From the NCBI RefSeq assembly GCF_003813775.1, contig NZ_RPDH01000001.1, positions 1,488,001-1,552,000 of the forward strand: 64,000 nucleotides of DNA. The letters run 5' to 3'. The first letter of the stretch is position 1; each line of letters opens with the position of its first letter. The notes beneath the pieces were generated by a model. It had not been told where the DNA came from. It saw only the letters and a list, made by a program, of their open reading frames with translations, and searched no databases. Source of the stretch: Chitinophaga lutea (lineage in GTDB: Bacteria > Bacteroidota > Bacteroidia > Chitinophagales > Chitinophagaceae). This document shows positions 1-64,000 of this stretch, piece by piece. Both the position numbers and the translations under genes were made by a program.

Positions 1-1
1 T

Positions 2-181
2 GGCGCGCAGTTCGTCAGCGCGTTGATTGAACATGACCTCATTGACGAATACAATTTGTTTATCAACCCAATCAGTCTGGGTAATGGTTTAAGTATTTTC
101 AAAGGGAAAAAATACCTGAAACTGGCAAAATCAGTGGTCTACAGGAGCGGGATTGTGGTGAATACCTATATCAAAGGTTAG
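2..181 (+). CDS. C-terminal end of a DHFR/RibD-like reductase (5' truncated by the window)
   Basis: An open frame enters from the left edge and stops at TAG 179-181, giving 59 residues. The stretch LIDEYNLFINPISLGNG followed by LSIFKG is the typical C-terminal core of the RibD C-terminal / dihydrofolate-reductase-like family (YyaP/YwjB type). Members are small cytosolic NADPH-dependent reductase-fold proteins, usually about 170-190 residues, so roughly two thirds of the gene lies outside. The substrate cannot be predicted. The next gene is convergent, with only 6 bases between the stop codons. Confidence 0.75.
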   Translation, partial: GAQFVSALIEHDLIDEYNLFINPISLGNGLSIFKGKKYLKLAKSVVYRSGIVVNTYIKG

Positions 182-187
182 TTCGTG

Positions 188-646
188 TTACACTTCCGTG
201 AAGTGGACTTTATACGTTTTCGGAATTTGCAGTTGGGCCAGGCGATACCCCCGGGTGGTTCTGATATTGGCAATCCACTCATCCGTACCGCCAAAATCAA
301 TGATCCAGGAATTGTAACTATTCAGTCCCTTAAAGGGCCCCGGTTCAAAAATTAAGGTCAGTGCGAGCTGATACATATCGTCCCGCTTCGAAAACTGGCG
401 GGTGATATCAAAGCTGAAATGCTCGCCTGTTTCGTCACCCCAATCGTAAGTACCATATTGAAACAGCAGCATGTCATCATGCGGATTTTTCCCGTTTGAA
501 ATACTTTTGACCTTGATTTCATCGTACAGTGTTTTTGAAAGTCCGATAACATCGTCGGGCGTTAATACGGAGCCTGCCCCGATCAACTGTTTGACTGCTG
601 CCAGATATTCATTTTCAATGTTTTTCAGTTCCACCGATCGGGGCAT
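188..646 (-). CDS. hypothetical protein
   Basis: A 152-residue soluble protein with no signal peptide or membrane segment and no family I recognise. I start it at ATG 646; the frame extends to a TTG at 688 but nothing supports that start. The N-terminal half is charged and probably helical. The second half is rich in aromatic and polar residues (DDMLLFQYGTYDWGD, then repeated F/I-rich strands), as in a small beta-rich fold. It converges on the DHFR-like gene and lies downstream of the TPR gene on the same strand with an 87-base gap. An immunity-type or ligand-binding protein would fit this size and composition, but that is a guess. Confidence 0.55.
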   Translation of the reverse strand: MPRSVELKNIENEYLAAVKQLIGAGSVLTPDDVIGLSKTLYDEIKVKSISNGKNPHDDMLLFQYGTYDWGDETGEHFSFDITRQFSKRDDMYQLALTLIFEPGPFKGLNSYNSWIIDFGGTDEWIANIRTTRGYRLAQLQIPKTYKVHFTEV

Positions 647-733
647 ATTGATGTTCTTTTGTGCTTGCTTAAACTTCGCGGCAAACAACCGGCTGTTTTA
701 TCCGGCATTGGTTTCTGCCATCCAAACGCCATC

Positions 734-1531
734 CTATTCTTTGTCACAATAAAGGAAAAGCATATCATCGACCGCGTTATCGCCAAGTTGTTTTGCCTTC
801 CGTAAATCCTCACAGGCCTCTTTAGTTTGTTTTTTGGTGGGTTTAAGATTCCCTTTCCCCGTCAGCAGATTGATTTTCGCAACGCCTCTGTTTGCATAGG
901 CTTCTTTGTAGTCCGGGTTTAGCCGGATAGCAGCGTCGTAGTCCTTAATTTCGCCTGCAAGGTCCATCAACATGTTTTTTGACGCGCCCCGGTTGAAGTA
1001 AGGTTCGGCATCGTTTGCATCGAGCGACAAACACCTGTCGTAATACCGCACCGCCTGTACAAATTGCTGCTGCTGGCCGCAAATCCTGGCGAGGTAAAAC
1101 AAGGCAGCCTGCCCTTGTTTCTCAGTACTGTCTTTAGTCAATACGTATTGAAAATCCTTTTGAGCGCCTTCCAAATCGTCTGCATATGCTTTGGATTTCC
1201 CTCTGTCTATATACGAAGCCAGATCTGAAGCATCCAGTGCTATGGCCCGATCTAAATCCGAAACGGCCTTCTTGTACTCTCCCAGCCCGTTATAGCAAAA
1301 TGCACGGTAGATAAAACAGTGTTTTTTTAGTTTATCTGCGGTGGCTTTGCCCAGAACATCCGAAAAAGCCCCTTCGGCCTCCCGGAAATTCTCTTCCCGC
1401 AATAACTTCACGGCCTTTTCGAAATCCGGCCTGAGCTCCGCCTGCCCGTAACAAAACAAGCAGCTGAACAGGGCCGGCAGAACCATGATGAGCCTTCGCA
1501 TGATGACTGGAAGGGATAGTGTCGGTTTCAT
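734..1531 (-). CDS. secreted or periplasmic TPR-repeat protein
   Basis: About 265 residues. I start at ATG 1531; ATG 1501 is equally possible, and the upstream extension of the frame to 1636 has no signal-peptide character. The N-terminus has basic residues, then a hydrophobic core (LIMVLPALFSCLFCYGQ), a typical Bacteroidota signal peptide ending in Gln. The rest is helical TPR repeats with the usual A/Y/G pattern (YRAFCYNGLGEYKKAVSDL, YFNRGASKNMLMDLAGEIK, YANRGVAKINL), about five units. TPR solenoids bind other proteins. No catalytic domain is present, so the partner is unknown. Confidence 0.8.
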   Translation of the reverse strand: MKPTLSLPVIMRRLIMVLPALFSCLFCYGQAELRPDFEKAVKLLREENFREAEGAFSDVLGKATADKLKKHCFIYRAFCYNGLGEYKKAVSDLDRAIALDASDLASYIDRGKSKAYADDLEGAQKDFQYVLTKDSTEKQGQAALFYLARICGQQQQFVQAVRYYDRCLSLDANDAEPYFNRGASKNMLMDLAGEIKDYDAAIRLNPDYKEAYANRGVAKINLLTGKGNLKPTKKQTKEACEDLRKAKQLGDNAVDDMLFLYCDKE

Positions 1532-1693
1532 GATAGAGATATTGATGTTGCACACATACTTTATACAGCATACGGGCAAGACAGATACAATCCGGACACT
1601 GCGCCGTTCAATGAATTTACACAAAAGCCCGGTCATTTCAATGCACCTTCTACACCCATTTAATGTGTACTTTGCATTAAATTCGCCCTCACT

Positions 1694-2353
1694 ATGAGCA
1701 CAAAATCTCTCAAAATAAAAGTCTCTCCGGTAATCGGCTCCGTTTCAGCCCGGTACATCGCCCCGGCGAATGCTAAATGCATCTTTACGCTGGCCCATGG
1801 GGCAGGCGCCGGGATGGACCATTCCTTTATGGAAACCCTTTCCAATGCCCTTTCAGCCGTCGGCATCGCCACCCTGCGGTTCAACTTCCCCTTCGCCGAA
1901 AATAAAAAAGGCAGGCCCGATTCACCGGTTGTAGCACATGCGACCATTGAGGCCGCCATCAAAAAGGCGCAAGAGCTCAATCCCGGCCTGCCGTTGTTTG
2001 CGTCCGGCAAATCTTTCGGGGGAAGAATGAGCTCCCAATACCTGTCAGAACGCCCGGAAAGTCCGGCAAAAGGCATCATCTTTTACGGATTTCCGTTGCA
2101 TGCCGCAGGCAAACCGTCCATCGATCGGGCAGGCCATCTGAAAGCGCTGAAAATACCGATGCTTTTTCTTCAGGGCTCCAAAGACACCCTGGCTACATGG
2201 GACCTGATAGAAAACGTGTGCAAATCGCTGCGCAAAGCCACACTGGTCAAATTTGAAGGAGCGGACCATTCTTTTAAGGCGGGCAAAACGGATGTGATGT
2301 CGTTACTGGTGGATGCAACCAATAAGTGGGTGGATAAGATGCTCAGGAAATAA
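1694..2353 (+). CDS. alpha/beta hydrolase, KANL3/Tex30-like family
   Basis: A 219-residue cytosolic protein. The features match the small dienelactone-hydrolase-like KANL3/Tex30 family: an oxyanion-side motif LAHGAGAGMDH, a nucleophile elbow GKSFGG with Ser in the middle, then strand residues leading to a probable acid (LQGSKDTLA) and the catalytic His in GADHSF. Substrates of bacterial members are not established. The start ATG 1694 follows a near-consensus GTACTTTG element. The gene stands alone, divergent from the TPR gene. Confidence 0.85.
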   Translation: MSTKSLKIKVSPVIGSVSARYIAPANAKCIFTLAHGAGAGMDHSFMETLSNALSAVGIATLRFNFPFAENKKGRPDSPVVAHATIEAAIKKAQELNPGLPLFASGKSFGGRMSSQYLSERPESPAKGIIFYGFPLHAAGKPSIDRAGHLKALKIPMLFLQGSKDTLATWDLIENVCKSLRKATLVKFEGADHSFKAGKTDVMSLLVDATNKWVDKMLRK

Positions 2354-2449
2354 ACAGACGCACTGCCCCTGTTCAACTCCCGATCAATGCGCAATACATC
2401 CCTTCAACGCATGGAGGTGTTGAGCATATCAACGTGATCAGCACCGCTG

Positions 2450-3370
2450 TCACAACCCTGATTTTATTTTCGTCAGTTCCCCCAGCAATGCCGTTTCCCT
2501 CACCGCCTCCTCCATCCCCAACCCCTTCGCCATCCGGGCGATCGCCAGGTTCAGCGTATCGATCTCCGTTTCGCGGCCGTTCTTAATGTCCTGCAAGGTG
2601 GAAATCAGCTGCCCGTCAGATGAGCGGCTGATGCGCAACAGGTTTTGCTCCACTTCGCCGGCATCGAGGTGAATTCCTTTTTCACGGGCAATGGCCATAC
2701 ACTCTGTGATGATGCGGTTTGCTATGCCCAGCGCTGCTTCGTTGCGGTGGAATATGCCGTTATCGATATCCAGCAAGGGGCATACGGAATTGAATGCACA
2801 ATTGATGATCGCTTTTTTCCAGACGATCGTTTCAATGTCATTGTCCGCTTTGAACTGGAAACGGGCGCTATCGAGGAGCGACACCACTTCATGGAGGCCC
2901 GCCACTGTTCCCCGTACGATTCCAATGGGAGATACGGACACCGGCTTGAACCGCACCGCATTCTCACTCACCGTCTGCGCCGTCACAAACAGCACACACC
3001 GGTAAACCGCCGGGTAGTCGAGCTCAATGAAGGGCTGTTCTACCTCCAAACCGTTTTGCAATAAAACAAGCGGGGAATTGCCGGCTTTCTGCCGCAGCGT
3101 TTCCGCCAGCCGCCGGTTACCGTAAGATTTATTGGTCAGCACAATTACACCATTCAATTCGGAAAACTGGCTGAACGAGCTCACTTCAACCGCTGCTTCA
3201 ATTGTGTCACCGGTTTCCGGTATCACCTGCAGGGTACGCGTTTCCGTCAACCCGTCGTCCACACTGCCCCGCAGCAGGTACACCTTCCTGTTTTCCAGCC
3301 GCAGCGCTACCGCGAGCGTTTTGCCGATCGCACCGGCGCCAATGATGTAGATATTTTGCAGATCGTTCAT
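2450..3370 (-). CDS. ketopantoate reductase (PanE/ApbA) family protein
   Basis: 306 residues from ATG 3370; a TTG at 3379 would add three residues. The N-terminal Rossmann motif is IYIIGAGAIGKTLA (GxGxxG), followed by an alpha-helical C-terminal domain containing the family segment VWKKAIINCAFNSVCPLLD, where the Lys is the expected catalytic residue. The family reduces 2-dehydropantoate to pantoate with NADPH in CoA biosynthesis, but many paralogues act on other 2-keto acids. No panB or panC neighbour supports the pantothenate role, so the substrate is uncertain. Confidence 0.85.
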   Translation of the reverse strand: MNDLQNIYIIGAGAIGKTLAVALRLENRKVYLLRGSVDDGLTETRTLQVIPETGDTIEAAVEVSSFSQFSELNGVIVLTNKSYGNRRLAETLRQKAGNSPLVLLQNGLEVEQPFIELDYPAVYRCVLFVTAQTVSENAVRFKPVSVSPIGIVRGTVAGLHEVVSLLDSARFQFKADNDIETIVWKKAIINCAFNSVCPLLDIDNGIFHRNEAALGIANRIITECMAIAREKGIHLDAGEVEQNLLRISRSSDGQLISTLQDIKNGRETEIDTLNLAIARMAKGLGMEEAVRETALLGELTKIKSGL

Positions 3371-3600
3371 GGCTATCAATATTCGTGCAGCTTAAAATTC
3401 GGCAAAATATAATTCGGTGCACAGATGCAGTTTTATGAAATTTGACCATATCAGTTGCGGGTTAAGGCATTATCGGATACAAGGAACGATCAAAAACACA
3501 GGGCTTGGCAAAGTGATCCGCCGCCAGCTATAAAATCTGTTCTGATACTGCGTTGAAGTGCAGGGGTTTGAATACCGGACTAAAGTGCCGCATCGGTACC

Positions 3601-3632
3601 AATAAAAAGAGGCGCCCGGTTGAGCGCCTCTG
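3601..3632 (-). terminator. intrinsic terminator of the secreted hypothetical gene
   Basis: An 8-bp perfect stem, AGAGGCGC (3608-3615) with GCGCCTCT (3624-3631), and an 8-base loop. On the minus strand it is followed by a T-run (3603-3607 read in reverse). It sits 7 bases past the stop of the gene at 3639. Confidence 0.7.
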
Positions 3633-3638
3633 TAAAAA

Positions 3639-4070
3639 CTATTCCGTCACGCATTCCGGACAGCAGTCGGGCCATTCAAACGACGTGGTGGCGTACGCGT
3701 ACGCGCCATTGTCGCATACCACTTCGCCCTCCAGGTCGCCGGCACAATACAGGTCATCGTCCGCGAAGCGGTGCGAGATGTACACGTCGCTGTAATTGAT
3801 GTAGTCGCTGTAAGTGGCGAAACCGTTGATCAGGCCGTTGCCCCATACATTGTAGGTGACCGCCGAGGGTGTGCCCACATAGTAATAGTACACCCATACC
3901 TCATTAAAAGCAGGGTCGTACATCAGCTCGAAAAAAGTAATGGTGCCGGTCGCCGTTTTGATGTTCCTCGCAATTTTCAGGGACTTTTTCTTAGAGATGC
4001 AATTGGCCGCTCCGGGCAGCATCAGCAGGCCGCATACCAGCAATGCAAAAACAAGTGTGAATCGTTTCAT
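3639..4070 (-). CDS. secreted cysteine-containing hypothetical protein
   Basis: 143 residues from ATG 4070. The N-terminus (MKRFTLVFALLVCGLLMLPG) is a clear Sec signal peptide. The mature part is short, rich in Tyr, Asp and aromatic residues (VWVYYYYVG, ATYSDYINYSD) and has several Cys, including C-C-x-x-C at the very end (PDCCPECVTE), as in an extracytoplasmic disulfide-stabilised protein. I do not recognise a family. It has its own terminator. Its upstream region is shared with the divergent metal ATPase. Confidence 0.65.
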   Translation of the reverse strand: MKRFTLVFALLVCGLLMLPGAANCISKKKSLKIARNIKTATGTITFFELMYDPAFNEVWVYYYYVGTPSAVTYNVWGNGLINGFATYSDYINYSDVYISHRFADDDLYCAGDLEGEVVCDNGAYAYATTSFEWPDCCPECVTE

Positions 4071-4425
4071 AGTGGAATTGTATTTAGGGTGAAAAAAAAC
4101 GCAGGGTTGTCTTAAGCACGGGCCTAACAAAAGGGTCTTATTAAATATAGTGCAAAGATTCGATGTATGCAAGCCGCCCGGTTCAATGAAAGGAGGCCGT
4201 CACTTCACTGTCCCCCTGCGTCAAAGCAGATCCGCCAGAACAATGTCATCGCCGTTCCCTTACATCGACAGGAAACACTGCATCCCCCGCCCCGGAAGAA
4301 CCACCCGTAGCGGTTACTTTGCAACTGTGATACAAAGATTTCGGGGAAGCCAATGCGCCGATTGTCTTACTTTAGCGGCATACCGGCCATGGATATATTT
4401 TCAACGAACCCACCCATCTGCTGCT
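4071..4425. other. 355-base divergent intergenic region
   Basis: This lies between the secreted hypothetical gene (leftward) and the metal ATPase (rightward). The ATPase frame stays open back to 4150, but that extension is Pro/Arg-rich, unlike any N-terminal metal-binding domain, and I treat it as noncoding. Near-consensus -7 elements (TTACTTTG around 4314-4321, TTACTTTAG around 4368) could drive the ATPase. I see no clear operator palindrome. Confidence 0.5.
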
Positions 4426-6858
4426 ATGGAAAAACTAAAAATCAACATAGACCTCATCCTCCCCGACATCCCCGACGAAAAAGACGCCTGCGTGCAACGC
4501 ATCATCGCCATCATGGAAGGCAGGCAGGGCATCGAAAAAGCGCACATCATACCGGGCGACAAACCGCAGCTGTGCTTTCACTACAATCCTGACATCATTA
4601 CGGTAGACCGGGTGGAAAACATGGCCCGGCAGGCAGGGGCCGGCATCTCGCAACGCTACGGCCACATCCTGGCATCCGTGGAAGGCATCCGCCATCAGCG
4701 GCAGACGCGCCTCATCGAAGCCGCCATCAGCGGCACGCCGGGCATTCTCTCCATTGCCGTATCTGCGGCGGGACAGGTAATGATCGAATTCGACACGGAA
4801 CAGGTCAGCGAAGAAAAAGTATATACCCTCCTTGAAAAAGAAGGGCTCCGGATAACGGACCACCGCCATGCCCATGGCCACAATCACGATCACGGGGAAC
4901 CCGGGCACGAACATGCACACGGCGGCATTTTCGGAAAGAACACGGAACTGATATTCAGTATTTCCTGCGGCGCGTTACTGGGTATCGGGTTTGCCCTTTC
5001 CCGCATCCCCGCCATGCCCGCCCTTGTTCCGCTGGTCTGTTATATCGCCGCCTATTTTTTCGGCGGCTTTTTCACAGCGAAAGAAGCGGTGGAAACTATC
5101 CGGAAGGGCGGTTTTGAGATCGACTTCCTGATGCTGGTGGCGGCTATCGGCGCGGCTATCCTCGGCAGCTGGGCGGAAGGGGCGCTCCTGCTGTTTTTGT
5201 TCAGCCTGGGGCATGCACTGGAACATTTTGCGATGGAGAAAGCGCGGAAGTCCATCGCCGCGCTCACGGAACTGGCCCCTAAAACGGCCTTGCGGAAAAC
5301 GAACGGGCAACCGGAAGAAGTTAAAATAGAAGCGCTCGGGCAAGGTGATATCATCATCGTACGCCCGAACACCAAAATCGCGGCAGACGGCGTTGTGGTG
5401 AACGGCAGCAGCAGCGTGAACCAGGCGCCCATCACGGGTGAAAGCATCCCTGTCGATAAAGTGGCGGTAGCGGACGCCGGCATCGGTATCGAAGCCGCCG
5501 CGCAGCTCGACGCACAGTACAGGGTATTCGCAGGCACCATCAATGGCAACGGACTACTTGAAATAAAAGTCACCAAAACAGCCGGCGACTCCACGCTTTC
5601 CCGCCTCGTCAAAATGGTGAATGAAGCGCAGACGCAAAAATCCCCCACCCAGCAGTTCACCGACAGATTCGAAAAGTATTTTGTACCGGCCGTATTGATA
5701 CTCGTGGCGTTATTGTGTTTTGCTTTTGTGGTGATCGACGAGCCTTTCAAAGTCAGCTTCTACCGGGCAATGGCGGTACTGGTAGCCGCAAGCCCGTGTG
5801 CGCTGGCCATCTCCACGCCCAGCGCGGTATTGAGCGGCGTGGCGCGGGCCGCCCGCGCGGGTGTGCTGATCAAGGGAGGCCGGCCGCTGGAAGACCTCGG
5901 CACCCTCACCGCCCTCGCATTCGATAAAACCGGCACCCTCACGGAAGGCAAACCGAAACTCACCAGCATCGTGCCGCTCACGGGCCTGACGGAAAACGAA
6001 CTGCTGAAAACCGTCGTAGCCGTGGAAGCCCTCAGCGACCACCCGCTGGCCAAAGCCATCGTGCGCGACGGGAAAACCAGGCTGGGCAATGAAATCATCC
6101 CGCCCGCGCACGGCATGGAAGCCGTACTCGGCAAAGGCATCAAAGCCAGGCTGGGCAACGACGACATCTTCATCGGCAACATCGCGCTGTTCACTTCCCT
6201 CGGAGACGTGCCCCTGCCGGACAGCTTGCAGGAGGCCGTGAAGAAACTGGAAGCAGCCGGCAATACCACCATGGTGATACGGCAAAACCGGACGTTCACC
6301 GGCATCATCGCCGTCATGGACACTCCCCGCCCGGAAGCCAAAGAAGCCCTCCAAAAACTGCAGCAAACAGGCATCCGCAAAATGGTGATGCTCACGGGCG
6401 ACAACCAGCAGGTGGCGGAAGCGATCGCCGCGCAAACCGGCATCACCGAAGCCTGGGGCAACCTGTTGCCGGAACAGAAGGTAGCCGCCATTCAGAAACT
6501 GGCCGCACAGGAAAACAAAGTCGCCATGATCGGCGACGGCGTGAACGATGCGCCCGCCATGGCCAAAAGCACCGTAGGCATTGCCATGGGCGCGGCCGGC
6601 AGCGATGTGGCGCTGGAAACGGCCGACATTGCGCTGATGGGCGACCAGCTCACCCTGCTGCCCTTCGCCATCGGCCTCAGCCGCAAAGCGAAAAAGATCA
6701 TCCGGCAAAACCTCGTGATCAGCCTGGGCGTAGTAGCCATGCTGGTGCCGCTCACCATCTTCGGCGTAGCGTCTATCGGCCCGGCCGTGATGGCCCACGA
6801 AGGCTCCACCCTCGTAGTGGTGTTCAATGCCCTGCGGCTGCTGGCATATAAAAAATGA
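4426..6858 (+). CDS. P1B-4-like heavy-metal efflux ATPase
   Basis: 810 residues. Visible P-type ATPase motifs in order: TGES in the actuator domain, SPC (456-458) in the metal-binding membrane helix, DKTGTLTEG with the phosphorylated Asp at 500, SDHPLAKA (the HP motif of P1B ATPases), GDGVNDAPA, and HEGS with N-x-x-R-L at 791-803. SPC instead of CPC, together with HEG(G/S), marks the P1B-4 subgroup, whose members export Co2+, Fe2+ or Zn2+ from the cytosol. The N-terminus has two ferredoxin-like domains without the usual CxxC, then a His-rich stretch (146-170) likely to bind divalent metal. I chose ATG 4426 because the conserved N-terminal domain starts there. The metal is uncertain. Confidence 0.9.
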   Translation: MEKLKINIDLILPDIPDEKDACVQRIIAIMEGRQGIEKAHIIPGDKPQLCFHYNPDIITVDRVENMARQAGAGISQRYGHILASVEGIRHQRQTRLIEAAISGTPGILSIAVSAAGQVMIEFDTEQVSEEKVYTLLEKEGLRITDHRHAHGHNHDHGEPGHEHAHGGIFGKNTELIFSISCGALLGIGFALSRIPAMPALVPLVCYIAAYFFGGFFTAKEAVETIRKGGFEIDFLMLVAAIGAAILGSWAEGALLLFLFSLGHALEHFAMEKARKSIAALTELAPKTALRKTNGQPEEVKIEALGQGDIIIVRPNTKIAADGVVVNGSSSVNQAPITGESIPVDKVAVADAGIGIEAAAQLDAQYRVFAGTINGNGLLEIKVTKTAGDSTLSRLVKMVNEAQTQKSPTQQFTDRFEKYFVPAVLILVALLCFAFVVIDEPFKVSFYRAMAVLVAASPCALAISTPSAVLSGVARAARAGVLIKGGRPLEDLGTLTALAFDKTGTLTEGKPKLTSIVPLTGLTENELLKTVVAVEALSDHPLAKAIVRDGKTRLGNEIIPPAHGMEAVLGKGIKARLGNDDIFIGNIALFTSLGDVPLPDSLQEAVKKLEAAGNTTMVIRQNRTFTGIIAVMDTPRPEAKEALQKLQQTGIRKMVMLTGDNQQVAEAIAAQTGITEAWGNLLPEQKVAAIQKLAAQENKVAMIGDGVNDAPAMAKSTVGIAMGAAGSDVALETADIALMGDQLTLLPFAIGLSRKAKKIIRQNLVISLGVVAMLVPLTIFGVASIGPAVMAHEGSTLVVVFNALRLLAYKK

Positions 6859-6931
6859 ACAACCGGCAATATTCACCGGTTCCTGGTAAACGGGAAAACA
6901 CACCGGCCACCACCGCATTTTCAAAAGCAAT

Positions 6932-6968
6932 AAAAAACGCCCGGCAGTACCGGGCGTTTCTTTTTTTT
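6932..6968. terminator. bidirectional terminator between convergent genes
   Basis: A 10-bp perfect stem, AAACGCCCGG (6935-6944) with CCGGGCGTTT (6950-6959), and a CAGTA loop. A-rich sequence precedes it and a T-run (6957-6968) follows it, so it can end both the ATPase transcript and the leftward hydrolase transcript. Confidence 0.85.
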
Positions 6969-7854
6969 AGAATTTGATTTCCGCAGGTGGCGTATTATTC
7001 AGGAACGGCGTGGTGACGTTCATGATCTTTTCCGTTTCCATCATGAGCGTTACGTGGCCTGTGGCGGGAAAAATGGCGAGGCGCGATTTCGGCACACCGC
7101 CGGCCATGTCTGCGAAGATGTCCCCACCCAGCAGCCGGTACATGTCGGTTTTGTGCGTCATGTCCACCCCGTCGTTATCGCCCATGATCAGTAATACCGG
7201 GGCTTTGATGCCTTTGATATTGTTTTCGCCGAGGTTAAAATCTACCTGGTCCAGCTGCATGTACTTCGTGACGAACTTTTTCCAGTCGCCCGGTTTGGGC
7301 GCAACACTCTCATATACGGCTTTCAGCGGCGAGCCGTCGAACATATCGGGTGTGAAGGTCTTGAAAGCCTCCACCGCTTCCGGCCGCCAGCCGTTCATTT
7401 TGTATACGGTGGAAAGCGCCACGAGTTTTTTCACCATTTTCGGATGTGCGATGGCCAGCTGGAATGCAACGGTACCGCCGAGGCTGTAACCGAGCACATC
7501 GGCGCTGTCAATTTTCAGGTGTTTGAGAAGGCCGGCCACATCATCCGCCAGCGCGGGGTAGGTGGGCTTGCGGTCGATGTCGCCCGTGTGCCCGTGCCCC
7601 TGCATTTCCAGCGCGATCACTTTACGGGTTTTCGCCAGTTCCGGGATCAGCTGGCTCCAGTTCAGGTTAATGGTCATGAAGCTGCCGTGCAGCAATACGA
7701 TGGGCTCGCCTTCGCCGTGGATTTCATAATACAGCTTGAGGCCGTTCACCGGTGCATAACCGGACGATTTTAAAGTGGCGAGGGGTTGTTGCGTCTGGGC
7801 GTTCACGGCGGCGAACGTGCAAAGAGATAACAGCAGTGCAAAAAGCTTTTTCAT
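6967..7854 (-). CDS. exported alpha/beta hydrolase
   Basis: 295 residues. The signal peptide MKKLFALLLSLCTFAAVNAQ is followed by an alpha/beta-hydrolase domain with LLHGSFM (oxyanion loop), nucleophile elbow GYSLGG, probable acid in LIMGDNDGVD and His in ATGHVTLM. It therefore acts in the periplasm or outside the cell on an ester-like or other small substrate that I cannot name. The gene is preceded by an exact TAnnTTTG element and shares the strong terminator with the metal ATPase. Confidence 0.85.
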   Translation of the reverse strand: MKKLFALLLSLCTFAAVNAQTQQPLATLKSSGYAPVNGLKLYYEIHGEGEPIVLLHGSFMTINLNWSQLIPELAKTRKVIALEMQGHGHTGDIDRKPTYPALADDVAGLLKHLKIDSADVLGYSLGGTVAFQLAIAHPKMVKKLVALSTVYKMNGWRPEAVEAFKTFTPDMFDGSPLKAVYESVAPKPGDWKKFVTKYMQLDQVDFNLGENNIKGIKAPVLLIMGDNDGVDMTHKTDMYRLLGGDIFADMAGGVPKSRLAIFPATGHVTLMMETEKIMNVTTPFLNNTPPAEIKF

Positions 7855-7885
7855 TGTTTTCTGGTTTTAGTCAGGTTTAACAATG

Positions 7886-7893
7886 CAAACATA
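7886..7893 (-). promoter_or_regulatory. -7 promoter element (TATGTTTG)
   Basis: An exact match to the Bacteroidota TAnnTTTG element on the minus strand, 31 bases before the start of the exported hydrolase. I see no good TTTG -33 box at 19-21 bases. Confidence 0.45.
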
Positions 7894-7965
7894 AGCCCGT
7901 CCACCGGATTCGATGGTGTGCTATCACGACATTTGTGGGGCGGTTTGCGACTTCTTGGAAAAGCC

Positions 7966-9309
7966 CTATGATTCCAGCCCTAATCGTCTTGAAATATCGG
8001 AACTGAATTTGTTCTGCGGATCGTATTTCCGTTTCACGGCCAGCCATTCGGTGTACCGGGGATACATGGCCTTGAACGTTTTTTCATCGAGCAGCGCATC
8101 TTTGCCGAGGTACAGGCGGCCGCCGTATTCCAGCACTTTCGCATCCAGTTTCGGGGTAAAGGCCAGCAGTTGAGGAGTTACGGGGAAATCGATCGCCAGC
8201 GTGTAGCCACGGAACGGGAACGACAGGATACCCTGGCCGTCGCCCATTTTCTTGAATACGTTCAAAAACGGCATGCAACCGCTATCGGCGATCATGTTGA
8301 GGATTTCGGTGAGATGCCGTTTGCCGTTCTCTTCCGGTATCACAAACTGGTACTGTACAAATCCGCGTTTACCGTAGCCTTTGTTCCAGTTGTTGATGGC
8401 ATCGAGGGGGAAGAAAAATTTATCGTAATGCACAAACGCTTTCGGGGAGTTCTGCACGAAGGCGATCACTTTGTTGAGGATACGCACCGTGAGGCCGTTA
8501 AGGGCAAAACCGGGAAGGAAGAAAGGAACGCTCAGTTTCCCGGAGCGGTGCAGTTTCAGCGGCTCCTGTCTCAGCTTCTCCGGTAATTCATGCAATGCAG
8601 CGCCGTTGCCGAGGGTGAGTACGCCGCTGCCCAGCTTGCTGCCTTTCGCCAGCGCGTCGATCCAGGCAACGGAATAGTTGTACGTGTGATCATATTCCTC
8701 CAGCGCTGCCAGCATATGATCGAGGTTTTTGATGCGCACGGATTTCTGCCGGAAATACGTGGTTTCTATTTTGCGCAGCTGCATTTTTACGGTGAGGATG
8801 ATGCCGAGCAGGCCCAGCCCGCCGAAGTTGGCCCAGAAAAGGTCCGCATTTTCCGTGCGCGACGCGGTAACGATGCTGCCGTCGGCCAGCAGGATGGTAA
8901 AGGAAAGCACGCAATTCACGAAGGAACCGTCGGTGTGGTGGGCTTTGCCGTGGATGTCGTTGGCAATGGCGCCGCCGAGGGTGACGAACTTCGTACCGGG
9001 GCAGATCATCGGGAACCAGCCTTTCGGGGCGAATACCGAGATGATCTCATCGAGGCTGGCGCCGGCCTGGCATTCCAGCACGCCGGTGGTGTCGTCCCAG
9101 GCGATGAAATAGTTGAGATGGGTGCAAAGCACCACGTTGCGGTTTTCATTCACCGCCTGGTCGCCGTAGCTCCTGCCCAGTCCGCGGGCAATCACGGGGC
9201 CGTCTTTTAAAGCATCCCTGGAATCGTTTTCGCTGCGGGGGGTTAAGATATAAGACTCGGCAACGGGGTAATTGCCCCAGCCCGCCAATTTTCCTTTCTT
9301 CAGTGGCAT
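7966..9309 (-). CDS. FAD-dependent oxidase, DprE1/aldonolactone oxidase-like
   Basis: 447 residues from ATG 9309. The N-terminal PCMH-type FAD domain shows RGLGRSYGDQ and GTKFVTLGGAIANDIHGK, the motif block shared by D-arabinono-lactone oxidases and decaprenylphosphoryl-ribose oxidase (DprE1). The C-terminal half carries the family's conserved YGKRGFVQYQFVIP and ends with YDPQNKFSSDISRRLGL. DprE1 works with an SDR partner (DprE2) to epimerise a lipid-linked ribose. An SDR does lie next door (9563) but divergently and with the wrong subgroup motifs, so the pair is probably coincidental. A sugar or sugar-lactone oxidase is the safe call. Confidence 0.85.
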   Translation of the reverse strand: MPLKKGKLAGWGNYPVAESYILTPRSENDSRDALKDGPVIARGLGRSYGDQAVNENRNVVLCTHLNYFIAWDDTTGVLECQAGASLDEIISVFAPKGWFPMICPGTKFVTLGGAIANDIHGKAHHTDGSFVNCVLSFTILLADGSIVTASRTENADLFWANFGGLGLLGIILTVKMQLRKIETTYFRQKSVRIKNLDHMLAALEEYDHTYNYSVAWIDALAKGSKLGSGVLTLGNGAALHELPEKLRQEPLKLHRSGKLSVPFFLPGFALNGLTVRILNKVIAFVQNSPKAFVHYDKFFFPLDAINNWNKGYGKRGFVQYQFVIPEENGKRHLTEILNMIADSGCMPFLNVFKKMGDGQGILSFPFRGYTLAIDFPVTPQLLAFTPKLDAKVLEYGGRLYLGKDALLDEKTFKAMYPRYTEWLAVKRKYDPQNKFSSDISRRLGLES

Positions 9310-9562
9310 CGGGAACACTAATTTCGCGCAAGTTAGCCATTTTAGGCCATTCCCCGGCGTTTATTCGCGGCGGAAGCCCTTCTGGCGCACAACTGGCGTG
9401 GCGCCCTTCCTGCGCCCGATAACGCTCCGGGGATGCCGTACCGGAAAACAAAAACATAACGCCGGGCAATTATTGGAATTATACCATTATTGGTGTGATG
9501 CTGACAATTTTACCAGCCGCCGTGTGCCGACCTTTGTACCGTTACTTCAAAACAATGTAATC

Positions 9563-10327
9563 ATGAGCAACGATCAAAGAAAAATAGCGCTGGTAACCGG
9601 CGGCAGCCGCGGGCTGGGAAAAAACATGGCGCTGGCGCTGGCTGAAAAAGGCCTGGATGTGATTTTCACCTACCATCACAACGCGCAGGACGCGCAGGAT
9701 GTAGCGGCGGCCATCGCCAACACGGGCCGCAAAGCGGCAACGCTGCAATTAAACGTGGGGGATGTAAAAAGCTTCGATGATTTCAGTAGCCGGCTGCATG
9801 CCGCATTGCGGCAACTGGGTGCGGATAAGATAGACTACCTCGTCAACAATGCGGGCATCGGTATCCATGTGCCGTTCACAGATACCACGGAAGCCCAGTT
9901 CGACGAGCTGATGGACATCCACCTGAAAGGCACCTTTTTCTTCACGCAAAAAATGCTGCCCCTCATGGCGGACGGCGGCGGGATCATCAATTTGTCCTCC
10001 GGCCTGGCCCGCTTCAGCATACCCGGTTACTCCGCATATGGGGCCATGAAAGGCGCGATAGAAACCCTCACCCGCTACATGGCGAAAGAGCTGGGCGCCC
10101 GAGGCATCCGTGCGAATGTGGTAGCGCCCGGGCCTATCGAAACGGACTTCGGCGGAGGAGCGGTAAGGGACAACAAGGAGATGAACGGCTTCCTGGCCGG
10201 GCAAACCGCGCTGGGCCGCGTGGGACAGGCCAACGACATCGGCAGCGTGGTGGCGTTCCTCTGCAGCGACGAATCGAAATGGGTGAATGCCCAACGCATA
10301 GAAGCATCAGGCGGGATATTTTTATAG
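9563..10327 (+). CDS. short-chain dehydrogenase/reductase (SDR)
   Basis: 254 residues. The frame is open from 9272, but ATG 9563 begins exactly at the Rossmann strand. Classical SDR motifs are present: TGGSRGLG for NAD(P), NNAG, catalytic Ser in NLSSG, YxxxK in AYGAMKGAI, and PGPIETD. The basic residue after GGS suggests NADP(H) preference. The substrate is unknown. A GACCTTTG sequence about 35 bases upstream is one base from the -7 consensus. Confidence 0.85.
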   Translation: MSNDQRKIALVTGGSRGLGKNMALALAEKGLDVIFTYHHNAQDAQDVAAAIANTGRKAATLQLNVGDVKSFDDFSSRLHAALRQLGADKIDYLVNNAGIGIHVPFTDTTEAQFDELMDIHLKGTFFFTQKMLPLMADGGGIINLSSGLARFSIPGYSAYGAMKGAIETLTRYMAKELGARGIRANVVAPGPIETDFGGGAVRDNKEMNGFLAGQTALGRVGQANDIGSVVAFLCSDESKWVNAQRIEASGGIFL

Positions 10328-10344
10328 GACAGGCGGAATCAACA

Positions 10345-10370
10345 GAAGCCGGGCTCACACCCGGCTTCTT
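10345..10370. terminator. terminator after the SDR gene
   Basis: A 9-bp perfect GC-rich stem, GAAGCCGGG (10345-10353) with CCCGGCTTC (10360-10368), and a 6-base loop, 18 bases after the SDR stop. The T-run is weak, so termination efficiency is uncertain. Confidence 0.6.
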
Positions 10371-10446
10371 CCTATACCGGCGCCAATACTACCGGCACGA
10401 TCGCTTCTTTCGAATGCGCATTCATTTCAGCGCAGCCTGCACGCCA

Positions 10447-11235
10447 CTACGCCTGCAGCCCCTGTTTCACCAGCCAATCGTACACAAAATCAGCGTCCCC
10501 TTCCCAGCCTGGCTGCCCCAGCACAAAGTGGTTGCGCCCTTCGAACTCCTTGTACTCCAGCACGGAGCCGTTTTGATGGTACGCCCTGAAGTTACGGCGA
10601 TTGAGGTGAGCGGGAATGATGTTGTCTGTACTGCCGGCCGTCAGTAAAAGCGGTGCATGCGGTTTGTTGAAGTCTACCCGGGCCGCGCTGGTCAGGCCAC
10701 CGCGGGCCACCGTTTTGGATTCGGGGATGGTGAATTTTTCCCAGGAAGCTTTCTGCTCTTCCAGGGGCATATCGTTCACGAAGGCATACTGCCAGTCTTT
10801 CAGCGACATCAGGTAAGTTTTCCGGAGGGAAGTAAATAACCCGAGCGCCTTCCAGCCTGCCTTGAGGAAAGAAAATTCGTAGGGGAATACGCCCTGCGGG
10901 GGAACGGAATGAATGGCCACGCCGGCGGCCCCGAGATCGCGGTTGATGAGGATTTGGGTCATCAGTCCGCCCAGGGAATGACCGATGATGATGGGCTTTT
11001 CAGGGAAACTTTTGACGACGTTCGCGTAATGATTGACGACTTGCTCGAGCGTTAAATGCGCCAGGTCTGTGTCGTTCGGTTGGCGGTTGCGGAGCTCTGC
11101 CGCGGAGGAGGCATCTTTGTAAGGCCAGGGCGGGGCGATGGTCTGGTAGCCTTTGTTCCGGAAATACGCTTCCCATTCATCCCAGCATTTGTTGATCACA
11201 AAGGCGCCCGTCACGAAAACGATTTGTTTGCTCAT
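10447..11235 (-). CDS. cytosolic alpha/beta hydrolase
   Basis: 262 residues with no signal peptide. Nucleophile elbow GHSLGG; likely acid in LLTAGSTDNIIP and catalytic His in FEGRNHFVLGQPGWEG, giving a complete Ser-Asp-His triad. The N-terminus (IVFVTGAFVINKCWDEW) is the oxyanion-side strand of this hydrolase group. The substrate is unknown. It converges on the SDR gene and stands alone. Confidence 0.85.
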   Translation of the reverse strand: MSKQIVFVTGAFVINKCWDEWEAYFRNKGYQTIAPPWPYKDASSAAELRNRQPNDTDLAHLTLEQVVNHYANVVKSFPEKPIIIGHSLGGLMTQILINRDLGAAGVAIHSVPPQGVFPYEFSFLKAGWKALGLFTSLRKTYLMSLKDWQYAFVNDMPLEEQKASWEKFTIPESKTVARGGLTSAARVDFNKPHAPLLLTAGSTDNIIPAHLNRRNFRAYHQNGSVLEYKEFEGRNHFVLGQPGWEGDADFVYDWLVKQGLQA

Positions 11236-11362
11236 AAATACAAGGTTTTAGCATGTTTATAGTAACAGGTATACGACGATTTGGCTGGTATGTTTATGGT
11301 GTATGACTGGGGAGGCGGTTTCTAAAGATAAGGAAAAAAACGGCGAAAAATAAGGGGGCGTA

Positions 11363-12115
11363 TCAGTTCTTCAGCAATTCTTCTTTGACCATATCCTTCT
11401 TCTGGCGGGATACCGGCACGTTGGCATTATCCGTCATCAGCAGCGTGTATCCCTCGCTGCGCAAAAAACTGCGGACGAATTTACGGTTCACCAGGTGCGA
11501 CTGGTGGCACCGGATAAACCCGTAATTACTTAACAGCTCTTCATAGGTGGCGATGGATGTGGTAGAAAGCACTTTCTCCCCGTTTGACAGGTAAAAGAAG
11601 GTATAGGAGTTTTCGCTTTGGCAGCGGATGATCTCGTTTACGGCCACCAGGCGCATCTCCTTCAGCGAAGAAATGGCAATGCGGTGCTCCTGTTTGTTAT
11701 GGGTATTCTGCAGGTAATGTAACAGGTTCCGGAGATTGAGGTTTTCCGTTTTCTGGGCGATTTTTTTTGCGGCCTTGTCTACGGCATGTTTCAACTCGTC
11801 AATATCTACCGGCTTCATCAGGTAGTCGATCGCGGAGAACCGGATGGCCCGGACGCCGTATTCACTGTAGGCGGTAACGAATATCACCTCGAAGTCGTAC
11901 TGGCCGAGCTCCTGCAGCAATGCGAAGGCATCTTTACCGGGTAGCTGCACGTCGAGGAATACCAGCTGGGGGCGCAGCCCGGCAATCCGTTCCCGGGCCT
12001 CAAAAGCATCTGCGGCAGTACCGGCAACATGCACGTTGCCGCAGTATTTTTCCAGGAGATGCCGCAGGTTGTTGCTGTTATGTTGTTCGTCTTCGACAAT
12101 GAGCGCTCTAATCAT
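11363..12115 (-). CDS. LytTR-family response regulator
   Basis: 250 residues: CheY-like receiver (1-120) with acidic pair VEDE, phosphoacceptor Asp in FLDVQLPGKDAF and the conserved Lys in YLMKPVD, then a C-terminal LytTR DNA-binding domain (about 145-248) with IIRCQSENSYTFFYL and FIRCHQSHLVNRKFV. Its start overlaps the end of the upstream kinase gene by 8 bases, so the two are translated as a pair. LytTR regulators bind direct repeats upstream of their targets. A target site cannot be named from this sequence. Confidence 0.93.
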   Translation of the reverse strand: MIRALIVEDEQHNSNNLRHLLEKYCGNVHVAGTAADAFEARERIAGLRPQLVFLDVQLPGKDAFALLQELGQYDFEVIFVTAYSEYGVRAIRFSAIDYLMKPVDIDELKHAVDKAAKKIAQKTENLNLRNLLHYLQNTHNKQEHRIAISSLKEMRLVAVNEIIRCQSENSYTFFYLSNGEKVLSTTSIATYEELLSNYGFIRCHQSHLVNRKFVRSFLRSEGYTLLMTDNANVPVSRQKKDMVKEELLKN

Positions 12116-13808
12116 CGAGCCAATTTATGAATTTACAATGGAATGAAGTACCCGTGCCGTCGCTTTGCAGGTCCGCCTCAATTTTCTTGCCGTGGTGCAT
12201 CTGGTTAAAAAGGGCGATTCTTTCATACGTCAGCTGCAACCCTTTGCCCCTATGCCGCTGCGTGGTGTCAAACCCCTTGCCGTCGTCGCGGATATGCACA
12301 AGAAGATCGTTTCCACGGGCGCCGACGGTAATGGTCAGCGTAAGCACATTGTCTTTGCCCCGCCAGCCGTGCTTGATGGCGTTCTCAACAACGGGCTGAA
12401 AGAAGAGGGGCAGCATTTCAATGTTGACGGGGTGAAGGCCCGGCTCCACAGACAGGGCGTATGTAAAAGGCCGCCTCAATTGTTCGAGGTTAATGTAACG
12501 CTGCAGGTGCTCCAATTCTTCCCCCAGATCCGTCATGGATTTTTCGCTGCTGTGAAGCGTATGCCGGAGGAGGCTGCCAAAACCGGAAAGGTACATGTTT
12601 GCTTTCTTCTGCTCCCCTTCGTTGAGAAGGCCCTGGATGGATCCCAGCGCGTTAAAAATGAAATGCGGGTTCAGTTGGGTATACAATGCCCTCACCCTGG
12701 AGAGATGGGCTGCCTGTAGTGCCCTCTGCCGGCGGTTCCTGAAAAACAGGAACAACAGCCCTGCCGGCAGCAGCAGGCACACTGCCGCCGCAATTCTGAA
12801 CCACCATTGCTGGTACCAGTAACCGGGTACATAAAAACGTTGCGCACAAACCAGGTGCGGCTTGTCGGCATAACGGACTTCCAGCCGGTACTCATTGCCT
12901 GCTTCAAATCCGCTGACGAAGATCACGTTATTGGATTTCCGCCAGGAGCCCTCCCGGTGGCTGCCTGCCAGCAACCGGTACTCGAAGGCCGAATCGTTCG
13001 GGATGTCTTTCCGGCCGCTGAAAACGAAAGCAGCCCTGGTGCCCGGTAAAAGCCGGGTTACCCTACCGTACTCCGCAGCCCCGGGCCATTCGGCATAAAA
13101 ATCATCACCATCACCCATGGCTCGTTTTGTGAGGGCTCCTCCCGAAAACATATCCTTCACAAAATCTTCAATAGTCAACGTGCCATTGTCCACATCGCGA
13201 CGGAACATCAGCCGCGGAGGCGTTTCTTGGGGGTCTTCTTTTTTGAAGTGCGCCGTCAGAAAAGGCGCGGCGCCGTTATGACGGAACGAAAGGATCGCAC
13301 TGTCGCCGTTCTGCAGGAAGGTGCGGTATAAAAGCAGGCTTTGGCGATGGAACGTTGAAGCCGGTTGGCCCATGACGCGTACCTGGTAGGTATCGATATA
13401 CGGCGGTGCGGCCTTCACCTTCGACCAGTCCATTTCCAGCACACCATTCCTCCTGAAGCAGAATTCCATGGTTTCCAGCTTGAAGATGTGCGCATCTTCC
13501 GGTAACGTGTCCCGAAACGAGCCCGACACCGACCATCCGCCATTACTGAGCAGTTCCTCCATCCGGAAAGCCAGGATATCCAGCTGGCGCCCATATACAA
13601 CATAGTGCTGATCCCGGAACGGCAGCCTGATATCGTATGGCTGGTAATTCACATCCTTGTTGACCATGTAGTTATTCTTCAGGCAGATGGCAGAGGAATC
13701 GTTATAGGTCATGTGCGTCATACCGAGGCGCTGCTGCGCGCCCGAGGGGACGAAGGAAAGACAGACAAGCAGAAGAGTGGCGAAAATGCTGACGAATCGG
13801 TTCATCAT
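12108..13808 (-). CDS. LytS/YehU-type sensor histidine kinase
   Basis: 566 residues. Signal peptide at the N-terminus, a large extracytoplasmic sensor region (about 25-320) ending in a Y_Y_Y-like beta domain, one membrane helix (WWFRIAAAVCLLLPAGLLFL), then a His_kinase domain with LNPHFIFNALGSIQ carrying the phospho-His, and an HATPase domain with PVVENAIKHGW and GKGLQLTYERI. This is the single-helix architecture common in Bacteroidota LytS-like kinases. It is co-transcribed with the LytTR regulator, which it should phosphorylate. A TlpA-like gene lies 48 bases upstream on the same strand. Confidence 0.92.
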   Translation of the reverse strand: MMNRFVSIFATLLLVCLSFVPSGAQQRLGMTHMTYNDSSAICLKNNYMVNKDVNYQPYDIRLPFRDQHYVVYGRQLDILAFRMEELLSNGGWSVSGSFRDTLPEDAHIFKLETMEFCFRRNGVLEMDWSKVKAAPPYIDTYQVRVMGQPASTFHRQSLLLYRTFLQNGDSAILSFRHNGAAPFLTAHFKKEDPQETPPRLMFRRDVDNGTLTIEDFVKDMFSGGALTKRAMGDGDDFYAEWPGAAEYGRVTRLLPGTRAAFVFSGRKDIPNDSAFEYRLLAGSHREGSWRKSNNVIFVSGFEAGNEYRLEVRYADKPHLVCAQRFYVPGYWYQQWWFRIAAAVCLLLPAGLLFLFFRNRRQRALQAAHLSRVRALYTQLNPHFIFNALGSIQGLLNEGEQKKANMYLSGFGSLLRHTLHSSEKSMTDLGEELEHLQRYINLEQLRRPFTYALSVEPGLHPVNIEMLPLFFQPVVENAIKHGWRGKDNVLTLTITVGARGNDLLVHIRDDGKGFDTTQRHRGKGLQLTYERIALFNQMHHGKKIEADLQSDGTGTSFHCKFINWLDD

Positions 13809-13856
13809 CGAAAATATAAATCAATTTTCAGGATTATTCTTTCCCGGAGCAACTGC

Positions 13857-14954
13857 TCACAGGGAATATTTTGACAGGTCTATGTCGATAGCCGCGATTT
13901 TCCCCTGGGGGTCGATCAGTATGTTCTGCGGAATGGCCTGGACATTGTATAATTTTCCGGTTGCGCTCTTCCAGCCTTGCAGGTCCGACACATGCAGCCA
14001 GTTAAGGTCATGCTGCCGGATGGCGGCCAGCCAGCGGGAACTGTCGGTATCCAGTGAAATGCCGATGATCTTCAGGTTCCTGTCTTTATTCAATTCGTGG
14101 AACTTCTTCAGAACGGGTACCTGCTCCAGGCAGGGCCCGCACCAGGAGGCCCAGAAATCCAGCAGCACGTATTTCCCCCTGGCATCGCTCAGGCGGAAAA
14201 TATTGCCCGATGTATCTTTGACGGCAAATTCGGGCGCCATGTTACCCACCTGTATAGCCGCGCGATGCGCTATCCTTTCTTTCAGCGCAACACCTTCCAC
14301 AGAACGTTGCAGCGCTGTCGGCAGTCCGCCGTAAAGGCCCCTGAGTTCGTCGATCTCCAGCTTGCGGAAAAGGGAATAGGCCAGGGTGATCAGGGAGATA
14401 TAGGAGGCGGGATGCTCCCGGACCCACTGTTTCTCTACCAGCACCACCTGCCGCTCCAGCACCTTGCCTCGTTCCGCCATGTCGGCCAGGGTGGTGTCCG
14501 GCCGCGCTCTTTGGATACTGTCCATTTGATGACGCAGGAAGCCCAGGTTGTAATCGGCCTTTTCCCTTGCCGTCTTCAGGCTACGCCAATCGTCGTTGTA
14601 CGGGGCATTCGACAGCAGCGAATTCTCGCGTTTGTACCAGTGGGTCCCTTTCAGTTGTACCGTCATTTTGTTGTTCTGTATATAGAGCTGCGTGAACGCA
14701 AAACGATTCCCCTTCAGATAAAGCGAAATCAGCAGGCCGGGCGTATTCAGTTTGCCCTTAAACTGAAACCTGCCATTCGTAATCTGAACGGAATCCGCGA
14801 TTTTGGGATTCAGATCAGACCAGTCGATGCCATAAAGATGAATGTACTGGCCATTTAAAGCAGTGTCTGCCTGCCCCTGAAGCACATAACCATCCTGTGC
14901 CCGGGTATTGAAATTGCCTGCCAGGGCGATGATAAGAAAAAGAAGTTGCCGCAT
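13857..14954 (-). CDS. TlpA-like thioredoxin-fold protein with DUF4369-type N-terminus
   Basis: 365 residues. Signal peptide (MRQLLFLIIALAGNFNTRAQ), a beta-rich N-terminal domain of the DUF4369 type (about 25-130), a helical linker, and a C-terminal thioredoxin domain with the redox motif FWASWCGPC and a cis-Pro segment AIPQNILID. Such proteins reduce or isomerise disulfides in the periplasm. The gene lies 48 bases upstream of the two-component operon on the same strand, so all three may be co-transcribed, but no functional link is proven. Confidence 0.9.
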   Translation of the reverse strand: MRQLLFLIIALAGNFNTRAQDGYVLQGQADTALNGQYIHLYGIDWSDLNPKIADSVQITNGRFQFKGKLNTPGLLISLYLKGNRFAFTQLYIQNNKMTVQLKGTHWYKRENSLLSNAPYNDDWRSLKTAREKADYNLGFLRHQMDSIQRARPDTTLADMAERGKVLERQVVLVEKQWVREHPASYISLITLAYSLFRKLEIDELRGLYGGLPTALQRSVEGVALKERIAHRAAIQVGNMAPEFAVKDTSGNIFRLSDARGKYVLLDFWASWCGPCLEQVPVLKKFHELNKDRNLKIIGISLDTDSSRWLAAIRQHDLNWLHVSDLQGWKSATGKLYNVQAIPQNILIDPQGKIAAIDIDLSKYSL

Positions 14955-15171
14955 TTGTCGTGTGTTTATAACCAGTTAAAATTGTTGACGGAACAAAAAT
15001 CCGTCTTCTTGTCACCACCATTCCGGTTGTCCCTGAATCTGGCGGCTACCGCCTTGAATCCGGCAGGGAAACCGGCGAAGTTCATTCACCAGCAGACCCC
15101 AGTAGTATGCGGGGGTGCTAGGTTTTACGTCAAATTCCGTAAGTTTACCTGCATTTAACCCGCAAAACACC

Positions 15172-16068
15172 ATGCAAATACAACTCCTCGGGAATACCCT
15201 GCTCATCAACGGAGAGGCCATGCAGTTCCCCCTGCACATCGAAAAACTGCAACACCTGCTGGGCAACGCCCGGCACAACGAAAAGAAACATAATCACATC
15301 TACACCTGGGATGATCTCGGCATCCTCGCCTATTCCAAAAACGGGCAGGCGGTGGAAGCGCTCACGCTGGATATTAAGCCGGGAAACTATGATTTTTCCC
15401 CCGCGTCTCCCTTCAACGCCCAGCTCCTGATAGAACAAACACAGTACAAAGATTATTACCAGCAGCACATCCGGGAAGCGAAGAAAATTTCAAAGTACGA
15501 CGAAGGCGGTACGCTGATCGTACATGACTTTGAGGTCTGGTTCGATATCGAAGGCGGCGACCTTACGCAGGTCAATATCAGCCATTACACCCCGCCGCCG
15601 CCCAAAGACACTGAAAAATACAGGCACCGGAAAGTCGAGGGTGAAACAATCGAATTCGCCGACTTCAACTTCAAGCTGGCCGTTATCCAGCACCTGATGT
15701 ACGACAAGAAACTGTTGCAACCCGCTTTCGATCTCTACGACTTTGTCAACAACCACGCGGAAAGGGAAATCGATATCGAAGATGAAGGGTATGAATTCAT
15801 CCCCGAAGTAACGGCCTGGTTCGAAGACCTGGAGATCGATAAAAAGTACGCGGACGAAATCACGGAAATCGTGCAGGAAGGGGGCGATGAGATTTACGGG
15901 CAGGTGCTGCGGTTCTGGGACGGGGAAGACAGTACTTTCAACATTACCGACTTCGACGATACCCGGCATTTTAAGAACCTCAGAAAGATGACGCTTTTTC
16001 ACTCGGAAAACCTGCCGGAAATCAAAGCCATGCTGGCGAAGAAGGGCATCGACGTGGATGATATCTAG
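15172..16068 (+). CDS. DUF6892-like hypothetical protein
   Basis: 298 residues from ATG 15172; the frame extends to 15115 without support. The N-terminal domain (about 1-90) contains HIYTWDDLGILAYSK, a segment I associate with a small Bacteroidota domain (DUF7738-like). The C-terminal half (about 165-298) carries FKLAVIQHLMYDKKLLQPAF and IYGQVLRFWDGEDSTFNI, typical of DUF6892. It is very acidic and has no signal or membrane segment. Relatives in other bacteria are often found as immunity-like or orphan proteins; no toxin gene is adjacent here. The family names are from memory and moderately certain. Confidence 0.7.
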   Translation: MQIQLLGNTLLINGEAMQFPLHIEKLQHLLGNARHNEKKHNHIYTWDDLGILAYSKNGQAVEALTLDIKPGNYDFSPASPFNAQLLIEQTQYKDYYQQHIREAKKISKYDEGGTLIVHDFEVWFDIEGGDLTQVNISHYTPPPPKDTEKYRHRKVEGETIEFADFNFKLAVIQHLMYDKKLLQPAFDLYDFVNNHAEREIDIEDEGYEFIPEVTAWFEDLEIDKKYADEITEIVQEGGDEIYGQVLRFWDGEDSTFNITDFDDTRHFKNLRKMTLFHSENLPEIKAMLAKKGIDVDDI

Positions 16069-16178
16069 GCCTGTACTGCATTCCGTCAGGCTGCGCTGAT
16101 GGCCCGGGCAATGCCGGAATGTTTCTATTCCATTGCAAATCAGTCAATTGAAAGCAGATAGCACCACTTGCGCACTTA

Positions 16179-16291
16179 GGTGTTCAACGAAGGATGAACG
16201 AACCTCCAACGAAGCTACAACGAACGATCAATTCTTTTCTGAAGGTTCGTTCATTCCCCTGTGAAGGTTCGTTCATCCTTCGTTGAACACC
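16179..16291. repeat. 27-bp perfect inverted repeat built of 22-bp units
   Basis: The left arm 16179-16205 is the exact reverse complement of the right arm 16265-16291 (27 of 27 bases), with a 59-base spacer. Inside, the right arm's GAAGGTTCGTTCAT is repeated 22 bases earlier (16241-16254), and the left arm's AACGAAG...AACGAAC pattern recurs about 22 bases later (from 16207). The element is intergenic, just before the promoter of the gene at 16376. Confidence 0.85.
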
Positions 16292-16356
16292 CTGAAAATG
16301 TACATTCGTGCACAATTTTTCTACATTCGCGCAAAATGAATCCTGGGCCATGAGAA

Positions 16357-16364
16357 TAATTTTG
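16357..16364 (+). promoter_or_regulatory. -7 promoter element (TAATTTTG)
   Basis: An exact TAnnTTTG match 11 bases before the ATG at 16376 and 65 bases after the large inverted repeat, so the repeat may influence it. Confidence 0.5.
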
Positions 16365-16375
16365 CAGAAAAAAAC

Positions 16376-16951
16376 ATGGCAACCTCCATCAGCAACAACA
16401 TCACACACGGCGCCAGCGGTACGCTGGGCGACGTGGTATTCCGCCGCATGCACGGCAAGATAGTGCTCTGCAAACGACCCCGGCCCAGCTCAAAACCGCC
16501 CAGCAACGAACAGCTGGCGCTGCGCGGGCGTTTCCGCATGGCGCAGCAATATGCAGGCAGGGCCATCAAAACGCCATCCCTGCGGGCCGTTTACGCGTCC
16601 AAAGCCAAAAAAACGGGACGGACGGTCTATCACCTCGCCCTCCAGGACGCCAGCGTGGCGCCTGCCATCTTCCGGCTCATTACCGGTCCCCGCATCCGCA
16701 TATACGCCCGCGACAACTTCCGCGTGCAGGCGGTCAGCATCGTGATCGTTACGGCATCCGGGAGCATCTGGGAAGAGGGAGCGGCAGTACAACAGGCAAA
16801 CAGGTTTGAATGGACCTATACGCTGAAAAAACTTCCGCAGGCGGATTGCACCCTGCACATCGTGGCCACCGATCTTCCGGGGAATACCACCGGCAGGGAA
16901 CTCATCATTCCAGCGGCGGCTTTCATCAACGAAACGAGGCATTTCGGATAA
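16376..16951 (+). CDS. hypothetical protein, DUF6266-like N-terminus
   Basis: 191 residues, very basic N-terminal half. The opening resembles Bacteroidota DUF6266 proteins: a Gly-rich start (GASGTLGDVVF), then GKIVLCKRPRPSSKPPSNEQ and a basic helix (LALRGRFRMAQQYA). The C-terminal half is beta-rich. No signal peptide. I do not know a function; a nucleic-acid or structural role would fit the charge but is only inference. The ATG at 16376 is 11 bases after an exact -7 element. Confidence 0.65.
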   Translation: MATSISNNITHGASGTLGDVVFRRMHGKIVLCKRPRPSSKPPSNEQLALRGRFRMAQQYAGRAIKTPSLRAVYASKAKKTGRTVYHLALQDASVAPAIFRLITGPRIRIYARDNFRVQAVSIVIVTASGSIWEEGAAVQQANRFEWTYTLKKLPQADCTLHIVATDLPGNTTGRELIIPAAAFINETRHFG

Positions 16952-17039
16952 TATTTTCAAAACGGGTGCGGACGGGGTGTAACTTCATTTCGTGACAAGG
17001 AAATAACAGGGGCGCATCCGGCATCAACAGGCGGGAACG

Positions 17040-17735
17040 TTACCCGTTCCTGCCCCTGTTCAGTCTCGCCAGGAAACCGGCCTTGTGGCTCTCGCCGATG
17101 GGCAGGTAATGCTCACCGATCACGATCCGGTTGCGTTCGATGGCGTCGATCTTATCCACCGCAACGATGTAGGATTTGTGCGCCCGTGCAAACAGATTGC
17201 CGGGCAGGGCCTCTTCGAGGTTCCGCAGGCTGTCGAGCGTAATGATTTTATCATGGGTAGTGTGGATGAGCACGTAATCCCGCGCGCCTTCGAGAAACAG
17301 GATCTCATCGAACCGGACTTTCACCAGCTTCTGGTCTGTTTTGATAAAAATGTGCGGAGCAGCGGGAGCGGACGGGCCAGGCGTAAGTTGCTCCGTTACC
17401 TTTTGCACGGCTTTGCAGAAACGTTCGAACGAGATGGGTTTGAGGAGGTAGTCGGTTACGTTATGTTCAAAACCATGGATGGCGTATTCGGTATAGGCGG
17501 AAGTGATCACCACCTTGCATTTGTTGTTGATCGCCTGCATGAACTGCAATCCGTCCAGTTCGGGCATCTGGATGTCGAGGAAAATGACATCCGTTTTTTC
17601 GGGAGTAGCGAGGCGCAGCGCTTCCAGCGGCTTATCGCAAGCCGCCACCAGCTGAAGGTTCGGCAGTTTCGATACATAGCTGACCATCAGGTCCAAAGCC
17701 CAGGGCTCATCATCTACGAGCAGGCATCTGATCAT
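17040..17735 (-). CDS. LytTR-family response regulator
   Basis: 231 residues. Receiver domain with LLVDDEPWA, phosphoacceptor Asp in FLDIQMPELDG and Lys in YLLKPISF; then a LytTR domain with ILFLEGARDYVLIHT and FARAHKSYIVAVDKI. Three bases separate it from the upstream kinase gene, so they form an operon. The divergently transcribed TonB-type receptor gene (18980) is the obvious candidate target, by position only. Confidence 0.93.
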   Translation of the reverse strand: MIRCLLVDDEPWALDLMVSYVSKLPNLQLVAACDKPLEALRLATPEKTDVIFLDIQMPELDGLQFMQAINNKCKVVITSAYTEYAIHGFEHNVTDYLLKPISFERFCKAVQKVTEQLTPGPSAPAAPHIFIKTDQKLVKVRFDEILFLEGARDYVLIHTTHDKIITLDSLRNLEEALPGNLFARAHKSYIVAVDKIDAIERNRIVIGEHYLPIGESHKAGFLARLNRGRNG

Positions 17736-17738
17736 ATG

Positions 17739-18785
17739 CTATACAGTTTTGAGCAATATTTCAAGGTGAATGGTAAAGGCATTTTCTTCGGGCCTGATCT
17801 CCAGTTTGTGCCGCCCGCCATACTGCAGCGCCAGGCGGCTCCTGATGTTTTTCAGGCCGATGCCGGAAACGGGGTCTTTGGTATGGTGGTTGATTTTGTT
17901 CCGCACCGTAAACGTCATCCGGTTGCCTTCCACTGTCAGCCCGATCTGTACCGGGTTGGCGGGGTCGGTGGTGACGCCGTGCTTGAAGGCATTTTCCACG
18001 AAGGAGATCAGGATGAGCGGGGCGATGAGTTTTCCTTCCGGCTCGCCTTCCTGCCGAAAGTCGATGGCCATGCTGCGGCTACGGTATTGCTGCAGCTCGA
18101 TGTAGTCTTTGACGTAATTGATTTCCCGCGCAAGGGGAATATCTTCCGCACCACTGTCTGCCGTCATGTACCGCATGATATTGGACAGTTTCTGGATGGC
18201 CGGCAGGGAATTTTCGGAATGATGGAACACCATCGAATAGATATTGTTCAGGCTGTTGAACAGGAAATGCGGGCTCACCTGCGATTGCAGCAGCACCCTT
18301 TCCGCCGCTACTTTTTCTTCCTGGAGCTGCAACCGCTGGTTTTCGGACCGGAGCCAGCTATCCACGAACCAGATAATGGTGCCGGGCAGGATCAGGTAAC
18401 TGATACACTGGAAAAAATTATTGACGGTATAAGTGCCCCACAGTATGCTGTAGTCGTCGTAACAATAATTGCAGATATCCAGGTAGCGCACAAAAAGATC
18501 TTCCTGCACCCAGAACCGAAGGCCTACAAATACAAGCGAAAGTGCAAACCAGCTGCATACCAGCAGGAGGAATTTCCGCCGTTTAAAAAATACCGGCAGC
18601 AGCAAACAATAGTTCAGGTAGAAAAACCCGGTAAAAAGCACCAGGTTGCTGAGAAAAACGGGCTGAAGGAAAATACCGGGATCCAGCACCCTGTTTTTGC
18701 GGGCGAGCACGTTCACGAACTCTACAAAAACGAAAATGTAGAGCCAGAACAGCACATGCACCCAAATGAGCATTCTTTTTTTCAT
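17739..18785 (-). CDS. LytS-type sensor histidine kinase, membrane-bound
   Basis: 348 residues. The frame is open to 18926, but ATG 18785 starts right before the first helix (MKKRMLIWVHVLFWLYIFVF). There are four hydrophobic segments in residues 1-150, then a cytoplasmic His_kinase domain with SPHFLFNSLNNIYS (phospho-His) and an HATPase domain with ISFVENAFKHGV and GIGLKNIRSRL. No large extracellular domain, so it probably senses a membrane or intracellular signal. Paired with the LytTR regulator immediately downstream. Confidence 0.92.
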   Translation of the reverse strand: MKKRMLIWVHVLFWLYIFVFVEFVNVLARKNRVLDPGIFLQPVFLSNLVLFTGFFYLNYCLLLPVFFKRRKFLLLVCSWFALSLVFVGLRFWVQEDLFVRYLDICNYCYDDYSILWGTYTVNNFFQCISYLILPGTIIWFVDSWLRSENQRLQLQEEKVAAERVLLQSQVSPHFLFNSLNNIYSMVFHHSENSLPAIQKLSNIMRYMTADSGAEDIPLAREINYVKDYIELQQYRSRSMAIDFRQEGEPEGKLIAPLILISFVENAFKHGVTTDPANPVQIGLTVEGNRMTFTVRNKINHHTKDPVSGIGLKNIRSRLALQYGGRHKLEIRPEENAFTIHLEILLKTV

Positions 18786-18967
18786 GCCTCCGCAAAGTAG
18801 GGAAAAAGCCCGGAACAGCGGGGTTCCCGCTGCAAACGCCACTGTTTGTACGGCAAACGGGCAGGAACGTACTGCCAATCCGGCCGGCCGTTTCAAAACC
18901 GCCATGGCATTGATCGCACCAATCACGGCGTTTGCAGAAAATCCCCGGCGGCGGGCCGGCTCGCGGG

Positions 18968-18975
18968 TAGTTTTG
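18968..18975 (+). promoter_or_regulatory. -7 promoter element (TAGTTTTG) almost touching the start codon
   Basis: An exact TAnnTTTG match that ends only 4 bases before the ATG at 18980. If it is used, the transcript would be leaderless or nearly so. Confidence 0.4.
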
Positions 18976-18979
18976 CCCC

Positions 18980-21379
18980 ATGTTCAGATCCGTTATTTTA
19001 ATTTGTACGCTGGCGATGAGCGCCCGCGCGGCCGACATCAAAGTAAACGTTACCGACAGTACAGGTACGGCCATCCCGAATGCCTCCCTTTCTCTCCACT
19101 CCCCCAACGCCGTGCTGAAACACGCCGTTACCGATTCCTCCGGTAATGCCATATTCCGGGAGCCGGGTACCGGCCGGTATTTCATCGGTGCGGCGGCCGC
19201 CGGGTTCCGCAGCGCCCGTACCGCCTCGTTCTCCTGGCCGCAAAACGACACGCTCATCACCCTGGTGCTGCAAAGCAGCATCACCCAACTGGCCGGCGTC
19301 ACCGTTGCGGCAGCGAAACCATTGCTGGAGGCGGTAGACGACCGGGTGATCTTCAACGTGGACCGGGATCCTTCCCTGGCCGGATTGTCCGCCTCGGATG
19401 CATTCGCGAAAGTACCGTTTGTCAGCGTCGACGGGGAAGGGCGGGTACAGCTGAAAGGCCAGTCGTCTTTCCAGATACTCGTCAACGGCAAACAAACGGC
19501 GATGTTCGCACACAACCCTGGCGATGTCCTGAAATCCTTTCCCGCCAGCCTCATCAGCAGGATAGAGGTGATCACCCAGCCTTCGTCGAAGTACGAGGGC
19601 GAAGGCATCACCGGGCTCATCAATATCATCACCAAAAGGAAAGTGGCCGGCTATAACAGTTCCACCGCGCTGAACTATAATACCCTCGGCCAGATCAATC
19701 CCAACACTTCGTTCAACCTTAAATACGGTAAAATCGGGATTACTTCTTTTTTGTATTACGCCAAAAACCTCGCCTGGGATACCCACGGGTTTCAGCACTA
19801 CACCGCACTCACCCGTCCCGCCGCATTTGCGTTCCGCGAGTCGGCCGATACTACCCGCGCTACCCGGTACATGGGCGGCGGCAACCTCGAAATAGCCTAT
19901 GAACCGGACAGCATGCGCACGCTCAGCCTGTACGGCCGCCTGCAGACATCGGGCAGGAATACCCGGCAGCGCAGCCGCCTCACGACGTACGACGATCATC
20001 TGCGCCCGCTGCAGCAGAGCCTGCTGGAAACCGGCGAGGAAACCGGTGCGCCCGGCGGTGAAGTGGGGCTCGATTACCAGCAGCAGTTCAAAAACCCGCA
20101 GAAATCCCTGTCGTTCGGCATGAACCTGCAGGCCAACCGCCAGCTAAACAACCTGCAAAGCGCACAATACAACACATCCTCCGAAAGCCGGTTCCTCCGT
20201 AACACCTCCGAAGGCAGGAACTTCCAGACCAGCTACCAGGCCGATTATGCAGTGCCCTTATCCCCCTCCTTCGCCCTCGAAACGGGCGCCCGCGGCATTC
20301 TCCGCCGCGTCCGGTCGGATTACAGGAGCCTGGTCAAAGACGGGCAGACCGGCGAATACACACCCGACCCGGACAACAACGACCGGCTGAAATACAGCCA
20401 GGACGTATGGGGCGCCTATGCTACCGGGGTTTATAAAACAGGGAAAAACGGTTTCACCATCAAAGGCGGCGGGCGGCTGGAGAAAACGTCGGTAAGGGGA
20501 CACTTCATCCACCAGCAAACTACAGTGCGGCAGGACTATTATTCTTTCCTGCCCGGCCTGGCCGTGCATAAAACGCTGAAAAACGGCAAACGCCTGTCGC
20601 TAGCCTACTCCCGGCGGCTGGCCAGGCCCGGGTTGACATTTCTCAACCCTTATACAGACAACCGCGACCCGTTGTTTATCTCTTATGGCAACGAGCGCCT
20701 GCAACCCGAATTCGCCAACAATGCGGAGATCACGCTCGCTTCCTTCAGCAGCAGATTCTCTTACAGCCTTGCGCTCAGCGGCTCATTCAACAACAGCGGC
20801 ATTCAGCGTTACCTCGTGTTTGACGAATCTACCGGCATCAGTACGCAGACGTACGACAACATCGGCCGGAGCCGGATTTGGGGCATCAACGGATATGTAT
20901 CTTTCAACCCGGCCAAACAGTTTTCCGCCACGCTCAACTTCAACGGTTATTATGCTTCGCTGCGAAACACGAAACAACCCGCCGAAAACAGGCGCGGGGC
21001 TTACGGTTCATTCAGCAGCGCCATCATGTACAAACCGGCCGAAAGGCTCATGTTCTTCAGCAACCTGACCTACACTGCGCAACCTTTGCAGTTGCAGGGA
21101 CGGAACGGAGATTATCTTTTCTATAACATCGGCGGCGGCTACTGGCTGCTTAAAAAGAAACTGATGCTGTCGCTGGCGGCGCTCAACTTCATGGATAAGT
21201 ACTGGCAGTCGGCCGACAATTTTTCCACCGCCGTATTCCGCCAGCGCTCGGGCTCATACAGGCCCGCACGGTGTTTGTCCATCGGTTTGCGGTACAACTT
21301 CGGCAAACTGACCGAAAATACCTCCCGCAAAAAAGGCGTGAACATCGACGATGCCAAGCAGGATGTGAACAACCGTTAG
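18980..21379 (+). CDS. TonB-dependent-receptor-like outer membrane beta-barrel protein
   Basis: 799 residues. Signal peptide (1-17, ending SARA), a carboxypeptidase-regulatory-like beta-sandwich (about 19-95), a plug-like domain (about 110-215) with ILVNGKQ and ISRIEVITQPSSKYEGEG, GLINIITKR at the plug end, then a long region of alternating strands forming the barrel (OMP_b-brl family). No obvious TonB box. Such proteins import siderophores, peptides or glycans. There is no SusD partner here, which argues against a polysaccharide utilisation locus. Divergent from the LytTR operon. Confidence 0.9.
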   Translation: MFRSVILICTLAMSARAADIKVNVTDSTGTAIPNASLSLHSPNAVLKHAVTDSSGNAIFREPGTGRYFIGAAAAGFRSARTASFSWPQNDTLITLVLQSSITQLAGVTVAAAKPLLEAVDDRVIFNVDRDPSLAGLSASDAFAKVPFVSVDGEGRVQLKGQSSFQILVNGKQTAMFAHNPGDVLKSFPASLISRIEVITQPSSKYEGEGITGLINIITKRKVAGYNSSTALNYNTLGQINPNTSFNLKYGKIGITSFLYYAKNLAWDTHGFQHYTALTRPAAFAFRESADTTRATRYMGGGNLEIAYEPDSMRTLSLYGRLQTSGRNTRQRSRLTTYDDHLRPLQQSLLETGEETGAPGGEVGLDYQQQFKNPQKSLSFGMNLQANRQLNNLQSAQYNTSSESRFLRNTSEGRNFQTSYQADYAVPLSPSFALETGARGILRRVRSDYRSLVKDGQTGEYTPDPDNNDRLKYSQDVWGAYATGVYKTGKNGFTIKGGGRLEKTSVRGHFIHQQTTVRQDYYSFLPGLAVHKTLKNGKRLSLAYSRRLARPGLTFLNPYTDNRDPLFISYGNERLQPEFANNAEITLASFSSRFSYSLALSGSFNNSGIQRYLVFDESTGISTQTYDNIGRSRIWGINGYVSFNPAKQFSATLNFNGYYASLRNTKQPAENRRGAYGSFSSAIMYKPAERLMFFSNLTYTAQPLQLQGRNGDYLFYNIGGGYWLLKKKLMLSLAALNFMDKYWQSADNFSTAVFRQRSGSYRPARCLSIGLRYNFGKLTENTSRKKGVNIDDAKQDVNNR

Positions 21380-21455
21380 CAGAAACGGCGCGCCTTTGTC
21401 GCAAATCGCCCGCAAAAAGTCGAATTCGCACCACCTCCGGCTGGAAGGCACGCGC

Positions 21456-21463
21456 TACTTTTG
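21456..21463 (+). promoter_or_regulatory. -7 promoter element (TACTTTTG)
   Basis: An exact TAnnTTTG match 23 bases before the ATG of the VOC gene at 21487. Confidence 0.5.
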
Positions 21464-21486
21464 TATCAACAAAACAAAACCTCGTC

Positions 21487-21993
21487 ATGGAAAAGAGACT
21501 CACCCAACAGAGAATTTCATCGAACCTCTGGTTCAACAAAAATGCGGAGGAAGCAGTAGACTTTTATCTCGGCATCTTCAAAAATTCCCAAAAAGGCCGG
21601 ATTGCCCGCTACGGCAAAGAAGGTTTCGAATTTCATGGTATGCCCGAAGGGTCGGTGATGACCATAGAATTTGCGCTCGACGGCCAGGAGTTCATCGCAC
21701 TCAACGGCGGGCCGCACTTCCAGTTCAACGAAGCCATTTCTTTCGTGGTGAATTGTAAAACACAGGAAGAGGTGGACTACTACTGGGAAAAACTCACCGA
21801 AGGCGGCGATGTGAAAGCGCAGATGTGCGGCTGGCTGAAAGACAAGTTCGGCGTTAGCTGGCAGGTAGTGCCGGAAGAACTGACGGACATGCTGCAGGAC
21901 CCCGATGCCGCTAAAGTCGCCAAAGTGAGCAATGCGGTTTTCCAGATGAAAAAACTGGACCTCCCGAAACTGCGCGAAGCGTATGGCAAATAA
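21487..21993 (+). CDS. VOC-superfamily protein (PhnB / 3-demethylubiquinone-9 methyltransferase-like)
   Basis: 168 residues from ATG 21487; the longer frame from 21271 is not supported. It matches the PhnB-like VOC group: SNLWFNKNAEEAVDFYLGIF, FIALNGGPHFQFNEAISF and KDKFGVSWQVVPEEL. VOC folds usually bind a divalent metal and act as glyoxalase-type enzymes or resistance proteins, but PhnB-like members have no assigned reaction. It has its own promoter. The convergent lyase gene ends 8 bases further on. Confidence 0.88.
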   Translation: MEKRLTQQRISSNLWFNKNAEEAVDFYLGIFKNSQKGRIARYGKEGFEFHGMPEGSVMTIEFALDGQEFIALNGGPHFQFNEAISFVVNCKTQEEVDYYWEKLTEGGDVKAQMCGWLKDKFGVSWQVVPEELTDMLQDPDAAKVAKVSNAVFQMKKLDLPKLREAYGK

Positions 21994-22001
21994 ACCCGCC
22001 G

Positions 22002-23879
22002 TTACGGCCACTCCGCCAGCGCGCCCGGCAACCGGTATGTTTTGTGTTGCAATCCCCCCGGCACCAGCAGTACGGTGATGCTGCCCCTGTAACCCGGCGG
22101 CAGCGTTACCTCGAAGCCTGTTAATGTAACACCTGGGTTGGCGGCGTCATAGGCATTTTTAGAAACGGCCGGTGAGGATTTCATCTGCACCTTCAATGGT
22201 GTTTCAACCCTGAGTCCCAGCTTGCGGCCGTTCTTGGATAACTCCGCTGTGTTGTCGCCCGTGATGTTTACGTCAGCGGGCGTTACCAGCGTCCAGCGCA
22301 GGGTGGTGGCTTTTTGGGGCGCTTCCACTTCGTCGCGCACCACTACGTACGACTGATCGACAATGGCAACACCCCTGCCGGCTTTCAGCAGTTCACCCTT
22401 ATAAACTTCAGACAGGTCGCAGACCGCGTGCATCAACGCGGGTGATGCGCTGTGTTTTGTGATGGGCGCATTACCGGTTACCCTTTGCAGGGAATCGTTG
22501 ATCGTGAGTGTACTGTGCGCGTAGTTGTTGTACCGGTACACTTCCCAGCGCTGGGCGTACTGGCCTTTGTCCCATATTCTGACGCCTTTCGATTCGAGGG
22601 AGTTATAGTCCTGCATGCCCAGGTCGATGCCCCAGCGCACGCCGTCCGCCTCGAGGATAAAAGAGCCCGCATCCATATGGGCATGATTGACGGAGGCCGA
22701 ACCGGCTTTGAGGCCGAGGTAAATGCCCTTGTCGTCTGTCCACGACGTGCGCATCAACGCAACCGGCGATTTGCCGTTGCCCGTCCAGAACAGCTGTTGC
22801 GGTGCGCTGATATCTTTCATCCGCACGCCGTTTCCCCATAGCATTATCGCCGGTAGCAGGCGGTTCCTGATATGTCTGCCCGGCGCTTCGCGCTCGAGTC
22901 GGCCGCGTTCCACCCAGAGCAGCGACGGTTCTTTCCGCTTCGCCGCAAACCAGAACATCGCGGGCTGCAGGCCGCCCCCGTTGCCCGCGTCGGAGTAGTT
23001 GAAGGCGTTGCCCGTAGTACCTGTTACATGCTCGAGGTAGTCTGCCGTTTTCAGGAAACCCGGCAGACCGGTGAGGCCGAAATCGGTGCCGAATGCTTTT
23101 TCCACGGCGCTGATAAAAAGCACGTTGAAGCTGGTGCCGTAACCCCAGTAACCATATCCTTCTGGATAAGCGCCATCCGGCCGGTAATCTTCCATGGGCA
23201 GCACGATGCTGCGGAGACCCCGGTTGATGATTTCGCGGGAAAGCGCAGGTTCATTTTCATAGATCGCCAGCGAACCGTAGAGCATACCGGCGTTGCAGAC
23301 CTGGTTCCAGTTATGGGAAGCGCGGAGCCAGCCGTTGTTGCGGCCCAGCAGCGAAGGCTGGAGGCCTTTCTGCAGGATGGCTTCGCGGATGGTCGTTCTA
23401 GACGCCTCCGGCAGGCCGTCAAACAGCCAGTCGTAGCCGATCGCGACGCCCATCGTCATTTCCGCCACATCGAGGAAATGGGAGGGGTTCCAGTCGCTGA
23501 AGCCGCAGATCGCCAGCATTTCTTTCTCTCCACGTTGCAGGTATTTTTTATCGCCCGTCATCCGCCAGGCGTAGGATAAAAAGAAGATCCGCCGCAGCCC
23601 TTCGCGCGATACGCCCAGCAAACGCCGGCCTTCCAGTTCTCTTTTCAGTTCAGGCGCGCCTGTCAACGCATCGCACTCCGCCATGATCGATTCGTGTATT
23701 TTCCGCCAGGTGGCGTCTGTCCTGACGGTTTGAAGGATGTTTTTTTCTTCGCCTTTCAGCCATAAAATTCGGGGATGGGCAGGGAACTGCGTGGAGGCGC
23801 TCACGGAATCGTGCTGCGCGGATGCAAAAAGGCAAAACAGCAGGACGAGCAGCGTGCTGAAGCATTCTTTCCGGTTCAT
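22002..23879 (-). CDS. secreted heparinase II/III-like polysaccharide lyase
   Basis: 625 residues from ATG 23879, which gives a signal peptide (STLLVLLFCLFASAQ). An alpha/alpha-toroid domain follows (about 30-350; IGYDWLFDGLP, ASHNWNQVCNAGM with the conserved Asn-His region, DGAYPEGYGYWGYG), then the heparinase II/III beta-sandwich (about 370-610) with SVNHAHMDAGSFILEADGV, where His-Asp residues of this family lie. These enzymes break uronic-acid-containing glycans by beta-elimination (heparin, alginate, or others). The substrate is uncertain, and no sulfatase or Sus pair is next to it. Confidence 0.88.
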   Translation of the reverse strand: MNRKECFSTLLVLLFCLFASAQHDSVSASTQFPAHPRILWLKGEEKNILQTVRTDATWRKIHESIMAECDALTGAPELKRELEGRRLLGVSREGLRRIFFLSYAWRMTGDKKYLQRGEKEMLAICGFSDWNPSHFLDVAEMTMGVAIGYDWLFDGLPEASRTTIREAILQKGLQPSLLGRNNGWLRASHNWNQVCNAGMLYGSLAIYENEPALSREIINRGLRSIVLPMEDYRPDGAYPEGYGYWGYGTSFNVLFISAVEKAFGTDFGLTGLPGFLKTADYLEHVTGTTGNAFNYSDAGNGGGLQPAMFWFAAKRKEPSLLWVERGRLEREAPGRHIRNRLLPAIMLWGNGVRMKDISAPQQLFWTGNGKSPVALMRTSWTDDKGIYLGLKAGSASVNHAHMDAGSFILEADGVRWGIDLGMQDYNSLESKGVRIWDKGQYAQRWEVYRYNNYAHSTLTINDSLQRVTGNAPITKHSASPALMHAVCDLSEVYKGELLKAGRGVAIVDQSYVVVRDEVEAPQKATTLRWTLVTPADVNITGDNTAELSKNGRKLGLRVETPLKVQMKSSPAVSKNAYDAANPGVTLTGFEVTLPPGYRGSITVLLVPGGLQHKTYRLPGALAEWP

Positions 23880-23979
23880 AGCGGGGAATTTGTTTTCAGA
23901 TGAACAAGATATCATTTTTTGCCGCAAATCCCCCCTTTAATTGTCGTATCCGGCAGCGGCCTGCCGGCAAGGGTTTCGT

Positions 23980-23987
23980 TAGTTTTG
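23980..23987 (+). promoter_or_regulatory. -7 promoter element (TAGTTTTG)
   Basis: An exact TAnnTTTG match 16 bases before the ATG of the VOC gene at 24004. Confidence 0.5.
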
Positions 23988-24003
23988 TCCAAAACAACAT
24001 CAT

Positions 24004-24423
24004 ATGTCAAAAATTGTTGCATACCTCACTTTTAACGGCAAATGCCAGGAAGCGATGACGTATTACCAGGATGTACTGGGCGGGGAACTGACGTTGCAAT
24101 CGGTGCAGGGATTTCCCGTGGAAGCGCGCTGCCCCACCGGCGAAGAACACCAGATCATGCACTCCTCCCTGATCAAAGGCGATATGGTGCTGATGGCCTC
24201 CGACATGGTAGGCCCGTCGGGATTCCGGCCGGGCAACACCATTGCGCTCGCCCTGCAATGCGACACCGCCGACGAAATCAATACTTACTTCACCAAACTT
24301 GCGGAAGGCGGCCAGGTATTGCATCCGTTGGCCAAACAGCCGTGGGGCGCGCTGTTTGGCGTACTCGCCGACAAATACGGCGTGGCCTGGATGTTGAACC
24401 ACGAACTGAAAGCAGTATCATAA
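24004..24423 (+). CDS. VOC-superfamily protein (PhnB-like)
   Basis: 139 residues, a single PhnB-like VOC domain: YLTFNGKCQEAMTYYQDVLGGEL, where two beta-alpha-beta units begin, then MHSSLIKGDMVLMASDM and GVLADKYGVAWMLNHE. The reaction is unknown, and I see no clear glyoxalase metal set. The final codons (24391-24430) are duplicated 90 bases downstream, at the start of the next gene. A hairpin follows the stop. Confidence 0.88.
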   Translation: MSKIVAYLTFNGKCQEAMTYYQDVLGGELTLQSVQGFPVEARCPTGEEHQIMHSSLIKGDMVLMASDMVGPSGFRPGNTIALALQCDTADEINTYFTKLAEGGQVLHPLAKQPWGALFGVLADKYGVAWMLNHELKAVS

Positions 24424-24520
24424 ATCATGCATACAGCACCCGCATCGCCGGCATTCACACCGGCCATGCGGGTGGCATGAATGTTGAGCCGAAAACCGGA
24501 AGCAGTATCGTACATCATGC
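24391..24520 (+). repeat. imperfect 40-bp direct repeat, 90 bases apart
   Basis: 24391-24430 (end of the VOC gene, reading MLNHELKAVS then stop, then ATCATGC) is about 80% identical to 24481-24520 (reading MLSRKPEAVS, Tyr, then ATCATGC), with no gaps. The second copy leads straight into ATG 24517 of the RNA-ligase-like gene. The stop codon of the first copy is TAC in the second. Confidence 0.75.
24438..24473 (+). terminator. hairpin after the VOC gene, terminator-like
   Basis: ACCCGCAT-C-GCCGG (24438-24451) pairs with CCGGC-C-ATGCGGGT (24460-24473): 13 base pairs with one C/C mismatch and an 8-base loop. No T-run follows, so it may be a processing or attenuation hairpin instead of a true terminator. 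Confidence 0.5.
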
Positions 24521-25077
24521 AACCAGATTTGTTCGGGAATGAAGATAACCGGGTGGAATACTTTTTTGTTATTTCACCTCCTCCCGCTGTTGTGAATGCA
24601 GTAAGGAGGTTCAAGGCACGCCTGCATGAGCGCATCGGGCTTGATGCCATCAATATGCGGTCGATGGCCCATATTTCGCTGTTCAAATTCCTGAAAAATG
24701 ACAACGACAGCCTCATCATTTCGAAGGCTGCCGCAGCATTAAAGCATAAGACCATTTTTGATATCCGGCTGAGAGGAGCGGATAGTTTCCTGCACAAAGA
24801 CCGTGCAGGAACATTGTATATAAAAATAGCACAGCCCGATCCGGTGAACATCGTCACCAGATTACTCTGCACGGCATTTTCGCTCGCTTACCGCCCTTCC
24901 ATTCCGCACCTGACCATCGCGCGCAACGTTCCGCTGCCGTCCTTCGTGAAAATCGACCCTGCGGATTTTGACTATCACTACGACTTCATCTGCCGGCATA
25001 TCACCCTCCTGAAATGGAACGGGGAAAAATACGACGTTATCCATGAAGCGCCCTTAAATGATACGGCGCCTGCATAA
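24517..25077 (+). CDS. 2'-5' RNA ligase superfamily (LigT/2H phosphoesterase) protein
   Basis: 186 residues. The two 2H signature motifs are visible: AHISLFKF (H-x-S) near residue 50 and PHLTIAR (H-x-T) near 130, spaced as in LigT/ThpR and YjcG-like enzymes. These act on 2',3'-cyclic phosphates or similar RNA ends. I start at ATG 24517 (MQPDLFGNE); the 12 codons upstream from 24481 are a copy of the preceding gene's tail. The end overlaps the convergent small gene at 25037 by 41 bases. Confidence 0.82.
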   Translation: MQPDLFGNEDNRVEYFFVISPPPAVVNAVRRFKARLHERIGLDAINMRSMAHISLFKFLKNDNDSLIISKAAAALKHKTIFDIRLRGADSFLHKDRAGTLYIKIAQPDPVNIVTRLLCTAFSLAYRPSIPHLTIARNVPLPSFVKIDPADFDYHYDFICRHITLLKWNGEKYDVIHEAPLNDTAPA

Positions 25078-25312
25078 GCGGCATCGCCGGGTAATCGTCC
25101 GGCAGCATCTCCGCCGTGCAGCCCTGTTTTTGGAGGAACTCGATCAGCGGCAGGGGATGAATGGCGCCGGAAGCGCTTTTTATGCGCAGGATCCGGTCAC
25201 AGTCTTCCAGGTCAAAATTCACCGTGTAATCCGTAAACACCTGCTGTATGCGGTACACCAGTATATTGGCGTAACAGGGGTGGTCTACATTGGTTTTGAA
25301 AATCTCTACCAT
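25037..25312 (-). CDS. conserved small Bacteroidota protein, HMA-like fold suspected
   Basis: 91 residues. The first 60 residues (VEIFKTNV, then VNFDLEDCDRILRIKS) match a conserved Bacteroidota protein that looks like a ferredoxin-like / heavy-metal-associated beta-alpha-beta fold without CxxC, perhaps used for protein contact. The last 30 residues are variable. Its 3' end overlaps the convergent RNA-ligase-like gene by 41 bases. Function unknown. Confidence 0.72.
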   Translation of the reverse strand: MVEIFKTNVDHPCYANILVYRIQQVFTDYTVNFDLEDCDRILRIKSASGAIHPLPLIEFLQKQGCTAEMLPDDYPAMPLMQAPYHLRALHG

Positions 25313-25431
25313 AGAACATCAGAATTTGCAATGTAAACTTACGGCAGGCTGCGGTTTTTTGACATGGCCGAACACGACAATACATGGGCTGAATGCGACA
25401 TTCTTTTTATCTTTATACTAAATCCTCCGCC

Positions 25432-25593
25432 ATGAAACTCAACAAGGAATGGCACCAGGCGCACCGTATGCCGGTCAATGCCACACTCGACCAGCGGGTG
25501 GCCTGGCACCTGGAGCACGCGCGCCACTGCGCCTGCCGCGAAATGCCGGAAAAGATCAAAGCCGAGATCCGGAAACGGAAACTAAAAGTTTAA
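25432..25593 (+). CDS. small conserved hypothetical protein (53 aa)
   Basis: Reads MKLNKEWHQAHRMP, then WHLEHARHCACREMP and a Lys/Arg-rich tail. I recall close relatives in Chitinophagaceae with the same W-H-L-E-H-x(3)-C-x-C core. C-x-C plus His could bind a metal, but that is inference. ATG 25432 is preferred over the upstream in-frame start at 25393. It converges tail to tail with the MFS gene, with 2 bases between. Confidence 0.7.
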   Translation: MKLNKEWHQAHRMPVNATLDQRVAWHLEHARHCACREMPEKIKAEIRKRKLKV

Positions 25594-25595
25594 AC

Positions 25596-26879
25596 TTATA
25601 TTTTCACCAGCAACTTGTACGAATGCGAGCGCATCGCCACCGTGGTCACAATCAGGCCGATGATGCCGGTAACGGTGAACAGCAGCGCAATGCCCCTTTC
25701 ACTGCCCGTCCCGAACCAGTGCCCAAGCAGATCCACACCGGCGCCCGTGGTCATGAACGGAATGAAGATGAACTGCGCAATGGGGCCGATCATAAAAGCC
25801 GTCAGCGGCGAAGCGGCCTGTTCGATGCTTTGCGCAAAACCGAACACGCGGCCCTGGCGCTCCGGCGGAATCACCCGCTGGATGATCGACTGCTCCGCGG
25901 CTTCCACCACCGGAATGAGGCACAGGTAAATGAACAGTCCCACCGCCAGTAAAACGACCGAGGACTGAATGGTGAAGAAGATGCACACCGTCCACATTAC
26001 GAGGTTGGCGATGAACAGCGTGCGGATGGGATGTTTGCCTAATCCCTTCCTGGCCACTACCAGCCCTCCCACGATAAACCCGAGGCTCAATACGCCCCAG
26101 ATAATGCCCCATGCCTGCACGGATACCAGCGACAGGCCGTAGGCGTCCATCAGCGACATAAACACGCCGCCCAGGAAGTTATTGAAGGTGTTGAAGAAAA
26201 TCAGCGCGAACAGACCCGGAATAAGGCGGATGGCTTTGATGGTGCCGCGTACGTCTACCTTGCCGCCGCCGCTTTCTTCCGTGTGCACGATTTCCTTTTC
26301 AGGGATCGACACGGTCATCAGGTGCAAAATGGTTAGGATGGTGAGCGCCACCGTGGCCGCCAGCGTCCAGTGCATGCCCATGAACCCTACCGCCATCCCG
26401 CTCAGTATCGAGGCCACGAGGAAGGCCGTGCCGTTGGCGCTGCCGATCAGGCCGTTGGCTTTATCCCGTTCCGGCTCCGGCAACAGGATGGTCACCAGTG
26501 TAGGCAGGGCGATATTACGGATGTTGCCGGCCAGCGCACCGAAGAGCGTCATGATGATCAGCGCCCACAAAACAGGGCTGCCCGCATCTTTGAATTCTTC
26601 CATCGGCGCCAGCCAGTACACGATGGCCGCGCCGCTGTACAACAACAGCGACATCACGCTCGATATCATCATCGCCTGCTTTTTACGGTAACGGTCTACC
26701 ACCGACCCGAGAAAAAAACCGGACAGGGCTACCGTGCCGATGTAAATGCCCGCCATAAACGATGTGGCCATCACGGATTTCGTTTGCAGGTACACCCAGA
26801 AGGTGACCGCGAACCATATGAAAGTATTGGTAACTGCTGCTACGATCGAATTGATCAGTACAAAATGAAAGGGTCGCAT
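25596..26879 (-). CDS. MFS transporter (multidrug-type)
   Basis: 427 residues with about 12 membrane helices. The loop 2-3 motif is GSVVDRYRKKQAMM (the G-x3-D-R/K signature), and the second-half equivalent is weaker. PEPERDKANGLIGSANGTAF and PPERQGRVFGFAQSIEQAASP are typical of the MdtH/enterobactin-exporter-like MFS group. Probably proton-driven export of small hydrophobic compounds; the substrate is unknown. A 23-bp palindrome lies 18 bases upstream of its start. Confidence 0.88.
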   Translation of the reverse strand: MRPFHFVLINSIVAAVTNTFIWFAVTFWVYLQTKSVMATSFMAGIYIGTVALSGFFLGSVVDRYRKKQAMMISSVMSLLLYSGAAIVYWLAPMEEFKDAGSPVLWALIIMTLFGALAGNIRNIALPTLVTILLPEPERDKANGLIGSANGTAFLVASILSGMAVGFMGMHWTLAATVALTILTILHLMTVSIPEKEIVHTEESGGGKVDVRGTIKAIRLIPGLFALIFFNTFNNFLGGVFMSLMDAYGLSLVSVQAWGIIWGVLSLGFIVGGLVVARKGLGKHPIRTLFIANLVMWTVCIFFTIQSSVVLLAVGLFIYLCLIPVVEAAEQSIIQRVIPPERQGRVFGFAQSIEQAASPLTAFMIGPIAQFIFIPFMTTGAGVDLLGHWFGTGSERGIALLFTVTGIIGLIVTTVAMRSHSYKLLVKI

Positions 26880-26897
26880 GGCGTTAGGTTATTAGTC

Positions 26898-26920
26898 GAT
26901 AAATTTACTGATAATTTATC
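26898..26920. promoter_or_regulatory. palindromic operator-like site
   Basis: GATAAATT (26898-26905) and AATTTATC (26913-26920) are perfect 8-bp inverted arms around a 7-base centre. It lies 18 bases before the MFS start on the minus strand, the position of a repressor site. No regulator gene for it is adjacent. Confidence 0.5.
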
Positions 26921-27000
26921 TGCAATCTTAACACCAATCCCGCTGAAAGTACATGGGCAAACCAGACAATATGCGGGGTGATTGCGACAGTAAAATGCCT

Positions 27001-27008
27001 TACATTTG
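27001..27008 (+). promoter_or_regulatory. -7 promoter element (TACATTTG)
   Basis: An exact TAnnTTTG match 33 bases before ATG 27042. An ATTG lies 16 bases upstream of it, a little short for the usual 19-21 spacing. Confidence 0.5.
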
Positions 27009-27041
27009 AAACGCTTTGACGGTAACCATAAAAAAATTGTT

Positions 27042-28109
27042 ATGTGGCATAAAACCCCGGTCACCCAATTGCTCAACATCCGGTATCCCATTTTCCAGGG
27101 GCCGTTCGGCGGCGGCTATTCCACGCCCGCATTAACGGCGGCGGTATCCAACGAAGGCGGATTGGGCGGTTACGGCGCGTATACACAAACGCCCGAAGAA
27201 ATCGCCGCGGCCTGCGATGAAATCAAAACGCTCACCGGCCAGCCATTCGCACTCAATCTCTGGGTGAATGATGTGGACGATGCGCGTTACAGCAACGGAG
27301 AATTCAAAGCGCTGGCGACCATCTACAAACCGTATTTCGACGAGCTCGGTATACCCTTGCCCGAACCGCCGGCGCCTGTCACGAGCCAATTCGAACGGCA
27401 AGTGGAAATGGTGTTGCGTATCAAACCTGCAGTTTTCAGTTTTGTATTCGGTATCCCGGGGCAGGGCATCCTCAAGGAATGCAAAAAGCAGGGCATCAAA
27501 ACCGTTGGCGGCGCTACTACCCTGGATGAGGCACTGGCGCTGGAAGAAGCCGGCGTGGATATGATCATCGCCACCGGCTTCGAAGCGGGTGGGCATCGCC
27601 CCTCGTTTTTGCGGAAGGCCGCCAGTTCGCTGACCGGTACTTTTGCACTCATCCCCCAGGTGGCAGACGGTGTAAGCGTTCCCGTTATTGCAGCCGGCGG
27701 CATTGCAGACGGGCGCGGCATTGTAGCGGCCCTCACACTCGGCGCGTCCGCCGTGCAGCTCGGCACTGCGTTCCTCGCCTGTGAAGAATCCGGCGCGCCG
27801 GCGGTACATAAAGCCGCGCTGTTTTCCCAACAGGCCCGGTACACAACTTTAACGGAAGTAGCTACCGGAAGGCTGGGCCGCGGGCTGAACAGCCGCCTTG
27901 CCGAAGAAATGACCGCGCATGCGCCTTTCCCCCTGCATGGCCGTTTTCTCAGCAGCCTGCGTACTGCGGCGCTGGCGCAGGGGAAACACGACCTGGTGAC
28001 TTTCTGGAGCGGACAGGCTGCGCCGCTCATCAAACACCGGCAAGCGGACGAATTGTTCCGTAACCTCGTGGCGCAAACGGAAGATATCCTGGAAAAGCGC
28101 GGCGCATGA
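27042..28109 (+). CDS. nitronate monooxygenase-like FMN oxidoreductase
   Basis: 355 residues from ATG 27042. TIM-barrel 2-nitropropane dioxygenase family: YPIFQGPFGGG at the start, IATGFEAGGHRPSF with the catalytic His, and AAGGIADGRGIVAALTLGASAVQLGTAFL for FMN phosphate binding. It should oxidise nitronates (for example propionate-3-nitronate) or act as an NAD(P)H:FMN enoyl-type reductase; the two groups cannot be separated by eye. A single-gene unit with its own promoter. Confidence 0.88.
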   Translation: MWHKTPVTQLLNIRYPIFQGPFGGGYSTPALTAAVSNEGGLGGYGAYTQTPEEIAAACDEIKTLTGQPFALNLWVNDVDDARYSNGEFKALATIYKPYFDELGIPLPEPPAPVTSQFERQVEMVLRIKPAVFSFVFGIPGQGILKECKKQGIKTVGGATTLDEALALEEAGVDMIIATGFEAGGHRPSFLRKAASSLTGTFALIPQVADGVSVPVIAAGGIADGRGIVAALTLGASAVQLGTAFLACEESGAPAVHKAALFSQQARYTTLTEVATGRLGRGLNSRLAEEMTAHAPFPLHGRFLSSLRTAALAQGKHDLVTFWSGQAAPLIKHRQADELFRNLVAQTEDILEKRGA

Positions 28110-28189
28110 CCGTTCGCTGAAAGCCGGCTTCACAGACTGTCCGCGCAACATCCGTATGGCAGCGAAGATCCCTTGCATGGAGCACCCGC

Positions 28190-29068
28190 TTACCGCAGCA
28201 CTTTCACCAGCGCCGCCAGTTCCTGTTCCATCAGTCCCGCTGCTTTCGCTTTTTTGAACAGCGGATTGGCATAATCCGGAAACGCCGTGTTGATGCCGGC
28301 CGAATAGGCGTGTTGGCTGATACGCTCCACCGCTTCCACCGAAATCCGCATCGGGCTTTCCGTGATCGAATAGTCGCCGGCATTGATCACATTCGCTTCG
28401 TGGCGGATGAAATCACCGAAAGTAGGCATGATGCCGCCGACAATGTTCCCGAACGTATCGACGGGCACATGCTCCGATTCCATGATGCGCACGCCGTGGA
28501 AAAATCCCAGCATGGTGCCATATATGCTCGACAGGGTGGCCAGATCCATGGCAGAAGCCGCGGCAACCTGCTCGCCGAGATATGAAATGTTCCCTCCGAA
28601 AATCCGCAGCACCGGCTCCGCCTGCGCATAAGCCGTTTCGTTGCCGGATACGAGGATAGGCGTATCCGGGCGGCCCATCTGTGAAGGCGCGGCCTGGATG
28701 CCGCCGTCGATGTAACGGGCGCCGATTGTGTTGGCCCATTGTTCGGCGTCGCGCGCCTCCTGTGGATGGCCGGTGGTCAGCTGGATGATTACGCGGTCTT
28801 TGAGCGCGGCTTCCGTTACGGTGTTTCGCAGGATCTCGTTCGCCGCCGCGTAATCGTACACGCAGATCACCACTACCGGGCTGGCGCCGATGGCGGTGGC
28901 CGCATCAGGCGCCAGTATCGCGCCGTCTTTCACCAGTTCCGCCGCTTTCTCCGGCGTGCGGTTCCACACCGTCACCTTGTACCCCCCCTGCAGCAGCAGG
29001 CGTGCCAGCGTTACGCCCATCATGCCTAAACCTATTACCGTTGCTGATTTTGAATTGTTCGTGTTCAT
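28190..29068 (-). CDS. NAD(P)-dependent beta-hydroxyacid dehydrogenase / imine reductase-like
   Basis: 292 residues from ATG 29068. N-terminal Rossmann domain with VIGLGMMGVTLA and VTVWNRTPEKAAEL (the Asn-Arg-Thr loop binds NADP). The all-helical C-terminal domain resembles the imine-reductase branch (DLATLSSIYGTMLGFFHG). It lacks the Lys of true hydroxyacid dehydrogenases at the usual place, as imine reductases do. The divergent HxlR gene probably controls it: the intergenic region is 144 bases and HxlR genes usually regulate the neighbouring oxidoreductase. Confidence 0.82.
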   Translation of the reverse strand: MNTNNSKSATVIGLGMMGVTLARLLLQGGYKVTVWNRTPEKAAELVKDGAILAPDAATAIGASPVVVICVYDYAAANEILRNTVTEAALKDRVIIQLTTGHPQEARDAEQWANTIGARYIDGGIQAAPSQMGRPDTPILVSGNETAYAQAEPVLRIFGGNISYLGEQVAAASAMDLATLSSIYGTMLGFFHGVRIMESEHVPVDTFGNIVGGIMPTFGDFIRHEANVINAGDYSITESPMRISVEAVERISQHAYSAGINTAFPDYANPLFKKAKAAGLMEQELAALVKVLR

Positions 29069-29212
29069 GTCTGATTTGTTTTGATGACGCAAACATCCGA
29101 ACATTCAGCACCCCGGTCAATAAGGGAAAAAAGATTCAGCAGGGACAAATTTATCCCTGCACCCCGCCTGAAAACAGGCGATGGCGTATCTTTAACGTAA
29201 ATATCGAGGCGT

Positions 29213-29584
29213 ATGTACGAGAAGAAAATTCCTGAAAACCTGGATTGCGGCGTGAGTGTGGCCATTAAAGTGCTGGGCGGCAAATGGAAAGCCTGTATCA
29301 TCGAGAGCATCCACCGCGGCGTGCAACGGCCCAGCGAACTGCACCGCGAAATCACTACCGCCGTGCCCCGCGTGATCAATATGCAGCTCAACGAACTGGA
29401 AGCCCTCGGTGTGCTCGGTAAAAAAGTGTACCCCGGCCTGCCGTTGAAAGTCGAATACTTTTTAACGCCGCTCGGGTTGAGCATTATGCCCGTGATTGAG
29501 GCGATGGACCGCTGGGGCAATGAAAACCGCGACTACGTGGTGAAAATGAGCGACGCCATGCTCTCGGAGCAGGAAGACTTTTGA
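29213..29584 (+). CDS. HxlR-family transcriptional regulator
   Basis: 123 residues, a single winged-helix HxlR domain: AIKVLGGKWKACIIESI, RPSELHREITTAVPRVINMQLNELE, then the wing (KVEYFLTPLG). A Cys at position 12 sits where redox- or aldehyde-sensing members have theirs (HypR/QorR), so thiol sensing is possible. It is divergent from the imine-reductase-like gene, its likely target. A TATCTTTA sequence about 25 bases upstream is one base from the -7 consensus. Confidence 0.9.
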   Translation: MYEKKIPENLDCGVSVAIKVLGGKWKACIIESIHRGVQRPSELHREITTAVPRVINMQLNELEALGVLGKKVYPGLPLKVEYFLTPLGLSIMPVIEAMDRWGNENRDYVVKMSDAMLSEQEDF

Positions 29585-29624
29585 TATTCCGGTATCGCCG
29601 CCGCAACGTTGTTGCTGCGGCATC

Positions 29625-32129
29625 ATGAAACAACAGCGCATGCAAATCCCTCCCGGCCTCACAGACGAACAGGTCATCGAATCCCGCCTCCGGCACGGCA
29701 CCAACGAGTTGCAGTCCAAAGAAGAGAGCGGCCTGTTTTCCGCGATCAGACAAACCGCCACAGAACCCATGTTCCTGCTGCTGGTAGCGGCCGGCGCGGT
29801 TTATTTCATGCTTGGCGAAATTAGCGAGGGCATTTTTATGGCCGCCGCCATCGTTCTGGTGTCGGCCATTTCCGTGTACCAGGACTCCAGGAGCCGCAAC
29901 GCACTGCAGGCGCTCAAAAAACTCAACCAGCCTTCGGCCCGCGTGATCCGCAACGGCCGCGAGCTGCAGATACCCACCGCCGATATTGTGCCCGGCGATT
30001 TGATGGTGGTGGAGGAAGGCGAACAGGTACCCGCTGATGCGCGAATCCTGCGGGCGGTAGACCTGTCCCTGAATGAATCCATCCTCACCGGTGAGGCCTT
30101 CGCCGTTCGCAAGAATGGCGGCGACGTACTTTACCAGGGCACCGCCGTGACCAGCGGCATGGCCTGGTGCGAGGTGACCGCCACCGGAAACGGTACCGAG
30201 CTGGGCAAGATCGGTAAATCGATGGAGCAGATCAAAGTGGAGAAGTCGCCCCTCCAAAAACAGATCGGCCGTTTCGTCACCAAAATGGCGGTTGCCGGCG
30301 CAGGCGTATTCCTCCTGGTTTGGGGCATCAACTTTTATCATTCCGGCAATGTGCTCGACAGCCTGCTGAAGGGCCTGACCCTGGCCATGTCCATCCTCCC
30401 CGAAGAGATCCCCGTCGCCTTCACCACCTTTATGGCCATCGGCGCATGGCGGCTGATGCAGATGGGCATTATCGTCAAACAGACGCAGACGGTGGAAACA
30501 CTCGGCAGCGCCAGTGTGATCTGCACAGACAAAACCGGCACCATTACGGAAAACCGGATGGAGCTCGCCGCGCTGTACGCACACGCCGGCAGGCAGGTGT
30601 ATGATGCCGGCAACTGGCACCAGGCGTCCGCACAGGAAGTCATTACCGTGGCCATGTGGGCCAGCGAAACGCAACCGTTCGACCCCATGGAAACCGCCCT
30701 GCATAAAGCGTACGGACAAACGGCTCCAACCGATCTGCGGCCCGCGTTCCATATGGTGCACGAATACCCGCTGGGAGGCAAACCGCCGATGATGACCCAT
30801 GTGTTCGCCAATGCGGCGGGCGAACGCATCATTGCCGCCAAAGGTGCGCCGGAGGCTATCCTCGCTTGCTGCGGCCTGCGGGAAGAGGAGGCCGCCGGCG
30901 TACGTGCGCAAACGGAAGCGCTGGCGGGGAAGGGCTACCGCGTTCTGGGTGTGGCCCGCAGTACTTTTGAAGGCGCAGCATACCCTGCGGAACAGCAATC
31001 GCTGCCCTTTGTTTTCATTGGCCTCGTGGCTTTCTACGACCCGCCGAAACACAATATCGGCAGTGTATTCGCCAGTTTCGACGAGGCCGGCATCCGGACG
31101 AAAATCATTACGGGCGACAATACCGCCACCACCGTTTCGATTGCCCGGCAGGCCGGCTTCAAAGGCGGCGAACGGGCCATCACCGGCGATGAAATTGCCA
31201 ACATGCAAGCCGGGGAACTGGAGGAAGCGGTGAAGGAAGTGAATATCTTCACCCGTATGTTCCCGGCCGCCAAACTCCGCATCATCAATGCCCTGAAAGC
31301 CGACCGGCAGGTGGTGGCCATGACGGGCGACGGCGTGAACGACGGTCCCGCCCTCAAAGCCGCGCACATTGGCATCGCCATGGGGCATAAAGGCACCGAG
31401 ATCGCCAAAAAGGCCGCCTCGCTGGTGTTAACCGACGACGACCTTTCCAAAATGGTGGACGCCATCGCCATGGGCCGCAAAATCTACGCAAACCTGAAAA
31501 AGGCCATCCAGTACATCGTATCCATCCATATTCCCATCATACTCACCGTAACCCTGCCCCTGTTGCTCGGCTGGATATACCCGAACATTTTTACACCCGT
31601 GCATGTGATCTTCCTGGAACTGATCATGGGCCCCACCTGTTCCATCGTGTACGAAAACGAACCCATGGAACAAAACACCATGCAGCAACCGCCGAGGCCG
31701 GCCACCGTTACATTCCTGAACTGGCGCGAACTCAGCACCAGCATCCTCCAGGGCCTGATGATCACGGCCGGCACGCTGTGTATGTATCAATACGCCGTAC
31801 ATAGCGGGCTTGACGAGGACCTGACCCGCACGCTGGTGTTTGTAACGCTGATGAGCGCCAACGTTCTGCTGACGCTCGTGAACCGCTCGTTCTTCTATTC
31901 GGTGCTCCACACATTCCGTTACCACAACCGGCTTCTGCGTTTCGTACTGCTGGTGTCCGTGCTGTTAACGGCGGCGACCATTTACATTCCTCCCTTCGCA
32001 GCATTTTTTCAGTTCCGCCAACCAGCCGTTCAACAGTTGCTCCTCGCCACCGGAGCCGGCGTACTTTCCGTGATCTGGATGGAGGCATGGAAATGGGTGC
32101 GGCGGGCCTCCGACCGGCCACGTAAATAA
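29625..32129 (+). CDS. cation-transporting P-type ATPase, P2-like
   Basis: 834 residues. A cation-ATPase N-domain (about 10-60), membrane helices, an actuator domain with ILTGEAFAV, the M4 motif SILPEEIPVAF, DKTGTITENRM with the phospho-Asp at 302, a KGAPEAIL nucleotide-binding motif, and GDGVNDGPALKAA. This is the Ca2+/Na+-like P2 architecture. The transported ion cannot be named; the LPEEIPV signature differs from classical SERCA (IPEGLP). The usual TGES reads TGEA, with the catalytic Glu kept. It follows the HxlR gene by 40 bases on the same strand. ATG 29640 is an alternative start. Confidence 0.88.
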   Translation: MKQQRMQIPPGLTDEQVIESRLRHGTNELQSKEESGLFSAIRQTATEPMFLLLVAAGAVYFMLGEISEGIFMAAAIVLVSAISVYQDSRSRNALQALKKLNQPSARVIRNGRELQIPTADIVPGDLMVVEEGEQVPADARILRAVDLSLNESILTGEAFAVRKNGGDVLYQGTAVTSGMAWCEVTATGNGTELGKIGKSMEQIKVEKSPLQKQIGRFVTKMAVAGAGVFLLVWGINFYHSGNVLDSLLKGLTLAMSILPEEIPVAFTTFMAIGAWRLMQMGIIVKQTQTVETLGSASVICTDKTGTITENRMELAALYAHAGRQVYDAGNWHQASAQEVITVAMWASETQPFDPMETALHKAYGQTAPTDLRPAFHMVHEYPLGGKPPMMTHVFANAAGERIIAAKGAPEAILACCGLREEEAAGVRAQTEALAGKGYRVLGVARSTFEGAAYPAEQQSLPFVFIGLVAFYDPPKHNIGSVFASFDEAGIRTKIITGDNTATTVSIARQAGFKGGERAITGDEIANMQAGELEEAVKEVNIFTRMFPAAKLRIINALKADRQVVAMTGDGVNDGPALKAAHIGIAMGHKGTEIAKKAASLVLTDDDLSKMVDAIAMGRKIYANLKKAIQYIVSIHIPIILTVTLPLLLGWIYPNIFTPVHVIFLELIMGPTCSIVYENEPMEQNTMQQPPRPATVTFLNWRELSTSILQGLMITAGTLCMYQYAVHSGLDEDLTRTLVFVTLMSANVLLTLVNRSFFYSVLHTFRYHNRLLRFVLLVSVLLTAATIYIPPFAAFFQFRQPAVQQLLLATGAGVLSVIWMEAWKWVRRASDRPRK

Positions 32130-32163
32130 CTTCGTTTTATCAGTTCTTTTTAGTTACTTGTAT

Positions 32164-32177
32164 TGCAAACGATTGCA
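32164..32177 (+). promoter_or_regulatory. LacI-type operator-like palindrome
   Basis: TGCAAACGATTGCA has TGCAA/TTGCA arms around a central CG, the form of LacI/GalR-family operators. It lies 15 bases before the GH28 start codon, where binding would block expression. No LacI-family gene is in the window. Confidence 0.5.
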
Positions 32178-32192
32178 TTACAAATTCCACAT

Positions 32193-33866
32193 ATGAAAAA
32201 CGAACACATTTCCCGCCGTAACTGGCTGGGCGTCATTACCACCGCGGGCGTGGGCGCAGGCCTCACCGCCACCGGCAAAGCCTTCGGCGCCGGGCACATC
32301 ACCGCCACCCCGGCAGATGAAGTGAAGGTTTACAACATCAACGACTTCGGCGCCAAAGGCGACGGCAAAACCCTCAACACAAAAGCCATTCAATCGGCCA
32401 TCGACGCCTGCAGCCTGGCGAAGGGCGGCATCGTGATGATCCCCGCGGGTGAATTCTTATCGGGCACGCTCGAACTGAAATCGCATGTAACGCTGCACCT
32501 TTCCGCCGGCGGCAAATTGCTGGGAAGTCCCAAACGGGAGGACTATACCGCGGGCAAGGGCGTGCCGTCCGGTAACGGCAACATCGTATTCCTTTATGCG
32601 GTGGAGGCCGACAACCTCACCATTGAAGGCAACGGCACCATCGACGGCAACGGGCTGGCCTTCTACAACGGCAAAGGCGACAACACCGGGCCGGGGCAAA
32701 ACGGTGTGGGCGGCAACTTCGACCGGCCGCACCTGATGATCTTTTACCGGTGCAACAACCTCCACCTGCGCAATGCCTTCCTGACCGCCAGCGCCTACCA
32801 TTGTGTGCGCATCCTGCATTGCAACCAGGTGCACATCGACGGTATCCGGATTTATAACCGCGTGAATAAAAACAACGACGGTTTCCATTTCAACGATTGC
32901 AAATATGTGCACATCGTGAACTGCGACGTGCAGTGCCAGGACGATGCCTGCGCACTGTTCGGCAGCAACCAGTTCGTGACCGTCACCAATTGCAGCTTCA
33001 GCACCCGCTGGTCGATTTTCCGGTTCGGGGGTGGCGCTTCGCAGAACATCGCCGTGTCCAACTGCCTGATCTACGACACGTACGGCTGCCCCATCAAAAT
33101 CAGTGCGGGCAGGGCCTCCATCGAAAACTTCACATTCTCCAACATCGTGATGCGGAATGTGACCGGGCCCATCGGCATCGGCTTCAGCGGGGTCAGCAAC
33201 AATAACAACAGCGCCAGCGCTTCCATCACCAAACCTTTTATCCGCAACCTCGTGTTCAACGGCATCAGGGCAACCGTGCTCAAATTGCCCGTCCCTCACC
33301 CTGATATTCATTTCGACCTGCACACCTGGGAAGGGGAAAAAAATTCCTGCATCACGCTGAACGCCATGGGAGATTATTATCTCGAAAACATCAGCTTTAC
33401 GGACGTGCACGTGAAATACGCAGGCGGAGGTACGAAGGAACAGGCGGGGAAGGAAGTGCCGCATGTAGCGGCGGAATATTTCGGCGTGTGGGATAAACTG
33501 CCCGGCGGCCCGCCTGCCTATGGCCTGTATGCCAGGAATGTAAAAGGGCTCACCCTTCAGAACGTCCGTTTTGAGTACGAAGAAACCGATGCACGCCCGG
33601 CCATCGTCTTTGACAATGTGCAGGATGCCGCCATCAACGGCTTCAGCGCGGACGGCACGCCCGGTACGCCGCTGCTGCGCTTCATCGGGTCGAAAGACGT
33701 GCTGCTGAGCGCCTGCCGCGTACTGACGCCGGCCGGTCCGTTCCTCCAGGTAGAAGGCGCGGCCAGCGCGGATATCATGATCGACGGCGGCGATATCCGG
33801 AAAGCCGGCCAACCGGTGGCGTTATTGAAAGGCGCGGAGAAATCATCCGTGGTGGTGCGGTCGTGA
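32193..33866 (+). CDS. secreted GH28-like (polygalacturonase-family) beta-helix protein
   Basis: 557 residues from ATG 32193. The N-terminus has a twin-arginine signal (SRRNWLGVITTAGVGAG). The rest is a parallel beta-helix: it opens with YNINDFGAKGDGKTLNT and has pectin-lyase repeats, including NNDGFHFNDCKYVHI and QCQDDACALFG (GH28 NxD and DD acids) and PIKISAG (the RIK-like motif). The usual catalytic-site His (G-H-G) is replaced by FRFGGG, so the enzyme may have a different mechanism or substrate, such as rhamnogalacturonan or another polyuronide. The LacI-like operator at 32164 suggests sugar-induced control. Confidence 0.85.
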   Translation: MKNEHISRRNWLGVITTAGVGAGLTATGKAFGAGHITATPADEVKVYNINDFGAKGDGKTLNTKAIQSAIDACSLAKGGIVMIPAGEFLSGTLELKSHVTLHLSAGGKLLGSPKREDYTAGKGVPSGNGNIVFLYAVEADNLTIEGNGTIDGNGLAFYNGKGDNTGPGQNGVGGNFDRPHLMIFYRCNNLHLRNAFLTASAYHCVRILHCNQVHIDGIRIYNRVNKNNDGFHFNDCKYVHIVNCDVQCQDDACALFGSNQFVTVTNCSFSTRWSIFRFGGGASQNIAVSNCLIYDTYGCPIKISAGRASIENFTFSNIVMRNVTGPIGIGFSGVSNNNNSASASITKPFIRNLVFNGIRATVLKLPVPHPDIHFDLHTWEGEKNSCITLNAMGDYYLENISFTDVHVKYAGGGTKEQAGKEVPHVAAEYFGVWDKLPGGPPAYGLYARNVKGLTLQNVRFEYEETDARPAIVFDNVQDAAINGFSADGTPGTPLLRFIGSKDVLLSACRVLTPAGPFLQVEGAASADIMIDGGDIRKAGQPVALLKGAEKSSVVVRS

Positions 33867-33900
33867 GACTTTATCCATCCTCGGGAATGAATCCCGATAA

Positions 33901-33936
33901 AAAAAACGGTGCGCCTGATGAAGCGCACCGTTTTTT
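33901..33936. terminator. strong bidirectional terminator
   Basis: A 14-bp perfect stem, AAAAAACGGTGCGC (33901-33914) with GCGCACCGTTTTTT (33923-33936), and an 8-base loop. It serves both the GH28 gene and the convergent lipoprotein gene. Confidence 0.9.
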
Positions 33937-33950
33937 ATTTTCTCCTGAAA

Positions 33951-35969
33951 TTATCGTTTTACGGAAGTACCCGTTGCATCCAGCAGCGCCTGCACCTGCT
34001 CTTTGATGTAATCGTTCTGCATGAACCTGTACAGGTTTTTACCGGGGCAGCTGGTTTGGCTGGAATGATCTTTATGCGATGCAATCGTTTCGTACGAAAT
34101 ACCGTACTTCCGGCATGCGTAGGCGACAGTATTGATCAGCGCATCCAGTTGCCGCGGGTCTACCTGCTGCTCTTCGAAATTACCGAGGCAGGTGATCAGC
34201 AGATGGCCCGCCGGGTTGTATTCCGTGGCGGTTTCACCGACCGTGAACACATCACGCCCTTCGAACACCGTGCCGTCCGGCGCAATCAGGAAATGATAGG
34301 GAATATCGGCCCAGTTGCGGTCTTTCCCCATGCCCCATACCTGCACGTTTTTGATGTGCTGCGCGGCGATTTTGGTGGAGTCGAAGCGGGTGCCTTCATG
34401 ATGAATCGTTATCCTGACGGGTTGATGTTTCGCAAAGGGTTTCGGGGGATTGGCATTCCAGCCTGCGCGCGGCACAATGGGCACGTCTACCGCTTTACCC
34501 AGCCAGGCGCTTTCGTTGCCCGTGCGGCCTACTGCGGTTACCCCGGCCACGGCGAGGCGTTGTTTCCCGTTCACGGCCGGCACCACGATCGTTCGTTCGC
34601 TGCCAACCGGCATTTTGTAGGACCACTGCGTTCCGTACCGCAAATACACCACCCAGCGGAACACTTCTTCCGTCCGCGGATGTTCCCATCGAATGCGCAT
34701 GCTGTCGCCCGCCGCTTCGATGGCGAATGATGGCTGCGCCGGCGCAACGGTATTCAGCCAGGGACTTGCCGGCACCAGTGCGGGTGTTTTGTAAGGGCCA
34801 TCCAGCAAAGCTTTCGCCATGTTGGGATTATCCGCCACGGAACCGATGTGCCAGTGCACCACTCCCATATCGTCCGGCATCATGCCGCGGGTGATCATGA
34901 TCTTGCTCACGGTTTCGTGCACGTTGAGGCGGGAGCTGTCTTTTCCCACGCTGATGCCCGGCCACAGGTGCCGCTGCATTTTGTTCTCTTCTTTCCACCA
35001 GCCCAGCAGCACGGGAAAACTGAGCGCCACCCGGTCGATGGGCCAGTACAACTGCGGCGAATAATAGTCTATCCAGCCTTTGTTCAGCCACAGGCGGGCA
35101 TCGGCATATAATTCGTCGTGCTGGTCGAAGCCCGCGCTGATGGCAGGCGGAAAACCCGGGCGGTAAATGCCGAAGGGGCTGAGACCGAACTTCACATGTT
35201 TTTTGGTCGCTTTGATATCGCCATACACGCGCTGGATGAACTGGTTCACGGCATCACGGCGCCAGTCGGCGCGGGAAAGTTTGCCGCCTGCTTTTTTGTA
35301 TGCGGCCCAGCTGTCGTTATCCGGGAAATCCGCATCGCCGTTGTAGGACGGATACGGATAAAAATAATCGTCGAAATGCACACCGTCGATGTCGTATCTT
35401 TTCACGATATCGTTCACCACCGCAGCGCCATGGTCCTGCGTCGCTTTCTTCGCAGGATCGAACCACCAGTAGCCTTCCTTGAGATGCACCACGTCGGCGG
35501 GCATCCTTTTGACCACCGAACTGTCCGACACTTCGCCGCCCGCCACATGATGGGCGCGGTAGGGGTTGAGCCACACGTGCAACTCCAGTCCCCGACGGTG
35601 CGCTTCTTCCACCCAGAACGCCAGCGGATCATAGTATGGCGACGGCGCCTGTCCCTGTTTGCCCGTGAGGTAATACGACCACGGCTCGAGGCTGCTTTGG
35701 TACAGGGCGTCCGCCTGCGGCCGTACCTGGAAAATAACGGCATTGAAATTGTGCTCCCGGAGGAAGTCGAGCAGGCGGACAGCTTCTGCCTGCTGCTCCG
35801 CGGTAGAGAGGCCGGGGCGCGAAGGCCAGTTGATATTGGCGACGGTGGCCACCCAGGCCGCCCTGAATTCCGCAGGGGCTTTGGGGCGTGGAGGGGTGCT
35901 GACAGTCTGCCGGGCCGGCGTACAGGCCGCGGCCAGCAGTATCGCTGCAGCGAAGAACAACTTTTGCAT
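33951..35969 (-). CDS. lipoprotein fusing a GHL10 glycosidase to an Amidase_2 domain
   Basis: 672 residues from ATG 35969; the frame runs on to 36488 but overlaps the divergent gene. Lipobox ILLAAAC puts the lipid on Cys16. Residues about 30-370 are a GHL10 (DUF187) TIM barrel: EFRAAWVATVANINWPS, VIFQVRPQADALY, GVHFDDYFYPYP, and YYSPQLYWP. A beta-sandwich linker follows (about 390-485), then an N-acetylmuramoyl-L-alanine amidase / PGRP-like domain (about 500-650) with zinc ligands in ITIHHEGT and SHKDHSSQTSCPGK. GHL10 members such as E. coli DigH cut denuded peptidoglycan glycans, so the protein could strip stem peptides and then cleave the glycan. Either domain might alternatively be regulatory. 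Confidence 0.88.
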   Translation of the reverse strand: MQKLFFAAAILLAAACTPARQTVSTPPRPKAPAEFRAAWVATVANINWPSRPGLSTAEQQAEAVRLLDFLREHNFNAVIFQVRPQADALYQSSLEPWSYYLTGKQGQAPSPYYDPLAFWVEEAHRRGLELHVWLNPYRAHHVAGGEVSDSSVVKRMPADVVHLKEGYWWFDPAKKATQDHGAAVVNDIVKRYDIDGVHFDDYFYPYPSYNGDADFPDNDSWAAYKKAGGKLSRADWRRDAVNQFIQRVYGDIKATKKHVKFGLSPFGIYRPGFPPAISAGFDQHDELYADARLWLNKGWIDYYSPQLYWPIDRVALSFPVLLGWWKEENKMQRHLWPGISVGKDSSRLNVHETVSKIMITRGMMPDDMGVVHWHIGSVADNPNMAKALLDGPYKTPALVPASPWLNTVAPAQPSFAIEAAGDSMRIRWEHPRTEEVFRWVVYLRYGTQWSYKMPVGSERTIVVPAVNGKQRLAVAGVTAVGRTGNESAWLGKAVDVPIVPRAGWNANPPKPFAKHQPVRITIHHEGTRFDSTKIAAQHIKNVQVWGMGKDRNWADIPYHFLIAPDGTVFEGRDVFTVGETATEYNPAGHLLITCLGNFEEQQVDPRQLDALINTVAYACRKYGISYETIASHKDHSSQTSCPGKNLYRFMQNDYIKEQVQALLDATGTSVKR

Positions 35970-36048
35970 GTTTAAAAATACACAACAGTTCGCAGGATTT
36001 AAACAATGCACCGTACCACTTGTTATCTGAACTTTGTAAATCTGCCGG

Positions 36049-37404
36049 ATGAAAAAATACGATGCCATCATTATCGGGTCGGGCCAGGCGGCCAATCCCC
36101 TGGCGAAGAAACTCGCCCGGGCAGGGCGGCGCACATTGTTACTGGAAAACCATGCCATCGGGGGCACCTGTATCAACACCGGCTGCACGCCTACCAAAAC
36201 CATGATCGCCGTGGGAAGAATGCGGTATATCGTGTCCCGCGCCCCGGAGTTCGGCATCCCCGTACAGGCGGGTGATGTTGATCTAACTGCGGTGATTAAA
36301 CGAAAAAATGAAGTCGTCTCCTCCTTCCGGGACGGCCTCGAAAAAAGTCTCGAAAAAACCGACAACCTCGACGTGGTGCGGGAGCAGGGCGTTTTTACCG
36401 GGCATAAGATCGTCAACAACGCATTCACCGCGGAACATATTTTCATCAACACCGGTGCGGCGCCGGCCATACCGCCCATTCCCGGCATCGACCAGGTACG
36501 TTACCTCACGTCGGCCGGCATGCTCGAATTGCAGGAGGTGCCGCAGCACCTGGCCATACTGGGCACCGGCTACATCGCCATGGAGCTGGGCCAGCTTTTC
36601 CGGCGGCTGGGCAGCCGTGTTACGATGATCGAAAGGGGCCACAGCATTCTGAACAAAGAAGACGATGACGTGGCCGCGGCCGTGCACAAAATCCTGGAAG
36701 AAGACGGCATCCGTATCCTCACCGATACGACGGTCGAACGTACCGCACCCCTGCAGGGCGGCGGCGTACGGCTCACACTTTCCGGTGGCGGCGAATTAAC
36801 GGCTACGCACTGGCTGATCGCCACCGGCCGCGCCCCTGCCACCGCGGCGCTGCAGCTCCCCCAAACCGGCATCACGCCCGACGGGCGCGGATTTATTCCC
36901 GTCAACGAATACCTCGAAACCACCGTGCCCGGCATCTACGCCCTCGGCGATGTAAAAAAGGGACCCGCTTTCACGCATATTTCCTATAATGATTATCTTG
37001 TAGCGTCGGAGAACATCCTGAACAACGCACACATTTCCATCAAAAACCGGCCCGTGCCCTATTGCATGTTTACAGACCCCGAGCTGGGCCGTATCGGCAT
37101 CACGGAAAAAGAAGCCCGCGCAAAAGGCCTGGCTGTGAAAGTGGCCACGCTTCCGCTCGGCAAAGTGGCCCGCGCCATCGAAACCGGCGAAACGAGGGGG
37201 CTCATGAAAGCCGTAGTGGACGCCGAAAGCGGGCAGATACTGGGCGCCTCCGTACTGTCCGTCAGCGGCGGCGAAATCATGGCAGTGCTGCAAATGGCGA
37301 TGATGGGGAAGATCACTTATAAACAGCTGCGCAATACCATATTTGCGCATCCGACATTTGCGGAATCACTGAATAATCTTTTTATGACACTGGACAATGA
37401 TTGA
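36049..37404 (+). CDS. mercuric-reductase-like FAD-dependent disulfide reductase; candidate ergothioneine disulfide reductase
   Basis: 451 residues, class I pyridine nucleotide-disulfide oxidoreductase. FAD motif GSGQAANP, redox pair Cys41/Cys46 in GGTCINTGCTPTK, NAD(P) motif GTGYIAMELG (about 175-190), GDVKKGPAFTH for FAD, and a C-terminal His434-Glu439 dyad in AHPTFAES. It lacks the N-terminal metal domain and the C-terminal Cys pair of true MerA but keeps the His-Glu dyad used by glutathione and related reductases, so a small disulfide is a better substrate guess than Hg2+. It is the first gene of the EgtB/EgtD operon and overlaps the ABC ATPase by 8 bases. The substrate assignment is inference. 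Confidence 0.85.
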   Translation: MKKYDAIIIGSGQAANPLAKKLARAGRRTLLLENHAIGGTCINTGCTPTKTMIAVGRMRYIVSRAPEFGIPVQAGDVDLTAVIKRKNEVVSSFRDGLEKSLEKTDNLDVVREQGVFTGHKIVNNAFTAEHIFINTGAAPAIPPIPGIDQVRYLTSAGMLELQEVPQHLAILGTGYIAMELGQLFRRLGSRVTMIERGHSILNKEDDDVAAAVHKILEEDGIRILTDTTVERTAPLQGGGVRLTLSGGGELTATHWLIATGRAPATAALQLPQTGITPDGRGFIPVNEYLETTVPGIYALGDVKKGPAFTHISYNDYLVASENILNNAHISIKNRPVPYCMFTDPELGRIGITEKEARAKGLAVKVATLPLGKVARAIETGETRGLMKAVVDAESGQILGASVLSVSGGEIMAVLQMAMMGKITYKQLRNTIFAHPTFAESLNNLFMTLDND

Positions 37405-38113
37405 AGCGCGCCACCTCCATAAAACATTTGGTACTACCCGCGCCGTGCAGGACGTTTCGTTTTCCGTGCAGGAAGGCGAAAACTTCATTCTGCTCGGCAC
37501 CAGCGGCTGCGGCAAAACCACCACGCTCAAAATGCTCAACCGCCTGCTGGAACCGGACGGTGGACAGGTGCTGCTCAACGGCGCCGACACCGCGACCATA
37601 CCCGCGCCGCAACTACGCAGGGGCATGGGGTATGTATTGCAGCACACGGGATTGTTTCCCCACTACACCGTGGCCGAAAACATCGCCGTTGTGCCGAAAC
37701 TGCTCCACTGGGAAAAAGACGCCATCCAGGAACGCACGGCAACGCTCATGCAAAAACTCGGGCTTTCGTACAGCGAACATGCTCATGCGTACCCCCACCA
37801 GCTCAGCGGCGGGCAGCAGCAGCGCGTGGGCCTCGCCCGGGCGCTGGCTGCCGACCCGCCCGTGCTGCTGATGGACGAACCTTTCGGCGCCCTCGACCCC
37901 ATCACGCGCGACCGGATCCGTACCGAGTTCAGCGAACTGGACGAATTCAAAAAGAAAACCATCATCATGGTCACCCACGACGTGCAGGAAGCATTCACCC
38001 TCGCCACGCGCGTGTGCCTGATGGACGAGGGCCGCATCGTGCAGATGGGCACGCCGGACCAATTGCGGGAACAGCCCGTCAATGATTTTGTGCGCACATT
38101 CCTGAAACTATGA
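37397..38113 (+). CDS. ABC transporter ATPase, OpuCA/EgtV-like
   Basis: 238 residues: Walker A GTSGCGKTTT, Q-loop YVLQHTGLFPHYTV, signature LSGGQQQRVGLARAL, Walker B VLLMDEPFGALD, and H-loop VTHD. The shape and the LFPHYTV Q-loop fit the quaternary-amine (OpuC) family, which also contains EgtV, the ATPase for ergothioneine uptake. It lacks the C-terminal CBS domains of osmoregulated OpuCA/ProV, which argues against simple osmotic control. It overlaps both neighbours (8 bases upstream, 4 bases ATGA downstream). Confidence 0.9.
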   Translation: MIEARHLHKTFGTTRAVQDVSFSVQEGENFILLGTSGCGKTTTLKMLNRLLEPDGGQVLLNGADTATIPAPQLRRGMGYVLQHTGLFPHYTVAENIAVVPKLLHWEKDAIQERTATLMQKLGLSYSEHAHAYPHQLSGGQQQRVGLARALAADPPVLLMDEPFGALDPITRDRIRTEFSELDEFKKKTIIMVTHDVQEAFTLATRVCLMDEGRIVQMGTPDQLREQPVNDFVRTFLKL

Positions 38114-39654
38114 ACGAATTCCTCGAATTTATCCGGTCGCAGTCCGGCAAACTTTTACAGCAAACGCTCACCCACATCAACCTCACGCTGATGTCGGTGG
38201 CCATTGCGATCGCCATCGGCGTGCCGCTGGGCATCCTGATCGCACGCCGGCAAAAGCTGGCCGGAACGGTACTCGGCTTCGCCGGCGTGCTGCAGACCAT
38301 CCCCAGCATCGCCCTGCTGGGTTTTATGATACCGTTGCTCGGCATCGGCCCGAAACCGGCCATCGTAGCGTTATTCCTCTACGCCCTGCTGCCCATCATC
38401 CGCAACACCTACACCGGCATCACCGGGGTGGACGCCAACGTCAGGGAAGCCGCACGCGGCATGGGCATGACGCAGCGGCAGGTGCTGTTCCGGGTGGAGC
38501 TGCCGCTGTCGATGACCGTGGTGATTGCCGGCATCAGGACCGCCACCGTCATCAACGTCGGCGTGGCCACGCTCGCCGCCTATATTGCGGCCGGCGGGTT
38601 GGGGGAATTCATTTTCGGCGGCATCGCCCTCAACAATACCCACATGATACTCGCCGGCGCCATCCCCGCCGCCCTGCTGGCGTTGCTCTTCGACTTTTTG
38701 CTGGGGCGGCTGCAGAAAAAATTAAAATGGAAACTGGGCCTGGTGGCCCTGCTGAGTGTCACCCTTCTTTTTTTCGCCATGCTGCCGGCGGCTTCCTCCG
38801 GTAAACTGCTGGCAGGCTTTACGCCGGAGTTCATGGGTCGGATGGACGGCTACCTCGGCCTCAAAAAAGTTTATGGCCTCCACATGCGCAATGTGGTGAT
38901 CAACGACGCGGTGATGTACCAGGCCATGCATGAAAACAAACTCGATGTGATCAGCGGTTACAGCACAGACGGCCGCATCAAGGCCTTCGACCTCATCACC
39001 CTCACCGACGATAAAACCATCTTCCCGCCCTACTATGCCGCCCCGCTGGTGCGCGCCGGGCTGCTGGAGCAATACCCCGAACTGGAAAGCACGCTCAACC
39101 AGCTCAGCGGCCGCATCAACGATTCCATCATGACGCTGCTGAACTACCAGGCCGATTTCCTGAAAAAGAGCCCGGAGGCCGTGGCGAAAACATTCCTGGA
39201 GCAACAGGGGTTATATAAAGCGCCCCGTTACGGCAACAAAGGCGTGGTGCGCATCGGCTCGAAAATTTTCACGGAACAATACATCCTCGTGGAAATGTAC
39301 CGCATGCTGATTGAGGGCAATACCGATCTGGCCGTATCGTCCAAAACGGGGCTGGGCGGCACCAAAATATGTTTTGATGCGCTCGCCAATAACCAGATCG
39401 ATTTTTACCCCGAATATACCGGCACCGGGTTGCTCGTGATACTGCAGCCCCCCGCGGATAAAATCACGGCGCTGGTGCAGGATAAAGACAGCGTGTACCA
39501 ATACGTACAGGCACAATTTATGCAGCAGTATAACCTCCGCTGGCTGAAGCCCATCGGGTTCAACAACGCGTACGCCCTGATGATGCAGCGCCGGAAAGCG
39601 GCAGACCTGCACATCGAAACAATTTCTGACCTGGTCAAAATAACAACACCATGA
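38110..39654 (+). CDS. ABC permease fused to a circularly permuted OpuC/EgtU-like substrate-binding domain
   Basis: 514 residues. The permease (about 1-200) has BPD_transp_1 helices and the EAA loop VREAARGMGMTQRQVLFRVELP. An extra helix near 210-230 (GLVALLSVTLLFFAMLP) places the rest in the periplasm. That part is a type-F OpuAC/OsmF binding domain in swapped order. First (about 235-370) comes the segment that is normally C-terminal (FTPEFMGRMDGYLGLKKVYG, YSTDGRIKAFDL, YYAAPLVR). Then (about 375-514) comes the normally N-terminal segment (VRIGSKIFTEQYILVEMYR, LGGTKICFDAL, FYPEYTGTG, GFNNAYALMM). Coupled by ATGA to egtB. Ergothioneine or a trimethylammonium betaine is the likely cargo. Confidence 0.88.
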   Translation: MNEFLEFIRSQSGKLLQQTLTHINLTLMSVAIAIAIGVPLGILIARRQKLAGTVLGFAGVLQTIPSIALLGFMIPLLGIGPKPAIVALFLYALLPIIRNTYTGITGVDANVREAARGMGMTQRQVLFRVELPLSMTVVIAGIRTATVINVGVATLAAYIAAGGLGEFIFGGIALNNTHMILAGAIPAALLALLFDFLLGRLQKKLKWKLGLVALLSVTLLFFAMLPAASSGKLLAGFTPEFMGRMDGYLGLKKVYGLHMRNVVINDAVMYQAMHENKLDVISGYSTDGRIKAFDLITLTDDKTIFPPYYAAPLVRAGLLEQYPELESTLNQLSGRINDSIMTLLNYQADFLKKSPEAVAKTFLEQQGLYKAPRYGNKGVVRIGSKIFTEQYILVEMYRMLIEGNTDLAVSSKTGLGGTKICFDALANNQIDFYPEYTGTGLLVILQPPADKITALVQDKDSVYQYVQAQFMQQYNLRWLKPIGFNNAYALMMQRRKAADLHIETISDLVKITTP

Positions 39655-40796
39655 GCCTGATCGAACAGTACAGGAAAGTGAGAAAACTGACAGAGACCAT
39701 TTGCAGCCCGCTGCACACGGAAGACTACGTGGTGCAGCCCATCGCGGACGTGAGCCCGCCCAAATGGCACCTGGGCCATACCACCTGGTTTTTTGAAACA
39801 CTGGTACTGAAACCTTATCTCGAAAATTATACGGAGTTCGACGCGAACTTCAATTTTGTATTCAACAGTTATTACGAAAGCCTGGGCGCCCGCGTTATCC
39901 GCACCCAGCGGGGCAACCTGAGCCGGCCCACCGTGAACGAGATCTACCGCTATCGCGTATACGTAGACGAAGCGATGGAAGTACTGCTCTCGAAACCGGT
40001 GGATGATACCGTGCGCACGCTCATCACCCTAGGCTGCAACCACGAAGAGCAGCACCAGGAACTTTTGTGGACGGACATCAAATACATCCTCGGCCACAAC
40101 CCGCTTTTCCCCGCTTACGACACCGCGTTGCCCGTGCAGCAGGGACGGGTGAAGGAGGGGTGGATAGCGGTGAAGGGGGGCCTGCACCACATCGGTTACC
40201 AGGGCGACGGCTTTTGTTACGACAACGAACTGGGCCGCCACCAGGTATATGTACAGCCCTGCAAAATCGCCGCCTCCCTGGTGACGAACGAAGCTTATCT
40301 CGAATTCATGCAGCAGGGCGGTTACCGGCAGTTCGAGCACTGGTACGCCGAAGGCTGGGACTGGGTGCGCAACAATCAGGTCGAAGCCCCGATGTACTGG
40401 TACAACATCGAAGGGAGCTGGTTTCATTATACGTTGCAGGGACTGCAGCCGCTGGCGTTACACGAGCCCGTCACCCACGTCAGTTTTTACGAAGCCGCCG
40501 CCTATGCGGCCTGGAAAGGTTGCCGGCTGCCCACGGAATTCGAATGGGAAGTGGCGGCCGCGGAGCTCGACTGGGGGCGCCGCTGGGAATGGACGGAAAG
40601 CGCCTACCTGCCCTACCCGGGTTTTGCGCGCGTGGCAGGCCCCGTTGGTGAGTACAATGGCAAGTTCATGGTCAACCAGAAAGTGTTGCGCGGTGCTTCC
40701 GAATTTACCTCACCGGGGCACAGCCGCCCCACTTACAGGAATTTTTTTCACCCTCACCTCCGCTGGCAGCTGACAGGTATACGGCTTGCGGTGTAA
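39651..40796 (+). CDS. egtB: ergothioneine biosynthesis sulfoxide synthase EgtB
   Basis: 381 residues. An N-terminal DinB_2-type domain carries the iron ligands: His43 in WHLGHTTWFFE, and His131 and His135 in NHEEQHQELL. A C-terminal formylglycine-generating-enzyme-like domain follows (about 170-381) with FYEAAAYAAWKGCRLPTEFEWE and GASEFTSPGHSRPTYRNFF. EgtB uses non-haem Fe2+ and O2 to join hercynine to a thiol donor and oxidise it to the sulfoxide. The donor (gamma-Glu-Cys or Cys) cannot be read from the sequence, but no egtA or egtC is present. It overlaps the permease gene by 4 bases. Confidence 0.93.
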   Translation: MSLIEQYRKVRKLTETICSPLHTEDYVVQPIADVSPPKWHLGHTTWFFETLVLKPYLENYTEFDANFNFVFNSYYESLGARVIRTQRGNLSRPTVNEIYRYRVYVDEAMEVLLSKPVDDTVRTLITLGCNHEEQHQELLWTDIKYILGHNPLFPAYDTALPVQQGRVKEGWIAVKGGLHHIGYQGDGFCYDNELGRHQVYVQPCKIAASLVTNEAYLEFMQQGGYRQFEHWYAEGWDWVRNNQVEAPMYWYNIEGSWFHYTLQGLQPLALHEPVTHVSFYEAAAYAAWKGCRLPTEFEWEVAAAELDWGRRWEWTESAYLPYPGFARVAGPVGEYNGKFMVNQKVLRGASEFTSPGHSRPTYRNFFHPHLRWQLTGIRLAV

Positions 40797-40811
40797 GATC
40801 AAAGGACTTTC

Positions 40812-41795
40812 ATGAAAACAGCTACCATATTACAAAGAACAGCCGTAGACGATTTTTATGGCGATGTATTGAAAGGGCTCACCGCCTCACCGAAATATCT
40901 CCAGTCGAAATACTTTTACGATGCCACGGGCGACGCGCTCTTCCAGCAGATCATGCACCTGCCGGAATATTATCTCACACGCAGCGAACTGGAAATTTTG
41001 TCCGGCCAAACCCGCGACATTGCCGACGCACTCGGCGCCACGCCGTTCAACCTCGTGGAACTGGGCGCCGGCGATGCGTCCAAATCGTTTTACCTGCTCA
41101 AAGAACTGCACCGGCGCAACCCGGAGCAGGCGTATTACCCCATCGATATTTCCGAGAACATCATCAACCACCTGCAGCGCACCCTGCCGGCGAAGCTGCC
41201 GGGATTGCAGGTGCAGGGCCTCAGGGGAGAATATATGGACATGCTGAAAGCGATGGATTATTTGTCCGCCCGCCGCAAAGTGGTGATGTTCATGGGCTCC
41301 AGCATCGGCAACTTCACGCCCGACGAAGCGGTGAAGTTCTGCCGCAAACTGCGCGAGCAGCTGCAGCCCGGCGATCTACTGCTGATCGGCTTCGACCTGC
41401 GCAAACATCCGCGCACGATCCTCGATGCATATAACGACCGCCGGGGCGTTACCCGCGATTTTAATCTCAACCTGCTCACACGCATCAACCGCGAACTGAA
41501 AGCCGATTTCGACATTAACCAGTTCGATCATTTCCCGGTATATGATCCCATCAGCGGGGCCTGCAAAAGTTATCTCATCAGTCGCGCCGACCAAACCGTA
41601 CAACTAGGCGACCACAGTATCCGCTTCAAAAAAGACGAGCCCGTTTTCATGGAAATTTCGCAGAAGTACAGTCTTGATGAAACCCGCCAGCTTGCCGCAG
41701 CTGCAGGCTTCCGGCCGGTGCAGTATTTCTTCGACGAAAAGCGCTGGTTTACCGACGTGCTCTGGGAACTCGCTCAAACGCATAATTGCCTTTGA
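40812..41795 (+). CDS. egtD: L-histidine N-alpha-methyltransferase EgtD
   Basis: 327 residues, close to the usual 320. SAM-binding motif LVELGAGDASKS (about 82-92), Tyr in EYYLTRSELEIL, Asn in GSSIGNFTPDEA, and Glu/Ser in FMEISQKYSL, which match the histidine-binding residues known from mycobacterial EgtD. It makes hercynine by three methylations of histidine. It starts 15 bases after egtB and is the last gene of the operon. Its last 47 bases overlap the convergent KTSC gene. The C-S lyase (EgtE) that would finish the pathway is not in this window. Confidence 0.95.
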   Translation: MKTATILQRTAVDDFYGDVLKGLTASPKYLQSKYFYDATGDALFQQIMHLPEYYLTRSELEILSGQTRDIADALGATPFNLVELGAGDASKSFYLLKELHRRNPEQAYYPIDISENIINHLQRTLPAKLPGLQVQGLRGEYMDMLKAMDYLSARRKVVMFMGSSIGNFTPDEAVKFCRKLREQLQPGDLLLIGFDLRKHPRTILDAYNDRRGVTRDFNLNLLTRINRELKADFDINQFDHFPVYDPISGACKSYLISRADQTVQLGDHSIRFKKDEPVFMEISQKYSLDETRQLAAAAGFRPVQYFFDEKRWFTDVLWELAQTHNCL

Positions 41796-41958
41796 TATGC
41801 TGGTTCAAAAAACGTCCCTTTGAGCCCGATGCCTTCATGGCTTCGAACACTTCTTCCGGCACGTTGCGGTAATCGTACACCATGCCCGATACATAGCGGA
41901 TGCGCAATGTATGGGTATCGTGATCGTAATGCATGCTCTGTACTACGGTGGAAGGCAT
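41749..41958 (-). CDS. KTSC-domain small protein
   Basis: 69 residues: MPSTVVQSMHYDHDTHTLRI, then VYDYRNVPEEVFEAM and GSKGRFLNQHIKG, the pattern of KTSC domains (about 60 residues, seen with lysyl-tRNA synthetase in some proteins and alone in many bacteria). Function unknown. Its last 47 bases run antisense to the end of egtD, so neither stop can move freely. The gene ends with YAFERVPRARR. Confidence 0.82.
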   Translation of the reverse strand: MPSTVVQSMHYDHDTHTLRIRYVSGMVYDYRNVPEEVFEAMKASGSKGRFLNQHIKGNYAFERVPRARR

Positions 41959-42019
41959 ACCATGTCCGTTAAAAAATAATGCCAGTTGCTTCTGGCACAG
42001 ATTTTATCTCTGATAGGAT

Positions 42020-42526
42020 ATGTTCGACGAAACCGTGCTTCATCATATCAAGGATCAGCTGATCCGGAAAAACCAGACCATTGCCGTAGCCGAAAGCGTT
42101 ACCGCGGGATTATTGCAGCTGGCGCTGGCCAGCGCCGAAGAGGCCATCCGCTTTTTCCAGGGCGGTATTACAGCCTATAATCTCGGGCAGAAATATAAAC
42201 ACCTCCATGTAGAGCCCATTCATGCGGAGCAGTGTAATTGTGTAGACAGGAAGGTGGCTGTGGAAATGGCGCGCAATGTGACCGATCTTTTCCGCAGCGA
42301 CTGGGGAATCGCCATCACCGGTTACGCCACGCCCGTTCCCGAAAGCGACCATCAGCTGTTTGCTTTTTACGCCATTTCGTTCAGGAAGGAAATTCTGCTC
42401 GAAGGGAAACTGGAGGCGAGTGAGGCGAGTGAGGCGCCTGCGCTCCATGTGCAGAAATATTACACGGATTATCTCCTCACCGCATTCAATAACATGTTAG
42501 CGCATCGGCTCTTCGATGAAGGTTAA
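42020..42526 (+). CDS. CinA C-terminal (PncC-like) family protein
   Basis: 168 residues. It shows the CinA/PncC core: TIAVAESVTAGLLQLAL (normally ESxTGG), FFQGGITAYN, EMARNV, and DWGIAITGYATP. PncC hydrolyses nicotinamide mononucleotide in NAD recycling. The GG to AG change at the active-site loop, and the stand-alone domain, make this assignment cautious, although Ser and Thr of the loop are kept. The end overlaps the convergent receiver gene by 30 bases. Confidence 0.82.
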   Translation: MFDETVLHHIKDQLIRKNQTIAVAESVTAGLLQLALASAEEAIRFFQGGITAYNLGQKYKHLHVEPIHAEQCNCVDRKVAVEMARNVTDLFRSDWGIAITGYATPVPESDHQLFAFYAISFRKEILLEGKLEASEASEAPALHVQKYYTDYLLTAFNNMLAHRLFDEG

Positions 42527-42919
42527 CATATGCCTGGCCGTGGATAAATAGGTCGCCATATCGCTCGGTTTAACGATATAATCTCTGGCGCCCAGCGTTT
42601 TGCAGATGGCGCGGTATACGGGAGAGGCAGACGTGCTCCAGATAATTTTCGGAATATGCGCATAGCGCCGGTCGCTTTTCAGCAGGTTCAGGATTTCAGC
42701 GCCCGTCACTTCCGGCAGGTTGTAATCCAGGATGATCAGCGCAGGCAGTTCCCCTTCTCCGATGCTTTCCAGGTACGACATAAACTTTTTGCCGTTCGGC
42801 ACGCTGATCACAGCAACCTGGGGGGCAATCTCCCTGAAGGCATACGCAAGCATTTCCTGATCGTCCTGATCATCTTCCGCGAGCAAAACAGACCTGAGGG
42901 CATGGCCTAAAAATTGCAT
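42497..42919 (-). CDS. stand-alone response-regulator receiver domain
   Basis: 140 residues from ATG 42919 (a TTG at 42949 is in frame). A single CheY-like receiver: LLAEDDQDDQEM, phosphoacceptor in IILDYNLPEVTG, Ser/Thr in IIWSTSASP and Lys in YIVKPSD. This is the Rcp1-like group, which has no output domain and usually relays phosphate to another protein. It lies divergent from the giant hybrid kinase (117 bases between starts), the natural partner candidate. It overlaps the CinA-family gene by 30 bases. Confidence 0.88.
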   Translation of the reverse strand: MQFLGHALRSVLLAEDDQDDQEMLAYAFREIAPQVAVISVPNGKKFMSYLESIGEGELPALIILDYNLPEVTGAEILNLLKSDRRYAHIPKIIWSTSASPVYRAICKTLGARDYIVKPSDMATYLSTARHMLTFIEEPMR

Positions 42920-43036
42920 ATAATCAAGGTTAATATGATCGCGATACAAAATTAATGTTTGGTTTTGATATCAGTGTTAACAAGAATATGCATACCGATT
43001 TCAATAACATATTGCCTGTACTGAAATTCCTTTACA

Positions 43037-46000
43037 ATGACGACCCGGAAAAAAACCGTGGAATCAGCCAAATCTGCCGCCCGAAGTGTGGAAATAATTC
43101 CACAGCCTTCTACGAACGGCCATGATGAACTCGACGCCCGCCAGCTCCTGCACGTGCTCTCAGAAGTCAAAAACGGGAATTTCAGCGCCCGTATGCCCGT
43201 TGATAATACCGGGTTGACCGGCAAGATCTGCGATACCCTCAACGATATTATTTCCCTGAATGAAACGCTGGTGGAGGAACTGAACCTCGCCCGCAATACC
43301 ATCGGCAAACAGGGCAAACTGAACCACCGCGTGACCATGCCCCGTACCGCCCGCGGCTCCTGGGAAACGGCCGTAGGCTCCATCAATACGCTCATTTCCG
43401 ATCTTGTTCACCCTACGATAGAGATCGCCCATGTGATCGGGTCGGTAGCGAAGGGCAACCTGTCTACCGAAATGACCCTGCAGATCGGCGACCACGAACT
43501 GCAGGGCGAATTTGCCCGCATCGCCACCGAAGTGAACGGTATGGTGAAGCAGCTCAACGCTTTTTCCATGGAAGTAACCCGCGTGGCCCGCGAAGTGGGC
43601 TCCGAAGGGAAACTCGGCGGCCAGGCGAAAGTGAAGGATGTGGCCGGCGTATGGAAAGACCTCACCGATTCCGTAAACCTCATGGCCGGCAACCTTACCG
43701 CGCAGGTGCGTAACATTGCGGACGTAACAACGGCCGTGGCGAAGGGCGACCTTTCCAAAAAGATCACGGTAGACGTGAAAGGGGAAATCCTGGAGCTGAA
43801 AGACACCATCAACACCATGGTGGACCAGCTCAACTCCTTCTCTTCCGAAGTAACCCGCGTGGCCCGGGAAGTGGGCACGGACGGCAAACTCGGCGGCCAG
43901 GCGCAGGTAAAAGGCGTGGCCGGTACCTGGAAAGACCTCACCGACTCCGTGAACCAGATGGCCTCCAACCTCACCGGCCAGGTGCGTAACATCGCCGAGG
44001 TTACAACGGCCGTGGCGCGCGGCGACCTTTCCCGCAAAATCACCGTAGACGTAAAGGGCGAAATCCTCGAACTGAAAAATACCATCAATACCATGGTGGA
44101 CCAGCTCAACTCCTTCTCCGCCGAAGTAACGCGCGTGGCGCGCGAAGTAGGATCCGAGGGCAAGCTGGGTGGCCAGGCCACCGTAAAAGGCGTGGGCGGT
44201 GTGTGGAAAGACCTGACCGAGTCCGTGAACCAGATGGGCTCCAACCTCACCGCACAGGTGCGTAACATCGCCGAAGTAACCACCGCCGTGGCAAAAGGCG
44301 ACCTTTCCCGCAAAATCACCGTAGACGTAAAAGGAGAAATCCTCGAACTGAAAAACACCATCAACACGATGGTGGACCAGCTCAACTCCTTCGCATCCGA
44401 AGTAACCCGTGTGGCGCTGGAAGTGGGTACGGAAGGCAAGCTCGGCGGCCAGGCCAAAGTGCAGGGCGTGGGTGGTACCTGGAAAGACCTCACCGATTCC
44501 GTGAACCAGATGGGCTCCAACCTCACCGCGCAGGTGCGTAACATCGCCGAAGTGACCACCGCCGTGGCCAATGGCGACCTCTCCAAAAAAATCACGGTAG
44601 ACGTGGCCGGCGAAATCGCCGAACTGAAAAAAACCATCAACACGATGGTAGACCAGCTCAACTCGTTCGCTTCCGAAGTGACCCGTGTGGCGCTGGAAGT
44701 GGGTACGGAAGGCAAGCTCGGCGGCCAGGCCAAAGTGCAGGGCGTGGGCGGTACCTGGAAAGACCTCACCGAATCGGTAAACCAGATGGGCTCCAACCTC
44801 ACCGCACAGGTGCGTAACATCGCCGAAGTAACCACGGCCGTGGCGAAAGGCGACCTCTCCCGTAAGATCACCGTAGACGTAAAAGGAGAAATCCTCGAAC
44901 TGAAAAATACCATCAACACCATGGTGGACCAGCTGAACGCATTCGGTTCCGAAGTGTTCCGCGTGGCCCGCGAAGTGGGCTCCGAAGGCAAGCTGGGCGG
45001 CCAGGCCAGTGTGCCCGGCGTGGAAGGGCTCTGGAAAGACCTCACCGACTCCGTGAACATCATGGCCTCCAACCTCACCTCACAGGTGCGCAACATCGCC
45101 GAAGTAACCACTGCGGTGGCAAACGGCGACCTCTCGCGTAAAATCGAGGTGGACGTAAAAGGTGAGATCCTCGAACTGAAAAACACCATCAACACGATGG
45201 TGGAACAGCTCCGCGCGTTCGCCTCCGAGGTGACCCGCGTGGCGCGCGAAGTAGGCACGGAAGGGAAACTCGGCGGCCAGGCCAACGTGCCCGGCGTAGG
45301 CGGTACCTGGAAAGACCTTACCGACTCCGTGAACATGATGGCCGGCAACCTCACCGCCCAGGTGCGTAACATCGCGGACGTGGCCATTGCCGTGGCCAAC
45401 GGCGACATGAGCCGGAAAATCACCGTGGACGTGCGCGGTGAAATCCTCCAGCTGAAAGAAACCCTCAATACGATGGTGGACCAGCTCCGCGCGTTCGCCT
45501 CCGAAGTAACGCGCGTGGCCCGTGAAGTGGGCACGGACGGTAAACTCGGCGGCCAGGCGTTTGTGCCGGGCGTAGCCGGAACCTGGAAAGACCTCACGGA
45601 CTCCGTGAACAACATGACCGGTAACCTCACCGCACAGGTGCGCAACATCGCCGAAGTAACAAAAGCCGTGGCCTCCGGCGACCTGTCCAAAAAGGTGACT
45701 ATCGACGTAAAAGGTGAAATCCTCGACCTGAAAAATACCATCAACACCATGGTGGACCAGCTCAACTCCTTTGCATTCGAAGTAACCCGCGTGGCCCGCG
45801 AAGTGGGCACCGAAGGGAAACTCGGCGGACAGGCCGAAGTGCAGGGTGTGGGCGGCACCTGGAAAGACCTCACGGACTCCGTGAACATGATGGCCTCCAA
45901 CCTTACGAACCAGGTTCGGGGGATTGCAAAAGTGGTAACCGCCGTGGCCACCGGTAATTTGAAACAGAAGTTATCGGTGGTGTCACGCGGGGAGGTGGCC

Positions 46001-49000
46001 CAGCTCACCGAAACCATCAACGAAATGATCGACACACTGGCCGTGTTTGCCGACCAGGTAACCACCGTGGCCAGGGAAGTGGGCGTGGAAGGGAGACTCG
46101 GCGGTCAATCGAGCGTACCCGGCGCCTCCGGCATCTGGAAAAACCTCACCGAAAACGTGAACCAGCTCGCCGAAAATCTCACCACGCAGGTGCGCGCCAT
46201 TTCGGCCGTGGCCTCCGCCGTAACGAAAGGCGACCTGACGCAGATGATCCGCGTGGAAGCGAAAGGGGAAGTGGAACAGCTGAAAGATACCATCAACCAG
46301 ATGATCACCAACCTCAAACAGACCACGCTCCGAAACCAGGAACAGGACTGGCTCAAATCCAACCTCGCCACTTTCACACAGATGCTGCAGGGCCAGAAAG
46401 ACCTGCACACCGTGACCAACCGTATCCTTTCCGAACTGGCGCGGGTGGTGAACGCCCAAAAAGGCATGTTCTACATCCTGAAGCAGGATGAAAACATGAA
46501 TGATCCCAAACTCAAACTGCTGGCCTCCTACGCCTACGGCGAAGAATCGCACATCGCCCGCGAATTCGCGCTGGGTCAGGGCCTGGTAGGCCAGTGCGCG
46601 GTTGACAAGGAACGCATCCTGCTCACCAACGTACCGGGCGACTATATCAAAATATCCTCCGGCCTCGGTTCCGCCCCGCCGCTCAACCTCATCGTACTGC
46701 CGGTACTTTTCGAAACCGAGATCAAAGCCGTGATCGAGCTTGCCGCTTTCGACGCATTCAGCCAGACACACCTCGACTTTCTCAGCCAGCTGACCGAAAG
46801 TATCGGCATCGTGCTCAACACCATCGAAGCGAATTCCAGAACGGAAGATCTGCTGGCGCAGTCGCAGTCGCTCGCCGACGAGCTCCGCAAAGCGAATGAA
46901 GAGCTGCAGGACAAAGCGCACCTGCTCGTGAAACAGAAAAACGAAGTGGAAGAGAAAAACCGCGAGGTGGAAGAAGCGCGCCGTTCGCTCGAAGAAAAGG
47001 CGGAACAGCTGCAGCTCACCTCCAAATATAAATCCGAGTTCCTCGCCAACATGAGCCACGAGTTGCGGACGCCGCTCAATTCCCTGCTCATCCTGGCGCA
47101 GCAGCTGTACGAGAACCACGACGGCAACCTCGACGAAAAGCAGGTACGTTACGCCAAAACCATCCACAGCTGCGGCGACGACCTCATCCAGCTGATCAAC
47201 GACATCCTCGATCTGTCGAAGATCGAGTCAGGTTACATTTCCACCGACTTCATCAAAGTCCGCTTCCACGAGGTGATCGCATTCGTGGAAACCACTTTCA
47301 AACATATCTCCGAAAACAAGAACCTCCGCTTCAGCGTGGAAATCGACGACAAGCTGCCGCAAACACTCGAAACGGACGTGCAGCGCCTCAACCAGATTCT
47401 GAAGAACCTGCTGTCGAATGCGTTCAAGTTCACGGAAAAAGGCGAAGTGAAACTGCGGGTATACGAGGCCGGCCACACCTGGAAAGTACAGAACAGCAAC
47501 CTCGACAATGCCCAGCAGGTGGTGGCCTTCGAGATCCGCGATACGGGAATCGGTATATCGAAAGATAAACAGAACATCATCTTCGAGGCATTCCAGCAGG
47601 CCGAAGGTTCTACCAGCCGTAAATACGGCGGCACCGGTCTTGGGTTGTCTATCAGCCGCGGCCTGGCGGATCTGCTGGGCGGGTCCATCGAGCTGGAAAG
47701 CGAGGCCGGCATGGGCAGTACCTTCACCCTGTACCTGCCGCTGCAGTATACGCCCGATACCGAGCTGGAAGAAAAACCAAGGATCACCGCCCACCCCTTC
47801 GAAGCGCCGAAAGCGCCCGAAACCAAGGACCTCGAGAGCCTCAACGAGATTATCAACGACATCGGCGACGACCGTAACAACATCATGGAAAACGACAAGG
47901 TGGTGCTGATCATCGAAGACGATGTGCGCTTTGCCCGCATCATGCAGGAAAAGGCCCATGAAATGGGGCTGAAAGTAGTGGTGGCCATCAGTTTCGGGGA
48001 GGTGTTCGACCTCACCAACAAATACAATCCCATTGCCGTTACGCTCGACGTGAAGCTGCCCGATGCCAGCGGATGGCGCATACTCGACCTGTTCAAGAAC
48101 GACGTGAACCTCCGCCACATCCCCATCCACCTCATATCCGGGGAAGAAAACAGGCTGCTAGCCATGCAGCGCGGGGCAAGGAGTTTCAATCTCAAACCGC
48201 TGAAGGCCGAAGACCTCACCGTGCTGTTCCAGACCATCAGCACACAGAACGACCGCAAGCAGAAAAAGGTGCTGGTGGTGGAAGACAACCAGCCCGATGC
48301 TTCACAGATCGCCCGCATCCTCGAAAACGGCGAGCTCATCCAGCTCGATTTCGTGACCGACGGCCGCCACGCGCTGGAACAGCTCGAAGCCCACACCTAC
48401 GATTGCATCATCGCCGATTACATGCTGCCAGACATGGAAGGCACCGACCTGCTGGCCAGTATCCAGGCGAGCCACCGGCAGCACGCCACGCCGCTGATCG
48501 TGTATTCCGCTAAAGATTTTTCCAAAACCGAAAAAGCGAAACTGAAACAATACGCCAATAAAATACTACTCAAAGACGTTAATTCACTCGACCTGCTGCT
48601 CGAAGAAACCATCCTGCAGCTGCATATCAACCATCAGAGCCTGCTTCCGGAAAAAAGGAAAATGATAGAAGACGTGCGTTCGCAGAAAGATGTGCTGAGC
48701 AATAAAACGGTATTGGTGGTAGACGACGATGTGCGCAACCTGTTTGCCCTCACCACCGCATTTGAACGGTTCCACATCAATACCATCACGGCCGAAAGCG
48801 GCAAGGAGGCGATGAGCATACTCGGCGAGCACAACCATGTGGATATTGTACTGATGGACATCATGATGCCCGAAATGGACGGTTATGAAACGATGCAGAA
48901 AATACGGCGGGAGCACAAAAACAACGCCCTGCCGATCATTGCGGTAACGGCCAAAGCCATGAAAGGCGACCGGGAAAAATGCCTGGAAGCCGGCGCATCG

Positions 49001-49069
49001 GACTATATAACGAAACCTTTGAAAATAGATCAACTACTGTCACTCATGCGTATCTGGCTATACAGATAA
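43037..49069 (+). CDS. giant soluble poly-HAMP hybrid histidine kinase (2010 aa)
   Basis: No signal peptide or membrane helix. Residues 30-185 are degenerate HAMP units; 186-1105 are ten consecutive 92-residue units (each starting EVGxxGKLGGQ, with WKDLT, NLTxQVRNIA, GDLSxKI and GEILELKxTIN); about 1110-1270 is GAF-like; a coiled coil follows. HisKA has its His near 1341 ([10 protein letters not shown]), then HATPase with [20 protein letters not shown] and [10 protein letters not shown]. Three receivers follow: about 1620-1740 ([10 protein letters not shown]), 1743-1870 ([11 protein letters not shown]) and 1890-2005 ([10 protein letters not shown]), each with its phospho-Asp. The design is like fungal group III (Nik1/Os-1) kinases, which have about five such repeats and respond to osmotic and fungicide stress. 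The signal here is unknown. Confidence 0.93.
43592..46351 (+). repeat. ten in-frame 276-bp coding repeats (poly-HAMP array)
   Basis: The units start at 43592, 43868 and so on every 276 bases to 46076, without length change. Units 3-5 are nearly identical at the DNA level (units 4 and 5 differ mostly at third codon positions), while units 9-10 are the most diverged. The array can expand or contract by recombination in whole 92-residue steps without breaking the frame. Confidence 0.9.
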
Positions 49070-49090
49070 ACAGCCTAAAGCAAACACACC

Positions 49091-50338
49091 GTGAATAAGA
49101 GCCCTGTAAAAATATTAGTGGTGGATGACCGGCAGGACAACCTCCTCTCCATTGAAACCATCCTGGAGCGGGAGCAGTATACCATCGTAAAAGCCGATTC
49201 GGGGCGTGCCGCGCTGAAGGCGCTTTTGCAGGACACTGATTTTTCGCTGATCATGATGGACGTGCAGATGCCGGATATAAACGGCTTTGAAACCGCCGCC
49301 CTGATTTACCAGCGCGAAAAGCTCAAACACATTCCCATCATCTTCATCACGGCGCACAGCCATGAAGAAGAGGCCATCTATAAAGGGTACCATGTGGGAG
49401 CGGTGGATTTTATCTACAAACCCATCAATCCCCAGCTGCTCCGCATCAAAGTAGGCCTGTTCGTGGAGCTGTACCACAAAACCCATTCACTGCTGGAGCA
49501 GGAAAAAAGCCTGCTGTTGGCCAATGCGCAGCTACAGCGGGAAATAGAGGAAAAAGAAGCGTCCGAGCTGAAAGTGCGGGAACTCAACCGGCAGCTGCAC
49601 CGCAGCAACGTGCACCTGAAGAAGGTCAATGAAGAACTGGACCGGTTCGCATATGTGGCTTCGCACGACTTGCAGGAGCCACTCCGGAAAATCAGGATAT
49701 TCACGGATATGATCCGCTCCAAAGCCACCGAAGACGCGGAGCTAGACAAATACACGTCTAAAATCAGCGAAGCCGCCCGCCGGATGCAGCAACTGGTGGA
49801 CGACCTGTTGCGTTTTTCACGCCATTCCGCGCAGGGTTGGGATTTTGTGGAAGCCGACCTCAACGAGATCGTCAAAGAAGCCGTATCTGAGCTTGAAATC
49901 AACATCCAGCAAACACAGGCCAGCATCCAGGTAGACCCGCTGCCCTGTATCCCCGTTATTCCCACCATGATGCGGCAGGTGTTCAACAACCTGCTCAGCA
50001 ACGCCATCAAATTCAGGAAAAAACAGGTGCCGCCGGTGGTACATATCTACGCGCGCAGGCTCACGGCGGGAGACGTCAACGTCCCTATTTACCAGATTTT
50101 CGTGAGCGACAACGGCATTGGCATAGACAACCGGTACCTCGAAGACATCTTTGCCGTTTTCAAGCGCCTGCATAGCTACCACGAAATCGAAGGCACCGGT
50201 ATCGGCCTGTCTATCTGCAAAAAAATCATGGAACACCACAACGGCTCCATCACCGCTACCAGCGAAGTGGATAACGGCACCACGTTTATCATCGGCATCC
50301 CGGAGAAACAGCAGTTACGGGAACTACAGTCGTTTTAA
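49091..50338 (+). CDS. receiver-histidine kinase hybrid (REC-HisKA-HATPase)
   Basis: 415 residues with a GTG start 21 bases after the giant kinase, so co-transcribed. Receiver at 1-125 (VVDDRQDNLL, phospho-Asp in MMDVQMPDING, Lys in FIYKPIN), a coiled coil (about 140-185), a HisKA domain with VASHDLQEPLRKI (phospho-His) and an HATPase with QVFNNLLSNAIKF, DNGIGID and GTGIGLSICKK. There is no DNA-binding output. The N-terminal receiver probably takes phosphate or a signal from the hybrid kinase and controls this kinase domain, a bacteriophytochrome-like relay arrangement. Confidence 0.9.
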   Translation: MNKSPVKILVVDDRQDNLLSIETILEREQYTIVKADSGRAALKALLQDTDFSLIMMDVQMPDINGFETAALIYQREKLKHIPIIFITAHSHEEEAIYKGYHVGAVDFIYKPINPQLLRIKVGLFVELYHKTHSLLEQEKSLLLANAQLQREIEEKEASELKVRELNRQLHRSNVHLKKVNEELDRFAYVASHDLQEPLRKIRIFTDMIRSKATEDAELDKYTSKISEAARRMQQLVDDLLRFSRHSAQGWDFVEADLNEIVKEAVSELEINIQQTQASIQVDPLPCIPVIPTMMRQVFNNLLSNAIKFRKKQVPPVVHIYARRLTAGDVNVPIYQIFVSDNGIGIDNRYLEDIFAVFKRLHSYHEIEGTGIGLSICKKIMEHHNGSITATSEVDNGTTFIIGIPEKQQLRELQSF

Positions 50339-50417
50339 GCCCAATTGTTAATAGCCGCGGAAAGTGGGTAAAAAGTGCTACATTACTCTTCCATTATTTA
50401 TTTTAAAACCTGACATC

Positions 50418-50666
50418 ATGGAATCGAGGCTCATATTTACCACCCCGGAAGGCCCGATGTGCTATGTGGATTACAACACCCAGCAAAAGGGCGCATCTAT
50501 CCTGGAAGAACTGCGACAAACGGCCAGCTACTTTCAAAGCAATCGCTCCTACGAATTCAGCCTGTTCACCAGGGTGAAAAACCGGCTCGTGAAAACAGAC
50601 TGGTTCTATCTGCCCTCCTTCGATGTTCGATGCATTCATATTTTTCTCAACAGCGCAGTTTATTGA
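50418..50666 (+). CDS. small hypothetical protein (82 aa)
   Basis: Starts at ATG 50418 (MESRLIFTTPEGPMCYVDYN); the open frame begins at 50364. No signal or membrane segment and no recognised family. It lies 79 bases after the receiver-kinase gene on the same strand and could be part of its transcript. The length, codon use and Bacteroidota-like composition make it plausible, but it may be spurious. Confidence 0.45.
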   Translation: MESRLIFTTPEGPMCYVDYNTQQKGASILEELRQTASYFQSNRSYEFSLFTRVKNRLVKTDWFYLPSFDVRCIHIFLNSAVY

Positions 50667-50749
50667 CCGATACGATACTGCTGTCACACCACCTTCTTCC
50701 CTTCTATCAAATACGGCCCGTTTAAGCGGCAGTTTTGCTGAAAACAGCT

Positions 50750-52300
50750 TTAAAACACTTTGCTTTTCTTGACCGATTCGATGGCTACCCTTTCCAGGTC
50801 ACGGTCCGCCGGGCCCGTCAATACATAACCGTCCGCGTCGAAACGGGATCCGTGGCAGGGGCAATCCCACGACTGTTCCGAGGTATTCCATTTTACATCA
50901 CACTGCAGGTGCGTGCAGTTCGGGCTGACGGCGTGGATTTGCCCGGCCGCATCTTTATATATGGCCAGTTTCTTTCCTTCATACTGCACGATTTTCGCTT
51001 CATCCGGGGCCAGATCCGCCAGCTGTAATAATTTATCCGAAGGGAATAATTTCCCGGCGAACTGCCGAACCACGTCTGCATTGTGTTTGATGAAATTGCT
51101 GAAACCCGCCACCGGTTTAATGCGGTTAGGATCGAACAACGCCGCATAAAGGCTTACTTCATCCATGATGAGTTTGGTGATGAGGGTGGCCGCCACGCTG
51201 CTGTATATCATACCATTGCCGCCATAACCACAGGCCACGTAAATATTTTCAGGCTGGCCGGGAAGATGCCCGATATAAGGTAATCCGTCTGCCGGTTCAA
51301 AAAACTGCGACGACCACTTGAATGCGATCTCCTTTATTGCGAAATATTTCCGGACATGTGCTTCCAACTGGGTGAAGCAGCTTTCCGTATTCGGCTCTTC
51401 ACCCGTTTTATGGTCTTTACCACCGGCAATAAGATACTTTTGCCCGTCCACTTCCTGCGTGCGGTAATAATGATAGGGGTCGTACATGTCGTACGCCAGG
51501 TCTTCAGGGTACTGTTCATCTTCCAGGGTAACCGCCATGGCATAGCTGCGGTAAGGCACGCAGCGCAGGTGCAGGATATTCACGCCCGGAGGGATGTGCG
51601 TGGCATACACCAGGTCTCTTGCGGTAAATTTACCGCCCGTTGTTTCCACTTCAACCAGGTCGTTGTTTTCAACTCCCGTTACCCTGCAACGCTGGATAAT
51701 AGCGCCACCGATGTGTTCATATGCCTTTGCGATACCGAACAAATACTGCATCGGGTGGAATTTCGCCTGGCCTTCCACACGAATAGCCTGGGTAAAGGGC
51801 ACGGGCACCGGAATTTCAGGTGTGGTGGTAACATGGAGGCCGGCGTCCAGGGTGGCGGCCGCAATGTCGCGCAACTTTTTATCCTGCGCCTCATCTTGTG
51901 CAAATAAATACGCATCTGCATCAGAAAAGCCACACCGGATGGCGTAGTGATCGATGTTTCGCCTGATGTGCATCAGGCCATCCTTTACCGCCTGCGCGGT
52001 GCGCATAGCGTTCTCCTGCCCGAAGTTTTTCCCGATGGTGGTGTATGGCGTATCCAGCAGCGTATTAATGTGTGCGGTGGTGCCGCCGGTAGTACCGAAC
52101 CCGAGGTGATTGGCCTCCAGCAGCAGGCATTTCTTACCGGCCTCCTGCAGCTGCAAAGCCGTGCTCACACCGGTAATACCGCCCCCTACAATGATGACGT
52201 CATAAAAGCTATTGTCGCCCGTAACGGGCCGTGCCTGGTATATGCTTGAGCTGTTTTGCCAAAGGCTGACGCAGCGTCCGTCTCTTGTATTCATAATCAT
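50750..52300 (-). CDS. FAD-dependent oxidoreductase with C-terminal Rieske domain
   Basis: 516 residues from ATG 52300 (ATG 52294 is equally possible). An N-terminal DAO-type FAD domain: DVIIVGGGITGVSTALQLQ, FGTTGGTTAHIN, LPYIGHLPG and CGYGGNGMIYSSVAATL. A C-terminal Rieske [2Fe-2S] domain (about 425-516) has CTHLQCDV and CPCHGSRFDADG, the Cys-His/Cys-His ligands. This is the YhfW-like fusion family. It probably oxidises an amine or amino acid and passes electrons to the Rieske cluster, but no substrate is established. The gene stands alone. Confidence 0.9.
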   Translation of the reverse strand: MIMNTRDGRCVSLWQNSSSIYQARPVTGDNSFYDVIIVGGGITGVSTALQLQEAGKKCLLLEANHLGFGTTGGTTAHINTLLDTPYTTIGKNFGQENAMRTAQAVKDGLMHIRRNIDHYAIRCGFSDADAYLFAQDEAQDKKLRDIAAATLDAGLHVTTTPEIPVPVPFTQAIRVEGQAKFHPMQYLFGIAKAYEHIGGAIIQRCRVTGVENNDLVEVETTGGKFTARDLVYATHIPPGVNILHLRCVPYRSYAMAVTLEDEQYPEDLAYDMYDPYHYYRTQEVDGQKYLIAGGKDHKTGEEPNTESCFTQLEAHVRKYFAIKEIAFKWSSQFFEPADGLPYIGHLPGQPENIYVACGYGGNGMIYSSVAATLITKLIMDEVSLYAALFDPNRIKPVAGFSNFIKHNADVVRQFAGKLFPSDKLLQLADLAPDEAKIVQYEGKKLAIYKDAAGQIHAVSPNCTHLQCDVKWNTSEQSWDCPCHGSRFDADGYVLTGPADRDLERVAIESVKKSKVF

Positions 52301-52580
52301 GGGTTTAGTGCTGTGAGAAAAAGTCCAAATCATATGCCACGGAAAACAGCCGTGCGCCGTATGGCATCATTTTTTATGAAGTAAGACAATAATTACCGTT
52401 GAATATGACAGGGATTTCTCCAGGAATGCTGGCCAAAGTGCAACATTTATCATTACCCGTAGCGCGTCCTCCGATACAGCAGCACCAATGTGATGATTTT
52501 ACTTTTCCCACTTATAATCCGGGAAACGTGTGTAGGTGAATTCATCGGGCCCATCGCCAGAAACACAAAAAACATTGATC

Positions 52581-53312
52581 ATGGAAAATATGCAGAAAAA
52601 CATCCTGATAACCGGCGGCACCACCGGTATCGGTCGCGCTACCGCCCTGCTGCTGGCAGCGAAGGGCGCGAAGGTTTTCATTTTCGGCAGGCACGAAAAT
52701 GAGCTGAATGATACCCTGAGCGATGCCCGCAAGGCCGGCGTGGAGAAAAACATCACCGGCATCACCGCCGATGTGTCGAGGGAAAGTGATGTAGCGTACG
52801 TTTTTGAAAAGGCAGACGAGGCGCTCGGCGACATCGACGTGCTGATCAACAACGCCGCACTCGGGTATGCCGGTATCATGTCAGGCAATTACAGCGACTG
52901 GCAATACATTATCAACACCAACCTGCTCGGGTACGTCGCCTGCGCCGCCGAAGCCATCAAGCGTATGCGCCGCAACAGCAGCGGGCACATTATCAACATC
53001 GGCTCCATGAGCGCCGAAACGAAAGAAAAAGGCAGTTCCCTGTATGTGGCCACGAAAAGCGCCATCAAGGGGCTGTCTCAATCACTGCGCAAGGAAGTGA
53101 ACCCGTTGGGCATTAAGGTGACCCTCATCGAGCCCGGCGCGGTGGGCACCGATATGCAGCCGCAGTCGCCCGAAGAGCAGCGTGAAAAAGAAACCAACCT
53201 GGAAATGCTGAAGGCGGAAGACATTGCCGCATGCGTGTTATACGTACTGACACAGCCGCAGCGATGCGACCTTGTTGAAATACAGATCCGCCCACATCTG
53301 CAAATGATATGA
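52581..53312 (+). CDS. short-chain dehydrogenase/reductase
   Basis: 243 residues from ATG 52581. TGGTTGIGRA for NAD(P), NNAALGYAG, catalytic Ser in NIGSMSA, YVATK as the YxxxK site, and PGAVGTDMQ. The basic-residue loop (FGRHENEL) suggests NADPH. The same SDR subgroup is commonly described as related to clavulanate dehydrogenase / serine 3-dehydrogenase. It overlaps the DUF6766 gene by 4 bases (ATGA), so the two are translationally coupled. Confidence 0.88.
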   Translation: MENMQKNILITGGTTGIGRATALLLAAKGAKVFIFGRHENELNDTLSDARKAGVEKNITGITADVSRESDVAYVFEKADEALGDIDVLINNAALGYAGIMSGNYSDWQYIINTNLLGYVACAAEAIKRMRRNSSGHIINIGSMSAETKEKGSSLYVATKSAIKGLSQSLRKEVNPLGIKVTLIEPGAVGTDMQPQSPEEQREKETNLEMLKAEDIAACVLYVLTQPQRCDLVEIQIRPHLQMI

Positions 53313-53971
53313 AACAGCAACATTCGTTTCTTTACCGCAACGGGCTGTCGATCGTATTCTTCGGCATCCTGCTGATCTGCTGGATAGGGCAGGCTTATAC
53401 CGGCTGGCTGCAGTTCAACAAGGAACTCGAAGAAAAAGGGATGGAGCCGCTGCGCTTTGGCCCATACCTTGGTAGCCCTCATTTTTTTGAGGCCACCTTC
53501 GAAAACTGGGAAAGTGAGTTTCTCCAGATGGGGATGTATGTGATACTGACGGTGATATTGCGGCAGAAAGGATCTGCCGAATCCAAAGACCTGGATAAAA
53601 AAGAGGCGGTAGACAGGGAACCGAAACCCGGGAAAGATGCGCCCTGGCCCGTGAACAAGGGCGGCTGGTGGCTGAGGCTTTACAAACATTCCCTGTCGCT
53701 GGCCTTTTTTTTCCTCTTCGCGGTTTCGTTCGTATTGCATTTTATCGGCAGCAGAGGCACCTACAACATCGAACAGCTGGCGGCGCACGAACCGCCGGCA
53801 TCCGTATCGGAATACCTGCTCAATTCGAAATTCTGGTTCGAATCGTTCCAGAACTGGCAGAGTGAATTTCTGGCGGTGGGCTCCATTATCGTTTTGTCAA
53901 TTTTTCTCCGGCAATGGGGTTCTCCCGAATCAAAACCGGTGGATGCACCGCATAGTGAAACCGGCAAGTGA
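53309..53971 (+). CDS. DUF6766 family membrane protein
   Basis: 220 residues. Two very similar halves: a membrane helix with GW or similar, then FEATFENWESEFLQMG (70-85) and again WFESFQNWQSEFLAVG (178-193), each followed by a helix (VILTVILRQ / IIVLSIFLRQ) and a G-S-x-E-S motif. So it is an internal duplication with about four membrane helices. The family has no assigned function. It is coupled by ATGA to the SDR gene, which suggests a shared process such as a membrane-bound oxidoreduction. Confidence 0.85.
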   Translation: MKQQHSFLYRNGLSIVFFGILLICWIGQAYTGWLQFNKELEEKGMEPLRFGPYLGSPHFFEATFENWESEFLQMGMYVILTVILRQKGSAESKDLDKKEAVDREPKPGKDAPWPVNKGGWWLRLYKHSLSLAFFFLFAVSFVLHFIGSRGTYNIEQLAAHEPPASVSEYLLNSKFWFESFQNWQSEFLAVGSIIVLSIFLRQWGSPESKPVDAPHSETGK

Positions 53972-54021
53972 TCAAAAGCCAGGAAAAAGTGTTACATTAA
54001 AGAAACAAAAACATCGCGCAT

Positions 54022-54141
54022 ATGAACAAATTCTGGAGAGCCATTATAGCCGGTTATGGCGCCAAGAAACTGGGAGGCGGCTGCCTGGGCACCGTGCTCG
54101 TTTTTGTAATCATTTATTTCGCCCTTGGTCAGTGTAATTAA
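54022..54141 (+). CDS. 39-aa conserved single-helix microprotein
   Basis: Reads MNKFWRAIIAGYGAKKLGGG, then CLGTVLVFVIIYFALGQCN and TAA 54139-54141. It has a basic amphipathic start, a Gly-rich hinge and one membrane helix. I recall very similar microproteins in Bacteroidota (GYGAKKLGGGC core). Function unknown; a small membrane-regulatory peptide is likely. It lies 50 bases after the DUF6766 gene and 3 bases before the stop of the convergent K+ channel. Confidence 0.7.
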   Translation: MNKFWRAIIAGYGAKKLGGGCLGTVLVFVIIYFALGQCN

Positions 54142-54144
54142 CGG

Positions 54145-54978
54145 CTACAGGACAGACCCACAATATTTGCAGAAGCGGGCGTCATGGTCGTGGCCTTCTT
54201 TGCCACACGACGGGCAGGCCTGGTTGGAATGCGACCTGTTTCTCGCTGCGATGGCCATTTCGGTGGTCACAATACCGGTAGGCACCGCAATGATGCCGTA
54301 ACCCAGCAGCATTATAAAACTGGCGATCATTTTGCCCGCGGTGGTAACAGGTGCCACATCGCCGTACCCCACGGTGGTGATCGTTACAATGGCCCAGTAC
54401 ACGGATTGCGGGATACTCGTGAATCCACTATTCTCATCTTCCACCAGGTAAATCACCGACCCGAGGATCACCACCACCGTCAGCACAAACAAAATAAAGA
54501 TGCTGATCTTGCGCATACTGTTCATGACCGCCACGGTCAGGAATCGCATTTCGGAGATAAAATGCACGAGGCGGAAAATCCTGAAGATGCGCAGCAGCCG
54601 CAACGCTCGCAGCACCATCAGGGATTGGGCGCCCACGAACAGGATACTCAGGTAGGTGGGAATGATGGCAAGCAGGTCGATGATACCCAGGAAACTGAAT
54701 ACGTACCGTTGCGGGCGCCGGATACAGATAAGGCGCAGGATGTATTCCACGGTAAAGAGGCCGGTGAATATCCATTCCAGTGCATAGAAAAATCCGCCGA
54801 AACGGTCGTGCAGGGAGGCCACACTGTCCAGCATCACTACTACGATGCTCAGTAATATGCAGGCGAGCAGCGCCACGTCGAAGGCTTTGCCTGCCGGTTT
54901 CTCCGATTCGTAGATCAGCTCATGCAGCTGCATTTGCCAGCGATGCAGTCCACGGTTGTTTTCTTTTTCCTGGATCAT
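54145..54978 (-). CDS. voltage-gated-like K+ channel with C-terminal zinc ribbon
   Basis: 277 residues from ATG 54978 (the TTG at 54984 is in frame). Six membrane helices; S4 is LRALRLLRIFRIFRLV with Arg every third residue, and the pore signature TITTVGYGD is K+-selective. The tail is cytoplasmic and ends in CPSCGKEGHDHDARFCKYCG, a CxxC...CxxC zinc ribbon, presumably a tether or metal/redox sensor. It forms a homotetramer in the inner membrane. An exact -7 element (TAAATTTG, 55015-55022) lies 36 bases upstream, and the 148-bp repeat array begins just beyond it. Confidence 0.93.
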   Translation of the reverse strand: MIQEKENNRGLHRWQMQLHELIYESEKPAGKAFDVALLACILLSIVVVMLDSVASLHDRFGGFFYALEWIFTGLFTVEYILRLICIRRPQRYVFSFLGIIDLLAIIPTYLSILFVGAQSLMVLRALRLLRIFRIFRLVHFISEMRFLTVAVMNSMRKISIFILFVLTVVVILGSVIYLVEDENSGFTSIPQSVYWAIVTITTVGYGDVAPVTTAGKMIASFIMLLGYGIIAVPTGIVTTEMAIAARNRSHSNQACPSCGKEGHDHDARFCKYCGSVL

Positions 54979-55014
54979 ATTCAATATTTAACACAGCGGG
55001 ATGTGTATTGGTTA

Positions 55015-55022
55015 CAAATTTA
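55015..55022 (-). promoter_or_regulatory. -7 promoter element (TAAATTTG)
   Basis: An exact TAnnTTTG match on the minus strand, 36 bases before the K+ channel start. No clear -33 box. Confidence 0.45.
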
Positions 55023-55145
55023 CGGCTTGTGAAGCGGTATCGGGGAAATAACTCGCGGGTGTAATATTTGAATGACGTGGGATGCGGAGAAATTAAAACC
55101 CTTGCACGGAAAGGCAGTGCTTTATTCGGACAATGACCGGAAGGA

Positions 55146-55875
55146 TGCGGCAACCGAAGCCTTCCGGCTTGATTGAAGCTTGCCATTTGGGAGCGATTAC
55201 CGCAATAACGGGAACTATTACGTTGGTGGCAACGAAGTTGCCTCCAGGGTTTAACAATCCCTGAAGGGAATATGCGGCAGCAAAAGCGTTTCGCTACCTT
55301 GAACAAAGCTTACCATTCGGGAGTGACTACCTCAATAACGGGAACTATGTGGGAGCAAAAGAGTACTATCGGTTATGACGAGGTTGCCCTTCCACGTCCA
55401 ATTATCCCCGGAGGGGAATATGCGACAGCAAAACCGTTTCGCGGGCTTGAGCAAAGCTTGCCATTTGGGGGCGATTACCTCAATAACGGGAACTATGTGG
55501 GAGCAAAAGAGTACTATCGGTTATGACGAGGTTGCCCTTCCACGTCCAATTATCCCCGGAGGGGAATATGCGGCAGCAAAAGCGTTTCGCGGGCTTGAGC
55601 AAAGCTTGCCATTGGGGGGCGATTACCTCAACAACGGGAACTATGTGGGAGCAAAAGAGTACTATCGGTTATGACGAGGTTGCCCTCCCACGTCCAATCA
55701 TCCCCGGAAGGAGATTTGCGGCAGCAAAAGCGTTCCGCCGGCTTGAACGAAGCTTGCCATTGGGTGGCAATGACCGTAATAACGGGAACAATGCGGGAGT
55801 AAAAGGCGCTGTTGGTTATAGAGAAGTGTCCACTGGCTCCAACAATCCAAAAGGAAATGTGCAACAACAAGGGGA
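55146..55875. repeat. tandem array of about five 148-bp units, intergenic
   Basis: Unit starts: 55146 (diverged, 127 bases), 55273, 55421, 55569 (each exactly 148 bases and over 90% identical), 55717 (diverged, 141 bases), and a fragment from 55858. Each unit begins TGCGGCAGCAAAAGCGTTTC and ends with CCCCGGAGGGGAATA. There is no spacer between units. In the plus frame the units share AAAKAFRGLEQSLPLGGDYL, but the 148-base length shifts the frame each time. I see no gene in the remainder of 54979-56112, only the -7 element. Confidence 0.85.
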
Positions 55876-56112
55876 GTATTACATCCAATAATCATACTGC
55901 CCCAAAGAGGCTTAAATGCCAGAGTTGCCACCCGTAAGCAGGGTTGGCTAAGATGCAACCGGAGTAATCCGGTCCGCGCCATTCAGCAGGACACCCATCT
56001 GGCGGATGCGTCAAATAATGCGGCTTGCACCCATACCACCGGGTACTATCTCAGGAACCCGGCTGTTGACAGGGGGAACAGGCTGCTCAAAAAGTAGATC
56101 AAAGAAAACGGC

Positions 56113-56388
56113 TCAATCCTCGTCCTCATCATCCTCGTCTTCTTCCAGCCACTCCATGTAGGAATAATACCAGTCCTCCAGCTCATCCAGCAGCTCCTGT
56201 TTCTTTTCGGGCTCACCGTGGAAATATTCTTCCACGTTGTCAATTTCCTCTACAATATCGATGTAGGCTACTTCCTCATCTTCCTCCACCCGCTTGGCGA
56301 AAAACCGCGGCTTCTCCGTATGGAAGATGTATTCATTATCCGGATCCGTTACCGGGTCATCTGCAATCATGAATTTAGGTAATGCCAT
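56113..56388 (-). CDS. conserved acidic hypothetical protein (91 aa)
   Basis: MALPKFMIADDPVTDPDNEY, then a segment with FFAKRVEEDEE and a C-terminus of almost only Glu/Asp (EEDEDDEDED). No signal peptide. The core (ADDP, PDNEYIFHTEKPRF) is shared with Bacteroidota proteins of unknown function. Very acidic tails often bind basic proteins or DNA-mimicking surfaces, but this is inference. Exact -7 element (TAAATTTG) 34 bases upstream. The 148-bp repeat array begins about 240 bases downstream of the stop. Confidence 0.75.
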   Translation of the reverse strand: MALPKFMIADDPVTDPDNEYIFHTEKPRFFAKRVEEDEEVAYIDIVEEIDNVEEYFHGEPEKKQELLDELEDWYYSYMEWLEEDEDDEDED

Positions 56389-56422
56389 TGGATAACAATT
56401 TTTATTTGACTACAAAGGACTA

Positions 56423-56430
56423 CAAATTTA
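56423..56430 (-). promoter_or_regulatory. -7 promoter element (TAAATTTG)
   Basis: An exact TAnnTTTG match on the minus strand, 34 bases before the acidic protein start. Confidence 0.45.
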
Positions 56431-56512
56431 ATGTTTTATGCCGGTTTTTGAAGCAGCTTTTCATCACTTCTCCATCTAAAAGAATGATTTTATTTTTTGA
56501 TGAAGTTTATGT

Positions 56513-56520
56513 TACCTTTG
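56513..56520 (+). promoter_or_regulatory. -7 promoter element (TACCTTTG)
   Basis: An exact TAnnTTTG match 15 bases before ATG 56536 of the FadR-type regulator. The putative operator (56523) directly follows it, so bound regulator would block initiation. Confidence 0.55.
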
Positions 56521-56522
56521 CA

Positions 56523-56539
56523 AACATCAGATGATATGA
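56523..56539 (+). promoter_or_regulatory. FadR-type operator copy 1 (AACATCAGATGATATGA)
   Basis: Matches 16 of 17 bases of the site at 57221-57237 and overlaps the regulator's start codon. The ATCAGATGAT core has the inverted-repeat form expected of GntR/FadR operators. Confidence 0.6.
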
Positions 56540-57207
56540 TGAAGAACATTCAACCTCTACAACGTAAAAACCTTGCGGACGAAGTGGCTGCGCAATTGCG
56601 GCAGCTGATCGGTTCCGGCACGTATGCCGTAGGGCAGCAGTTGCCGACCGAGCCCGAACTGATGCAACAGTTCGGGGTGGGGCGTTCCACCATCCGCGAG
56701 GCCGTCAGGTTGATTGTGAATGCGGGGCTGGTGCGGGTACAGCAGGGGTTGGGCACTTTCGTGATCTCGCAGCAGGCACTGGGTGAGCCGCTGGCACAAC
56801 GGTTTAACCGGGCCCACTTTCAGGACCTCAATGAAGTGAGGCTGCTGCTCGAAGTGAAAATCGCGGAAAAAGCCGCCATCCACCGCACCAAGGAAGATAT
56901 CGTGAAAATGAAGGCTTTCCTCAAAAAGCGGCACGAAGCCGCCAAAGCGAATGACGTGGAAGCCTGCCGCCGCGCCGATGTGGATTTTCACACCGCCGTG
57001 GCCGTGGCATCGGGGAATGAAATCATGGTGGACCTGTATAAAACCATCGCCACCCATCTGATACAATCGTTTAAAGACAGATATACAGATACCGTCTCGT
57101 TTCTGGAATCACAGCATCTGCACAAGGCACTGCTGGACAGCATTATAGACAAAGACTCCGCGCAGGCGCTCATATGGGCTACCCGTATCAGCAGCGGCGT
57201 GAAATAA
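56536..57207 (+). CDS. FadR-family (GntR) transcriptional regulator
   Basis: 223 residues from ATG 56536; ATG 56539 is adjacent. N-terminal winged helix (about 1-75): LADEVAAQLRQLIGSGTY, LPTEPELMQQFGVGRSTIRE and VRVQQGLGTFV, the GntR signature. C-terminal FCD-type all-helical domain (about 90-223) with VDFHTAVAVASGN and HKALLDSIIDKD, where His residues bind a metal and ligand. It is cytoplasmic and probably represses itself and the Fsr-like pump, because near-identical palindromic sites precede both genes. The ligand is unknown. Confidence 0.92.
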   Translation: MMKNIQPLQRKNLADEVAAQLRQLIGSGTYAVGQQLPTEPELMQQFGVGRSTIREAVRLIVNAGLVRVQQGLGTFVISQQALGEPLAQRFNRAHFQDLNEVRLLLEVKIAEKAAIHRTKEDIVKMKAFLKKRHEAAKANDVEACRRADVDFHTAVAVASGNEIMVDLYKTIATHLIQSFKDRYTDTVSFLESQHLHKALLDSIIDKDSAQALIWATRISSGVK

Positions 57208-57220
57208 TTTTTTTAACTTA

Positions 57221-57237
57221 AACATCAGATGATCTGA
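57221..57237 (+). promoter_or_regulatory. FadR-type operator copy 2 (AACATCAGATGATCTGA)
   Basis: Contains the near-perfect palindrome TCAGATGATCTGA. It ends 4 bases before the MFS start codon and matches 16 of 17 bases of the site at 56523-56539. Confidence 0.65.
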
Positions 57238-57241
57238 CAAA

Positions 57242-58471
57242 ATGGAAACTGTATTGGAGGCCGAAGACAAAGCCACTTCGGCCCGCAATGTGGCAGAAAA
57301 AACGGTTTTCTCCGTACTGCTGGCGCTTAGTTTTACACACCTGCTGAACGACACCATCCAGTCGCTCATTCCGGCCATTTACCCGCTGGTCAAAGATTCT
57401 CTGCACCTGAACTTTTCCCAGGTAGGCCTGATTACCCTCACCTTCCAGCTCTCTGCGTCCATTCTGCAGCCACTGGTGGGCCTGTACACCGACAAACGGC
57501 CGCAGCCCTATTCCCTGGCCATCGGCATGGGATTTACCCTGCTGGGACTGGTGTGCCTTTCATTGTCGCACAGCTTCGCCATGGTGCTGCTGTCTGTAGC
57601 GCTGGTAGGCGTCGGTTCGGCCATTTTCCACCCCGAAGCATCGCGTCTGGCTTACATGGCCTCGGGCGGCAAACATGGCATGGCACAATCGCTGTTCCAG
57701 GTGGGCGGCAATACCGGCAGCTCGCTGGGGCCTTTGCTGGCGGCGGCGATCATTGTGCCCTTCGGGCAGCTGCACATCGCCTGGTTTTCGCTGGTGGCGC
57801 TGCTGGCCATTGTGGTGATGCTGCGCATCAGCCGCTGGTATCTCAATAATCCGCACCGCATCAAACCGAAGAAAAAAACGGTACAGACGGAAACGATGAA
57901 ACTGTCCAAAGGCCGTGTGGCGTTTGCGCTGTTCATCCTGCTGGTGCTCATTTTCTCGAAGTATTTTTACATGGCCAGCCTCACCAGTTATTACACCTTC
58001 TACCTGATGGACAAGTTCCATGTATCGGTACAGGACTCCCAGGTATACCTGTTTGTGTTCCTGTTCGCCATTGCCGCGGGCACCTTTATCGGCGGCCCCA
58101 TCGGCGACCGCATCGGCCGGAAATACGTGATCTGGATTTCCATCCTCGGGGTGGCACCGTTTGCGTTGCTGATGCCGCATGTGAACCTGGTATGGACGGT
58201 GGTGATGAGCGTGTTCATCGGCGTGATTCTTTCTTCCGCCTTCTCCGCCATCCTCGTGTACGCGCAGGAACTGGTGCCGGGTAAAGTGGGAATGATCGCG
58301 GGACTGTTTTTCGGGTTTGCCTTTGGTATGGCGGGCGTAGGTTCTGCACTGCTGGGCGAACTGGCAGACCGCACCAGTATCAATTACGTATACCAGGTGT
58401 GTGCTTACCTGCCGCTGATCGGCCTGCTCACGGGCTTTTTGCCGAATATTGAAGGGAAGAGAAAATCCTGA
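57242..58471 (+). CDS. MFS transporter, fosmidomycin-resistance (Fsr)-like
   Basis: 409 residues, 12 predicted helices. It shows the Fsr signatures: LSFTHLLNDTIQSLIPAIYP near residue 30, HPEASRLAYMASGGKHGMAQ (the long conserved segment around helix 4-5), and GPIGDRIGRKYVIW, the MFS motif A of the second half. Fsr-like pumps export fosmidomycin and similar compounds with protons. The actual substrate here is probably a natural toxin or metabolite sensed by the FadR-type regulator, since both genes carry the same operator. A strong terminator follows. Confidence 0.92.
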   Translation: METVLEAEDKATSARNVAEKTVFSVLLALSFTHLLNDTIQSLIPAIYPLVKDSLHLNFSQVGLITLTFQLSASILQPLVGLYTDKRPQPYSLAIGMGFTLLGLVCLSLSHSFAMVLLSVALVGVGSAIFHPEASRLAYMASGGKHGMAQSLFQVGGNTGSSLGPLLAAAIIVPFGQLHIAWFSLVALLAIVVMLRISRWYLNNPHRIKPKKKTVQTETMKLSKGRVAFALFILLVLIFSKYFYMASLTSYYTFYLMDKFHVSVQDSQVYLFVFLFAIAAGTFIGGPIGDRIGRKYVIWISILGVAPFALLMPHVNLVWTVVMSVFIGVILSSAFSAILVYAQELVPGKVGMIAGLFFGFAFGMAGVGSALLGELADRTSINYVYQVCAYLPLIGLLTGFLPNIEGKRKS

Positions 58472-58490
58472 TAAAAGAATAACGAACATA

Positions 58491-58526
58491 AAAGGGGGAT
58501 ATCATCAGCTGATATCCCCCTTTTGT
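58491..58526 (+). terminator. strong intrinsic terminator of the regulator-pump unit
   Basis: A 14-bp perfect stem, AAAGGGGGATATCA (58491-58504) with TGATATCCCCCTTT (58510-58523), and a TCAGC loop, followed by TGTTTT. It is 19 bases after the pump stop. Confidence 0.88.
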
Positions 58527-58629
58527 TTTATAACGATGTTCCGCGCACAGCCAATAGCGGGCTGAAGTGCCACAGTAAACTGTGAGATCGGATGTGGAGC
58601 AAACCCAAAGCTTTCACAGCCCTCCATAC

Positions 58630-59090
58630 TTCACAATCATCGCCGGATTATCCCGCCTACAACCGCATTTACGTTGCGATCTGCACCACATGATAGGTGA
58701 TTCTTGCGCTGCCGGAGCCGGAAATGAACTGGTTGAAATAGCCCCCTTCACACTTTACAACCGGTGCGAATTATCCCCTCCTACAAGCGTACGTTAAATG
58801 ATAGGTGTTTCTCCCGCTGCCGGATCCGGATATGAACTGATTGAGATAGCCGCCTTCCACACCTCACAACCGGCTTGGATTATCCCTTCTACAACCGTGC
58901 GTCACATGATAGGTGCTTCTCGCGCTGCCACGGCCGGGTATGAACCGATTGGATATCCGCTTCCACACTTCACAATCGGCTGGATTATCCCTCCTACAAC
59001 CGCACATACGTTGCGATCTGCGCCACATGATAGGTGATTCTTGCGCTACCGGGGCCGGATATGAACTGGTTGAGATAACCGCCTTCCACA
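58630..59090. repeat. four tandem copies of the DUF2490 gene's 3' end
   Basis: Approximate copies: 58630-58751, 58752-58861, 58862-58968 and 58969-59090, about 107-122 bases each. The last one (58969-59090) includes the real end of the gene (stop 58994-58996). All share the TGATAGGTG, TTCTCGCGCTGCCGG-like and ATGAACTGGTTGAGATAACCGCC segments. Read on the minus strand, the outermost copy still encodes EGGYFNQFISGSGSARITYH, nearly the true C-terminus. The copies between are frameshifted. Region 58527-58629 shows nothing I can name. Confidence 0.85.
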
Positions 59091-59737
59091 TCGAACTTCG
59101 GGCTGAGGCGGTAGCCTACGGCCAGGTAAGCACGGTTCTGGTCGAATACCTTGCCATTGGTGCGGGTCGGGTCGCCGTAGTTGAGGAACAATTCATTCTG
59201 CGCGGCTACAAAGAGGCCTTTCTCAAATGCTTTCGAGCCATCTATCGGCACAATCCCTCGCAGGAAATACCGGAAGCGGTGTGCCAGGTCAAAGCCGTCA
59301 TTTTTCAGGTCATTTTCCTCCACCACGCTCTTCGGCAGGAAACGTTGCTCCAGCCTGAAGCGGTGCTGCAGTGGAACAAAAGCCACCTGGTGGTTCACGA
59401 TGAACTGCTCCCATATGCGGTGCTCCGACAAATAATCGAACTCGATCTGGTTGGCCGCGCTATTGTACATGGAACGCAGCCGGATCCAGGCGTAACCCAC
59501 CGTGGCGATCATGTTTTTGCGTACATGATAATTTAAGCCGGGCCGCACGATAAGCGTCTGCAACGCTTCGAATTTGTCGGTAGTGCGAACCTGGACATCC
59601 ATGTATACACTGAACTTGCTGGCGGGAATGCGGAAAGTGTTGAATGCCGCGAACCAGCCTGCGGTTTGCCGCTGCTGTGCGGTGGCACCAAAGGCGATAC
59701 AGCAGGACATAACAATTGTAAAAAAATATCGCTTCAT
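58994..59737 (-). CDS. DUF2490 family outer-membrane-like protein
   Basis: 247 residues from ATG 59737. Signal peptide (MKRYFFTIVMSCCIAFGATA), then alternating beta-strand pattern with GWFAAFNTFRIPASKFSVYM, LIVRPGLNYHVRKNMIATVG, and an amphipathic C-terminal strand (ARITYHVAQIATYVRL). DUF2490 proteins are small predicted beta-barrels in the outer membrane, function unknown. A near-ideal promoter precedes it. Its last about 115 bases recur three more times directly downstream (58630-58968), two of the copies decayed. Confidence 0.88.
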   Translation of the reverse strand: MKRYFFTIVMSCCIAFGATAQQRQTAGWFAAFNTFRIPASKFSVYMDVQVRTTDKFEALQTLIVRPGLNYHVRKNMIATVGYAWIRLRSMYNSAANQIEFDYLSEHRIWEQFIVNHQVAFVPLQHRFRLEQRFLPKSVVEENDLKNDGFDLAHRFRYFLRGIVPIDGSKAFEKGLFVAAQNELFLNYGDPTRTNGKVFDQNRAYLAVGYRLSPKFDVEGGYLNQFISGPGSARITYHVAQIATYVRL

Positions 59738-59761
59738 CGGACGAGTCGTTTTGTCTTGGCC

Positions 59762-59792
59762 CAAAAATATAAAAGCGGGCGCCATTATCAAA
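59762..59792 (-). promoter_or_regulatory. full Bacteroidota-type promoter (TTTG-N19-TATTTTTG)
   Basis: On the minus strand TTTG (59789-59792) and TATTTTTG (59762-59769) are separated by exactly 19 bases, the consensus arrangement. It is 24 bases before the DUF2490 gene start. Confidence 0.7.
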
Positions 59793-59805
59793 CAGGGCGG
59801 GTAAA

Positions 59806-60015
59806 ATGGTTTTTCGAGGTGATTTGCATACCGTATCCCTGCGCATCAGCGCTGATTGGGGAAAAACCTGGAAATGGGATAACACGATGACGGCAGGCCT
59901 GGCAACCACTTATCCGGCTATCGTGCGAATATCCCGCAACATAATAGGCGTATTGCATAAAAAAGATAGCTATTCCACCGTTATTTTTACCCTCGCAAAA
60001 ATAGATATACGATGA
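59806..60015 (+). pseudogene. remnant of an exo-sialidase C-terminus (Asp-box)
   Basis: 69 codons that read LRISADWGKTWKWDN, an exact Asp-box (S-x-D-x-G-x-T-W), then TTYPAIVRISRNIIGVLH and a short tail, like the last blade of a BNR-type sialidase (family about 350-550 residues). No upstream part of the enzyme exists: on this strand the preceding bases are the DUF2490 promoter region. It overlaps the GH20 start by 4 bases (ATGA), so it looks like the tail of a former sialidase-hexosaminidase operon after a deletion. Whether it is still translated is unknown. Confidence 0.7.
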
Positions 60016-61871
60016 TGCGCTCTTTATTGCTGATGTTGTTACCCTTTACCGCCGCGGCACAGCCCGCGCTGATTCCACAGCCGCAGGAAGTTGTATGGGG
60101 CAAGGGAAGCTGTCTGCCAACCGGATATAAGGCTTTGCTCCCGATGGATGCGGCATTCGAAAAAGAAGGAAAAAAATTGCTGGCCCTGTTTCCTCATGCC
60201 GGTGTGCAACAGGTATCCCGCGGCGGCTACCTGGCTATCCGCCGCGGCCCCACCAAACCCGAAGGTTACACCCTTTCAGTGCACCGCGACAGTATCGTGA
60301 TCACCGCAGCGGATGCGGCGGGGGCGTTCTACGGTATCCAGACCCTCCAACAGCTGATGGACGGGAGGAAAGACATTCCCGCTTGCCGGATTACCGACTG
60401 GCCGGCATTTCCATGGCGCGGCTACATGGTGGATGTGGGGAGGAATTACCAGTCGATGTCATTGCTGAAACAACAGATCGATGTGATGGCACGCTACAAA
60501 CTGAATATCTTCCATTTCCACCCCACGGAAGATGTGGCGTGGCGGCTGGCTATCCGCCAGTATCCACAGCTCACGGCCCCGGAGCACATGCTTCGCCAGC
60601 ACGGAAAATTTTACTCGGAAGCGGAGGTGCAGGCGCTCATCGCATACTGCCGCGAGCGCCATATTACTTTCGTGCCGGAGATAGACATGCCCGGGCATAG
60701 TGCCGCCTTCAAACGCGCCATGAAAACCGATATGCAGTCAGATAGCGGGTTGGCGATCGTCAAAAATATTCTTCGGGAAGTGGTTGCCACTTACGACCTG
60801 CCATATGTGCACATCGGCGGCGACGAAGTACATATCACCAACCCGCAGTTCCTGCCCGCGGTAACGGAACTCCTGCATTCGCTGGGTAAAAAAACGATCG
60901 GCTGGAGCCCCGGCGGCAACCTGCATCAGCAAACCATCCGGCAGTTGTGGATGCGCGATGGCGCCGTAGAAAAGAACCTGCAGTACATAGATTCCCGGCA
61001 TATGTACCTCAATCACATCGACCCGCTGGAAACACCCGTCACGCTTTTTCTGCGGAAGATCGATGCCGGTACGCTGGGAGCAACGCTCTGCCTGTGGCAC
61101 GACCGGAAGATTGCCCATGAAAGCGATCTGCTGCAAATGAACGCGGTATACCCCGGCATTCCCGCATTTGCCGAACGCACCTGGCGTGGCGGCGGGCACA
61201 ACGGCATGCTGGCTGCCATCGGGGCACCGGGAGCTGTCCAAACAAAAGAATTCAGCGAGTTCGAAAGCCGGCTGATGCAGCACCGGGGAACCTATTTCGC
61301 AGGCAAGCCGTTCCCCTACGCTGCACAGTCTTCCATCGTCTGGAATCTGTACGGGCCGTTCGATAATGGTGGCCAGCTGGAAAAGGAATTCACGGTGAAT
61401 ACCAATGCTGCGCCGGTGCTGCAAATCGTGGGAGGCACCATCGTTCTCCGTCACTGGTGGGCGCCGCTGGTGACTGGCGTGCTGCCCGACCCGAAAGAGA
61501 ACACCACCTGGTATGCCGTTACAAAAATCTGGCGCGATAAAGCAGGCACCGAAGATTTTTGGGTCGGGTTCAACAATTTCTCCCGTTCGCCGGCCACGGA
61601 TTCGCCGCCCGCGAATGAATGGGATGAAAAGAAAAGCGCCGTATGGGTAAATGGCATCGCGGTGCCGCCGCCCCATTGGAAAAAAGCGGGCCAAAAGGGG
61701 AATTCCGAAATCCCGCTTCAAGATGAAGGATATGAGTCGAGGGTCCCCACGAAAGTTGACCTGCAAAAGGGCTGGAACATCATCAAAGTAAAAGCGCCCG
61801 TAGGCAGCTTTGAGGGGCGCGACTGGCAGAACCCGGTGAAGTGGATGTTCACGTTTATCCCGGCTCCGTAG
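60012..61871 (+). CDS. GH20 beta-N-acetylhexosaminidase, secreted
   Basis: 619 residues. Signal peptide (LLLMLLPFTAAAQP), GH20 N-terminal domain (about 20-130, LIPQPQEVVWGKG), then the TIM barrel (about 135-430) with WRGYMVDVGRNYQSM, FVPEIDMPGHSAAF and the catalytic Asp271-Glu272 in HIGGDEVHI, where Glu is the acid/base and Asp assists substrate-helped hydrolysis. The C-terminal part (about 440-619) is beta-rich, possibly carbohydrate-binding. It removes terminal GlcNAc/GalNAc from glycans or chitin oligomers in the periplasm or outside. It begins with ATGATG overlapping the sialidase remnant, which suggests host-glycan use. No other PUL genes are near. Confidence 0.9.
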   Translation: MMRSLLLMLLPFTAAAQPALIPQPQEVVWGKGSCLPTGYKALLPMDAAFEKEGKKLLALFPHAGVQQVSRGGYLAIRRGPTKPEGYTLSVHRDSIVITAADAAGAFYGIQTLQQLMDGRKDIPACRITDWPAFPWRGYMVDVGRNYQSMSLLKQQIDVMARYKLNIFHFHPTEDVAWRLAIRQYPQLTAPEHMLRQHGKFYSEAEVQALIAYCRERHITFVPEIDMPGHSAAFKRAMKTDMQSDSGLAIVKNILREVVATYDLPYVHIGGDEVHITNPQFLPAVTELLHSLGKKTIGWSPGGNLHQQTIRQLWMRDGAVEKNLQYIDSRHMYLNHIDPLETPVTLFLRKIDAGTLGATLCLWHDRKIAHESDLLQMNAVYPGIPAFAERTWRGGGHNGMLAAIGAPGAVQTKEFSEFESRLMQHRGTYFAGKPFPYAAQSSIVWNLYGPFDNGGQLEKEFTVNTNAAPVLQIVGGTIVLRHWWAPLVTGVLPDPKENTTWYAVTKIWRDKAGTEDFWVGFNNFSRSPATDSPPANEWDEKKSAVWVNGIAVPPPHWKKAGQKGNSEIPLQDEGYESRVPTKVDLQKGWNIIKVKAPVGSFEGRDWQNPVKWMFTFIPAP

Positions 61872-62126
61872 GGATTTCAGGTGCTGCTGTATGCAATTCA
61901 CTCCATGCCGCTTGCTGTTGCTCTTCCGCCAATGGCCGTGCCTTGAAGATCGCCGGATTTCGTCCGGAGCATGTCACGCGCTTTGCCTGTCCGATCCCGC
62001 GATGCCGTCTTCCAAGGCGATGTGCCGGATATTGTATGCCACAAACGGTGGCCAGGATATTTCCCCTGTTTTTTATACGATGTCATTTGCGGTCAGGACC
62101 CCATCGTCGCCCGGCCGCAAATTGCT

Positions 62127-62134
62127 TACCTTTG
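62127..62134 (+). promoter_or_regulatory. -7 promoter element (TACCTTTG) next to the start codon
   Basis: An exact TAnnTTTG match ending 7 bases before ATG 62142, which predicts a transcript with almost no leader. The preceding 61872-62126 holds no gene I can support. Confidence 0.5.
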
Positions 62135-62141
62135 CGTAAAA

Positions 62142-63107
62142 ATGCCGGTTCTCCATCATACCGATTACAAAGCTCCCTTCCTGCTGCGGAACCGCCATCT
62201 GCTCACGATCTTCCCTTCCCTGTTCAGGAAAGTGAAAGCAGCGCAGTACACCCGCCGGCGCATCCGCACCGCGGACAATGACTTCATCGATCTCGACATC
62301 AGCAGCGTGAACAGCAAACGGCTCGTGATCATCCTGCACGGACTGGAAGGCAATTCCCGCCGGCAATATGTCACCGGCATGGTGAATATTTTCAATGAAG
62401 GCCGGTACGACACCGCCGCCATGAACTTCCGCGGCTGCAGCGGCGAAAGCAACGAGGCGCTGCGTTTTTATCACAGCGGCGAAACTGGCGACCTGCAAAC
62501 CGTGATCGATCACATCATCGCTTCCGGCCAGTACCAGCAGATCCATCTCGTCGGGTTTTCACTGGGCGGCAACGTCACCCTCAAATACATTGGCGAACAG
62601 GGCGCAGGTATTCCGTCCATCGTACGTTCCGCCGTAGCCATCTCCGTCCCCTGCGATCTGAAAGACAGCTCCCTCGAACTGGAGAAAAGCCACAACGCCA
62701 TTTACATGAAACGGTTCATCCGCTCGCTGGGCGCCAAACTCGAAGCTAAAGCACAACGTTACCCTGAAAAAATCTCGCTGGACCGGTTCGGTGAAATCCG
62801 CAGCTTCCAGCAGTTCGACGACCGCTATACCGCTCCCATTCACGGTTTCAAAGATGCGGAAGAATACTGGGCGAAAAACAGCTCACGGCAATTCCTGCCA
62901 GACATCCGCATTCCCACGCTCCTCATCAACGCACTCGATGATCCGTTCCTGGGCAGGGGCAGCTTTCCGTACGAGGAGGCGGAACAGAATCCCTTCTTCC
63001 ATCTCGAAACACCCGCCACCGGCGGCCATGTGGGTTTTGTGACCTTCTCAGGCAAACACTACTGGTCGGAAAGAAGGGCCTTCCAGTTCATCCACGATCA
63101 TCCCTGA
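62142..63107 (+). CDS. YheT-like alpha/beta hydrolase
   Basis: 321 residues from ATG 62142; the longer frame from 61971 is not supported. YheT/ABHD1-3 family: [19 protein letters not shown] at the start, [27 protein letters not shown], nucleophile elbow [12 protein letters not shown], acid in [11 protein letters not shown], and His in [10 protein letters not shown], the complete Ser-Asp-His triad. Relatives are predicted esterases or phospholipases, with no proven bacterial substrate. Its end overlaps the convergent clpP gene by 10 bases. Confidence 0.9.
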
Positions 63108-63730
63108 ACCGGTATTCCGTCGCCCACCACGGGCGGTTGCAGAATGGCCACTAGGTCGTTCACATCGCCCAACACCTCATCCACAAAACCGTATTCCTTT
63201 GCTTCGAGGGCATTCATGAATTTATCGCGGCGGAACATTTCCTCGATTTCTTCCCTTTTATGATTGGAATTGCGCTCCAGCAGCCGGAAAATCTGGTTTT
63301 GCAGCCTTTCCTGCTCCTGGTAGGCGATCCGTACGTCTTCCGTATATCCGCGCGCACCGCCTCCGGTGGGGTGCATATGTACGGTGGCGTGTGACAGGGC
63401 GTAGCGTTGGCCGCGTGTGCCGCAAGTCAGCAATACGGTGCTCATGCTGCCCGTAAAACCGACAGACACGGTGGAGATCGGCGATTTGCAGATGCGCATC
63501 GTGTCGTAAATCGCCAGGCCGGCGTACACGCTGCCGCCCGGGCTGTTGATGTAAAGGCGGATCGGGTAATGATTTTCGCTGTCGAGGTACAGCAACTGCG
63601 CTACGATGAGGTTGGCTACGTTTTCATCGATGGCAGTACCGAGGAAAATGATGCGCTCTTTGAGCAAAAGACTGTATATGTCGAAAGCTCCCCGCGAGGA
63701 ACTGTCGATCACGGTGGGAATGATAGACAT
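63098..63730 (-). CDS. clpP: ATP-dependent Clp protease proteolytic subunit
   Basis: 210 residues from ATG 63730. A ClpP fold with [20 protein letters not shown], the serine loop [14 protein letters not shown] (nucleophile Ser95), VHMHPTGGG (His120) and RRDKF (Asp169), all at the spacing of E. coli Ser97-His122-Asp171. The residues around Ser (TGSMST instead of AASMGA) and after His (PT in place of QP) are unusual, so it may be the second, divergent ClpP copy that Bacteroidota often carry. It forms heptameric rings with ClpX or ClpA. Overlaps the YheT-like gene by 10 bases. Confidence 0.9.
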
Positions 63731-63793
63731 ACAATACGTGTTTGAGCGGATGCCGGGCGGCATCCACGATAAGTACATAACACCGGCAATGGG

Positions 63794-64000
63794 TTACCGG
63801 AAGATTTCTTCGATGGTTTGCCGGAATGTCGGCTCGGTCAGCAATACTTCATGCAGGTCGCGCAATTTTTCCCGCCTTGCATCACGTGCAAACCAGCGCA
63901 CCATCCGGTGCGCCTGCCGCTGGTGCGTTACCTGGCGCCGGAGATCTGGCCGCAGGGCGCATTCCGCTTCGAACTGCCGCTTTTCCGCTTCCGGCATGGC
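63794..64000 (-). CDS. 3' part of an anti-sigma-factor-like or TPR-type protein (5' end outside the window)
   Basis: 69 codons open to the right edge. Reads MPEAEKRQFEAECALRPDLR, then TFRQTIEEIFR at the end. A pattern like L-P-E-x-E-x-x-x-F-E-x-x-L-x-x-D-x-x-L is found at the cytoplasmic start of Bacteroidota anti-sigma-like proteins (FecR-type zinc-less anchors). The Met at 63997 could be the real start, but the codons beyond it stay open, so I treat the gene as truncated. The identity is a weak inference. Confidence 0.45.
   Translation of the reverse strand, partial: AMPEAEKRQFEAECALRPDLRRQVTHQRQAHRMVRWFARDARREKLRDLHEVLLTEPTFRQTIEEIFR

Follow-up and report, generated by a model that had tools for sequence, protein, structure and literature searches.

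Our analysis marginally favors the view that a five-gene operon of Chitinophaga lutea, located within a 64,000-nucleotide stretch of DNA (the window), constitutes a Bacteroidota ergothioneine module, in which EgtD and EgtB would carry out synthesis, a flavin disulfide reductase (RED) would supply electrons, and an ABC importer would recover ergothioneine or hercynine. In the genomes surveyed, both importer and reductase are found together with EgtD, whether or not their genes are linked to it. In addition, the binding domain of the importer, which is fused to its permease (PERM), is circularly permuted relative to EgtU and ProX. The coordinates of all features are given in Table 1.

Table 1. 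Genes, domains and motifs of the operon, in positions of the window, with gene boundaries from its list of open reading frames.
Feature	Position	Strand	Basis
RED, class I FAD disulfide reductase, 451 aa, first gene	36049..37404	+	Pyr_redox_2 + Pyr_redox_dim
CINTGC redox-active motif of RED (C41, C46)	36169..36186	+	
ABC ATPase of the ProV/OpuA class, 238 aa, without a CBS domain match	37397..38113	+	ABC_tran
PERM, permease with C-terminally fused binding domain, 514 aa	38110..39654	+	BPD_transp_1, OpuAC; structure model
PERM MetI-type transmembrane domain, residues 1-205	38110..38724	+	
PERM last hydrophobic segment, link from permease to binding domain, residues ~206-230	38725..38799	+	hydrophobic segment 205-231
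Binding domain, first segment, PERM 231-370 = EgtUC/ProX second half (EgtUC chain 137-276)	38800..39219	+	
New joint of original C- and N-termini, PERM 371-380	39220..39249	+	constant length, 40/40 aligned homologs
Binding domain, second segment, PERM 381-511 = EgtUC/ProX first half (EgtUC chain 9-135)	39250..39642	+	
EgtB, sulfoxide synthase, 381 aa	39651..40796	+	TIGR03440; His43/131/135; PDB neighbors
EgtD, histidine N-alpha-trimethyltransferase, 327 aa	40812..41795	+	TIGR03438; PF10017; PDB EgtD

An earlier note on this DNA had described five co-directional genes with overlaps of 8, 4 and 4 bases followed by a 15-base gap, and the coordinates match this exactly (junctions of -8, -4, -4 and +15). 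It had also named an unconserved gene order as evidence against a functional unit; in fact, the five-gene order is identical in 16 of 29 importer genomes, with the importer separated from egtBD in 7 of the 29. In the portions of the literature covered by our search, no description of a reductase-importer-egtBD layout was found.

The identities of EgtB and EgtD are secure at the level of sequence. Specifically, TIGR03440 gives EgtB 528.1 bits against a cut-off of 360, and TIGR03438 gives EgtD 322.5 bits against 290.9; EgtD also matches PF10017. The residues on which the earlier note had based these assignments are indeed present: the putative iron ligands His43, His131 and His135 in EgtB, and in EgtD the N, Y and E-x-S histidine-pocket positions conserved in the solved enzyme. 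The operon thus shares the EgtB and EgtD chemistry of the mycobacterial egtABCDE pathway but differs from it in the absence of egtA, egtC and egtE from the five-gene locus, in the additional reductase and importer, and in its closest solved EgtB, which is the Chloracidobacterium enzyme (a source taken from the entry name 'Cabther' among the nearest PDB entries). That enzyme is presumably cysteine-using, and if the operon's EgtB likewise takes cysteine directly, the absence of egtA and egtC is to be expected. In line with the lack of an EgtE claimed previously, no TIGR04343 match in the whole genome passes the cut-off of 400, the best reaching 100.7 bits.

In the slightly favored model, EgtD would make hercynine, EgtB would link hercynine and cysteine in a sulfoxide, and ergothioneine sulfenic acid would be released by a general PLP-dependent C-S lyase encoded elsewhere in the genome. 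The flavin reductase would then pass NAD(P)H electrons, most likely via a thiol carrier, to the sulfenic acid and could later reduce ergothioneine disulfide, while the importer would recover leaked ergothioneine or hercynine. According to PMC4493562, ergothioneine was the sole detected product of EgtE in vitro only when a reductant was supplied.

The association of the importer with EgtD is consistent at each level of sampling. Of the 98 genomes examined in the family, 14 encode the importer and 17 encode EgtD; EgtD is present in all 14 importer genomes, and the importer in none of the 81 EgtD-negative ones (Fisher 2e-14, kinship ignored). All 16 of the 296 class genomes that have the permuted importer also carry EgtD, as do 11 of 11 such genomes among the 27 reached by locus, compared with 2 of the 16 others. 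Seven survey genomes encode both with the importer distant from egtBD. Related genomes contribute much of this co-occurrence. The surveys support a conserved unit around ergothioneine, and to this extent the earlier note, in that importer and reductase track EgtD even when unlinked. The importer is dispensable for synthesis, since it is absent (E 1e-30) from 42 of 58 EgtD-positive class genomes.

RED is, as previously proposed, a class I disulfide reductase: both Pyr_redox domains are present, with a CxxxxC pair (C41/C46) next to the FAD and a C-terminal HPTFAE stretch at 434-439 (H434 to E439). It is a candidate for the reduction of oxidized ergothioneine or of the last-step sulfenic acid, perhaps via a thiol carrier. 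There is a sizeable, if less than even, chance that RED is instead a general oxidant-defense enzyme of the RclA or hypothiocyanous-acid-reductase type, which sits beside an antioxidant pathway without acting on ergothioneine species. Its nearest relatives point this way, as the top-scoring models among the 25 listed of 49 matching NCBIfam models are PRK06370 oxidoreductases, RclA, MerA and HOSCN reductase, and the nearest PDB chains are 6kgy, which we take to be RclA, and a mercuric reductase. Moreover, PMC8868364 reports that non-selenium thioredoxin reductases show little or no reduction of ergothioneine disulfide and that glutathione reductase reduces it only with glutathione present, so direct disulfide reduction by the cysteine-only RED is not to be assumed. 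A general enzyme would, however, also be expected in genomes without EgtD, whereas RED orthologs (E 1e-90) occur in 10 of the 98 family genomes, all 10 of them EgtD-positive (Fisher 1.4e-9, kinship ignored). In addition, each of the 25 listed scores lies under its curated cut-off, and the cysteines of RED are confined to positions 41, 46 and 339, with the C-terminal pair of mercuric reductase absent. The name MerA was therefore rejected, on a TIGR02053 score of 367.6 against 454.45 bits and on this missing vicinal pair, presumably the defining feature of mercuric reductase; the names RclA and HOSCN reductase were rejected on NF040477 (370.1 against 740 bits) and NF041853 (358.2 against 650). 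In one genome without the importer (G018), a RED ortholog lies between egtD and egtB, and RED is missing next to several linked operons.

The substrate of the importer is less clear-cut, with association pointing to ergothioneine or hercynine and the predicted pocket to a smaller betaine. Positions G244, F293 and Y337 of pneumococcal EgtU (SpEgtU) correspond to F387, Y436 and F484 of the window's PERM. This F/Y/F state is found in all 32 mapped copies (excluding L048, L050, L015 and L016, from which no ORF was recovered) and throughout 120 listed homologs of 7999, and it is that of the glycine-betaine binder AfProX (letters from alignment). According to PMC9732360, the G244F exchange in SpEgtUC weakens ergothioneine binding ~100-fold. 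The SpEgtU contacts K242, T296, E375 and R379 and the tyrosine cage are retained in PERM; specifically, the cage and contact residues K385, Y436, T439, N486, Y488, E240, R244 and Y308 are kept in 32 of 32 copies and Y284 in 30, with Y419 replaced by S in 2, and the kept residues come from both swapped segments. A trimethylammonium/carboxylate cage would thus be preserved, but in the build of a glycine-betaine binder, for which reason ergothioneine may be bound less tightly than by pneumococcal EgtU, or hercynine may be the preferred ligand.

That the importer serves glycine-betaine or proline-betaine uptake, and lies near egtBD through shared stress protection or betaine-driven SAM regeneration (EgtD consumes three SAM per molecule), is possible, if somewhat doubtful. 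Beyond the three discriminating pocket positions, this reading draws on a Bacteroidota relative from an EgtD-negative genome (L055 in G239), which shares the K-x-F, YPEY and GFxNxY motifs, and on N339, found in 14 of 15 standard-order relatives; given these occurrences, neither the motifs nor N339 can serve as ergothioneine markers. The genome also lacks a detectable BCCT carrier, and its only other OpuAC-domain match is at C3:556430 (26.6 bits, cut-off 21.2), so that, among the BCCT and OpuAC-domain carrier types checked, the importer could be the genome's osmoprotectant importer. Yet the permuted importer was never seen without EgtD in the surveyed genomes, unlinked cases included. Position 243, which contacts the thione sulfur of ergothioneine in SpEgtUC, is furthermore I, V or M in 31 of 32 permuted copies (S in one), as opposed to P in AfProX, H in L055, and N, D, R or A in 11 of 15 standard-order relatives, an argument weakened by the I carried by the other 4.

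The ergothioneine module nevertheless cannot lean on homology to EgtU. The earlier note had taken the importer's EgtUV/OpuC-like character as evidence for ergothioneine import, an argument that finds no support in this form, as both the chain order and the three specificity positions differ in every mapped copy. Membership in EgtU was rejected likewise, as neither the D1(N)-D2-D1(C) order nor G244/F293/Y337 is present. PDB 8dp6, which we take to be H. pylori EgtU, is among the matches to the binding domain. EgtUV is the Helicobacter name. Its earlier application to the pneumococcal transporter is corrected accordingly, PMC9732360 using EgtU. The ATPase scores 292.2 bits on TIGR01186, under the cut-off of 326.6, and no CBS domain was found in the five ATPases of relatives that were scanned.

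The swapped halves give the binding domain the chain order of OpuAC, with the model matching OpuAC over its full chain in structure comparison. In Foldseek, most EgtUC rows align over ~141 columns, the aligned half being 46-47% identical. The permuted order is intact in 120 listed of 7999 homologs and in 21 locus copies (both sets including the window's own), and residues 368-383, which span the joint, are constant in length across all 40 aligned sequences. It is highly improbable that the swapped halves reflect a fault of alignment or assembly or a broken domain: two separate local matches might in principle reflect repeats or fragments, and a single row (7txk_B) extends the EgtUC alignment to 324 columns, albeit at 7.1 Å and 12% identity, but the intact homologs and locus copies, the constant joint and the contacts conserved in both segments, together with a predicted structure that follows OpuAC throughout, speak against it. 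Assembly error and pseudogene formation were rejected as its cause on the same homologs, contacts and joint length. The 50 structure-comparison rows listed contain no EgtU, OpuCC or AfProX entry, which was not counted as evidence. Since circular permutation among glycine-betaine-binding proteins has already been published (PMC2395249), only this family's own permutation looks new. The swapped halves, the oddest feature of the operon, were overlooked in the earlier note. With this order, the binding domain would be tethered to the permease by its second lobe rather than its first.

In a permease-domain tree (from which L013 was dropped for its frameshifts, L030 and L036 as repeats of the window's copy and L007, and other matches as weak or short), all permuted rows fall on one side of a branch with support 99/95, and they do so again with a ProW-type outgroup (80/94; four long-branch rows additionally removed, the very distant L021_std3 and L023_std3 retained). 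A reduced rooted tree, for which seven names were listed for removal and which retained 13 of the 35 permuted rows, splits them, while 43% of bootstrap trees hold them together; neither a single clade of permuted rows (p-AU 0.625) nor one of standard-order rows (p-AU 0.31) is rejected. OpuAC itself has the permuted order, so either order may be the derived one.

The importer resembles several characterized systems in part. With EgtU of S. pneumoniae (EgtUA and EgtUBC), it shares an ATPase and a permease with a C-terminal F-III-type binding domain as well as an aliphatic residue at 243, but it is linked to biosynthesis genes, while EgtB does not occur in the main text of PMC9732360. AfProX matches it in the F/Y/F positions and the tyrosine cage but is a separate protein, relative to which the importer's chain is swapped in two stretches and carries N instead of D at 339 and I instead of P at 243. 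The OpuA/OpuAC proteins of L. lactis and B. subtilis have the same binding-domain topology, yet the domain is only 13% identical to 2b4m, and the importer-family profile reaches 3l6g, presumably OpuAC, only at E 0.16. OpuAC further has a Trp prism, according to PMC2861598, whereas residues 231-514 of PERM contain one Trp, W478. TpMglB-2 of Treponema, as described in PMC4990184, is likewise a naturally permuted, membrane-tethered ABC binding protein, but a Type I/cluster B glucose binder and a lipoprotein.

Taken together, the results caution that family membership by itself is insufficient for naming importers EgtU. Ergothioneine is a microbial product that animals accumulate, and to our knowledge little is known of its re-reduction in bacteria or its salvage by producers; we know of no earlier dedicated NAD(P)H-dependent ergothioneine reductase in bacteria. 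It is a bold and rather doubtful proposition that Bacteroidota run a self-contained ergothioneine economy, in which such a reductase completes synthesis at the sulfenic acid and regenerates the product from its oxidized form, the importer salvages it, and the OpuAC order was reached independently, starting from sequence of the EgtU/ProX type. The reductase, confined to EgtD-bearing genomes in the family survey, is nonetheless a concrete candidate for the missing recycling step and may also be the source of the reductant required by the last biosynthetic step.

The operon of the window, which is part of a 6.6-Mb genome (G000:C1:1488001-1552000), carries a flavin disulfide reductase, an ABC ATPase, a fusion of permease and substrate-binding domain, EgtB and EgtD, in that order. 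The earlier note had described five genes running in one direction, and the same junctions of -8, -4, -4 and +15 bases were re-found in the window's ORFs; its gene assignments are likewise borne out by concordant Pfam, NCBIfam and PDB comparisons. PF10017 (EgtD) has a single match in the whole genome. No EgtE model scored above cut-off there, so that the C-S lyase step, provided that ergothioneine is made, would be performed by another PLP enzyme. Among named relatives of the importer, the nearest comes from Chitinophaga alhagiae (87% identity), and relatives of this kind are the basis for placing the genome in Chitinophagaceae. Two neighboring proteins were read from translation, and the parts after the repeats in the downstream one are what we take to be histidine kinase and receiver domains.

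Coordinates of the operon, its neighbors and two comparison loci
Location	Strand	Feature
Window 33951-36488	-	Divergent ORF upstream of the operon, with what look like secreted glycosidase-type and N-acetylmuramoyl-L-alanine amidase-like domains
Window 36049-41795	+	Five-gene operon
Window 43037-49069		Protein of 2010 aa that contains numerous, almost identical repeats in tandem
L015 4705-9517 (Terriglobia)		Standard-order set of ATPase, permease and binding domain, with egtB-egtD in divergent orientation
L152 4708-8530 (Liquorilactobacillus hordei plasmid NZ_CP018177.1)		Importer, then ATPase, then class I flavin disulfide reductase

The importer, whose binding-domain halves are swapped relative to EgtU and ProX (permuted order), co-occurs with EgtD in the genomes surveyed. 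In the family survey (98 genomes), it occurs in 14 genomes and EgtD in 17, including all 14 with the importer, one of which (G033) was counted from the last 126 residues only, at a contig end; both lie less than about 5 kb apart on one contig in 12 of these 14 and on separate contigs in G001 and G049. The class survey (296 genomes) yielded importer matches in 17 genomes at E 1e-30 and EgtD matches in 58. The importer is permuted in 16 of the 17, all with EgtD; the remaining genome, G239, has no EgtD match, and its protein (L055), a fusion from Bacteroidota, places the binding domain ahead of the permease and has the halves in standard order. Fisher tests of importer against EgtD, which ignore relatedness, gave 2e-14 for the family and, with G239 entered as lacking the permuted importer, 7e-13 for the class. 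Pooled as distinct genomes, with G000 counted once, the surveys hold 29 importer genomes, all 29 with EgtD, 22 linked to egtBD and seven unlinked (G001, G049, G151, G263, G280, G342, G368). Among the genomes behind 27 searchable loci of 28, EgtD is present in 11/11 with the permuted importer and in 2/16 others (both Terriglobia); the halves stand in standard order in 15 of these 16, and no binding domain was seen in L024. L007/G392, one of the 11, has the coordinates of G060 from the family survey and therefore probably duplicates that assembly.

The gene order, which the earlier note wished to see checked in related genomes, is retained as reductase-ATPase-permease-EgtB-EgtD in 16 of the 22 linked genomes. 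Four carry the last four genes with no adjoining reductase (G007, G045, G064, G069), one is rearranged to EgtD-ATPase-permease-EgtB (G306) and one is interrupted by a contig end (G033). The five-gene unit is an association beyond chance.

Several variants were observed alongside. The five genes also occur on L012 (CAJCIQ010000153.1), a contig titled Beijerinckiaceae, where they are 53-72% identical to those of the window. By its permease domain, L012 is placed with Deminuibacter (98/93), and the contig is probably misbinned. The ATPases of L067, L068, L072, L073 and L074 measure 318-320 aa, about 80 residues more than the window's 238, and the extra part had no Pfam match in the three scanned (L067, L068, L074). 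Two relatives, P0015 (788 aa) and P0038 (805 aa), read as a tandem pair of permease domains followed by a permuted binding domain, a putative single-chain double permease.

In the permease-domain tree, the permuted rows (35 of 63) fall on one side of a branch (99/95), as they do with an outgroup (80/94); a reduced rooted tree is compatible with either order having come first. Linkage of importer and synthesis genes is not limited to the permuted form, because the Terriglobia locus L015 joins them with a standard-order importer.

The reductase was found in 10 of the 98 family genomes (E 1e-90), all ten with EgtD (Fisher 1.4e-9, again ignoring relatedness). It lies inside the egtB-egtD cluster in nine, as first of five genes in seven of them, and outside it in G007. 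It tracks the ergothioneine genes independently of the importer, as its placements in G018 (between egtD and egtB, with only a weak importer match, E 1.7e-4) and G001 (adjoining egtB, with the importer on a different contig) indicate. No close reductase was seen in the EgtD surroundings of 42 importer-negative class genomes (3.4-16 kb stretches, several cut by contig ends), one of which, G233, has a 38% relative near EgtD. Since several linked operons also lack it, the reductase is an accessory part of the unit. Importer and reductase are linked outside Bacteroidota too, in L152, whose reductase shares 27% identity with the window's and whose importer pocket is in the EgtU state (K L G Q T F T Y N Y E R Y Y).

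The window's reductase has a CINTGC pair and a C-terminal His-Glu, has no C-terminal Cys pair, and falls below cut-off for every NCBIfam model among those listed (25 of 49). The EgtE reaction is described as yielding a sulfenic acid in vitro, with ergothioneine the sole product detected in the presence of DTT, and natural thiols were proposed by the authors as the in vivo reductant (PMC4493562). In PMC8868364, mammalian selenium thioredoxin reductase is presented as the first report of direct enzymatic recycling of oxidised ergothioneine, non-selenium thioredoxin reductases show little or no activity of this kind, and glutathione reductase acts only with glutathione. The results for the enzymes without selenium argue against simple direct reduction by the window's Cys-only reductase and for one that would work through a thiol carrier. 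Our literature search found no dedicated bacterial ergothioneine-reducing enzyme; the reductase is a candidate for this role.

What the importer carries was approached by mapping its pocket onto SpEgtUC, the binding domain of pneumococcal EgtU (residue roles from PMC9732360, sections 8, 9 and 13). K242, T275, T296, N339, Y341, E375, R379 and Y443 are kept in all 32 mapped permuted copies and Y419 in 30. The EgtUV part of the earlier note's "EgtUV/OpuC-like" label did not hold up at the residues tested, with G244, F293 and Y337 of EgtU replaced by F, Y and F in every copy, the state of AfProX, the Archaeoglobus glycine-betaine-binding protein; on this and on the swapped halves the name EgtU was rejected. 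The test is able to discriminate, since three plasmid-borne fusions taken as yardsticks differ: L144 and L145 (Bacillota) show the EgtU state G/F/Y and L146 (Cetobacterium) Y/Y/F. In SpEgtUC, residue 243 contacts the thione sulfur of ergothioneine (PMC9732360); 31 permuted copies carry I, V or M there and one carries S, whereas AfProX has P. Positions 243 and 339 are nevertheless weak markers, because among 15 standard-order relatives I at 243 occurs in 4 and N at 339 in 14.

The substrate evidence conflicts: the genomic association favours ergothioneine or hercynine, whereas the pocket chemistry favours a smaller betaine. Transporters of H. pylori without the EgtU determinants are described as still able to add to ergothioneine uptake, at lower affinity (PMC9732360, section 13). 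Additionally, loss of the betaine carrier BetP marginally raised production in an ergothioneine-producing Corynebacterium, which its authors took as possible ergothioneine import (PMC12689799). Taken together, the operon is real, conserved and ergothioneine-associated.
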